Below, piece after piece: positions 1-35,263 of a DNA stretch of 35,263 nt. The notes under the pieces were generated by a model. The model was not told where the DNA came from. It worked only from the letters and a program-made list of their open reading frames with translations, and did not search any database. The position numbers and the translations under genes are program-made. Position 1 is the stretch's first letter. The number at the start of each line of letters is the position of its first letter. This stretch comes from Phormidium sp. FACHB-1136 (lineage in GTDB: Bacteria > Cyanobacteriota > Cyanobacteriia > Phormidesmidales > Phormidesmidaceae). The stretch covers positions 1-35,263 of the forward strand of contig NZ_JACJRS010000054.1 of the NCBI RefSeq assembly GCF_014697375.1, read 5' to 3'.

Positions 1-2
1 TT

Positions 3-317
3 GAAGACTTTGAGCAGGATGGCCCTAAGATTCTTATCATTTTAGACAATGCAAGTATTCATAAAAAGGCAGAGATTCTAGAGAAGATAGCGAAGGAGAT
101 GCCCAACATTGTTTTAGAATTTCTGCCACCCTACAGTCCGGACTATAATTTAATCGAGTTAGTTTGGCACTCTGCAAAGGAATTCATTGCCAATCGTCTA
201 TTTGAGTCGATTGAGGATCTAGAAGCGCTTGTTCATAACCTGTTGAACGAAGGGCAGCTTGTCATCAACTGGGATCGCAAGATCAAAAACAAAGGAAACA
301 CAATCAATGCAATTTAA
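3..317 (+). mobile_element. IS630-family transposase, C-terminal part (5' end outside window)
   Basis: The reading frame is open from the first bases of the window and ends at 317, giving about 104 residues of the C-terminal half of a DDE transposase. LDNASIHKK carries the second catalytic Asp, and PPYSPDYNLIELVW, with the third acidic residue (Glu), is the hallmark C-terminal signature of IS630/Tc1-mariner enzymes. The protein would cut and join IS ends at TA targets. Because the start lies upstream, I cannot tell whether the element is intact. The DNA is clearly AT-richer than the chromosome from 1561 onward, so it marks imported sequence. No clear terminal inverted repeat is visible after the stop. 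Confidence 0.85.
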
Positions 318-679
318 ATGCATATCAGCTTATCTATTTGTTAATGTGACGACTCGAAGGAGTAATTCTGAAATGACCTGTATTCTTTCTCCAGGCCCAG
401 ATGTTCCTCCTTTCGTTATTCGTGAGTCAGTGGTTGCCTATCAATTTGCCCGCGAAATGGATGCTGTGCAGTTGGCCAAATTAGTAACCCCAGGCAGTAC
501 CATATCGAAAAGCTCATGTTCTCCTGCTGTGTTAGCAAAGTCCAACGTGGAGGCTTGATCTCAAGGAGGCTAAAGAACAGATACAAAGATGCGCTCAAAG
601 CCTTTTTAGATGATCCGTAAATTGGATTAGTCAATGGTTCAGCACTTGTCAAATTACAACTCATCTGATTTTCCTAGGC
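318..679. other. AT-rich gap with decayed-looking frames
   Basis: This 360-bp stretch lies between the transposase remnant and the nuclease gene. It contains a 61-codon frame (373-558) and, just beyond it in other frames, protein-like pieces such as DLKEAKEQIQ and DALKAFLDDP. No single frame joins them and no domain is recognisable. It may be debris of a small gene, possibly antitoxin-like, left by transposition. I see no promoter or RNA structure I could defend. Confidence 0.35.
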
Positions 680-1444
680 ATGGCAATTTACAATAAACCA
701 GTTCGATTATTGATGAAGGATATGGCAGATGTCTTTGATCTAAAAAATGATCAGAGCTTTACTAGACAGCAGGCGGTTGACTGGTTCGCACAGCATTATC
801 CAAAAATCAAGAAGGGTACTATTACTGCTCACTTAATTCGATTGTCGGTCAACGCTCCAAGCAGGCTTCATTATTCTCCAAAAGCTGGTGAAGATGACCT
901 GTTCTTTCAAATTAATGGTAATCACTTTCGCCTGTATGATATCAATCAAGACCCATCTCCCATTCATGCCTCGACAAATTCTATAGAAAATCAGTCGTTA
1001 GAGGTGATGGAAGAGGAGGAGAATCAAGGCACCTCGACCGAATTTGCCTATGAATCTGATCTACGTGATTATCTAGCGAAAAACTTGCAAATTATAGAGC
1101 CAGGGTTAAGGCTCTATGAGGAAGAAGGAATAACAGGTGTTGAGTTTCCTGTCGGAGGCCGTTTCATTGATATTCTCGCGGTAGATCGCAATGGTGATTT
1201 TGTCGTTATTGAGTTGAAAGTATCTCGTGCTTATGATCGCGTTATAGGTCAATTACTGCGATATGTAGGCTGGATACAGAAAAATCAAGCAGAAATAGAT
1301 CAAAAGGTTAGAGGTGCTATTGTGGCCAGAAAAATTACTGAAGACTTAATACTTGCTTGCTCGTTGATACCTAGTATTGAGTTATTTGAGTACGAGTTAT
1401 CTCTTGCCCTTAATCAAGTTTATCCAGTCTGTGAGTCAACCTAA
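680..1444 (+). CDS. NucS/DUF91-like PD-(D/E)XK endonuclease with N-terminal winged-helix-like domain
   Basis: This 254-residue protein is predicted to cleave DNA. Residues about 124-225 match the NucS (DUF91) catalytic fold: an acidic helix with a LQIIEPGLRLY stretch, then GGRFIDILAVD with Asp164, VVIELK with Glu178 and Lys180, and QLLRYVGW with Gln191. The D...ExK...Q set is complete, so the enzyme is probably active. The N-terminal 85 residues look like a small helical domain (FTRQQAVDWFAQHYP, then TITAHLIRLSV) of the kind seen next to restriction-type nucleases, and an acidic linker (about 100-122) joins the halves. It lacks the N-terminal DNA-binding domain of archaeal NucS. The AT-rich composition and the neighbouring transposase suggest horizontal transfer. 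A defence or repair role is inference; no methyltransferase partner is adjacent. Confidence 0.75.
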   Translation: MAIYNKPVRLLMKDMADVFDLKNDQSFTRQQAVDWFAQHYPKIKKGTITAHLIRLSVNAPSRLHYSPKAGEDDLFFQINGNHFRLYDINQDPSPIHASTNSIENQSLEVMEEEENQGTSTEFAYESDLRDYLAKNLQIIEPGLRLYEEEGITGVEFPVGGRFIDILAVDRNGDFVVIELKVSRAYDRVIGQLLRYVGWIQKNQAEIDQKVRGAIVARKITEDLILACSLIPSIELFEYELSLALNQVYPVCEST

Positions 1445-1560
1445 ATTGTTCTTGCAAGACTGGTGCATTGCTTTGCGTTGGCCCTAGCCTCGCCTCAGCG
1501 TTATGCACTCTACAAATGGATTGATTCGCCGATTCTAAAACCTACTTCCATCCACCTAAT

Positions 1561-2313
1561 ATGACTACCACTCTCCCCACTCCTACTTACCAAGACCCCC
1601 TGACGGCACCGATGCTGGAGATTGCGGGGCTGAACTTTTACTATGGTGAAAGCCACATTTTGCGGGATGTGAGCATGACCGTGCCGAAGGGGCAGATGGT
1701 CTGTTTAATTGGCCGCAATGGGGTAGGAAAAACCACCCTGCTGAAGAACATCATGGGCGTGCTGCGACCCCGCACCGGGGACATTCGGTTTGAGGGCCAG
1801 GGGGTGAACAGCCAGCCGCCGGATCGTCGGGCGCGGCTGGGGATTGGCTACGTGCCCCAGGGACGAGAGGTGATTCCTCGGTTGACGGTGCGAGAGAACT
1901 TGCTGATTGGTCAAGAAGCCCTTGGCAGTCGCGGCAAACCCGTCAAAGAAGTTCCCGCCGAAATTTACGAACTGTTCCCGGTGCTAGAAACCATGCTGGA
2001 TCGAATGGGGGGCGACCTCAGCGGCGGGCAGCAGCAGCAGTTGGCCATCGCCCGCGCCATCATGGGTCGGCCCAAACTGCTGGTGTTGGACGAACCCACG
2101 GAGGGGATTCAGCCGTCGATTATTCTGGACATTGAGGCGGCGGTGAAGAAAATCGTCAAAACCACCGGGATTTCGGTGCTGTTGGTCGAACAACACCTGC
2201 ATTTTGTCCGTCAGGCCGATTATTACTACGCCATGCAGCGGGGTAGCATCGTGGCCAATGGCCCCACCCAAGAATTGACCAACGACGTGATTCAGGAATT
2301 TCTGGCGGTGTAA
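1561..2313 (+). CDS. urtE: Urea ABC transporter ATP-binding protein UrtE
   Basis: One of the two cytoplasmic ATPases of the UrtABCDE urea importer; it hydrolyses ATP to drive uptake through UrtB/UrtC. The 250-residue protein has Walker A GRNGVGKTT (51-59), Q-loop Gln100, the signature LSGGQQQQLAIARA (from 153), Walker B LLVLDEP (173-179) followed by TEGIQPSII, which is typical of UrtE within the LivF-like group, and the H-loop His212. Family members usually begin near the MLEIAGLNFYYGESHIL stretch, so an ATG at 1612 is an alternative start; neither has a good ribosome binding site. urtABCD, normally directly upstream, is absent: the gene is preceded by the AT-rich nuclease/IS segment. LivF-type amino acid transport ATPase is the alternative, less likely given the TEGIQPSI motif. 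Confidence 0.85.
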   Translation: MTTTLPTPTYQDPLTAPMLEIAGLNFYYGESHILRDVSMTVPKGQMVCLIGRNGVGKTTLLKNIMGVLRPRTGDIRFEGQGVNSQPPDRRARLGIGYVPQGREVIPRLTVRENLLIGQEALGSRGKPVKEVPAEIYELFPVLETMLDRMGGDLSGGQQQQLAIARAIMGRPKLLVLDEPTEGIQPSIILDIEAAVKKIVKTTGISVLLVEQHLHFVRQADYYYAMQRGSIVANGPTQELTNDVIQEFLAV

Positions 2314-2418
2314 GGAGAAACCATGAGTAAGGGGAAACCCTGATGTTAGTGCTGGGGACAAGGCGGGTATGCTAACCCTAGTTCCTGTTCGGTCGTTTTT
2401 CCAGCACGTATTATCGCC

Positions 2419-4335
2419 ATGAGAGCGGTTGCCAAAAAATTGCTTGCTCGACTGCCGCTCCAGACGGCGATCATTTTGCCCTTTGCCATCCAGGTGGCGA
2501 TGGCGGTGGGGGTTGTGGCCTATTTCTCCTATCGCAATGGTCAGGCCGCTGTATACACCATGGCACGGCAGTTACAGGGTGAACTGGCTACCCGCATTTT
2601 GCAGGAAATTAAGGAGACCGTCGCCAAGCCCCACATCATTAACCAACTGAATGCCAATGCGCTGCTCCAGGGCGATATTGACCTAGCCACGGGCCAGGGA
2701 GAGCATATCTTTTGGCAGCAGATGAATATCTTTCCCTCCACCAACTTTGTCTACTGCGCCACGGAGGCAGAGGGCATCTTTCTGGGGGTGGGCCGTTCCC
2801 TGGGCGGGGCGGGGCGGATGCTGCAAATCCAGGAGGCTAGCCTGCACACCGGGCGCTACATGCACTTTTACGATATTACCCCCGCCGGACGACGTAGCCG
2901 CCTGAGCGTGGTGGGCGACAAAACCTACGATCCTCGATTACGGCCCTGGTATATCCAAACCAAGGCCCAGGGCAAACCCAACTGGAGTAAGATTTACCCC
3001 GATTTTGAAACCCGCCTGCCCACCATTACCGCCAATGCCCCGGTGTTTGATCCGGCGACGGGAAAGATCTTGGGAGTCTGTGCCACGGATATTATTCTGT
3101 CCGAAGAACTCAATGGGTTTTTGCAGAGTTTGACTGTGAGCCAGTCGGGCCTTGCGTTCCTCGTCGATGCGGAAGGAACGTTGCTAGCGGCCTCCACGCC
3201 GGAGCCCATTTTGGTGGAAGAAGGCGAGGATCCAATCCTGTTGAAGGCCAAAGACAGCACCAACCCCCTAATCCGGCAGGTGGCCCAGGAGATCCAGCGC
3301 TATGCGCCCCCAGTCCAAACCTCCCCAGTGGGATCAACCTTGCCGAATCGCTTGGTGTTGACCCTAGATCGTAAGCGTTACCTGGTACAGATCAGTCCCT
3401 TTACGGATCGCCTAGGGCTGGACTGGACGCTGGCGGTGGTAATTCCAGAGGCCGACTTTATGGCCGACATCAACGACCAAAACCAGCTAACCCTAATGCT
3501 TTATCTACTGGCCCTAGCCCTCACGGGGCTGAGCGGGTTGATCTTGGCCCGCTGGGTGGTACAGCCCATTAACGAACTCAGCCAAGGTGCCCAAGACATT
3601 ACCCAAGGAAACTGGGATCGCATTTTGGAAATGGATCGATCCGATGCCATTGGCGACCTATCCCGATCCTTTGCGACTATGGCTCGCCAGCTTCGGGATA
3701 GCCTGACCCAGTTGGAGCAACGGGTGGAGGAGCGCAACCTGGAACTGACCCAGCTCAACCAAGAATTGCAGCGATTGGCCCACAGTGACGGCCTCACCCA
3801 AACGGCCAATCGTCGGTATTTCGACGCCTACCTAGATCAGGAATGGCAGCGCCTAGGCCGAGAGCAGCATCCCCTCAGCCTGATTCTATGCGATGCCGAT
3901 TATTTCAAACCCTACAACGACACCTACGGACACCAAGCTGGGGATGAATGCCTGAAGCAGTTGGCCATTATCTTTCAACAGGCGGCTCAGCGTCCGGCGG
4001 ACTTAGTCGCTCGCTATGGTGGGGAGGAGTTTGCCATCATCTTGCCCTATACCGATACCCAGGGCGCGATTGCGGTGGCCAAACATATTCGCCGTCTATT
4101 GGAGGATCTTGCCCTCCCCCACCGGGCCTCTGTCCAGCAGCGGGTGACGATTAGCATGGGCCTTGCCACGGCCATTCCCCAGTCGCAACGGTTCCCCAGT
4201 GCCATGATTGCCGCCGCCGACCAAGCCCTCTATCGGGCCAAAACCAGCGGACGAGACACTTACCATGTGGCGGAAGATTGGGTGATTTTTCTGCCCAACA
4301 AGCCGCTACACCCCGAACCTGAACCCCAGGACTAG
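2419..4335 (+). CDS. Membrane sensor diguanylate cyclase (dCache-HAMP-GGDEF)
   Basis: Makes the second messenger c-di-GMP from two GTP in response to an extracytoplasmic signal. The 638-residue protein has a first membrane segment (about 15-36), a large periplasmic double-Cache-type sensor (about 40-350, with the typical DPRLRPWYIQ at 171-180), a second membrane segment (about 356-378), a HAMP linker (379-432), a coiled coil (425-456) and a GGDEF domain (about 455-615). The active site reads RYGGEEF (GGEEF 534-538). Exactly five residues before it lies RPAD (525-528), matching the RxxD inhibitory site, so product feedback inhibition is expected. No EAL domain is fused. It is convergent with the downstream kinase. 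The Cache ligand cannot be told from sequence alone. Confidence 0.9.
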   Translation: MRAVAKKLLARLPLQTAIILPFAIQVAMAVGVVAYFSYRNGQAAVYTMARQLQGELATRILQEIKETVAKPHIINQLNANALLQGDIDLATGQGEHIFWQQMNIFPSTNFVYCATEAEGIFLGVGRSLGGAGRMLQIQEASLHTGRYMHFYDITPAGRRSRLSVVGDKTYDPRLRPWYIQTKAQGKPNWSKIYPDFETRLPTITANAPVFDPATGKILGVCATDIILSEELNGFLQSLTVSQSGLAFLVDAEGTLLAASTPEPILVEEGEDPILLKAKDSTNPLIRQVAQEIQRYAPPVQTSPVGSTLPNRLVLTLDRKRYLVQISPFTDRLGLDWTLAVVIPEADFMADINDQNQLTLMLYLLALALTGLSGLILARWVVQPINELSQGAQDITQGNWDRILEMDRSDAIGDLSRSFATMARQLRDSLTQLEQRVEERNLELTQLNQELQRLAHSDGLTQTANRRYFDAYLDQEWQRLGREQHPLSLILCDADYFKPYNDTYGHQAGDECLKQLAIIFQQAAQRPADLVARYGGEEFAIILPYTDTQGAIAVAKHIRRLLEDLALPHRASVQQRVTISMGLATAIPQSQRFPSAMIAAADQALYRAKTSGRDTYHVAEDWVIFLPNKPLHPEPEPQD

Positions 4336-4360
4336 CGGTTGGTTTGGGCGACATAATTGA

Positions 4361-4390
4361 GGGCCGAGGAGTTTAGGGCCGAGGGGTTTA
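4361..4390. repeat. Tandem 15-bp repeat overlapping a stop codon
   Basis: Two adjacent copies of gggccgaggRgttta (4361-4375 and 4376-4390) differ at one base and are followed by a partial third unit (ggg). The second copy contains the kinase stop codon on the minus strand. It sits between convergent genes 52 bp apart. Confidence 0.7.
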
Positions 4391-6502
4391 GGGTTCCATG
4401 GGTTCGGCCCCTTGCCAAACCCGCACCAGGGGTTGCTTGCCGCCAATGGTGACGAGGTGGCCGTTGGGAAGGACGGTAAACCGCCAAATATCCGTGACAA
4501 ACCCATTCACCTGCCGCACGGGAGCCCGTTGCTGCAAATCCCACACCAAAATCACCTTGTTGGCATCGGCACTCCACAGGTAGGGGCCATCCACCCGCAG
4601 AGTATTGACGTAGCTTTGGTGGCCTTCTAAGACAGCCTGGGACGTTTGGGTGGTTAGGTTCCACAGTCGCACAGTTTTATCAGCGGAGGCGGTGATGAGG
4701 GTTTGGTTGTCGTCGCTGATGGCGATACGGTTCACAAAGCTGGTGTGGCCCTCCAGGGTAATGGGGTCGGGCACCAGGGCCGAATTGGCCGGATCAAGCA
4801 TCGAGAGATCCCACAGTTGCAAGGTAGCCCCACCGCTCACCAGCCAACGGTTGTCGCGGCTAAACAGCAGGTCGTTGATGGTGCCCTCGGCTTTGAAGGT
4901 GTAGCTAGGGCCAGCCTCAGCCATGGTCGCTAGGTTCAGCCCCCCATTGGCGGTAATCAGGGGCCACAGGTGAATGGTGCCGTCGCCGTCGCCACTGGCC
5001 AACCAGCGGTTATTGGTGCTGACCTCCACCGCCGTGGCGGGAATGCTGTGGGCGTTGTCAATTTGCCCTAGGGGTTCGCCAGCGGGCAAGGCCCAAAAGC
5101 GGAGGGCACGGTCATCCCCGGTGCTAATCAGGACGGCTTGATCGGTGGTGGTGGTCAGGGATTTGACGACATTCTTGGACTGGGTGAGGGTCTGCATGAG
5201 GGTGCCCGCCTCCAAATCCCACAGGCGAACGGTGGCATCGGAACTAGCGGTAACGAGGGTTTTGCCATCCCGCAACAGCAGTAGATCGGAAATGTCTTGG
5301 GTATGTCCCGCCAGGGTTAGGGTGGGCGTTACCGTCACCTGCTGGAGGCCGACCCTCTGGGTAACAGGGGATGGCTGGCCCGTCGATCCACCTCGGCTGA
5401 GGGCATACCAGGTGAGCGGAAGTGCCAGGGCCAGCCCCGTCAGCCCCGCCAGCAACCAGGGCCGACCATCCAGCCAGGGAGGCAAAAAGCTTTGGACGGG
5501 CTCCATGTGAGTCGCCGACTCCGGTGGGTTGAGGGTCGTTTGGGGCCAAGGGGGAGCAGGTTGAGGCAGGTTGGGTGGACGGGTGATCTGGGCGGATCGA
5601 ATTTGCCCTAGGCGATCTAGGATGGCAGCGGTAGTGGGCGGTCGGTGGGCGGCGGCGGGGGCAATCAGTTCGTCCACAAAATCCGCCAGGGCCGGAGAGA
5701 TCTGGGGGGCGTGCTCCCGCCATTGAAAGGCATTACTGCGGGGATCGTAGACGGTGGGATCGTTGGGCAACTTCGCGGTGAGTAGGTAAATGAGGGTGCG
5801 GCCCATGGCATAGAAATCCGACTGGGGCACCGCTTGGCCCTGCTCCTGCTCCGGGGGGGTATAGCCCGCCGAACTCACGGTGGTAATGTTGCTGTTGTCG
5901 AGGTCGCCCATGTAGGTTTGGGTCATCTCGCGAGCCGCGCCAAAATCCACCAACACCAACTGCCCCGACGACCGCAGCATAATGTTTTCCGGCTTGATAT
6001 CACGATGGAAATAATGGTGTCGATGCACCAAATGCAGCACATCCGTAAGCTGGGTAAGCCACAGCATCGCCTGCTTTTCGCTAATGGGATGATTCCCCTG
6101 CTGCACCATCCACTGCTTCAGATTAGGGCCGTCGATTTTTTCCATCACCAAGCAGTGGCAGGGTTGGGCACTGTTCTTAGGAAAATACTGAAAATAGCCA
6201 TCGGCATCCACATGGGGCACCCCCGGATGGCTAAGCTGGCTCAACACCTGGGCCTCCCGCTGAAACAGTTCCAGCACCTTGTCGTGGTGGTTATAGCTTT
6301 CCTTCAGCACCTTGAGAATCTTGGGCACGTTGCGCTCGTAGGCTTCGTAGACCCGGCCAAAGCCGCTCTGGCTGCTAATCAACCGCATCACCCGATAGCG
6401 TCCCTGCAATATCAGATCAGAACCACAGGACTGGCACTCCTGACTAACGCTGTTATTGGGATGGTTGGGCTGGTGACAATGTGGGTTTATACAAAGACTC
6501 AT
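4388..6502 (-). CDS. Zinc-ribbon Ser/Thr protein kinase with C-terminal WD40 propeller
   Basis: A eukaryotic-type protein kinase of the cyanobacterial class with an N-terminal zinc ribbon. I chose the ATG at 6502 because homologues begin with M-x-x-C-x-N-P-x-C; here CINPHC is followed by CQSCG (704 residues). The kinase domain (about 35-300) has a shortened glycine loop SGFGRVYEA, the ATP lysine in ILKVLK (Lys64), HRDIKPENIM (His166) and DFGAAR (Asp186), then GYTPPEQ. A proline-rich linker leads to one membrane span (about 349-368), so the kinase is cytoplasmic and the C-terminus outside. About seven WD40-like repeats follow (from about 397), for example TASSDATVRLWDL, enough for a single seven-bladed propeller. 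The kinase residues are intact. The glycine loop starts SSQSGFG rather than G-x-G-x-F-G. The substrate is unknown. Confidence 0.9.
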   Translation of the reverse strand: MSLCINPHCHQPNHPNNSVSQECQSCGSDLILQGRYRVMRLISSQSGFGRVYEAYERNVPKILKVLKESYNHHDKVLELFQREAQVLSQLSHPGVPHVDADGYFQYFPKNSAQPCHCLVMEKIDGPNLKQWMVQQGNHPISEKQAMLWLTQLTDVLHLVHRHHYFHRDIKPENIMLRSSGQLVLVDFGAAREMTQTYMGDLDNSNITTVSSAGYTPPEQEQGQAVPQSDFYAMGRTLIYLLTAKLPNDPTVYDPRSNAFQWREHAPQISPALADFVDELIAPAAAHRPPTTAAILDRLGQIRSAQITRPPNLPQPAPPWPQTTLNPPESATHMEPVQSFLPPWLDGRPWLLAGLTGLALALPLTWYALSRGGSTGQPSPVTQRVGLQQVTVTPTLTLAGHTQDISDLLLLRDGKTLVTASSDATVRLWDLEAGTLMQTLTQSKNVVKSLTTTTDQAVLISTGDDRALRFWALPAGEPLGQIDNAHSIPATAVEVSTNNRWLASGDGDGTIHLWPLITANGGLNLATMAEAGPSYTFKAEGTINDLLFSRDNRWLVSGGATLQLWDLSMLDPANSALVPDPITLEGHTSFVNRIAISDDNQTLITASADKTVRLWNLTTQTSQAVLEGHQSYVNTLRVDGPYLWSADANKVILVWDLQQRAPVRQVNGFVTDIWRFTVLPNGHLVTIGGKQPLVRVWQGAEPMEP

Positions 6503-6934
6503 AACCGACAGCAGAATGCATCCCCAAGTGTGATCCAGTGTTCCACGGAACGAGACGGATGTACCTATCCACAGGGTTTTCTTCGGATTTTCACCCAAAA
6601 TCCATCGGTCTCAGCGACGATCCCAGATTGGAGGGGCTGTGGCTAACGGGGGGATCCGTGGCGGCAGCGAAGGCGAGTGGGTTTAGGGGGTATTGGATAG
6701 CAAGTACGGCCTTGGGCGGGCTAACTAGCGCCCTGGGCATCACCCTATTCTTTGCCGTATCGTCCTAGCCAGGGGCTGGGATAAGGGTGTTCCATGAAAA
6801 TAACCATCCACTGACCATGGCTCTTCGCCCTCTCCCCTGCCCCTCTCCCTGGGGGATGAGGACTTAGCATGGATGCTTAATGAATTGGCGTACTCTAAGC
6901 GCAAAAGTCCGGCTCAGGCGTTGCCCTACCGACG
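6503..6934. other. Intergenic region upstream of the kinase gene
   Basis: About 430 bp between the 5' end of the kinase and the 3' end of the hydrolase, both on the minus strand. It should hold the kinase promoter near 6503-6600, but no convincing -35/-10 pair stands out. A plus-strand frame (6538-6768) with a hydrophobic tail is open but lacks a ribosome binding site. Near 6830-6865 there is a pyrimidine-rich stretch resembling the ccctctccc repeats found elsewhere in the window. Confidence 0.4.
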
Positions 6935-7846
6935 CTAGGCGCTGGTGGGGCAGAGGCGGGACAGGAAGGTGTGGATGGCCTCTGCGGTGTGTTGGGGCTG
7001 TTCCAGGTGAGGCACATGGCCGCAGGCGTCGATCCACACCAGATGGCTGTGGGGGAGAGCTTGCTGGAAACGCCCTGCATCGCGAGTCCCCAAAATCCGA
7101 TCCTGTTTGCCCCAAATCACGAGGGTCGGTTGGGTGATCTGGGCAATTTTGTCGTCGAGGAAGTTGTAGCCGCCGCTCTTGGTGAAGGCGATTAGGGCTT
7201 CCTTCCAGCGGGGGCAGTCCAAATGCAGGGCGGCGCAGAGTTCGGCATCGGGGGTGACGAAGGCTTTATCGAAATAGGCGGATTTGCTGATGCTGCGGCG
7301 CACCCAGGCACTCCGCAAAAATCCCGTCGCCAGACTATCCAGGGGCGGTACCATCAGATTTCCCATGGCGGGGCCAGCGGCAAATCCGGCACTGTCGATC
7401 AGCACCAAAGAGGCCACGGCATCGGGGTAGGTGAGGGCAAAATCGATGGCGGCGGCTCCCCCCATAGAAGCTCCCACCAGCACCATCGGACGCCGGATCA
7501 TTTGTTGCCAGAAGGCGTAGAGGTGTTGCTTAATGGCCGCTGGGGAGAGTTGGGGACACTGGATGCGGTCGCTAAAGCCAAATCCCAGCAAATCCACCGC
7601 CCAGGTTTGGTGAGACTGGGCCAGCAACGGCCACAGCCGCCGAAATTCCAGTTGGGAACTATCGAACCCGTGAATCAGCAAAACGGGTTCGTCCCCAGAT
7701 CCAGCTAGGGCGTAGGCGGTGGGAATGGGGTTTTCCGTTAGGGAGGTTTGGACTTCGACGGACTGGATGGCGGTGGCCATGGCCACGGAGGTGGCTTCCG
7801 TGAGGCCAGCGGCGGCGGCGGGGAGAGCGGGGTTACTCATGGTCAT
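6935..7846 (-). CDS. Alpha/beta-fold hydrolase
   Basis: A 303-residue serine hydrolase, likely acting on an ester or similar acyl substrate. The fold is marked by VLLIHGFDSS (oxyanion loop, about 55-64), the nucleophile elbow GASMGG (Ser127), WGKQDRI with the acid Asp249, and CGHVPHLEQP with His277, so the triad is complete. The start at 7846 (alternative ATG 7840) follows a low-complexity spacer; longer upstream frames run through the heptamer repeats and are not protein-like. The gene is the last of the minus-strand run ADO-AAR-acyltransferase-hydrolase. Plastid phytyl ester synthases combine a hydrolase of this fold with a DGAT-like acyltransferase, and here an acyltransferase gene lies 47 bp upstream. 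That link is inference; many hydrolases share these motifs. Confidence 0.85.
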   Translation of the reverse strand: MTMSNPALPAAAAGLTEATSVAMATAIQSVEVQTSLTENPIPTAYALAGSGDEPVLLIHGFDSSQLEFRRLWPLLAQSHQTWAVDLLGFGFSDRIQCPQLSPAAIKQHLYAFWQQMIRRPMVLVGASMGGAAAIDFALTYPDAVASLVLIDSAGFAAGPAMGNLMVPPLDSLATGFLRSAWVRRSISKSAYFDKAFVTPDAELCAALHLDCPRWKEALIAFTKSGGYNFLDDKIAQITQPTLVIWGKQDRILGTRDAGRFQQALPHSHLVWIDACGHVPHLEQPQHTAEAIHTFLSRLCPTSA

Positions 7847-7862
7847 GGGTCTAAGGGAAGCG

Positions 7863-7893
7863 GGGAGTCGGGAGTCGGGAGTCGGGAGTCGGG
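7863..7893. repeat. Heptanucleotide tandem repeat (4 x gggagtc)
   Basis: Four perfect head-to-tail copies of gggagtc occupy 7863-7890, with a further ggg to 7893. They fill most of the 47-bp spacer between the acyltransferase stop (7894) and the hydrolase start (7846). Short tandem heptamer repeats (STRR) are a known feature of cyanobacterial genomes. Copy-number change here would alter spacing between two co-directional genes without touching either product. Confidence 0.9.
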
Positions 7894-8811
7894 CTATTCG
7901 TAGAGGGCGAAGAGGTGGTCGAGTTCTTGCTGCATGGTGGCGCGAACGTGCTCGTAGCAGGTGTTGACGTAGTCCTCGTCTTGGGCGGCGGCGAGGCCAT
8001 AGCGAGGGAAGGTGATGGGTGGGCAAACGCGGGTGTGTAGAAACTTGGGCCAGGGCAGGTTGGGTAGGGGGCCAAGGGCAATGCCCCAGGGCCAGCCGAG
8101 GTATAGGGGGATGGTGCCTGGGTCGAGGTTGAGGGGCCAGTTCCAGCCCTGCTGTCGTCGCCAGGTATCAGCGAGGTCGTAGAAGTCGTCTAGCACCCAG
8201 AGGGTATCGTGGGCACCGTAGGAAATCGCGGGCACGATGGGGACTTTTTCATGCAGGGCCAGTTTGATGAAGCCCTTTTGGCCGAAAAAGCAAATTTGGT
8301 CGCGCAGGTGATGGGGGCGAAACACATCTCGCGCACCGCCGGGATAGACCAGTAGCGGGAAATCCTGGCGCAGGGCACGAACGGCGGCGGGGGAATTGGC
8401 CCGCAAGCAGCCTACCCAGGATCCCATCCGCCCTAGGGCCGGAAAAACGCGCCAAATTCGGGGGTCCATCATGGCGTAGGCCGGACGCTGACTGCCAAAG
8501 CGGCGCAGCCAGTCGTAGGTCATCATCAGGGTATCGGGCGCGGCCAGTCCGCCATTGTGGGAACCCACGATCAGCATTGGCCCCTGGGTAGGGATATGTT
8601 CCCAGCCGTCGGTTTTGACCCGGAAGTAGTGGTGGTAGGCCCAGTCGAGAAAGGGCAGCATCCGGTCAATTTTGTCTGGGTCGCGATCCGCCAGGGATCG
8701 GCCATCGAGGGAACCCGCTGGCTGCTGTGTCGCCTCTGTAGCCAGTTGCGCCATGGCTGCCAACGCTGACCCTAGATCGTGGGGACGGGTTTGGGGCGTT
8801 AGGGAAACCAC
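7894..8811 (-). CDS. Lysophospholipid/DGAT2-like acyltransferase family protein
   Basis: Predicted membrane-associated acyltransferase that moves an acyl group onto a glycerolipid or isoprenoid alcohol. With the GTG at 8811 it has 305 residues. The acceptor motif is VGSHNGGLAAPD (His85, Asp93), a spaced form of the HX4D box, followed by VYPGGARDVFR (PGG 157-159) and VPIVP...GAHDTL, the pattern of the DGAT2/PlsC-like superfamily. Start choice is uncertain: GTG 8811 lies just inside the AAR stop, ATG 8754 shortens it, and ATG 8871 would overlap AAR by 59 bp. The tight contact with AAR suggests translational coupling. Known cyanobacterial and plastid relatives make phytyl esters, acylplastoquinol or triacylglycerol; which product applies here is not decidable from sequence. 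Confidence 0.8.
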   Translation of the reverse strand: MVSLTPQTRPHDLGSALAAMAQLATEATQQPAGSLDGRSLADRDPDKIDRMLPFLDWAYHHYFRVKTDGWEHIPTQGPMLIVGSHNGGLAAPDTLMMTYDWLRRFGSQRPAYAMMDPRIWRVFPALGRMGSWVGCLRANSPAAVRALRQDFPLLVYPGGARDVFRPHHLRDQICFFGQKGFIKLALHEKVPIVPAISYGAHDTLWVLDDFYDLADTWRRQQGWNWPLNLDPGTIPLYLGWPWGIALGPLPNLPWPKFLHTRVCPPITFPRYGLAAAQDEDYVNTCYEHVRATMQQELDHLFALYE

Positions 8812-8812
8812 G

Positions 8813-9865
8813 CTAGGAGGCTTTGGCGGCGAGGGGTTGGCGGTTGAGATCCAGCAGGGGCCGGAAGCCATGCTTCACGGAGGCTTGGCCGATCATGTCC
8901 ATTTTTTCGAGGGTGATTTGGTTGCGACCCCAGGAAAAGTTGGTGTACCACTTCTCAAATTCCAGCAGCATGGCTTCGGCAAAGCAGGCAAAAAGCTGGC
9001 GGGCGGGCACGTCCATGTTGACGATGCTCATGATTTTCCAGTCGATGTCGAGGGAATGCTCGACGATGCCGCCCTTGAGAACATGGACGCCCTCGAAGCT
9101 GAACTGCTGATCGAGGTTTTTGGGATAGCCGCCGTCGATCATCAGGCAGGGGCGCTTCAGGGTGGTGGGGTCAACGGTGACGCCCTTAGGCATACTGGCC
9201 ACCCACACCACAATGTCGGCCTTGGGTAGGGCGGTCTCCAGATCCATGGGGGTGCCGCGTCCCAGTTCTGACTGGAGGTTTTGCAGCCGCTCTTGGTTGC
9301 GGGCCACCAGCAGCAAGTCTTTGATATCGGTACGGGCATTTAGCCAGCGACATACCGCACTGCCAATGTCTCCGGTAGCGCCACAGACGGCTACGGTAGC
9401 ATCAGACAGGTTAATGCCCAGCATGGCCGAGGCCGCCTTTACCTGCTGACAAATGATGTAGGCGGTGTGGGTGTTGCCCGTGGTGAAGCGCTCAAACTCT
9501 AGGGTGACGTTGCGTACCTGCTGAATTTGGCTGAGGTTGAAGTTTTCAAAAATAATCGAGGAAAAGCCGCCCAGGGCCGTAATGTCGATGCCGTGCTTTT
9601 GGGCATGGGCCATGGCGTTGATGATTTTGCGGGTGGCCGCTTTGATGCGTCGAGAGGCTAGCATCTCCGGCAAAAAGCAGGACTCCACGTACTTGCCTTC
9701 GATTTGCTGCCCCGTGGCACTGGTCACTTTGATGGTGTCTACAATTTGCGGCGGCGCACTGCACCAAAAATCAATTCCCTGGTCTGCGTATTCTGGGTAG
9801 CCCAGATCACGAGCGACGGCTTGAGCATGATCGAGGCTAGTGAGATGTCCGATTAGGCCAAACAT
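8813..9865 (-). CDS. aar: Long-chain fatty acyl-[acyl-carrier-protein] reductase (AAR)
   Basis: Reduces acyl-ACP (or acyl-CoA) with NADPH to the fatty aldehyde, the first step of cyanobacterial alkane synthesis. The 350-residue protein begins [18 protein letters not shown], the conserved start of the family, which settles the ATG at 9865. GATGDIG (163-168) is the nucleotide-binding loop. [10 protein letters not shown] places a cysteine at residue 294, the same number as the acylated catalytic Cys294 reported for the Synechococcus elongatus enzyme. The end [10 protein letters not shown]...KHGFRPLL is also typical. ADO lies 308 bp upstream on the same strand, the usual order. In several cyanobacteria the next gene is accA; here it is an acyltransferase overlapping or abutting the stop. 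Confidence 0.97.
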
Positions 9866-10000
9866 TGCAAATTACGTTACTGCGTAGGGTGCGCCAGGGG
9901 AGGTGGTGCAGGTGAACAATTTACCTAGAATAAACCGCTACCGACCCAATGGAAACTAGCCGAGGGGAAACCCCTGCCGACGACTCGGCGGCGACCCTCC

Positions 10001-10050
10001 CCAGGGGGCTACCGTGTACACAGAACTCAGATGGATCCGTAGCCCCCTGG
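10001..10050. repeat. 12-bp inverted repeat in the ADO-AAR spacer
   Basis: ccagggggctac (10001-10012) is matched by its exact reverse complement gtagccccctgg (10039-10050), with a 26-bp loop. It forms the outer hairpin of the repeat-rich spacer between ADO and AAR and lies upstream of the AAR start. Confidence 0.8.
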
Positions 10051-10053
10051 AGA

Positions 10054-10121
10054 TCCCCCTAAATCCCCCTTGTGAAGGGGGACTTTGATTCCGGTTCCCC
10101 CCTTCACAAGGGGGACTAGGG
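10054..10121. repeat. Large imperfect inverted repeat (dispersed cyanobacterial type)
   Basis: Two arms of about 27 bases (10054-10080 and about 10098-10124) are near-perfect reverse complements around a short loop. Each arm contains a smaller hairpin built on cccccttgtgaaggggg and cccccttcacaaggggga. The block resembles the tccccctaaatccccctt repeats scattered in many cyanobacterial genomes. It lies between the ADO stop and the AAR start and could act as an attenuator, RNA processing site or terminator; no T-run follows. Confidence 0.85.
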
Positions 10122-10173
10122 GGGAGCAATCCTCTCCACAAGGGAAGATAGAAGCCTGGGGATAATCGATGGT

Positions 10174-10875
10174 CTAGGCGGCAGCGAGCCCTTGGGCAGA
10201 GAGCTTCATCACTTCACGGCTGGAGAAACCGATGTTGGCGAGGGCTTCCCCGTAGGTGATCATGAAGTCTTCGATCAGGGCATCTTTTTCCATGCCCAGC
10301 ACCCGCGCATCGTCGGCCACCTGGTTCAGCATGGCCCACACTAGAGGTAGGTTTTCTCGGTTGGCTTGCTCCAATTCGGCCTTGGAGGCGTCAAAGTTGG
10401 CCTTCAGCCATTCTTCGCCAAAGTTGAGGTGCATGTATTCGTCCTTCACCACGCCCTCAGTAATTTTGCGGGCAAAGTCGTCGGCCACGGGGATATAGAT
10501 GTTGTAGGCCGAAATGGCGAAGGTTTCGATGATCAGGGACTGAATCAGTAGGCAGGTGACGATCTTGCCCTCGGCCCAGGCGTCTTGGAAGTTGCGGTGC
10601 AGTTGGGCAAAGAATTCCCGCGCAAAGTCCATATCGGGGGTGACGGACAGATTCTTGCCGCAGGCTTGGAAGCCTTTCATATGGCGGTTTTCCATTTTGG
10701 CCAAACGTAGCAGTTCCGCGCCATGGTCGGGCAGATGTTCCGCCAGCTTGCAGTAGTTGTCGTAGGCCTCCTGCTCACCCTCAATCACAATCGCATTGAT
10801 GCGGCTGTAGGCGTCTTTGTAGCTCTCAGACTGATAGTCAAAGGTGGTTTCAGTCTCTAACGATTGCATAGCCAT
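10174..10875 (-). CDS. ado: Aldehyde-deformylating oxygenase (ADO, alkane synthase)
   Basis: Converts fatty aldehydes to Cn-1 alkanes plus formate at a di-iron centre, using O2 and electrons from ferredoxin. The 233-residue length matches the family. All six iron ligands are present in a ferritin-like four-helix bundle: Glu34 ([10 protein letters not shown]), Glu62 and His65 (MENRH), Glu117 (IIETFA), Glu146 and His149 (DEYMH). The ATG at 10875 is preceded on its strand by an AGGA box (cagcaggacaccATG). The product is a soluble enzyme that works with AAR immediately downstream. The 5' region on the minus strand is AT-rich (tagtattattg), a plausible -10 zone. I see no missing residue. Confidence 0.97.
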
Positions 10876-11240
10876 GGTGTCCTGCTGGTTTGCTAAGGAA
10901 TAAACTTTTTGATTTTAATCGCAATAATACTATGGGAAAGTTAACCAGGTGGCGATTCTGGGATGGTCGCGGGAAATCACCGGGATAGAATTCTGCCCCT
11001 AGGAGCCGTTAGCCTTAGTCCAGTCTGCCCTTTGGGGGATAGACGGGAGATCTTCCATCCACTATAGATTTTTCTAATCTTAATGGCTGTTTCTGGTCAA
11101 TTTATCCTCGCGGCCATCTAGGAGATAGATTTTCCCCAAGGCTGTCCCTAGGACGCCTCTATGGGGGATAGTCGAAGTTAGGCGGGCGAGCCGCAGCTAG
11201 GGAATACTAAGCAAACTAGGCTATGGATTCCCTGGGCCCT
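10876..11240. other. Leader and promoter region of ADO
   Basis: This 365-bp gap separates the ADO start from the stop of a small minus-strand gene. Positions 10900-10945 are AT-rich on a GC-rich background and probably hold the ADO promoter. Farther out (11000-11230) the sequence contains several cctagg/gggggat words but no open frame or clear hairpin I can support. Confidence 0.45.
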
Positions 11241-11390
11241 CTAAACGGGCAAGGGGGGAAACAGGAGGGAAAGGGGGGCAGGCATCATGTCTCCCCGGAA
11301 GTCTAGGAGTTGCACCAGCAACAGGTATCCCACCGCCAGCAGCAGGGAAATGGCTCCGGTGACGATAGCAACAATTTTTGAGCGATCCAT
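11241..11390 (-). CDS. Small single-span membrane protein (49 aa)
   Basis: An ATG at 11390 (minus strand) opens 49 codons ending at the TAG of 11241-11243. The product starts MDRSKIVAIVTGAIS, has a strong hydrophobic helix (about 6-28, AISLLLAVGYLLLVQLL), then DFRGDMMPAP and a proline/leucine tail. The charge pattern (positive before, acidic after the helix) and the polar RGDM-PAP motif look like selected protein, and I recall similar tiny membrane proteins in cyanobacteria but cannot name the family. It is transcribed toward ADO with a 365-bp gap. No function is known to me. It is easily missed because of its size. Confidence 0.6.
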   Translation of the reverse strand: MDRSKIVAIVTGAISLLLAVGYLLLVQLLDFRGDMMPAPLSLLFPPLPV

Positions 11391-11504
11391 GGCAGTTTTC
11401 TATGGCAACTTTCTTAAGATGTTGTTCGGCCTAGGGCCAACCCTAGGGGCTGTCTGTGTATTCTAAGACAGATGTTGATGTCCTTGTGGTGGGGTTGCGG
11501 TTCT

Positions 11505-12509
11505 ATGAGCAGCATGAGCAACGTTGTGTCCTCCCCGGCTTCTGGTGCGGCGGAGCGCCCCGTGGTGATTGAAACCCAGGATTTAGGCAAAACCTACCGC
11601 ACGGGGTTTTGGTTGAATCAGCGGATCACCTCGCTCCAACATTGTTCCCTCACCATCTACCAGGGGGAGACCTTTGGTTTACTTGGCCCTAACGGTGCCG
11701 GAAAAACGACGCTGCTGAAAACCCTGCTGGGCATTATTCGACCTACGGCGGGGCAGGCGCAATTGCTGGGCCGTCCCCTGGGGGATCACACCGTGAAGCA
11801 GCGGCTGGGCTATCTGCCGGAAAATCCCTACTTCTACGACTTTTTGACCGGGTGGGAATTTTTGCAATACACCGCTGGATTGTTTGGCCTCTCTGCCGCT
11901 GCCCGCCAGCGCCGCATTGTCGAGCTTTTGGATTTGGTGGGGCTATCCCAAACAGCCGCGAAAAAGAAACAACTGCGGCAATATTCCAAGGGAATGCTGC
12001 AACGCATTGGCATTGCCCAAGCCCTCGTCAACGACCCCGATTTGGTCTTTTTAGATGAGCCCATGTCGGGTCTTGATCCCACTGGGCGGTTTCAGGTGCG
12101 GGAAATTATTTTGGCCCTAAAACGAGAGGGGAAAACTATCTTTTTTAACAGCCATATTCTGTCCGATGTGGAGGTAATTTGTGATCGGGTCGCTATTTTA
12201 GATCAGGGGAATTTAGTCTGTGTGGGCCACCTCAGCGACCTGCTGGGCACCGCCGATGAATACCAGGTAAAGGGGCGGGGCGGTCAATTCAGCCAGATCG
12301 ATCCCTGGCTAGATAACCTGACCTTGCAGGGAGATCTTTGGCATGGTCACCTGACGGGCAGTCCCTATGCCTTCGTACAACAACTCTCGCAAATGGGGAG
12401 TGAACTGATTTCCCTACAACAGTCTCGCCCCAGCCTGGAGGAATTTTTCATGGCCCAAATTAGCCAGCGACGAGCACAGGCTTCCTCGGAGAAAGGATCT
12501 CGTTCCTAG
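11505..12509 (+). CDS. ABC transporter ATP-binding protein
   Basis: ATPase subunit of an exporter-type ABC system (CcmA/NatA-like group). Taking the ATG at 11505 (11472 and 11514 are alternatives, none with a clear ribosome binding site) gives 334 residues. It has Walker A GPNGAGKTT (61-69), an atypical but common signature YSKGMLQRIGIAQAL (from 160), Walker B LVFLDEP (180-186) followed by MSGLDPTGR, and H-loop His217 in NSHILSD. About 80 C-terminal residues form a small regulatory-type tail. No permease gene is adjacent: the next gene 50 bp on encodes a protein without multiple membrane spans. The membrane partner must be elsewhere in the genome, so the substrate is unknown. Confidence 0.85.
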   Translation: MSSMSNVVSSPASGAAERPVVIETQDLGKTYRTGFWLNQRITSLQHCSLTIYQGETFGLLGPNGAGKTTLLKTLLGIIRPTAGQAQLLGRPLGDHTVKQRLGYLPENPYFYDFLTGWEFLQYTAGLFGLSAAARQRRIVELLDLVGLSQTAAKKKQLRQYSKGMLQRIGIAQALVNDPDLVFLDEPMSGLDPTGRFQVREIILALKREGKTIFFNSHILSDVEVICDRVAILDQGNLVCVGHLSDLLGTADEYQVKGRGGQFSQIDPWLDNLTLQGDLWHGHLTGSPYAFVQQLSQMGSELISLQQSRPSLEEFFMAQISQRRAQASSEKGSRS

Positions 12510-12559
12510 CTCTCCCTTGACAGCAGGATATTGTTTTCCAGAATTCTTCTGACATAGCC

Positions 12560-13516
12560 ATGATTTTCCGATCTCGGTCTGAATCTTCTCGACGACGCCC
12601 CTCTACCTCCGCGACGGGCTTTAGCTATCGGCCCCTGCTCCATGTGTTGGCTCCGGGGCAAACCGCCAACGACTTCCAAGATCCCATTGAGCATAATTTC
12701 CGGGCTGGGGACGTCGTGATTTCGCGGGCAGAGCTGGATCTACGTCGATCTGTCCAGAATTTGATGATCCACACGGGGTTGGCGGTCAATTCCCTGGAGG
12801 TGTTGACCGCTCTGCAACTGCCCGGTAGCACCGCTGCCCTGTTTTGGGCCATTGTGCTGCTCTTAGGGGATGACCTGCCCGCCGAAATGAGCGAAACCCA
12901 CCTGATTCGCAAGCGTGATCACGATTCGCGACTGCTCTACCAAGCCCTCGCCCGGATTGACCTAGATGACTGGTACCACACCCTGGTCGATAAAGCTCCG
13001 GTGACTGCCCTGCCCACGGGGCTTCAGTTTCCGCCGGGGCATCCGGTTAGCCAGCGCTACTATCGCCAGCATTCCCTGCCCGCCAAGCCCCAGGTCTACC
13101 TGCCCGTAGCCAACTATTTTTCCGCCCTGTTCAACGAACGGAAGCAGGAATTGCTGCGCCTTTTGGTCAACCTGGGGGCCACCCGTGTCGAGATTCAGCC
13201 CCTCGGCACCGCTACGGCCCCAGAGGTGTTGGTTTATCCAGGCCGCCCCTGGTCACCCAATCTGAACCTCAACCTGGCCGACTACGCCTGGTTACCCTAC
13301 GAAGAATTCTGGCAAACCCTGATGTCTCAACGGGTGGCGGGCCACGTCACCACCGCTCGCCTCACCCTAACGGTAGATATTAACGGGATGCTAAACACCC
13401 AACTGGATGCCCTGAAGAACCTCGCCACCCAACTGGATTCCGTAGCATCCCTCGATCAATCCGCCCTTGATCAGCAGTACCTCCAGCCCCACCAGGTCAC
13501 GGTCACCTTTGCCTGA
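12560..13516 (+). CDS. Conserved-looking hypothetical protein, 318 aa
   Basis: I do not recognise this family. The protein begins with a basic, serine/arginine-rich stretch (MIFRSRSESSRRRPSTS), followed by a globular-looking region with one short hydrophobic patch (TAALFWAIVLLLGDD, about 90-104) that is too short and isolated to be a sure membrane span. A later segment, NYFSALFNERKQELLRLLV followed by LGATRVEI (about 190-215), looks like a helix-strand unit. The C-terminus ends in an alternating strand pattern (HQVTVTFA). It follows the ABC ATPase on the same strand after 50 bp, so co-transcription is likely, but it does not look like a permease. No catalytic motif is evident. Confidence 0.65.
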   Translation: MIFRSRSESSRRRPSTSATGFSYRPLLHVLAPGQTANDFQDPIEHNFRAGDVVISRAELDLRRSVQNLMIHTGLAVNSLEVLTALQLPGSTAALFWAIVLLLGDDLPAEMSETHLIRKRDHDSRLLYQALARIDLDDWYHTLVDKAPVTALPTGLQFPPGHPVSQRYYRQHSLPAKPQVYLPVANYFSALFNERKQELLRLLVNLGATRVEIQPLGTATAPEVLVYPGRPWSPNLNLNLADYAWLPYEEFWQTLMSQRVAGHVTTARLTLTVDINGMLNTQLDALKNLATQLDSVASLDQSALDQQYLQPHQVTVTFA

Positions 13517-13522
13517 CCCGCA

Positions 13523-13544
13523 CCCTCCCTGGGCTTGGGGAGGG
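13523..13544. terminator. Possible bidirectional hairpin between convergent genes
   Basis: ccctcc (13523-13528) and ggaggg (13539-13544) can pair around a 10-base loop in the 30-bp gap between two convergent genes. No T-run follows on either strand, so termination is only suggested by position. Confidence 0.35.
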
Positions 13545-13546
13545 GC

Positions 13547-14860
13547 TTAGAATCCCCAGGTGCGCTTTGGCCCCAAATCGAGGTGGATGATGTTGGGAAT
13601 GTTGCTGTAGATGCCGATGCCACCGGGCCAGGTCAACATGACGGCATTGGCCACTTGGCGACCGCTCATGCCCTGCACCTGTAAATCGGCGGCATTGCCC
13701 ACTAGGTGCTGGCTGCGCGTTGCCCCGCCCACGGCTGCGTTCACCGCTGGGGGCCGATACCAAGAGGTGACCCGAAAGGGCCGTCCTAGTCGATTGCGTA
13801 CAGGCTGTAGGGCTTTGGCTAGGGCGATGATGTTGTCCACAATAGCCTTGGTGGGGGGAATGCGGGTAGCATCGCGGGTGGCCTCACCCCAGGTGAAACT
13901 GCCCCCCGGAATAATCGGCTGGTCGGTGTAGAAGGTGGAGGTATAGCCCGGTAGCCGGAAAGGCCGTCCGGTGTATTGGGGCGGCGGCGGCGGCGGCGGT
14001 GGGGGCGGCGGCGGTGCCACAGGTCGTGGATAGACCACTCGGCCCGCTTGCTCGACCTGGGCATGACCTTCAAAGACGTACCAGGTGTTAAATCCGGCTA
14101 AATCGTCCTTGACGTACTTAAAGGTAAAGCGAATGTGGGCGTTAAAGCTGCCCTGGGCATCGGCGAAGGCATAGCTGGCTAAGACAAAGGTGCTGCCCAG
14201 GGTCACAGGAACCATTTCATCGGCGGGGAGTTGGCTGGATTGCAGGGGCCGACGCTTGAAGGGGGTGTCTCGGTTAACCCGCAGGATAAAGGCGTTGGGA
14301 TCTTCGCGGGGATAGACCACGTCCCCATCGAAGGTGACAAAGGCGTGGGGGGTAAAGGCAAACCAGGTGCTGCGCCCCTGGATGAAGTCCTGGGTATCGC
14401 GGATGGCGAACTTGATGTGATTGTTGAAGTTGCCTTGGGAGTCGCTAAAGGCGTAGGAATGCAGGTTAAAGGTTTGCCCCCGCTGAGCTGAAGCCCGTTC
14501 GCTAGGGTCGATTAGGGTGGAATCCAGGGGTCGCCGCTTGAGGATGGTGTCGCGGTTCACCCACAGGATGGGCATACTTTCCTGATCCTCCAGGGGGTAG
14601 AGAATGACCCCGTCGGCCTCCACCTGGGCATCTCCACTGAAGACAAACCAGGTATTGAGGCCATTGATGGTGCGGTCTTTGAGGGCAAATTTAATGTGAC
14701 CGTTAAAGGGGCCGTTGATGTCGGCGTAGGCGTAGGAGTGGAGAGGGTAGGTGCTGCCCGCCGCAATGGCCGATTGCTCATTCGGTTGCAGGGTATCGGC
14801 TGGCTCTGGCCGCAGCTTAAACACCGTGGCCCGATTCACCCGCAAAACCTGGTTAGTCAT
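13547..14860 (-). CDS. Three-repeat protein with C-terminal M15 (D-Ala-D-Ala carboxypeptidase-like) domain
   Basis: A 437-residue protein with unusual architecture. Three tandem repeats of about 93 residues begin at about 5, 98 and 192, each opening with a L-x-V-N-R-x-T-x-x-K-x-R-P motif and containing a HSYA(Y/F)(A/S)D...FN-x-HI(K/R)F core. A run of twelve prolines (283-294) leads to a peptidase M15A domain (about 300-437): SWYRPPAVNAAVGG, SQHLVGNAAD (zinc ligands His385, Asp392) and IIHLDLG (His426). Such domains cut peptidoglycan peptides. No signal peptide is present: the start MTNQVLRVNR goes straight into repeat 1. Export therefore needs another route, or the protein acts after lysis. 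The repeats may bind cell wall or a partner. The start has no competing upstream candidate. Confidence 0.85.
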   Translation of the reverse strand: MTNQVLRVNRATVFKLRPEPADTLQPNEQSAIAAGSTYPLHSYAYADINGPFNGHIKFALKDRTINGLNTWFVFSGDAQVEADGVILYPLEDQESMPILWVNRDTILKRRPLDSTLIDPSERASAQRGQTFNLHSYAFSDSQGNFNNHIKFAIRDTQDFIQGRSTWFAFTPHAFVTFDGDVVYPREDPNAFILRVNRDTPFKRRPLQSSQLPADEMVPVTLGSTFVLASYAFADAQGSFNAHIRFTFKYVKDDLAGFNTWYVFEGHAQVEQAGRVVYPRPVAPPPPPPPPPPPPQYTGRPFRLPGYTSTFYTDQPIIPGGSFTWGEATRDATRIPPTKAIVDNIIALAKALQPVRNRLGRPFRVTSWYRPPAVNAAVGGATRSQHLVGNAADLQVQGMSGRQVANAVMLTWPGGIGIYSNIPNIIHLDLGPKRTWGF

Positions 14861-15069
14861 AGCGATGCCCTGGAGGAATCCAAAGTATGGGAAGGGTCGC
14901 AGCCAATTGAGGCTGATCGACGCTGCCCAGTGTAGCCCAGTTTATTGTAGGCGGCAGCGGTTTTCTTGTCTTCCCTAGCCTGTGGTTGCCCGTGAGAAGA
15001 CCCCTGGGTAGTACATTTTAATGGCACGAATGCCCCACCGATTGGAGTACCGGATGTTCCCAACGCCCC

Positions 15070-15141
15070 CCAGAAACCCGGTCTCCCTAGCAACACGCTA
15101 GTCTCGCCATTAGCCGCAAGACCTAAAAGCCGGGTTTCTGG
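15070..15141. repeat. Inverted repeat downstream of the carotenoid oxygenase gene
   Basis: ccagaaacccgg (15070-15081) and its exact complement ccgggtttctgg (15130-15141) flank a 48-bp loop. This agaaacccgg/ccgggtttct pair is a recurrent cyanobacterial dispersed repeat. It lies about 14 bp past the carotenoid oxygenase stop, so it may also end that transcript. The rest of 14861-15154 shows no gene I can support. Confidence 0.75.
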
Positions 15142-15154
15142 ATATACCGAGGCG

Positions 15155-16636
15155 CTAGTCCTCTGGCCCAAAGTATTGAGGCACAAAGCTACCGTGTAAC
15201 CCGTAGGGCACATGGTTAGACAGCTTCAGTCGGGCGATGGGGCCAGCGCTGATCGCCTGGGCATCGAGGATCACCAGGTCGGAGCAGCCCCGTTCGGCGT
15301 CGTACATCAGCATTAGCACCCAGCCCTCATCCTCAGCGGTGGCACCGGGACGGGGCACAAACAGGGGTTCTCCGGCAAAGCCACGGGGGGCCGCACTCCA
15401 GACTTCGGTTTTTCCGGTCTGGGCGTCCCACTTCAGCAGCGCTTGCAGGGGGGCGTTGCCTTGGTCGGCCTCGGTGGTGCCGATGAACAGATAGCGGTAG
15501 TCCAAGCCCATGCGGTCGGGGTGCAGGGTGGGGAACTCCACGCAGCGGGAAATCAGGGTTTCGGCCTGGGCTGATTTCGTCGCCAAATCCACCGTAAACC
15601 GCCACAGTTGGCCAGCGGGCACTTTGTCAAAGTCCACGGTTTTATAGTCGGCGCTGTCCTCTAGGCTGGGGAAGCCGTCGTAGCAGACCGAATCAATCAC
15701 CAGTTTGCCCTCTCGCTCGAAGGCGTTGGCGTGGTGGAAGACAAAGCAGGGGTCGGCGTCGATCACCTGCACGGGGTCGGTGCCGTTGCGGGGAATGACC
15801 AGGATTTTGGTGGGCTGTTTGGGGTCAAAGCGAATGCACTCCGCCGCCCCCTTAAAGCCCAGCAGGAAGGGTAGTGGCCCAAAGCTCACCGGGTTCTGGA
15901 AGAAGATGGCGTAGTTGGGGGTGAGGGCGAAATCGTGCAGGAAGGCAAAGCCGGGGACGACGTGGCTGTGCTGGGCGAGGGCGTTGCCTGCGGTATCTAG
16001 CTCATACAAGGTGATGGTGCTGGAGAGGCCCGCCTTGGCCGCAAATCCGACGAGACGCGGCTGTCCGTGATGACCTGGATCGACCCTGGGGTGGGCGGTG
16101 AAGGCTCCCTCTGGAGCGATTAGGCCATTAAACGTATCCAGCCCAAAGGTGTCTAGGGTAACGGGATCTAGGCGATGGGGCGGTGCCGCTTCCCACAGGG
16201 CCAGCAGGCGGTCGGCCCAGTAAATAATGTTGGTATTGGCGATATTTTTGAGCTTCAGGTCAAAGGCATTGGCCAGGGGGCCACCGGGCTTTTGGGTACC
16301 AAACACGCCGCGATAAAGGGGCTTTTTGGCCTGCTGTTCCGCCAGATAACCCGCCGTCCGCACAAAGCGATTGCGGAAATAGGCCCGCCCGTCCTTGATG
16401 GCAATGCTGCTGATCATGCCGTCCCCATCGAAGGGATGCTTCACCGGATACCCCGCCACATCCAGCAGCCCCGGCCCATTGCGAAAGAGGGTACCCTCTA
16501 GCTCCGTGGGAATCGCCCCCTCAATGTCGCTAATCCAATAGCTGTACTCGTTGGGCTGAGAGCGATAACCGCTACACCAGTCTTCGCGGCTGTAGGGCTT
16601 GGGGTTTGTGGTGGGTTTGGGTTGGGTTGCGGTCAT
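15155..16636 (-). CDS. Carotenoid oxygenase (apocarotenoid 15,15'-oxygenase-like)
   Basis: Non-heme iron(II) dioxygenase that cleaves a carotenoid or apocarotenoid double bond, giving aldehyde products such as retinal. The 493-residue protein (ATG 16636, with a GAGG box nine bases upstream) has the four-histidine iron site of the RPE65/CCD family: His182 (TAHPRVDP), His234 (FLHDFALT), His301 (FHHANAFE) and His481 (GLHGSFVP). Spacing closely follows the Synechocystis enzyme. The early motif LFRNGPGLLD and HPFDGDGM are also typical. No signal peptide is visible. It is downstream of a BT1 transporter on the same strand with a repeat block between. Exact substrate cannot be read from sequence. 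Confidence 0.93.
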   Translation of the reverse strand: MTATQPKPTTNPKPYSREDWCSGYRSQPNEYSYWISDIEGAIPTELEGTLFRNGPGLLDVAGYPVKHPFDGDGMISSIAIKDGRAYFRNRFVRTAGYLAEQQAKKPLYRGVFGTQKPGGPLANAFDLKLKNIANTNIIYWADRLLALWEAAPPHRLDPVTLDTFGLDTFNGLIAPEGAFTAHPRVDPGHHGQPRLVGFAAKAGLSSTITLYELDTAGNALAQHSHVVPGFAFLHDFALTPNYAIFFQNPVSFGPLPFLLGFKGAAECIRFDPKQPTKILVIPRNGTDPVQVIDADPCFVFHHANAFEREGKLVIDSVCYDGFPSLEDSADYKTVDFDKVPAGQLWRFTVDLATKSAQAETLISRCVEFPTLHPDRMGLDYRYLFIGTTEADQGNAPLQALLKWDAQTGKTEVWSAAPRGFAGEPLFVPRPGATAEDEGWVLMLMYDAERGCSDLVILDAQAISAGPIARLKLSNHVPYGLHGSFVPQYFGPED

Positions 16637-16670
16637 GGTAAGAAACCTCATGGATCGGGAAACCAGGGAA

Positions 16671-16767
16671 GCCCTCACCCTAAATTCCTCTCCCAAATTG
16701 GGAGAGAGACTTTGAAGGATTTTTCCGGCTCCCCTCTCCTCGTGGGAGAGGGGCTGGGGGTGAGGGC
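16671..16767. repeat. Nested inverted repeat between transporter and carotenoid oxygenase genes
   Basis: Outer arms gccctcaccc (16671-16680) and gggtgagggc (16758-16767) are exact complements. Inside are two further stem-loops, ctctcccaaattgggagag and ctctcctcgtgggagag. This ccctcaccc...ctctccc block is a common dispersed repeat in cyanobacteria. It lies between two co-directional genes and could separate or attenuate their transcription. Confidence 0.85.
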
Positions 16768-16793
16768 CAAGACTTAGCGTTGGAAGTCAGCGG

Positions 16794-18185
16794 CTAAACA
16801 GAAGCCGTTTCTTGGTCGGGGTTATGGGGCGGCGGATCGGCGGATTGCCACAGAATTTGGGCGTCCTCGCTGCCTTCCCCTTGGGAGGATGTCGCAGGCA
16901 GTAGGGCCAACAGGGGCAGGGGCAGCAGCGTCGTCAGGTTGGTGATCAGCACCAGTTGCCAGAGGTGATCAAAGTTGGTTTCTGTCACCTCCAGCCAGTG
17001 GGTGAGCAAGGCCCCCAACTCGTGGGAGAGCAGCCCCGCCAGGTTCACAATCGACATCAGCAGGGCGAACAGGGTGGCCTCCACACCGGGCGGACAAAGC
17101 CGCGCCGACAGCACCAGCACGGGCATGAAGGCAATCTCTCCCATCACCGTCAGCACCAGGCTGTCGCCCAGGCTAAACCACTGGTCGTCGATGCCGAGGC
17201 TGCGGTTGGCGTGGGTGACCAGCAGCAGCATCGACATCCCCAGCAGGCTAGAGAGCACCGTTGACCAAGCAAAAATGGTGCGAAAGGGCACCGTCCGCAG
17301 AAACCGCTGAAATACCCAAATGCCCAGCAGCGCCGCCACACTCGTCACCAGCCGCACCCGACCCAGAAACTCTGGCTGAAAGCCCAGGTCGTTGGTGGTG
17401 AAAAAGAAGAAGGCGGCATCGGCGGTGGGGGTGGCCTGCCACAGAAACAGAAATAGCGCAGGCATCCAGATCGCCCGCTGGCGAATGGCCTGCCAAAGTT
17501 GCCCCATCTGCCCCTGAATTACCGACCACGTAGGGGATTCCTCCACGGGATCTTCCTGGATAATCCAGGCGACGCAGGACACAATCAGCGGAAAGGTCGC
17601 CGTGATGGCAAACACCGCGCGGGTGCTGACTTGCTCTAGCAACACGCCGCCCAGGTAGGCCGTCATTAGGCCACCCACCGCCGAAGCGCCCCAGGCCAAG
17701 GATTGCAGGGTGCCTGCTTCGCCTTGGGATTCGCCCCGCGCCCGTTCCACCACCAGGGAATCGACAATCACGTCGCCGATGGCCACCGAAAGGGAACTGA
17801 GGGTAATCGCCAAAATCGCCGCCCAGCCCGACTGCACCACCGTCGCCAGAGCCAGCCACGCCGCCGCCCCCAACAGGCCCGACAGCACCAAGTAGGGCCG
17901 TCGCCGATAGCCCCCAATGGGCAAGCCATCAGAAATAAAGCCAAACAGGGGCTTAATCGTCCAGGGCAGGGCGGCGATCCCCGTTAATGCGGCCACCTCC
18001 GCCGGAGTCAGGCCCAGATCGTCCTTGAGGAAAAAGCTTACCGCCAGCCGCGCTAACCCCAAAATGCCCTGCACAAAATAGACCACCAAAATGGCCACTA
18101 GCTCGGAGGTGAGGGGTTGACCCTGGAGAATGCGGTTCTCTAGGAACCCTTTGATGCCCCCAGAGGACGATGACGATACAGCCAT
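16794..18185 (-). CDS. BT1-family folate/biopterin transporter (MFS)
   Basis: A polytopic carrier of the BT1/FBT group, which moves folates, pterins or related small molecules across the membrane. With the ATG at 18185 (a TTG six bases upstream is possible) it has 463 residues and about twelve hydrophobic segments. Family-type motifs are LVVYFVQGILGLARLAVSFF, WTIKPLFGFISDG and GYRRRPYLVLSG in the first three helices, and GDVIVDSLVVERAR in the middle. The C-terminal tail is acidic and proline-rich. It precedes the carotenoid oxygenase on the same strand. Cyanobacterial members transport folate in some cases, but substrate assignment here is only by family. Confidence 0.88.
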   Translation of the reverse strand: MAVSSSSSGGIKGFLENRILQGQPLTSELVAILVVYFVQGILGLARLAVSFFLKDDLGLTPAEVAALTGIAALPWTIKPLFGFISDGLPIGGYRRRPYLVLSGLLGAAAWLALATVVQSGWAAILAITLSSLSVAIGDVIVDSLVVERARGESQGEAGTLQSLAWGASAVGGLMTAYLGGVLLEQVSTRAVFAITATFPLIVSCVAWIIQEDPVEESPTWSVIQGQMGQLWQAIRQRAIWMPALFLFLWQATPTADAAFFFFTTNDLGFQPEFLGRVRLVTSVAALLGIWVFQRFLRTVPFRTIFAWSTVLSSLLGMSMLLLVTHANRSLGIDDQWFSLGDSLVLTVMGEIAFMPVLVLSARLCPPGVEATLFALLMSIVNLAGLLSHELGALLTHWLEVTETNFDHLWQLVLITNLTTLLPLPLLALLPATSSQGEGSEDAQILWQSADPPPHNPDQETASV

Positions 18186-18282
18186 AGACAAGCACGATCC
18201 TTGACAGTCTTAGTACAAGCCAACATTAAGAAATGTCAACTTTGTCCTTCATCATAGCCTGTCCCTCCAAAGTCCGCAGAGC

Positions 18283-18474
18283 CTAGAGATTAGGGGTCAA
18301 TGGGTTCGCTGCCCATGCCCCTATGAGTCGGTCGGCAAAATCTTGAGTTAGGCTGCGTTAGCCCCACCACAACGCAGCAAAGCCTTGACCAGTATGGGTC
18401 ACACTCCGCCAACCCATCCGATGGTCATAGTGTTCGGCGTTCTCGTCAAAGACCGCCATGCCTGGTTTTAGCAT
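18283..18474 (-). pseudogene. Possible small gene interrupted by an in-frame stop
   Basis: On the minus strand an ATG at 18474 opens 38 codons, with protein-like content such as GMAVFDENAEHYDHRMGW and GFAALWWG, then a TAA at 18358-18360. The same frame continues for another 24 codons (containing TQDFADRLIGAWAANPLTP) to a TAG at 18283. Both halves look like coding sequence with polar and aromatic residues in balance, so a single nonsense mutation in a 62-residue gene is plausible; a genuine 38-residue protein is the alternative. I do not recognise the family. The rest of the 340-bp gap (18192-18528) has no other clear content. Confidence 0.35.
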
Positions 18475-18528
18475 AGTTACGCTCTAGTTAAGTGGAAGGG
18501 ACGGCGGATGGCTTTACCGTAACCGCCA

Positions 18529-18882
18529 TTAAAAGGTGAGAACTTTATCGGCTTCAACCGTCCATTGGGTAAGTTGGCTCATCGTGCTGTGTTCAATGCC
18601 ATCCATCAACGGCAAGTCTCGAATGCCCCGTGCATCGGCACAGGTGCCACAGGTTTTCACCTGGCCGCCTTTGTGTAAGACAGCTTTGAGCATTCGCTCG
18701 ATGTTGTAATAGCCCTGGGGTGTAGATTGATTGGGCAGGGCACAGGTCACGGCATCGGCCATCAGAAAGATCAGCACTTCAACTGACGGGTGTTCTTTTT
18801 GCAGAGCCATGGCCATGCGAAAGGCGTTGTAGGCTTTTTCGGTGCCGTAGGGGGCATCGTTAAGGATGAACAGAGTTTTCAT
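18529..18882 (-). CDS. DsrE/DsrF-like sulfur-relay family protein
   Basis: Small cytoplasmic protein (117 residues) of the DsrE fold, whose members carry or transfer persulfide sulfur or bind small ligands. MKTLFILNDAPYGTEKAYNA at the start and VEVLIFLMADAV in the middle are typical. Cys78 and Cys81 in KTCGTCADARG are the conserved reactive pair; Cys47 is a further candidate. The ATG at 18882 has a GAGG box nine bases upstream, in a leader almost identical to that of the carotenoid oxygenase gene. It follows the rhodanese-containing operon by 69 bp on the same strand, which supports a role in sulfane sulfur handling. Confidence 0.88.
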   Translation of the reverse strand: MKTLFILNDAPYGTEKAYNAFRMAMALQKEHPSVEVLIFLMADAVTCALPNQSTPQGYYNIERMLKAVLHKGGQVKTCGTCADARGIRDLPLMDGIEHSTMSQLTQWTVEADKVLTF

Positions 18883-18951
18883 GGTGAGAAACCTCAAACC
18901 GAATGAGTGAGCCAACTAATGTAAAGAGCGAATCTGGTGCTTGCCGCCACG

Positions 18952-19800
18952 TCAACCAGCCTTGGGACGGGATGAGAGCGTTGTGTCATCGGTCTGCCTG
19001 CTAAACGGCAGCAGTAGCACCCAGGGCAGTTGAGCGACCCGCAGCGTGTTTTGATACTCCGTCAAACCAATGGTCATGCCCTGGTTGCCCTTGGCGGGGC
19101 GGGCTCGATAGGTACCAAACAGGTAGTCCCACCAGGGCAGGTTAAACCCATAGTTGCTATTGGTTTCCTGGGTTATCACCGAGTGATGAATGCGATGCAT
19201 GTCGGGGGTGACAACAACCCAGCGCAGCAGGCGATCCACCGAACGGGGCAAACTGACGTTGCCATGGTTGAACATGGCGGTGGCATTCAGCAGCACCTCA
19301 AAAATAAGCACCGCCACCGGGGGCGCACCCAGCAGGGCAATCGCCGCAATTTTGATGCCCATGGACAGGAAAATTTCGATGGGATGGAACCGTAGCCCAG
19401 TGGTGACATCGAAATCGCGGTCGGCGTGGTGAACCTTGTGCAACCGCCAGAGGGTGGGCAGGGCATGGAACATCACATGCTGCCAGTAAATCACCAGATC
19501 CAGCGCCATGACAGAGAGCAGGATCGCCAGCCACCCCGGTAGCGCTACCACGTTGAATAATCCCCACCCCTGTTCAGCCGCAATGGCCGCAAACCCCACC
19601 GCCGCCAGGGGAAACCCCGCCCGCAATAGCACCGTATTCAGCACCACCAACCCCAAATTACTGCCCCACCGCAGCGGCTTCGACACCGATAGGCGACGGC
19701 TGGGGGACAGGCGTTCCCAGAGGGCCATGATCCCTAAGATGCCAAAAAAGAAAACCGAGCGAATCAGGGGTTCTTGAACCAAAAGGGTGTCTTCAAGCAT
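18952..19800 (-). CDS. Fatty acid hydroxylase/sterol desaturase superfamily protein
   Basis: Integral-membrane di-iron oxygenase, 282 residues, predicted to hydroxylate or desaturate a lipid. It carries the histidine boxes of the superfamily: HVMFH (His108, His112), HKVHH (His121-His125) and HRIHH (His202-His206), with extra histidines in RFHP (139) and FNHGN (179). Several hydrophobic segments (about 12-30, 48-75, 88-106, 146-176) place the boxes on the cytoplasmic face. The start overlaps the end of the upstream VTT-rhodanese gene by 8 bp, so the two are co-translated. Carotenoid ring hydroxylases use related boxes, but the HxxxH-HxxHH-HxxHH spacing fits the sterol desaturase branch. The substrate is unknown. 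Confidence 0.87.
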   Translation of the reverse strand: MLEDTLLVQEPLIRSVFFFGILGIMALWERLSPSRRLSVSKPLRWGSNLGLVVLNTVLLRAGFPLAAVGFAAIAAEQGWGLFNVVALPGWLAILLSVMALDLVIYWQHVMFHALPTLWRLHKVHHADRDFDVTTGLRFHPIEIFLSMGIKIAAIALLGAPPVAVLIFEVLLNATAMFNHGNVSLPRSVDRLLRWVVVTPDMHRIHHSVITQETNSNYGFNLPWWDYLFGTYRARPAKGNQGMTIGLTEYQNTLRVAQLPWVLLLPFSRQTDDTTLSSRPKAG

Positions 19801-20836
19801 GGTGGGTCTCTCCTCGATGCGGTGCAGCGGTTTGGATTGGGAATTGGTTGCGTTGCCAGTCGGTCATGCCACCTTTGACCACGCTGACCTGGGTAAAGCC
19901 GGAGCGCATTAACTGTTGGGCCGCCTGACTGGATCGTCGATCCGTGCGACACACTAGAGCCAGGGGGTGGTCTTTACCCATCGGTAGTTGCGTCGGATCC
20001 TCTGGCCGCAAAGCTTCCAGGGGAATATTCAGCGCCCCTGGAATGTGTCCTGGCTCTCCCCAAAAGTCGGCTTGACTGCGAACGTCGATGACCCAGATGG
20101 GATCTTCCGCTTGCAAACGGCGCTGCAATTCAACGGTGCTGATCATCGTTAGCGGGCGTAGGTGCTTGACCAAGCGAGGCATAAAAGCCACCAGAGCCAG
20201 CAGCGATAGGGCCAATAATCCTTTTTGGATGGCGTCTTCGCCGCCTGCAATGGCTTCTCGTCCGGCATAGCCCAGGTAGGTATAGGCGATGGCACCGGGT
20301 AGCATAAACAGGTAGGAAGCCAGCACAAAGTGAGTCAGCGGAATGCGGGTCAGCCCTAGGCCGTAGTTCAACAGGTTAAAGGGCAGCAGCGGCACCAGGC
20401 GCACCAGGGCCACAAAGCGCCATCCTTCCGCCTCTACCCCCTGTTTGAGTTGCTTTAACTGGCCCCCCACCCGATGCTCTACCCAATCCAGGGCCAGGTA
20501 GCGGGCCATCAAAAAGGCGAGCGTGGCTCCCAACACCGCTCCCGTGAGGTTGTAGAGGGTGCCCCAAACAGGGCCAAACAGAGCCCCTCCGGTCAGAGTC
20601 AGTACCGATCCGGGCAACAGTAACACCGTGGCGATGGCATAGACCACCATGAACACCAGAGGGCCGAAGATGCCAGCTTGGGCCACCCAGCTTTCCAGAT
20701 TGACCGCAGCAAAGGACTGGCGATAGGCCAACGCCAACGGGAGTCCGCCAGCCAACAGGGCCATCAGCCCCAGGCGAGCCACTTTGGGGGACAGGTTCAG
20801 CCCCGTTGGCCTTAAAAACCGACGATAGCGAGTCAT
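19793..20836 (-). CDS. TVP38/TMEM64 (VTT/DedA-like) membrane protein fused to a rhodanese domain
   Basis: A 347-residue fusion. Residues about 20-220 form a VTT/DedA-type membrane domain with the signature LLLPGSVLTLTGGALFGP (about 73-90) and LVRLVPLLPFNLLNYGLG (about 145-162). Residues about 235-335 form a rhodanese domain: WVIDVRSQADFW, GHIPGALNIPL, and the active-site loop LVCRTDRRS with Cys296. I prefer the ATG at 20836 because GAGGTG lies six bases upstream; a GTG at 20845 would add three residues. VTT proteins are linked to lipid transport or scrambling, and rhodaneses carry persulfide, so the protein couples membrane and sulfur chemistry. It follows the ArsR-rhodanese stop within 20 bp. 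Confidence 0.9.
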   Translation of the reverse strand: MTRYRRFLRPTGLNLSPKVARLGLMALLAGGLPLALAYRQSFAAVNLESWVAQAGIFGPLVFMVVYAIATVLLLPGSVLTLTGGALFGPVWGTLYNLTGAVLGATLAFLMARYLALDWVEHRVGGQLKQLKQGVEAEGWRFVALVRLVPLLPFNLLNYGLGLTRIPLTHFVLASYLFMLPGAIAYTYLGYAGREAIAGGEDAIQKGLLALSLLALVAFMPRLVKHLRPLTMISTVELQRRLQAEDPIWVIDVRSQADFWGEPGHIPGALNIPLEALRPEDPTQLPMGKDHPLALVCRTDRRSSQAAQQLMRSGFTQVSVVKGGMTDWQRNQFPIQTAAPHRGETHHA

Positions 20837-20854
20837 GCTCAGCACCTCAGACCG

Positions 20855-21514
20855 TTAAACATGGACAGGTAAACCTTCGGCTTTCCATTCGGGATAGCCT
20901 TCCTGTAGTCGCAGGGCGGTAAAGCCCTGCTGTTGCAGCAGCGCCGCCGCGTCATGGGACAGGGCACAATAGGGGCCACGGCAATAGGCCACCACCTCAC
21001 CATCGGCGGGCAATTCCTGCAATCGCTGGGTCAGTTCCGCCAGGGGAATGTTGATCGCCCCCGGCAGATGACCAGCGGCATATTCCTCCGCAGGCCGGAC
21101 ATCCAGCAGGGTGACGCGGCCCGTCTGGAGGCGATCTACCAAATCGGGAATGGTAATGGCCTCCAGGCCATCGCCGCCCTGGAAATATTGCGTCATCAGT
21201 TGCTGCACCTCGGTCAAATTCCGCTCAGCTACCCGCCGCAGCAGGCGAGTTAACTGCACCACCTCGTCATCGGCCAGGTGGTAGTACACATAGCGCCCCT
21301 CCTTGCGGGCCGTGACCAACCCACTACGGCGCAGGTGCTGCAAGTGCTGGGACACCGTGGCAATGGGCAAATCCATCAGTTGGGTGAGGCTCTCGACGCT
21401 GCGATCCCCCTGGGCAATCAACTCCAACAGTTCTAAGCGATACTCATGCCCCAGCGCCTTGGCCAGGGTGGCCAACTGCTCCAACAGTTGCCGTTTGCGA
21501 TGGGCGATAGTCAT
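20855..21514 (-). CDS. ArsR-family regulator with C-terminal rhodanese domain
   Basis: A 219-residue regulator. Residues about 10-100 are an ArsR winged helix (ALGHEYRLELLELIAQGDRS, IATVSQHLQHLRRSGLVTAR, then EGRYVYYHL). Residues about 115-219 are a rhodanese domain with LLDVRPAEEY, GHLPGAINIPL and the loop AYCRGPYCALS, in which Cys178 is the expected persulfide carrier and Cys183 a second thiol. The helix-turn-helix lacks the classic metal-binding ELCVCDL motif, so the signal is likely sulfur or redox rather than arsenic. It heads the minus-strand operon with the VTT-rhodanese and hydroxylase genes, and an AT-rich palindrome sits just upstream, consistent with autoregulation. Confidence 0.92.
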   Translation of the reverse strand: MTIAHRKRQLLEQLATLAKALGHEYRLELLELIAQGDRSVESLTQLMDLPIATVSQHLQHLRRSGLVTARKEGRYVYYHLADDEVVQLTRLLRRVAERNLTEVQQLMTQYFQGGDGLEAITIPDLVDRLQTGRVTLLDVRPAEEYAAGHLPGAINIPLAELTQRLQELPADGEVVAYCRGPYCALSHDAAALLQQQGFTALRLQEGYPEWKAEGLPVHV

Positions 21515-21534
21515 TGTTTTAACCCGTCATAAAT

Positions 21535-21562
21535 ATTCAATTACTATACGGAATAATTGAAT
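21535..21562. promoter_or_regulatory. AT-rich palindrome, likely ArsR-type operator and promoter
   Basis: attcaatta (21535-21543) and taattgaat (21554-21562) are exact complements separated by 10 bp. On the minus strand the spacer contains tatagt, a good -10 candidate, so a bound dimer would cover the promoter. The site begins 21 bp upstream of the ArsR-rhodanese start and stands out from the GC-rich surroundings. The opposite-strand rodZ-like gene starts at 21687 and could share the region. Confidence 0.65.
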
Positions 21563-21686
21563 AATATTGTCGCCCACCTGCGACGAATCCCAAATGGGGA
21601 TGGACGAACCAAGACATCCATTACCGCCATCCATTAAAATAACTTCGTTTAGATTCGTTAACCATCGCCGAGTTCAGGGAGGTCGC

Positions 21687-22736
21687 GTGGCCAACTTAGC
21701 GCCTATCCAGGTTGATCAACTGCAACGCATCGGGGATTATCTTCGGCAAGTGCGGCAAGAGCAAGGACTGTCCTTAGACATCCTGGCCAATCAAATTTTC
21801 ATCCGCCCTGCCCTGCTGCAAGCCCTGGAGACCGGGCGCGAGGATCAGCTACCGGAACCTGTCTTCATTCAAGGCTTCATCCGCCGCTATGCCGAAGCTC
21901 TAGGGCTGGATGGCAAGGCCATTTCCCAAGAGTTTGTGGTGACGCCGCCGCCCATGATGGCTGACTCCATCTCGGCGACTCCGGCCATGGGGAATGGCGC
22001 TGTCGCTCCGGCCTCGGCCCCCAAACCTGATCCTCAGGCTGCTCCCCAGCCCACTCCGGCCCCCGCTGTTGCCCAGGCCCAAATTCCGGCTCCTGAACCT
22101 ATCCCCGCCCCTGAGCCTATCCCTGCTCCTGAGCCCGTCCCATCGGCAGCGGCTCGTGCAGCGGTTACGGCTCAGCCTGCCAAGGCTCCGGCTTCTACGG
22201 TGCAGAAGACGCCGATTTCGCCAGTTTCGACATCCCTACCGCCCCTCACCCCCGTGCCAGAGCGGCGCAGCGGTGGATTTCCCCTCTGGCTGCTGATGGT
22301 GGCGGCGATTGTGCTGATTGGCGGCGGCATTGGCATGGTGCTGGGCCGAGGGCAAAATCCTCAAACGGCTGATGCCCCTGAACCGCCCTCTGAAGAAGTT
22401 ACCTCCGCCGAAACCGCTCCCCCGGTGGTTCCTGAGCCCGAACCGGAACCGGAACCCGTGGCCCTAGAGGCTCCCATTGTGGTGGCGGTGCGCCTGTCCG
22501 AGCGATCCTGGCTGAGTGTGGTGGCCGATGGGCGCACCGTCTACGAGGGCACCTCCGACAGTGGCTATGAAGAAACCTGGACAGCCGAGAATACCTTAGT
22601 GTTCACGACGGGTAATGCAGGCGGCGTTTCCCTGTCCTTTAACGGTGAAGATCCGGTAGTGCTGGGCAACTCCGGGGCCGTACGTACTCTTAACCTCACC
22701 CCAGACTCCGATGCCGCTGATTTAGAAACGCCCTAG
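21687..22736 (+). CDS. RodZ-like HTH transmembrane protein
   Basis: A 349-residue bitopic protein. I chose the GTG at 21687 because AGGGAGG lies four bases upstream; upstream frames are not protein-like. Residues about 11-75 are the Xre-type helix-turn-helix of RodZ (DYLRQVRQEQGLSLDILA, then PVFIQGFIRRYAEALGLD). A long proline/alanine region (about 85-195) includes three APEPIP-type repeats. A membrane span follows (about 199-218), then an acidic PEPEPEP stretch and a DUF4115 domain (264-337). RodZ links MreB to cell shape in rods; in cyanobacteria such proteins are common, often with uncertain roles. It is followed by tatC on the same strand after 169 bp. Confidence 0.85.
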   Translation: MANLAPIQVDQLQRIGDYLRQVRQEQGLSLDILANQIFIRPALLQALETGREDQLPEPVFIQGFIRRYAEALGLDGKAISQEFVVTPPPMMADSISATPAMGNGAVAPASAPKPDPQAAPQPTPAPAVAQAQIPAPEPIPAPEPIPAPEPVPSAAARAAVTAQPAKAPASTVQKTPISPVSTSLPPLTPVPERRSGGFPLWLLMVAAIVLIGGGIGMVLGRGQNPQTADAPEPPSEEVTSAETAPPVVPEPEPEPEPVALEAPIVVAVRLSERSWLSVVADGRTVYEGTSDSGYEETWTAENTLVFTTGNAGGVSLSFNGEDPVVLGNSGAVRTLNLTPDSDAADLETP

Positions 22737-22905
22737 ATTCAGCCAGATTGGACTGGGGATTCCCATGCTGCAACGGTGACTAGCCAAAACACCTGGGGGA
22801 AAGCTGGCTCACCTAAGAGTGCTAGAGCATCCCGCTACAATAAGAGACACCATAAGTCCAAAGACACCGTAACCAAGACCTTCACCCTGGGATATTGCCG
22901 CCGCC

Positions 22906-23694
22906 ATGACGCCGCCCACCGATCTTGACACCGCCATTCCCCAGCAGACCAGCCTCAACGGTGCCGCCCCTGAGGTTGACCTGGATGAAGCGCCCTACGA
23001 TGTGGAAATGTCGCTGTTCGACCACTTGGAAGAACTGCGAATGCGGATCTTCTACTCGTTAATTGCCGTGCTGGTGGGCATTGTGGCCTGTTTTTGGCAG
23101 GTCAATCGTATTGTGAGCCTGTTGGAAGTGCCTGCCCAAGGGGTCAAGTTTCTCCAACTTTCACCGGGGGAATATTTCTTTGTGTCCCTCAAGGTGGCGG
23201 GCTACAGCGGCCTGGTGATTGCCAGTCCCTTCATCCTCTACCAGATTGTGATGTTTGTGCTGCCTGGGTTGACCCGTCGCGAACGCCGCTTGGTGGGGCC
23301 GATGGTGCTGGGGTCTAGCGTGCTGTTCTTTACTGGGTTGTTCTTCGCCTACTTCGCCCTTATCCCTGCCGCCCTGAATTTCTTCATCAGCTACGGGGCC
23401 GATGTGGTGGAGCAGTTGTGGTCGATTGATCGGTACTTTGAGTTTGTGCTGCTGCTGCTGTTCAGTACGGGTTTAGCATTCCAAATTCCCGTGTTGCAAC
23501 TGCTATTGGGGCTGTTGGGCATTGTGAACTCCAAGCAAATGCTCTCCGGCTGGCGCTACGTGCTGCTGGGGGCGGCGGTGCTGGGGGCGGTGCTAACTCC
23601 GTCTACCGACCCTGTGACCCAAAGCTTGCTAGGCGGTGCAGTATTGTTCCTCTACTTTGGCGGTATTTTCCTGGTCAAAGCCATTGGCCGCTAG
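22906..23694 (+). CDS. tatC: Sec-independent protein translocase TatC
   Basis: Core receptor of the twin-arginine translocase, which exports folded proteins; in cyanobacteria it serves thylakoid and plasma membranes. The 262-residue protein has the N-terminal motif [16 protein letters not shown] (about 36-51), [18 protein letters not shown] with the conserved Glu (about 86-103), and six hydrophobic helices ending [15 protein letters not shown]. The extra ~35 N-terminal polar residues are common in cyanobacteria. tatA/tatB are not adjacent. A weak -10 (tacaat, 22836-22841) lies in the upstream gap without a good -35. Confidence 0.96.
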
Positions 23695-23708
23695 GATCGG
23701 ATCCTGTA

Positions 23709-23733
23709 AGGGCTCTCATCTGCTATCAGCCCT
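23709..23733. terminator. Hairpin between convergent tatC and amidase genes
   Basis: agggct (23709-23714) pairs with agccct (23728-23733) around a 13-base loop, filling most of the 40-bp gap between the two convergent stops. There is no T-run, so its role as a bidirectional terminator is inferred from position. Confidence 0.35.
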
Positions 23734-23734
23734 G

Positions 23735-25690
23735 CTACCGTCCGCCGCCCTGGAGATAGTCAAGAATGCCCTGGGCGATAGCTTGGCCCATCTGAGCTTG
23801 CCACTGGGGATCGCGCAGTTTGGGCGCATCCAAAGCTCCGGTGACAAAGCCAATTTCAATCAGTGTGGAGGGCATCGTGGTGCGGCGCAGAACAAAGAAT
23901 CGCGCCTGTTTCACGCCTCGGTCGTTCATGGCCACGGTTCCCATTACCCGCCGATGAATGGCGTTGGCCAAGGGCAACCCCGCCTCAGAAAAATAGTAGG
24001 TCTCCAGACCGTTGACCTCCGGGCGCTGCATGTTCACGGCATTAGCGTGGATGCTGACAAAGATGGTCGCATTGGCGGCGGCGGCTCGGTCTACCCTGGG
24101 TTGTAGATCGAGGGTTTCGTCGCCTTGACGGGTCATCTGCACCGCAATGCCCTGGCTACGGAGGGCGTTGGCGGCATGGTGAGATACCGCTATCACCACC
24201 CCCTTTTCCTGCAACCCACCAATACCAATGGCCCCCGGATCTGATCCCCCATGGCCCGGATCCAGCATCACCAAAACTTGACCCCGTTGAGGTTGGGGGG
24301 CATTCACAGCCTGAGCCATCGCGGCTGTCACCCCTGGGTAGATCGATGGGGGGGGCGACTGGGCCGCAGAAGCCGAGTGAATGACGGGCAAAACCACGGT
24401 CGTTGGCGGGGTTGCAATCTGCTGGGGAGCCGTGCCAATGGGGGTGATCATCAACCCACCCACCACCGGGCTCACCTGCCAATCGGGGCTAACGTTGTCT
24501 AGGTTGAGGGTAATACGCACCGCCGGGGGCAGGGTCGGAAACTGGGTTACTGTCCAGCGGGCAATGCCGTAGCGATGGGGCGGCAGAGCCTCAGGGGTGA
24601 GTTGGGGCGGAATGGCGGCATTCAGCACATCCACCACAATTTGCCGCATCTGTTGAGCATCGCGGGTGCGATAGACCTGCACCTGGGGCGTGGCCCCCGC
24701 CATGGGGATAAAGAACCCCTGGGGCGTCGTCTGAATACCCTGAATGACGGTGGCCATAGTGGACACAGGGGTATAGCTGACCTGGTTGCGGCTGAGCAGG
24801 GGCGGCAGAGGGTTCGCAGGGCGCGGGGTTAGGTGAACGGGGGCCGGGGCGGGTTGTGGCTGATCGGCAGCAGGCCGCGCCGAGGGAAACGGGAACGGGC
24901 TAAGGGTGGAACTGGGGGCGGGACGAGAGGAAAGGCTGATGGCGGGACGGGCTGCGACCGTTGAGGCCGCAACCACCGTGGGCTGATCCGTCGTGGGCTG
25001 ATCCGTGGGCCTAGTCACCGCCCCAAGGGTGGGGTTTGCCGTGGATAATGTATTCGTCGTGAAGAGGGTATGTGTTCTGGACAAAGCATCCGGTGGGGAC
25101 AGAGCATCCGGTGGGGACAAAGTATTTGTTGGAGACAACGCCTCCGTTGTCGAGACCGACGGTTCTGCTATCTGAACCGAGGCAGGGTGATCGGGCAGTG
25201 GGATCATCGGCCATGATGCTGCCGAGGGATGGTGGGAGGGCCGATGGGGATCGCGGCCAGCCTTGGTGCGATCCTCGCTATCCGCCTCGGGGGTAAGGCT
25301 GGGCAACTGCACCACCCACTGGGATTCGGTTAGCCCCCACACCCTGACCTGTTGAGGATCAATAGGATAGTTAGGATCCAGTTCCAGCACAATGCGCGTA
25401 GTGCGGGCATCGGCCTGCATCACCTTGACCGCCCGCACCGCGCCGCCAATGAACTGGTCGGCCATGGCCTCATCGGGCACAATGCCGGGTAGATCAATAA
25501 TGAGTCGGTTAGGGTTTTGGCCTAGGCTCACCTGGGGCTGCACGCCGCCCTCGGTGGTAAACATAAAGCGATTTTGGCCCGTGTCAAACTGCCAGGTTTG
25601 CAGGCGAGAGATGGCCTTGGCGGGCATCCCCCCAAAGAGGCAAACCCCCACCACCCCCACCACGCCTGTAAATACCTGTTGAATGCGCAA
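23735..25690 (-). CDS. amiC: N-acetylmuramoyl-L-alanine amidase (AMIN + amidase_3)
   Basis: Zinc amidase that cleaves the amide bond between MurNAc and the stem peptide, used in cell separation and, in filamentous cyanobacteria, septal nanopore formation. The 651-residue protein starts at a TTG (25690) with an export signal (MRIQQVFTGVVGVVGVCLFG, then PAKA). Two AMIN-type domains (about 30-130 and 315-420) flank a Ser/Thr/Pro linker (135-310) with six-residue repeats. The catalytic domain (about 470-650) has DPGHGGSDPGA (His480), Glu495, SIHAN (His548) and LIEIGF (Glu612), so the zinc site and general base are complete. It is convergent with tatC; AmiC-type amidases are often Tat exported, though no twin arginine is visible here. 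Confidence 0.93.
   Translation of the reverse strand: MRIQQVFTGVVGVVGVCLFGGMPAKAISRLQTWQFDTGQNRFMFTTEGGVQPQVSLGQNPNRLIIDLPGIVPDEAMADQFIGGAVRAVKVMQADARTTRIVLELDPNYPIDPQQVRVWGLTESQWVVQLPSLTPEADSEDRTKAGRDPHRPSHHPSAASWPMIPLPDHPASVQIAEPSVSTTEALSPTNTLSPPDALSPPDALSRTHTLFTTNTLSTANPTLGAVTRPTDQPTTDQPTVVAASTVAARPAISLSSRPAPSSTLSPFPFPSARPAADQPQPAPAPVHLTPRPANPLPPLLSRNQVSYTPVSTMATVIQGIQTTPQGFFIPMAGATPQVQVYRTRDAQQMRQIVVDVLNAAIPPQLTPEALPPHRYGIARWTVTQFPTLPPAVRITLNLDNVSPDWQVSPVVGGLMITPIGTAPQQIATPPTTVVLPVIHSASAAQSPPPSIYPGVTAAMAQAVNAPQPQRGQVLVMLDPGHGGSDPGAIGIGGLQEKGVVIAVSHHAANALRSQGIAVQMTRQGDETLDLQPRVDRAAAANATIFVSIHANAVNMQRPEVNGLETYYFSEAGLPLANAIHRRVMGTVAMNDRGVKQARFFVLRRTTMPSTLIEIGFVTGALDAPKLRDPQWQAQMGQAIAQGILDYLQGGGR
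25045..25152. repeat. 18-bp tandem repeats inside the amidase linker
   Basis: About six 18-bp units run from 25045 to 25152. Two are nearly identical (acaaagcatccggtgggg, acagagcatccggtgggg), the others diverged. They encode a six-residue T/A-L-S-P-x-x repeat in the linker between the AMIN domains. In-frame unit size means copy-number change keeps the reading frame. Confidence 0.8.
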
Positions 25691-25757
25691 GCGAATCGGC
25701 CTCCCACACCCGCTAAATCGGCTTAGATGGTAGCTCAGTTTGCAAAAACTGAGCCAT

Positions 25758-27650
25758 TTACGGTTGAGACGTTTCTGACGCTAACAAATCCCCTTGGGGT
25801 GGATCGGCGGGGAGACCATGCCAGACCTGCTGGGGAACGCCGATGGTAATGTCGGCCTGTTCAAAGGCAATGCGCAGACGACGACGAAACTCCCTCGCCA
25901 CCAAAAACTGTTTTAATGGACGGGTGCGAATCCACAGCAGCAGCGTTAGCCCCGCATGGGTGATGGCTTCTACCCCCAGGGCTTCCGTGGGATCGAGGAT
26001 CAGATAGCTCCAGGTTGGGTCTTGGGCCATGTGCTGAGCCGTTTGTTGCACCACGGCCAGGGCTTGATCCACATTGGTGCCATAGGCCACATCAATTTTC
26101 AGGGTGGCCCGCGACCAGGTGCGACTGAGGTTTTCCACCTGGGCGATGAGGCTATTGGGTAGGGTCACCAAGCGGCCATCTTCACCGCGAATTTGAGTAA
26201 TCCGCAGATTGAGATTTTCCACAATGCCCGTCACACTCCCCGTAGACACCAGATCCCCAATGGCGTACTGATCCTCCAGCAGAATTAAGACGCCGTTAAC
26301 CAAATCCTTGACTAAGTTCTGGGCCGCAAAGGAAATGGCCAAGGCCGCTACCGCCCCAAAGGCCAACAGCGACGCCGGGGCCAAGTTCAACACCTGCAAC
26401 AACCACAGCAGCGCTAGGCTGTAGATCAACGTTGTTTTGAGGCCCTTCGCCGCACGGATAATGGTGGAAATTCGCATCGACTTTTGCTGGATATTTTCCA
26501 CACTGCCCAGTTCATTTTTCTCCCAGGCATGGGCAATGCGATCAATCGTGAGGTTGGCAATGCGGTTGACGAACCCCGCCACAAACCAGATCAACAGCAG
26601 CAGCGCCGGAGTCGAAAACAGCCCTGAGGCGTAGCGTCGGGTCTCAGGAAACTGATAGAGAATGCTGGCTAGGGTTGCGATCCACACAAAGGCAATGCTC
26701 CAAAACATCAGCCAGCGCAACAGGGCCACTAAGTGCAGCCGCTGATCGAGGGAAATGGTGTAGGGCAACGCCCTGGAAAGGAATCGCCCATCCTCCTCCG
26801 GCAATGGGGGGGCAAGGCCGCTGGTTTTGTCCGCCTTGCGCTGTTCGAGGACACGCTTGCGCCAGCCCAGCACTTGCCAGGTTCCCACCAAGGCCAAGGT
26901 GATCAACAGGCCGACCAACAAAAGTAGTCCGGTCAGCCGCAACCGTTGCTGAAGGGCACCGGGTAAACGACTGGCTAAAGCCTTTTGCAACTCCTCGTCT
27001 AGGACATCTCGCCAGGTTTCCGCCAGTTCTCGCTTCGTGACCCCGTGGTATTGGGCATCGCTGTCGATGATGGTGAGCAACCCCCTCAGTTCTGGTAGGT
27101 TGCCGATGGTGGCAAAGATCACAGGCAGTTGATTCATGTCCTGAATACTGACCTGAATGACCGACTCTACCTCGGTCTCAAGGATCTCCAGTTCTGCATT
27201 GTCCGTGAGGTATTGCAGCGCCTGACCCACCACCTGGCCGAGATGGGTCTCAATCTGTCTGGCCCGCACCTCCACGGGCACCAGATCCCCCGGTTCATTG
27301 CGGTTAAACACCACCGGAGATGCAATGTTGAACAGATCATGGCCATCTAAGGTAATCGTGGTGACCTCCAGCACCCCAATGCGCTGCACCCCCAAGGGTG
27401 GGCTATTGCCTCCCCCAGCCCCCAACGGGTTAGGAAACTGCGCTAGCCCCGGCCTTAGCCCTGGCCCCACCAGACCCATCACGAGGCCCACCACCAATCC
27501 CACCGACAGCCACATCCCCAGCCAACGCGCCCAGCTAGGCCCACGAACGCCCCGGTTTTGCCGTCGATAGGGCTGTTGCCGAGAGTGGCATTCTCGATAG
27601 GTTGGTGACGAATAGTTACGCCCCCGATTATCCCTTTGCCGATAGTTCAA
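25758..27650 (-). CDS. MscS-family mechanosensitive ion channel
   Basis: Membrane channel opened by tension to release solutes. I chose the TTG at 27650 because AGGAGG lies nine bases upstream; the frame also opens at a TTG at 27701. The 630-residue product has an arginine-rich N-terminus, a hydrophobic segment (about 45-66) that may be a signal or anchor, a soluble domain (about 85-235), then membrane helices at about 240-262, 308-332, 345-364 and 404-423. The pore helix and MscS core (AFGAVAALAISFAAQNLVKD, about 430-449, then DQYAIGDLV) and a C-terminal beta domain follow. It is much longer than E. coli MscS because of the added N-terminal domain. A large gap separates it from the divergent DUF760 gene. 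Confidence 0.9.
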   Translation of the reverse strand: MNYRQRDNRGRNYSSPTYRECHSRQQPYRRQNRGVRGPSWARWLGMWLSVGLVVGLVMGLVGPGLRPGLAQFPNPLGAGGGNSPPLGVQRIGVLEVTTITLDGHDLFNIASPVVFNRNEPGDLVPVEVRARQIETHLGQVVGQALQYLTDNAELEILETEVESVIQVSIQDMNQLPVIFATIGNLPELRGLLTIIDSDAQYHGVTKRELAETWRDVLDEELQKALASRLPGALQQRLRLTGLLLLVGLLITLALVGTWQVLGWRKRVLEQRKADKTSGLAPPLPEEDGRFLSRALPYTISLDQRLHLVALLRWLMFWSIAFVWIATLASILYQFPETRRYASGLFSTPALLLLIWFVAGFVNRIANLTIDRIAHAWEKNELGSVENIQQKSMRISTIIRAAKGLKTTLIYSLALLWLLQVLNLAPASLLAFGAVAALAISFAAQNLVKDLVNGVLILLEDQYAIGDLVSTGSVTGIVENLNLRITQIRGEDGRLVTLPNSLIAQVENLSRTWSRATLKIDVAYGTNVDQALAVVQQTAQHMAQDPTWSYLILDPTEALGVEAITHAGLTLLLWIRTRPLKQFLVAREFRRRLRIAFEQADITIGVPQQVWHGLPADPPQGDLLASETSQP

Positions 27651-27948
27651 GGCGTTTATCCTCCTCGCCAAATCGTCATGGTGGCGGGGATCTCTCCCCA
27701 ACGATCACCGGGAACCCATGATAGGGCGAATGTCGCCCCCGCTTCCCTTGTAACCGTTCCCCGGTCTCTGGGGCCAGTCAATCCCACATTTCACGATTTG
27801 TTACGCTATCATCGGGAATACTGATAGGTATACCCTAGGGAATGGGCACTCTATAACCAGAATCAGATTAAGTCGCAATTCACACTTATTCTTTTCCTAT
27901 GTCTACCTTCCCTATGCCTACGTTGTGACCAGAGGTCTCTAAGGTTTT

Positions 27949-28305
27949 ATGGCATTCAACCCTGAAGACGCTGAATTTATCGGCATATCAACGGATAGCG
28001 ACCACCCCAACGAGTTGCTGAAATACCTTCAGCACCAACCCCCTGAGGTGCTGACGCGGGTGGCGCAGTCCGTCAGTGGTGAGATTAAGCAGATCATTGC
28101 CCAAAACGTCCAGGGGCTTGTGGGTGTCCTTCCCGGTGATGGCTTTAATGTACAGGTCACCACCGACCGCGATAACCTAGCGGGGTTGCTGGCCTCCGCC
28201 ATGATGACGGGCTACTTCCTGCGCCAAATGGAACAGCGCATGGAACTAGAGCACACTGTTTCCGGTTCTTTTCTCGGCTCCGACAGCTTCGACTTTGACG
28301 ATTAA
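27949..28305 (+). CDS. DUF760 family protein
   Basis: A 118-residue soluble protein of a family found in cyanobacteria and plastids. Matching features are NELLKYLQHQPPEVLTRVA, then VQGLVGVLPGDGFNVQVTT and LASAMMTGYFLRQMEQRMELE. In plants such proteins are chloroplast targeted, with no settled biochemical role. The ATG at 27949 has taagg six bases upstream. The C-terminus is acidic (SDSFDFDD). An intrinsic terminator follows at about 28406. The upstream 300-bp gap to the divergent channel gene is AT-richer near 27790-27900 and should carry both promoters. Confidence 0.88.
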   Translation: MAFNPEDAEFIGISTDSDHPNELLKYLQHQPPEVLTRVAQSVSGEIKQIIAQNVQGLVGVLPGDGFNVQVTTDRDNLAGLLASAMMTGYFLRQMEQRMELEHTVSGSFLGSDSFDFDD

Positions 28306-28405
28306 CGGTCGAGGTTGCCCAGCGTCAGCCTCGATTCTCAGGCCAGCGGAGTGGTTGCGAGGGCGGCTAGTCTATCCCTACAGGCAAGGTCTCGGTACTC
28401 CTTCT

Positions 28406-28436
28406 CCCCCAGATCCCTACAGGACTGGGGGTTTTT
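28406..28436 (+). terminator. Intrinsic terminator
   Basis: cccccag (28406-28412) pairs with ctggggg (28425-28431) around a 12-base loop, followed directly by ttttt (28432-28436). This is the best rho-independent terminator in the window, 100 bp after the DUF760 stop on the same strand. Confidence 0.8.
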
Positions 28437-28937
28437 GCCATAGTGGCATCCATCACCGACCCTCCACCACATCGATCCCATACCGCCCCAACCCTCTATC
28501 CCAAGGTTGATATTGCCAAGATGGCGCACGATAGCCTGTCCCTAGTTTCTATTTCGCGCTAAGCTAGGATTTAATAAAAGTTTACCTTTCAAGCATGGTT
28601 GTTGGTTACGATAATGATAGAAACGCAAGGGGTTAAGGGCTTCAATTAGCTCAGAGCCACCGCTATCGTTTTCGCCAGCACCGTTTTTTCATCCCGAATT
28701 GAATGGTCTGGGTCAGAGAATTTGCTCCCTAGAGAGTCCGGTGTAGACTGGGGCAGCACTTCAATGCCATGAGCCAACACTCAATTAAAACATTTCATCC
28801 CTTCGACGGTATAGATTGCATTTTTGGGGATAGCGTCTACGGAAAACGTGTCTGCTGAGATGGGATCTAACAGGGTAGTTTCTGCTGTCTGATTTTTCAT
28901 CATTTGTTGCTTTTCGTATCCCCATCCCGCCCTTGGA
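28437..28937. other. Long leader region of the cNMP-EAL gene
   Basis: About 500 bp without a supported gene. Positions 28545-28625 are AT-rich (for example taataaaagttta, cgataatgatag) and could carry a promoter. I see no tRNA, riboswitch fold or small reading frame I could defend, but the long leader leaves room for a regulatory RNA or 5' untranslated region. Confidence 0.4.
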
Positions 28938-30335
28938 ATGTCGATTGTCCCTTGCCATCCCATCGTCGCCATGTCACCTTTGTCCACCGCCCCCACCCAA
29001 ACCCATCTAATGGAGATGGCTTTATCCACCCAATCGCGGAGTTCTGAAACGATGCCCCCTTCGAGATTGCCAGAGTCCATCGCCATGGATCCATTACATT
29101 CCTCCAACTGTAATATTCGGTTGTTTCAGGAAGGAGAAACCATTTTTACCGAAGGCAGCGATTCCGATGCGGCTTATATTATCGAGGCGGGTCTGATTGA
29201 AATTTTTGTGGGTTCTGGCAGTGATGCGGTACAGCTTAGTGTACTGGGGCCAGGGGATATTTTTGGCGAAATGGGGCTGATTGATGCCTATCCCCGTTCC
29301 GCTTCAGCACGGGCCATGTGTCCCTGTCGCTGCATCGTGATTTCCGCTGCACAAATCGCAGAGCGCATTGAGGCGTCCAATCCACTGGTGAAGTTGCTGA
29401 TCTCCATTTCGCTACACCGTAACCGTGCCTACAATACCTATTTCAAAACCATCATGAACTCTTCCCATGTGGTGCTGCCCACCCTGGCCGTCACCGAAAA
29501 AGCCTATGTTAAAAATCCCCAACACCGTCAAATTCTAGAGGAAATTAAGCTGGAGTCCGATCTACACAAAGCCGTGAACAACGACGAGCTTCAGCCCTAC
29601 TATCAGCCCCTCTTTTCCATGGCCGATAACAGCATTGTGGGCTTTGAGTCTCTGCTGCGCTGGCAATGTCCAGATCGGGGTATGGTGTCGCCCAATCAGT
29701 TTATTTCCTTGGCGGAGGAAACCTCCCTGATTGTGCCCATTGGCGACTGGATTTTAGAGCAAGCCTGCATTGATCTCAAAACTTTTCAGGCCCACTGGCA
29801 ACCTGGCCCAGGGTCGCCCAGCCACCTGTTTATGAGCGTGAATATCTCCGTACGGCAGTTCCAGGAGCCCAATTTCTGCGAAAAGCTATTAGCGCTCACC
29901 CAGCGCTATGGAGTGCTGCCTAAACACATCAAACTGGAAGTCACCGAGCGTATTTTCCTGGATCAAGCCGATGCCGTTGAGGCCATTGATGATTGTCGGA
30001 AAGCTGGATTTGAGGTGTCTCTGGATGACTTTGGGACGGGCTACTCCAGCCTGAGCTACCTAGAGCGCTGCGAAATTGACAGCCTCAAAATTGATCAGTC
30101 CTTTACCCAAAAGATCTGCACCAGCCATCGCGCCAAAATTTTGGTCAGCTCCATCATTGACATTTCTAAAAAGCTGGGGCTAATCACCATTGCCGAAGGG
30201 ATTGAAACCGAAGAACACCGAGGCATTCTTGAAGACATGGGATGCGATATTGGACAGGGCTATCTCTTTAGTAAACCCTTGCCCTCCAGTGGAATCCTAG
30301 AATTTATGGCCAATCCCCCCAGCCAGCGCCCGTAG
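28938..30335 (+). CDS. Cyclic-nucleotide-binding/EAL domain protein (c-di-GMP phosphodiesterase)
   Basis: Predicted cytoplasmic c-di-GMP phosphodiesterase controlled by a CRP-like sensory domain. From the ATG at 28938 it has 465 residues; the first ~50 are low complexity, so starts at 29010, 29016 or 29085 are possible. Residues about 58-170 form a cNMP-binding fold (EGETIFTEGS, GPGDIFGEMGLIDAYPRSASARA, the last being the phosphate-binding cassette). The EAL domain (about 205-455) keeps the catalytic set: Glu237 (FESLLRW, with Ser where Ala or Val is usual), Asn302, Glu334, Asp363-Asp364 (DDFGTGYSS), Lys384 and Glu420 (EGIETEE). It therefore looks active. The domain pairing suggests cAMP or cGMP gating of c-di-GMP turnover. 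It has no membrane segment. Confidence 0.9.
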   Translation: MSIVPCHPIVAMSPLSTAPTQTHLMEMALSTQSRSSETMPPSRLPESIAMDPLHSSNCNIRLFQEGETIFTEGSDSDAAYIIEAGLIEIFVGSGSDAVQLSVLGPGDIFGEMGLIDAYPRSASARAMCPCRCIVISAAQIAERIEASNPLVKLLISISLHRNRAYNTYFKTIMNSSHVVLPTLAVTEKAYVKNPQHRQILEEIKLESDLHKAVNNDELQPYYQPLFSMADNSIVGFESLLRWQCPDRGMVSPNQFISLAEETSLIVPIGDWILEQACIDLKTFQAHWQPGPGSPSHLFMSVNISVRQFQEPNFCEKLLALTQRYGVLPKHIKLEVTERIFLDQADAVEAIDDCRKAGFEVSLDDFGTGYSSLSYLERCEIDSLKIDQSFTQKICTSHRAKILVSSIIDISKKLGLITIAEGIETEEHRGILEDMGCDIGQGYLFSKPLPSSGILEFMANPPSQRP

Positions 30336-30388
30336 AGGCTAGCTGGAGGAGGAATCGGCGTTTGGGGCCATCCTACCCAGCAATCCTT

Positions 30389-30410
30389 AGGGGCGGGGTC
30401 TCCTCGCCCA
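30389..30410. repeat. Dispersed short repeat, copy 1
   Basis: aggggcggggtctcctcgcc is a hairpin-forming word (gggcg...cgccc) that recurs in altered form (gggggcaggtctcctgaccc) near 31879-31900. The copies lie on either side of the aminotransferase gene. Confidence 0.55.
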
Positions 30411-30464
30411 TGGATATTGGGCTATTGATATCAGTGGCCCACCCGTGGGAGTGGGTATGCCTCC

Positions 30465-31613
30465 CTAGGCCAGCAGCGTTTTCCCCGCCGCCGCGACCCC
30501 AGCCCCAGGGGTGAAATCGCCATAGCCCAAGTGGGCCAGGGTGGCTTCTAGTGCCGCAACGGCGGTGAGAATATCCCGGTCGCACACAAAGCCCAGGTGC
30601 CCCACGCGGAAGATCTGCCCCTTGAGGTGGTCTTGGCCTCCGGCGAGGGCGATGTCAAACTGCTTTTTCATCACCGAGCGAATTTTCTCCGCATCCACGC
30701 CCTGGGGCATGACGGCGGTGATGGCGGGGCTGGCGCAGTCGTCGCCACCATACAGCGGCAGGTTGAGGGCTTTCATGGCGTCACGGGTGGCCCGCTTTTG
30801 GCGGTCGTGGCGGGCAAAGATGGCCTCTAGTCCTTCCTTCTTCATCATTTGCAGGGCCGCTTGCAGGGCAAAGAAGAGGTTGATGGGCGGCGTGAAGGGG
30901 GTGGTGTTTTTGGCCGCGTTTTTGCGGTAGGGGCCAAGGTCGAGGTAGAACTTGGGCAGGGTAGCAGTTTCGTAGGCTTGCCATGCCTTGGCGCTGACGC
31001 TGACGAAGGCCAACCCAGGGGGAATCATGTAGCCCTTTTGGGAACCGGAGGCCACCACATCTAGTCCCCACTCATCCACGGGCACCGAGCAAGCGCCCAG
31101 GCTGGTGACGGCATCCACGATAATCAGCGCCCCATGGGCCTTGACGTAGCTATTAATCGTTTCCAGGTCGTTCAGCACCCCGGTGGAGGTTTCGCTGTGG
31201 GTAATGATGACGGCCTTGATCTGCTTTTCGGTGTCGGCTTCTAGGGCCGCTTTAAAGTCATCGGGGTTCAAGGGCTTGCCCCACTCCGCCGTGATTTCCT
31301 GGGTATCCAGCCCAAAGGCGCGGGCCACCTTGCCCCAGCGTTCGCCAAACTTGCCGTTGTTGCCCACCAGCACCTTATCGCCCTGGCTCAGGAAGTTGAT
31401 GATGCCCGCTTCCATCGCCCCGGTGCCGCTGGAGGCCAGAATCAGCACATCGTTTTGGGTTTGGTGCAGCCACTTGAGGTTTTCCGTCACCTCGGCCATG
31501 ATGGCGCTAAATTCGCCGCTGCGGTGCCCCATGGGATGCTTGGCCATGGCCAAAAGCACCTGTTCGGGGATGGGGGTTGGCCCCGGAATCATCAGCATCA
31601 GTTTGTTGTCCAT
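30465..31613 (-). CDS. Serine/alanine:glyoxylate (pyruvate) aminotransferase, class V
   Basis: PLP enzyme that transfers the amino group from serine or alanine to glyoxylate or pyruvate; in cyanobacteria it belongs to photorespiratory glycolate salvage. I chose the ATG at 31613 (382 residues) because homologues begin close to MLMIPGPTPIPEQVL. Family features are GPTP (11-14), HRSGEFS (30-36), SSGTGAMEAG (61-70), VDAVTSLG (PLP-binding Asp, about 167) and SGSQKGYM with the Schiff-base Lys193. The C-terminal RVGHLGFV fits the substrate-carboxylate arginine. An archaeal-type cysteine or phosphoserine function is less likely. It is monocistronic as far as I can see, flanked by repeat-containing gaps. 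Confidence 0.92.
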   Translation of the reverse strand: MDNKLMLMIPGPTPIPEQVLLAMAKHPMGHRSGEFSAIMAEVTENLKWLHQTQNDVLILASSGTGAMEAGIINFLSQGDKVLVGNNGKFGERWGKVARAFGLDTQEITAEWGKPLNPDDFKAALEADTEKQIKAVIITHSETSTGVLNDLETINSYVKAHGALIIVDAVTSLGACSVPVDEWGLDVVASGSQKGYMIPPGLAFVSVSAKAWQAYETATLPKFYLDLGPYRKNAAKNTTPFTPPINLFFALQAALQMMKKEGLEAIFARHDRQKRATRDAMKALNLPLYGGDDCASPAITAVMPQGVDAEKIRSVMKKQFDIALAGGQDHLKGQIFRVGHLGFVCDRDILTAVAALEATLAHLGYGDFTPGAGVAAAGKTLLA

Positions 31614-31831
31614 GCCTGCCACCAGTTGCGTTTCTGCAATAACAAGGGTTTTGATCACTGGGGAATGCGCCAGCCCTGGGACGGTTTAAGACCTGCAAAC
31701 GTCTCAAAACGGCGTCACCGAGCCTGCGACCCCAAAGCGTGATCACAAAAAACAAGAATTAACAGCTTACCAACATCCCAGGGCATTCCTGGAATTTTTC
31801 CGACTCTCCTAAGGTTGTGGGGCGTGTGGTG

Positions 31832-31901
31832 CCGTATTGGGCGCGAAAACCGCGCCCCTACCGTATTGGGTTTATGTAGGGGGCAGGTCTCCTGACCCCT
31901 T
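31832..31901. repeat. Nested repeats in the gap upstream of the aminotransferase
   Basis: The direct repeat ccgtattggg occurs at 31832-31841 and 31861-31870. Between them gggcgcg (31839-31845) and cgcgccc (31851-31857) form a perfect seven-pair hairpin with loop aaaac, and cccctac/gtagggg form another. A copy of the gggtctcct-type repeat ends the block. The rest of 31614-31931 contains no gene I can support. Confidence 0.8.
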
Positions 31902-31931
31902 GACAGATATGGGGTCTAGCGAGTTTCTGAT

Positions 31932-32537
31932 CTACTCAACCTTCTGATCCGCCTCTTCTGCGTCATCCTGGGGTGAGAGCGGCACGTCTTCGTAAATGCG
32001 CTCTAGGGGAATTTCCCAATCGATGCTGGGTAAATCGAGGGATTCCCCGGCCAGATAGGTTTGCACATCCCAGTGGCGATCCGCAATGCGTCGATAGCGG
32101 TCAATGCTGATTTTTTCGGCATCAATGAGGACGTAGTCTTGCAGGGTGGGAATTTGGCGATAATGGGTAAATTTGTCGCTGCGGTCGTAGGCGGCGGTGC
32201 TAGGAGAAAGCACCTCAACAATCAGGCAAGGATATTGAATCAGCTTGATTGCATTTTTGTCCCTAGGGTCGCAACTCACCATCACATCGGGATAGTGGTA
32301 GGGGCCATTGCGGGAAATTTGCACCTTCACATCGGCAATGAAGACCCGACAGCCGCGCTGTCTCACATGGGATTTCAGCAGCGCAAATAGGTTGCCTGCA
32401 ATCAGGTTATGGGGAATGGTACCCCCAGTCATGGCGAAGACTTCACCGTCCACGTAGGCGTATTTTTCATCCTGTTGGGCTTCCCAGGCGAGGTAGTCCT
32501 GGGGTGACATGGGCATGAATTTAGGTTCGGCAATCAT
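31932..32537 (-). CDS. Uma2 family endonuclease-like protein (DUF820), copy 1
   Basis: A 201-residue protein of the PD-(D/E)XK Uma2/DUF820 family, very abundant in cyanobacteria and of unsettled function. The fold is shown by EAQQDEKYAYVDGEVFAMTG, then YPDVMV (Asp84), LIVEVLSPST (Glu108) and DKFTHYRQIPTLQDYVLID (Lys122). The catalytic residues are present. A strong GGAGGTG box lies six bases before the ATG at 32537. It follows a methyltransferase gene by 31 bp on the same strand. The acidic C-terminus (DDAEEADQKVE) is not part of the core. Confidence 0.9.
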   Translation of the reverse strand: MIAEPKFMPMSPQDYLAWEAQQDEKYAYVDGEVFAMTGGTIPHNLIAGNLFALLKSHVRQRGCRVFIADVKVQISRNGPYHYPDVMVSCDPRDKNAIKLIQYPCLIVEVLSPSTAAYDRSDKFTHYRQIPTLQDYVLIDAEKISIDRYRRIADRHWDVQTYLAGESLDLPSIDWEIPLERIYEDVPLSPQDDAEEADQKVE

Positions 32538-32568
32538 CGGTTACACCTCCACAGGATTCGCCTTGCCC

Positions 32569-33318
32569 CTAGTTTACGCCGACAAAAATGGTTTGCGGAT
32601 AGCTGCCCTCGGCCAGCAGGTAGGGGTCGTAAAGGCCGTCTAGGCTGTGCTGGTGCAGGGTTAGGCCCGCATCGCGGAAGACCTGTTCCCAGGTGGCTTG
32701 GGGGAATAGTCCCAGAATGTGGCGATCCTGGTGCATCGTCAGGTCTCCATTCTGGCGAATGAGGTAAACCAGCGTGGCCTCGTAGGTGTTGGGGTGGTGG
32801 GGGTTGATGTAGTTGTTTTCCAGCAGGGTGATGTGGATGCCCTGGCGCTCTCCGGTGTAGGCAAAGTTGTTGTTTTGGAATTGCTCTTGGGGTTTGCCCA
32901 CCACCAGGAGAACACCCCCCGGCTTCAGGTGGGCAACAGCGGTAGCGATGGCGCTACGGAGGTCGTCGAGGGTGGCCATGTAGTCGATGCTGTCAGGGAT
33001 GGCCACGGCATCGAACAACCTTCCTAGCCGCAGGGTACGCATATCGCCTTCGAGGTATTCGATGTCGGGATGGGTGGCCCTAGCCTTGGCCAGCATTCCC
33101 GCACTGAGATCCACCCCAGTGACCGTGAAATGCCGCTTGAAGCTGTGATCCATTCCCCCCGCACCGCTGCCCAGGTGTAATAGGGTTTGAGGCGGCGCAG
33201 CGGCATACTGTTGAATCAGCCCTAGGTAGGTTGCGACTTCGTCTTCATAGTCGGCGGGGTTGGCCAGCCAGTCTTCTGTCCAGGCCAGGTCGTTGTAGGC
33301 AATCCAGGGAGATGTCAT
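32569..33318 (-). CDS. Class I SAM-dependent methyltransferase
   Basis: A 249-residue Rossmann-fold methyltransferase. Motif I is LLHLGSGAGGMD (46-57), followed by VTGVDLSAGML (Asp70 binds the SAM ribose) and EYLEGDMRTLRL (Asp about 92), then LKPGGVLLVVG. It lacks the DPPY/NPPF motif of DNA adenine or cytosine-N4 enzymes and any C5 motif, so the substrate is probably a small molecule or protein. A GGAGGA box precedes the ATG at 33318. It sits between two Uma2 genes on the same strand. Confidence 0.88.
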   Translation of the reverse strand: MTSPWIAYNDLAWTEDWLANPADYEDEVATYLGLIQQYAAAPPQTLLHLGSGAGGMDHSFKRHFTVTGVDLSAGMLAKARATHPDIEYLEGDMRTLRLGRLFDAVAIPDSIDYMATLDDLRSAIATAVAHLKPGGVLLVVGKPQEQFQNNNFAYTGERQGIHITLLENNYINPHHPNTYEATLVYLIRQNGDLTMHQDRHILGLFPQATWEQVFRDAGLTLHQHSLDGLYDPYLLAEGSYPQTIFVGVN

Positions 33319-33368
33319 GGTGCTAGTCCTCCGTATCGTCGCTGCTGAGGGGCGCTAATCTGCACCCC

Positions 33369-33401
33369 AGATCCCAGGGTTCTTGAAGAACCCTGGGATC
33401 T
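33369..33401. repeat. Perfect 33-nt palindrome
   Basis: agatcccagggttctt (33369-33384) and aagaaccctgggatct (33386-33401) are exact complements around a single base. It fills the gap between the second Uma2 gene and the methyltransferase gene, so it could terminate or attenuate transcription, or be a mobile repeat. No T-run follows. Confidence 0.9.
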
Positions 33402-33417
33402 CACCTTCCCCGAAGCC

Positions 33418-33999
33418 CTAGGGCAAGAGGCTATGGAGGTTGAGTTCAAATCCGGGCAAGACGGATTCCCCGGATAGGGTCGCTGTGAAGGGGACGGTTT
33501 CGGGGGCCGCATTGGGACGATACACCTCTACGGTGCGAGTTTTGGGGTTCACCAGCCAGCCCAGCCGACAGCCGTTGTCAATGTATTCCTGCATCTTGGC
33601 CTGAAGGGTGGCTAGGTCATCCGTTGCCGACCGTAGCTCAATCACAAAATCGGGACAGAGGGGGGCAAATCCCTGGCGTTGGTCGGGGCTGAGGGCCGTC
33701 CAGCGTTCCATCGCCACCCAAGCCACATCGGGGGAACGAATCGCCCCATTGGGCAACCGAAACCCACTGGAGGAATCGAACGCTTTTCCCAGAGCGGTTC
33801 GACGGTTCCAAATGCCTAGGTCGATACCCAGTTCAAAGTTGTAGCTCCCACTCTCGCTCCCGGTCGGCGACATGGCGATCACTTCTCCCGTGGCAGTGAG
33901 TTCTAGGCGCAAATCAGGATTGGCCTGGACGATGGCCCCAAACTGTTCCTCACTGACCCGCAAGGTTTTTGGCAGATTAACGGCAACGGTGGCTAGCAT
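33418..33999 (-). CDS. Uma2 family endonuclease-like protein (DUF820), copy 2
   Basis: A 193-residue member of the same family as the gene at 31932, but of a different subgroup. The ATG at 33999 removes a poorly supported nine-residue extension. Core motifs are RLELTATGEVIAMSPTG (about 31-47), IRSPDVAWV (Asp91), PDFVIELRS (Glu121) and QAKMQEYIDNGCRLGWLV (Lys135). Sequence similarity to copy 1 is low, so this is not a recent duplication. It is divergent from the cupin gene, with two direct repeats in the shared upstream gap. Confidence 0.9.
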   Translation of the reverse strand: MLATVAVNLPKTLRVSEEQFGAIVQANPDLRLELTATGEVIAMSPTGSESGSYNFELGIDLGIWNRRTALGKAFDSSSGFRLPNGAIRSPDVAWVAMERWTALSPDQRQGFAPLCPDFVIELRSATDDLATLQAKMQEYIDNGCRLGWLVNPKTRTVEVYRPNAAPETVPFTATLSGESVLPGFELNLHSLLP

Positions 34000-34013
34000 A
34001 GACAAAACCGCAA

Positions 34014-34044
34014 AACGCCCTGACACTATTTTAGAACGCCCTGA
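34014..34044. promoter_or_regulatory. Direct repeat in a divergent promoter region
   Basis: aacgccctga occurs at 34014-34023 and 34035-34044, spaced 21 bp start to start (two helical turns), in the 53-bp gap between the divergent Uma2 and cupin genes. That spacing would place two bound proteins on the same face. Function is inferred. Confidence 0.4.
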
Positions 34045-34052
34045 TTCTCACC

Positions 34053-34385
34053 ATGGCCCACCTCATCACCCCACCCACCACCACCCTGCAACTGCACGAC
34101 CACCTGGAGTTTCCCGAATCTGGTGTGCTCAGCAAGGTGCTGTGGAAAGATGCCACCTGCCAATACAGCCTCTTTTGTCTGGCGGCAGGCACGGAAATTT
34201 CGGAACACACCTCCACCCGCAATGCCACGATCAACGTGATTTCCGGCAGCGGCACCCTCACCCTAGAGGGCCAACCCATTGCCCTAGAACCCGGTGTGTT
34301 TGTGCTGATGCTGGCCAATGCCCCCCACGCCCTAGAGGCCACCACCAACCTCGCCTTTCTGCTCACCCTTTCGGCAGAGGGTTAG
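34053..34385 (+). CDS. Small cupin-domain protein
   Basis: A 110-residue single cupin barrel. The first motif reads GTEISEHTSTRNATINVISG: only His52 of the usual H-x-H-(x3,4)-E triad is present, with Thr and Asn in the other places. The second motif has GVFVLMLANAPHALEA with His92. Metal binding is therefore doubtful or altered. Such small cupins often bind a ligand or sense sugars or oxidised molecules. The ATG at 34053 has no clear ribosome binding site. It is divergent from the Uma2 gene and convergent with the next gene 30 bp away. Confidence 0.82.
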   Translation: MAHLITPPTTTLQLHDHLEFPESGVLSKVLWKDATCQYSLFCLAAGTEISEHTSTRNATINVISGSGTLTLEGQPIALEPGVFVLMLANAPHALEATTNLAFLLTLSAEG

Positions 34386-34415
34386 CTGTGATCTCCAGAG
34401 CGTGCCGATCTGCGG

Positions 34416-34784
34416 CTAGCCCATGTCGTTCAACCTCACTTTGCGCTGGCGACACTCGAAGTTCCATTTGGCTGTAATGAGCTCCAACTGGTGCGGCCCC
34501 TCGTCGCAAACGATGGTCAACCCTCGTAAGCTGTCCATAAACTGGGCATAGGGCGAAGCCTTCAAGTCCCTGTCCCTCAAGGTGTAGCAAACAGAACCAT
34601 GGCTATAGTGCTTATGCCCATACATCACTGCAATTTCAACCATTTCTTGGCTAATGGCCCTTTGCTGCTGTCGCTTGCTGGAATGCCCCGGATCGCTATG
34701 GTTTAGGGCCGTTTGGATGGGCTTCCGTAGTTGGCTGTTAGAGTCGTTAGAGAGGATCTGCTTCAGTCGGGTCTGTTGTTTCAT
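34416..34784 (-). CDS. Hypothetical protein, DUF4258-like pattern
   Basis: A 122-residue protein (ATG 34784; a GTG at 34793 is possible). The N-terminal third is polar and basic (SKRQQQRAISQEMVEIAV). The rest follows a strand-helix pattern, YGHKHYSHGSVCYTLRDRDL, then LRGLTIVCDEGPHQLELITA, which resembles small DUF4258/toxin-like folds where an ISQ...V..A...G helix precedes strands ending in an IITV-like segment. The match is by pattern only. It is divergent from the HTH gene with an inverted repeat between, so an interacting pair is possible but unproven. Confidence 0.6.
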   Translation of the reverse strand: MKQQTRLKQILSNDSNSQLRKPIQTALNHSDPGHSSKRQQQRAISQEMVEIAVMYGHKHYSHGSVCYTLRDRDLKASPYAQFMDSLRGLTIVCDEGPHQLELITAKWNFECRQRKVRLNDMG

Positions 34785-34844
34785 TTCACACACTCAAAAA
34801 TTCGATGACCTCAATCTAGCCCTTGCTGCACAAGGGTTGCGAGA

Positions 34845-34890
34845 GCCGTTAAGGGCAGTTAGTTAAGTTCCCTTAACTGCATCTAACGGC
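34845..34890. promoter_or_regulatory. Inverted repeat between divergent genes
   Basis: gccgttaagggcagtta (34845-34861) and taactgcatctaacggc (34874-34890) are complements apart from three bases. A smaller gttaag/cttaac pair lies inside. It is central in the 165-bp gap between the 122-residue protein and the HTH protein, an operator-like position for autoregulation. Confidence 0.6.
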
Positions 34891-34949
34891 ACCTTGTTGG
34901 GGAATCCTAGGATGGGCTACCTTCAGCACAGCGACAGGGATACCAAGGC

Positions 34950-35171
34950 ATGACTAACCCAAGCAAGCGCGACCGGGGTGTAAAGGCGACTGAAGAGGGG
35001 GCGAAACGGCTGAAGCAAGCTAAAAGCCAGCTTCGGCAAACCAATGGTCGCCCAATAACCTACGAAAATCTTGCATCTAAGGCTCAAGTCAGCGTAGATA
35101 CCGTCAAGCGGTTTTTCAGAAATAAGGACAACGTTGATGAGGCATTTGCAATAGCCGGTAGTGCATTTTAG
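34950..35171 (+). CDS. Short HTH-domain protein (73 aa)
   Basis: A basic 73-residue protein with a helix-turn-helix: KRDRGVKATEEGAKRLKQAK, then ITYENLASKAQVSVDTVKRFF (helix 2-3, about 38-58) and NKDNVDEAFAIAG. The pattern RGVKAT-EEG...LK-AK followed by a DNA-binding-like motif is seen at the N-terminus of larger cyanobacterial signalling proteins that carry NACHT, NB-ARC or WD40 parts. Here the frame ends at once after the HTH, so the effector portion is missing: either a stand-alone regulator or a truncated gene. The stop overlaps that of a convergent frame leaving the window. Confidence 0.65.
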   Translation: MTNPSKRDRGVKATEEGAKRLKQAKSQLRQTNGRPITYENLASKAQVSVDTVKRFFRNKDNVDEAFAIAGSAF

Positions 35172-35263
35172 TGCAGGCTAGAGGAAAAAGCCGGATGACC
35201 TTGCTTGGCCAGCTTTTCTCGGATGTTGCGATTGTAGTCATGGATGAACAACCAGATAGCCCC
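35168..35263 (-). CDS. 3' end of an unidentified gene (runs out of window)
   Basis: On the minus strand the last 31 codons of the window are open to a TAA at 35168-35170, reading WLFIHDYNRNIREKLAKQG and ending FSSSLH. The balanced, helix-like composition suggests genuine coding sequence, perhaps a transposase or nuclease tail, but I cannot identify it. It overlaps the HTH stop by four bases. Confidence 0.35.
   Translation of the reverse strand, partial: GAIWLFIHDYNRNIREKLAKQGHPAFSSSLH

Follow-up and report, generated by a model that had tools for sequence, protein, structure and literature searches.

A rhodanese-fused ArsR repressor gene heads a candidate sulfane-sulfur-responsive membrane operon, probably acquired, in Phormidium sp. 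FACHB-1136

Introduction

ArsR-type repressors that respond to sulfane sulfur have precedent (PMC12423496, PMC10451225). The ygaVP operon of E. coli, which responds to sulfide, encodes a rhodanese together with the ArsR-type repressor, of the SqrR/BigR type, by which it is itself regulated; the same account gives the site of SqrR as ATTC-N8-GAAT (PMC9774250). A second body of work concerns the DedA/TVP38 superfamily, in which a VTT domain can be joined to a terminal redox or sulfur domain: a rhodanese in COG0586, disulfide reductases in COG0398, with the MerA-like FAD reductase class as the commonest fusion partner of the COG0398 proteins (PMC10127716). That source calls the rhodanese connection of DedA proteins unclear, and its section on such fusions names no cluster of an FA hydroxylase with an ArsR-rhodanese (PMC10127716).

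The gene group reported here shares features with both. We found no description of it in the open-licence literature searched, an absence that is weak evidence, and the pertinent sections of PMC10812762, PMC9774590 and PMC10127716 do not describe it.

Organization of the locus

The window, by which we mean the whole 35,263-nt stretch of DNA analyzed, carries the four genes on its minus strand. An ArsR-rhodanese (20855-21514; 219 aa, ATG start), in which Pfam finds an HTH_5 repressor domain and a C-terminal Rhodanese, is followed after 9 bp by a VTT-rhodanese (19793-20845; 350 aa, GTG start), a VTT protein of the TVP38/DedA type, also by Pfam, with a rhodanese at its C-terminus. The latter gene overlaps by 8 bp that of a membrane protein assigned by Pfam to the FA_hydroxylase/sterol-desaturase family (18952-19800; 282 aa, ATG start), and a further 69 bp leads to a DsrE-family sulfur-relay protein of the YchN type (18529-18882; 117 aa, ATG start; Pfam), after which 337 bp precede the next gene. 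All Pfam scores quoted for the four proteins exceed the gathering score. Open frames and Pfam thus agree on the four genes named in an earlier sequence-only reading, and the coordinates bear out its 8-bp overlap; the span it gave, 18952-21562, holds three of them, whereas the DsrE gene falls outside.

From spacing and shared strand we infer that the four genes are co-transcribed. A sigma-70 scan returned no promoter on the operon strand, and terminator-like sites were at shuffle level (5 found against 4.1 expected). An ArsR-rhodanese followed on the same strand, 9 bp on, by a VTT-rhodanese is a ygaVP-type arrangement, and E. coli YgaP is, by its PDB name, also a membrane protein. The differences lie in the parts: YgaV senses through cysteines in the ArsR part and has no rhodanese, whereas the repressor of the window carries one as a fusion, has a VTT protein for its partner and is accompanied by two additional genes, for a hydroxylase and a DsrE protein.

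The regulator and its candidate operator

The regulator belongs to the ArsR/SmtB family (HTH_5 33.1, cut-off 22; NF033788 82 bits, cut-off 55) and scores 71.7 for Rhodanese; identity with BigR (NF040642; 52.8 bits, cut-off 155) or TsoR (NF045707; 63.8 bits, cut-off 115) was rejected. Its sole cysteines, Cys178 and Cys183, sit in the active-site loop CRGPYC and are invariant in 57 of 57 aligned rows, across which no conserved cysteine occurs in the HTH columns. The same CX4C pair is present in 11 of 11 other ArsR-rhodaneses compared. With cysteines in the rhodanese only, the protein does not fall into the SqrR/BigR class as defined by a cysteine pair in the ArsR domain. It resembles SqrR, BigR, SoxR and sHdrR in its ArsR fold, in a possibly bridging cysteine pair and in an ATTC/GAAT operator, and differs from them in lacking the ArsR-domain pair and in an operator spacing of N12 rather than N8.

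That candidate operator, ATTC-N12-GAAT, is an exact match at 21535-21554 (neither strand assigned) and precedes many ArsR-rhodanese genes. It is enclosed by a perfect inverted repeat, TATTCAATTA-N10-TAATTGAATA (21534-21563, likewise unstranded), as read from the sequence, within which ATTC-N20-GAAT also matches exactly. The site that had been proposed for the regulator, 21535-21562, holds an exact copy of what appears to be a family-wide operator. Among 48 divergent loci the N12 motif was exact in 37, against 0.2 in 30 Markov shuffles, and present with at most one mismatch in 45, against 4.5 in those shuffles; the SqrR-type N8 spacing was exact in none of the 48. Exact copies also occur in a sister genome (G001), in Roseibium and at 4 of 6 further loci on plasmids. 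The motif was not found in Bradyrhizobium, G053 or G086, and none of the 8 loci with a collinear ArsR had it exactly. A large regulon was considered and rejected, as places matching TATTC-N12-GAATA (two in the window genome, one in G001, namely the operon, and one in the relative G014) were at chance level against a backwards control pattern (one, one and none, respectively). The second place in the window genome lies inside a 1067 aa frame and not ahead of a sulfur gene.

The membrane and relay proteins

Both rhodaneses, as the sequence-only reading stated, have an intact cysteine, that of the regulator being Cys178 and that of the VTT protein Cys299; the latter had been numbered Cys296 because an in-frame ATG sits three codons past the GTG start from which we count. 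Cys299 is the sole cysteine of its protein and is kept in 79 of 80 rows. The protein is a member of the VTT/DedA superfamily (VTT_dom, PF09335, 93.0 bits, cut-off 33.9; Rhodanese 66.2). By eye, LPGSVLTLTGGALFGP, taken as the tip of the first re-entrant helix, contains no acidic residue, which may point to COG0398 (TVP38) rather than to COG0586 DedA (PMC10127716), and many plasmid matches of the protein carry the annotation TVP38/TMEM64. Its structure model has a mean pLDDT of 85.7, and the structure matches listed are to the rhodanese domain, leaving the VTT part barely tested.

The third protein is a member of the FA_hydroxylase superfamily (PF04116; 107.3 bits, cut-off 31), with His boxes H108/H112, H121/H124/H125 and H202/H205/H206 whose histidines are invariant in every row covering them (68 or 69). 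It shares PF04116 and the His boxes with OlsE and other FA_hydroxylase enzymes, and differs in adjoining rhodanese genes. Identity with the ornithine-lipid hydroxylase OlsE was rejected (NF052566; 91.7 bits where 475 are needed), and the lipid oxidation earlier ascribed to the protein proves to be a guess from the domain name. Its structure model is mediocre (pLDDT 74.6) and gave no structural match at E 0.001, nor did the sequence match any PDB entry at E up to 1.

The DsrE-family protein (PF02635; 86.5 bits, cut-off 22.7) matches YchN (1jx7) at E 1.5e-31, and its Cys78 is present in 26 of 26 rows. Its likeness to the YchN/DsrE/TusD group lies in family, cysteine and YchN match; it falls below the cut-off for TusD (TIGR03012; 36.6 bits against 89.25), an identity we rejected.

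Recurrence in relatives

We compared the 80 best relatives of the VTT-rhodanese, from 79 genomes. A hydroxylase gene lies directly upstream of the VTT-rhodanese in 65 of the 80 loci, 56 contain an ArsR-rhodanese, usually encoded on the opposite strand, and 50 have both; DsrE, at 49% identity or more, occurs in 18. In a control set of VTT-only cyanobacterial proteins the hydroxylase was present in 0 of 29 loci, each only about 3.5 kb long. Since the hydroxylase and ArsR-rhodanese genes recur beside the VTT-rhodanese in relatives, the group is no chance neighborhood, and the recurrence of the trio in distant proteobacteria agrees with the earlier suggestion that they belong together functionally. 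Cultured sulfur oxidizers with the trio in one locus include Sedimenticola selenatireducens DSM 17993 (L139), which has DsrE as well, and Thioalkalivibrio sulfidiphilus ALJ17 (L119). The gene order of the window, VTT before hydroxylase, is found elsewhere only in G001, the hydroxylase coming first in all 65 same-strand relatives.

The group spans Gamma- and Betaproteobacteria, most with soxB or dsrA. SoxB scored above cut-off in 58 of the 79 relative genomes and DsrA was present in 32 of 50 tested, 42 of which have one or the other; neither was found in 14 control genomes. With two intact rhodanese cysteines and a DsrE protein, these soxB counts fit the sulfur role that had been proposed. Sulfide-quinone-reductase-like genes occur in 4 of the 80 loci; in one of them (L139) such a gene, scoring below the model cut-off, comes next after DsrE, and elsewhere in the host genome a related gene is present at 40% identity.

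Several observations count against the explanation that we favor below, among them the loci without the N12 motif, the unusual gene order and the decay seen in G001. Among loci with enough sequence, the hydroxylase is absent upstream in 15 of 76 and the ArsR-rhodanese in 15 of 69; other ArsR-rhodaneses adjoin MFS, MBL, MerT or nucleoside phosphorylase genes; and no SoxB above cut-off was found in the window genome or in G001.

A model and its alternatives

With moderate confidence, we interpret the locus as a horizontally acquired, autorepressed membrane operon that would respond to sulfane sulfur. The sequence itself presents an operator ahead of the regulator gene, an intact VTT rhodanese, a full set of His boxes and a protein of the YchN/DsrE type. 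The repressor would occupy 21535-21554 and shut the operon off; when sulfide oxidation or thiol chemistry raised sulfane sulfur, Cys178 in the rhodanese loop would become persulfidated, a sulfur bridge from Cys178 to Cys183 would probably form, and the repressor would come off the DNA. The VTT part may transport a lipid or a hydrophobic sulfur species, while the cytosolic rhodanese of the same protein, through Cys299, would take sulfane sulfur and hand it to Cys78 of DsrE, and the hydroxylase would oxidize a lipid or hydrophobic carrier in that membrane. The net result would be that membrane-soluble sulfur is contained or used under sulfide exposure. The group offers a ready test of a rhodanese domain as the sensor of a repressor, and it would add VTT and membrane hydroxylase proteins to sulfur metabolism.

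That the membrane rhodanese supplies the regulator with persulfide, as proposed earlier, is not supported, the regulator being often found without a VTT-rhodanese partner. The ArsR-rhodanese matches 217 plasmid records, 208 of them covering at least 80% of the query, against 154 for the VTT-rhodanese, none of which covers more than 80%; among the matches listed (30 of 154), only the 3 from Roseibium extend into the rhodanese part. In G001 both the regulator and its operator persist even though the VTT-rhodanese is a relic. Judged by the plasmid counts and by G001, the regulator seems able to do without the VTT-rhodanese as donor.

A response unit for metals, metalloids or oxyanions, its regulator detecting arsenic, selenium, tellurium, copper or sulfite and its VTT, hydroxylase and DsrE proteins taking part in detoxification, is unlikely. 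The ArsR/SmtB fold would suit such a unit, as would several neighborhoods: arsenosugar-type genes (ArsS, TIGR04283, TIGR04282) near 24 of the 80 relatives, a count that also weighs against the sulfane-sulfur interpretation, ArsM-like methyltransferases in 14 of the 80 loci, a copper ATPase adjoining the Roseibium cluster and, among the homologues on plasmids, two with MerT nearby and one with a metal ATPase. The HTH part, however, has no conserved cysteine, the only pair being that of the rhodanese; two rhodaneses and DsrE indicate sulfur, as do soxB or dsrA in most relative genomes; and ArsS is encoded elsewhere in the host and also in the operon-free relative G014.

We regard as quite improbable a thiol-oxidation switch (disulfide or reactive chlorine or oxygen) in which Cys178 and Cys183 would pair as an ordinary disulfide and the operon would serve to repair or remodel the lipids of the membrane. 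Although the invariant CX4C pair, the MerA-like FAD reductases near 13 of the 80 relatives and the action of characterized FA_hydroxylase-family members on lipids all speak for it, the distribution among sulfur oxidizers and the intact rhodanese cysteines suit sulfane sulfur better, and DsrE is left unexplained. A long shot is that the regulator represents a distinct repressor class, sensing sulfane sulfur through its fused rhodanese (CX4C) instead of ArsR-fold cysteines and controlling a membrane module of sulfur oxidizers, in which the FA_hydroxylase-family protein, possibly a membrane-embedded sulfur oxygenase, would oxidize sulfur dissolved in the membrane or a lipid carrying sulfur, supplied by the VTT-rhodanese.

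Distribution and origin

Conservation of the gene order in other cyanobacteria had been put forward as a check; we ran it and it fails. Counting the window genome, a full-length ArsR-rhodanese is present in 2 of 23 genus genomes, 2 of 38 relatives and, at E 1e-20, 4 of 386 phylum genomes. The other three phylum carriers (G053, G077 and G086, one only 64% complete) gave no photosystem II match, and we rejected cyanobacterial conservation as support.

In the genus sample one sister genome, G001, also carries the group, partly decayed: of its VTT-rhodanese a 3' relic containing a stop is left, and its hydroxylase lacks His125 and is cut short by a premature stop near the end. Since a single sister shares the group in this state, it is probably an acquired island, and the ongoing loss of both membrane genes there makes the module dispensable in cyanobacteria. 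Its occurrence in the window suggests that such a module can transfer into an oxygenic phototroph. That the island is retained by chance or decaying, with no present role in the cyanobacterium, would accord with two carriers in the genus sample and the decay in G001, but is very improbable given that the four frames in the window are open, active-site residues and operator are intact, and operon GC (58.1%) is near that of the window (56.9%).

The rodZ-tatC region is common to the window, G014, G021 and G001, but as an empty-site comparison it helps little, since similarity ends near 21615 and sets no edges for an insertion. FastTree trees of ArsR and the hydroxylase join the window and G001 with support of 100, the surrounding forks being weak. 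Through such forks the ArsR tree places the window near L134 and alphaproteobacterial plasmids, and the hydroxylase tree leaves it within an open fork of 31 rows. The VTT tree shows the window as a long solitary branch.

Gene organization and recurrence of the group

Four genes lie consecutively on the minus strand of the window: an ArsR-rhodanese regulator (20855-21514), a VTT-rhodanese (19793-20845), an FA_hydroxylase-family protein (hereafter hydroxylase; 18952-19800) and a DsrE protein (18529-18882). The first two are 9 bp apart, the second and third overlap by 8 bp, and 69 bp separate the third from the fourth. The group is flanked by a rodZ-like gene on the plus strand (from 21567) and a folate-biopterin-type transporter gene on the minus strand (16794-18191), and every named domain assignment within it passed the Pfam gathering score. 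We favor, by a modest margin over even odds, the view that these genes form a membrane module, autorepressed and responsive to sulfane sulfur. The closest described system is ygaVP (PMC9774250); no description of the gene combination was found in the open-licence literature, whose coverage is incomplete. Elsewhere in the window are an RPE65-family protein (481 bits; 15155-16696), two genes downstream of the operon, and a protein kinase fused to WD40 repeats (4388-6598).

Relatives of the VTT-rhodanese were collected by scanning 84,980 species with a two-sequence alignment; because the best 80 of 180 matches were kept, the set is biased to close relatives. Their titles include Thiobacillus, Thiocapsa, Thiohalocapsa, Thioalkalivibrio, Sedimenticola, Sulfuritalea and the Solemya velum symbiont, alongside many other Gamma- and Betaproteobacteria, a few alphaproteobacteria and two Planctomycetota. 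The hydroxylase was directly upstream on the same strand in 65 of the 80 loci (61 of the 76 whose upstream sequence reaches 900 bases or more, the other 15 lacking it). ArsR-rhodanese was present in 56 (54 of the 69 whose upstream sequence reaches 1900 bases or more, absent from 15); 48 loci have it on the opposite strand and 8 on the same one. All three genes occur together in 50 loci, and DsrE matched in 25 (18 at 49-57% identity, 7 at 28-32%). In 29 control loci around cyanobacterial VTT proteins, each only about 3.5 kb, this hydroxylase was absent and the ArsR domain was matched once, in part.

The 80 loci represent 79 genomes, one being common to two loci (L109 and L125). SoxB exceeded its curated cut-off in 58 of the 79 (36 among the first 50 genomes and 22 among the remaining 29); within the first 50, DsrA did so in 32 and either protein in 42. 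Each was over cut-off in none of 14 control genomes. Neither was at full strength in 8 of the 50, including Porticoccus, both Planctomycetota and two Thiobacillus assemblies that hold fragments. These counts bear out the claim that the relatives' hosts are sulfur oxidizers; SoxB was over cut-off in neither the window genome nor its sister genome, G001.

An operator associated with the regulator

We searched up to 180 bases before the regulator in the 48 opposite-strand loci, against 30 rounds of Markov-resampled stretches. The palindrome ATTC-N12-GAAT was exact in 37 loci (resampled mean, 0.2), and allowing one mismatch raised this to 45 (mean, 4.5). Its consensus is TATTCAA-taATtaa-TTGAATA; exact matches at other spacings were near the shuffle level except for N20 (11) and N4 (4). 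Exact copies occur in the window (21535-21554), in G001 and in Roseibium. Across six further plasmid loci with other neighbors the operator was exact in four, carried one mismatch in Bosea and was absent from Bradyrhizobium, while among three other genomes of the cyanobacterial phylum with full-length ArsR-rhodanese it had one mismatch in G077 and was not found in G053 or G086. The eight loci with a collinear regulator had no exact copy and three with one mismatch. The predicted operator thus goes with the regulator type rather than with the VTT and hydroxylase genes. The circuit looks local, since a ten-letter form of the operator occurs at only two places in the window genome (a backwards control pattern, at one).

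In 41 of the 48 divergent stretches (L066-L143) a TTGACA box lies across or next to the regulator start codon, and the operator lies 20-25 bases beyond it in 34 of the 40 listed. This looks like the -35 box of the opposite gene's predicted promoter, with the operator over the promoter start.

The regulator as a candidate sensor

Cys178, correctly numbered in the sequence-only reading, and Cys183 form a CRGPxC-like loop invariant in 57 regulator rows, and the CX4C pair recurs in 11 additional regulators, some plasmid-borne and some in other genomes; no helix-turn-helix column of the 57 rows holds a conserved cysteine. SqrR, BigR, SoxR and sHdrR, in contrast, sense through two cysteines of the ArsR part, and many sHdrR-like regulators lack that pair and may work otherwise (PMC12423496 and PMC10451225). 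Because the pair is absent here, the rhodanese would have to be the sensing part if the regulator senses sulfane sulfur. The regulator differs from the SqrR/BigR group in the features tested (cysteines, operator spacing and model cut-off), so we place it outside that group, as a variant whose mechanism may be similar. ArsR-rhodanese matches are also common on plasmids of Lactiplantibacillus (45 records) and Leuconostoc (33).

The same reading had proposed that the membrane rhodanese passes persulfide to the regulator. Such a hand-over is not needed, since the regulator occurs without that partner: 217 plasmid records match it, while among 30 listed plasmid VTT matches only those of three Roseibium records extend into the rhodanese, and in G001 the regulator persists although the VTT-rhodanese is no longer intact. 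Among the matches listed, regulator and VTT-rhodanese occur together on three Roseibium plasmids; on the two inspected, the hydroxylase sits between them, and on the first the hydroxylase is 61% and the VTT-rhodanese 52% identical to the window's. One Roseibium VTT-rhodanese (plasmid locus L054, 4036-5000), annotated as a short VTT protein, matches in two frames and seems frameshifted in its N-terminal part.

Probable origin, and decay in a sister genome

Within the genus samples, a full-length regulator and close hydroxylase were found in the window genome and G001; hydroxylase matches elsewhere were 38% (G022) and 28% (G003) identical. The full-length regulator was not found in G014 or G021 (the latter 87% complete), which are closer to the window at TatC (97% and 95% identity) than is G001 (90%). 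In G001 (L061/L175) the group sits among different neighbors. There the regulator shares 95% identity and the operator is kept, but all that remains of the VTT-rhodanese is a 3' relic of about 54 codons containing a stop, and in the hydroxylase His125 is replaced by Tyr and a stop codon comes close to the end. In the midpoint-rooted VTT tree the window stands alone on a long branch within a set of 65 rows, most of them proteobacterial (support 100/91), and GC content is 58.1% for the group versus 56.9% for the window. The simplest reading of these sequence comparisons is that the group was acquired from proteobacteria, its GC now being close to the window's.

The host carries photosystem II genes and, elsewhere, a gene whose product shares 40% identity with the sulfide-quinone-reductase-like protein of Sedimenticola selenatireducens DSM 17993. 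The host's sulfide-quinone-reductase-like gene (L183, 3969-5339) has in its neighborhood two frames that were named by eye as Rieske-like and transporter-like.

Membrane proteins, DsrE and neighboring genes

The VTT-rhodanese cysteine earlier placed at 296 is real; counted from the GTG start it is Cys299, which 79 of 80 rows conserve. Wherever rows cover them, the histidines of the hydroxylase do not vary, and Cys78 of the YchN-like DsrE is present in 26 of 26. In the predicted VTT-rhodanese structure (mean pLDDT 85.7), short helices at 79-90 and 156-164 could be re-entrant loops, and the basic residues that follow the final hydrophobic segment suggest that the rhodanese lies in the cytosol. 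A DedA survey (PMC10127716) reports rhodanese fusions in COG0586, calling their connection unclear, and states that COG0398 members, most commonly fused to disulfide reductases, may be scramblases.

MerA-like reductases lie near 13 of the 80 relatives. Others have multiheme cytochromes or a NapH-GltD-like fusion in the vicinity, and 35 of the 80 have at least one of these three kinds of gene; sulfide-quinone-reductase-like genes occur in four loci. The quinone-reductase, MerA and ArsM names are loose, since those models scored below their cut-offs. The cytochromes and fusion recur beside the hydroxylase/VTT pair (L070, L118, L130 and others), one cytochrome resembling hydrazine dehydrogenase (202 of 900 bits). 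Arsenosugar-type genes (ArsS, TIGR04283 and TIGR04282, all three models over cut-off) are found no more than about 6 kb from the VTT-rhodanese in 24 of 80 relatives (L065-L144), a link between sulfur and arsenic genes.
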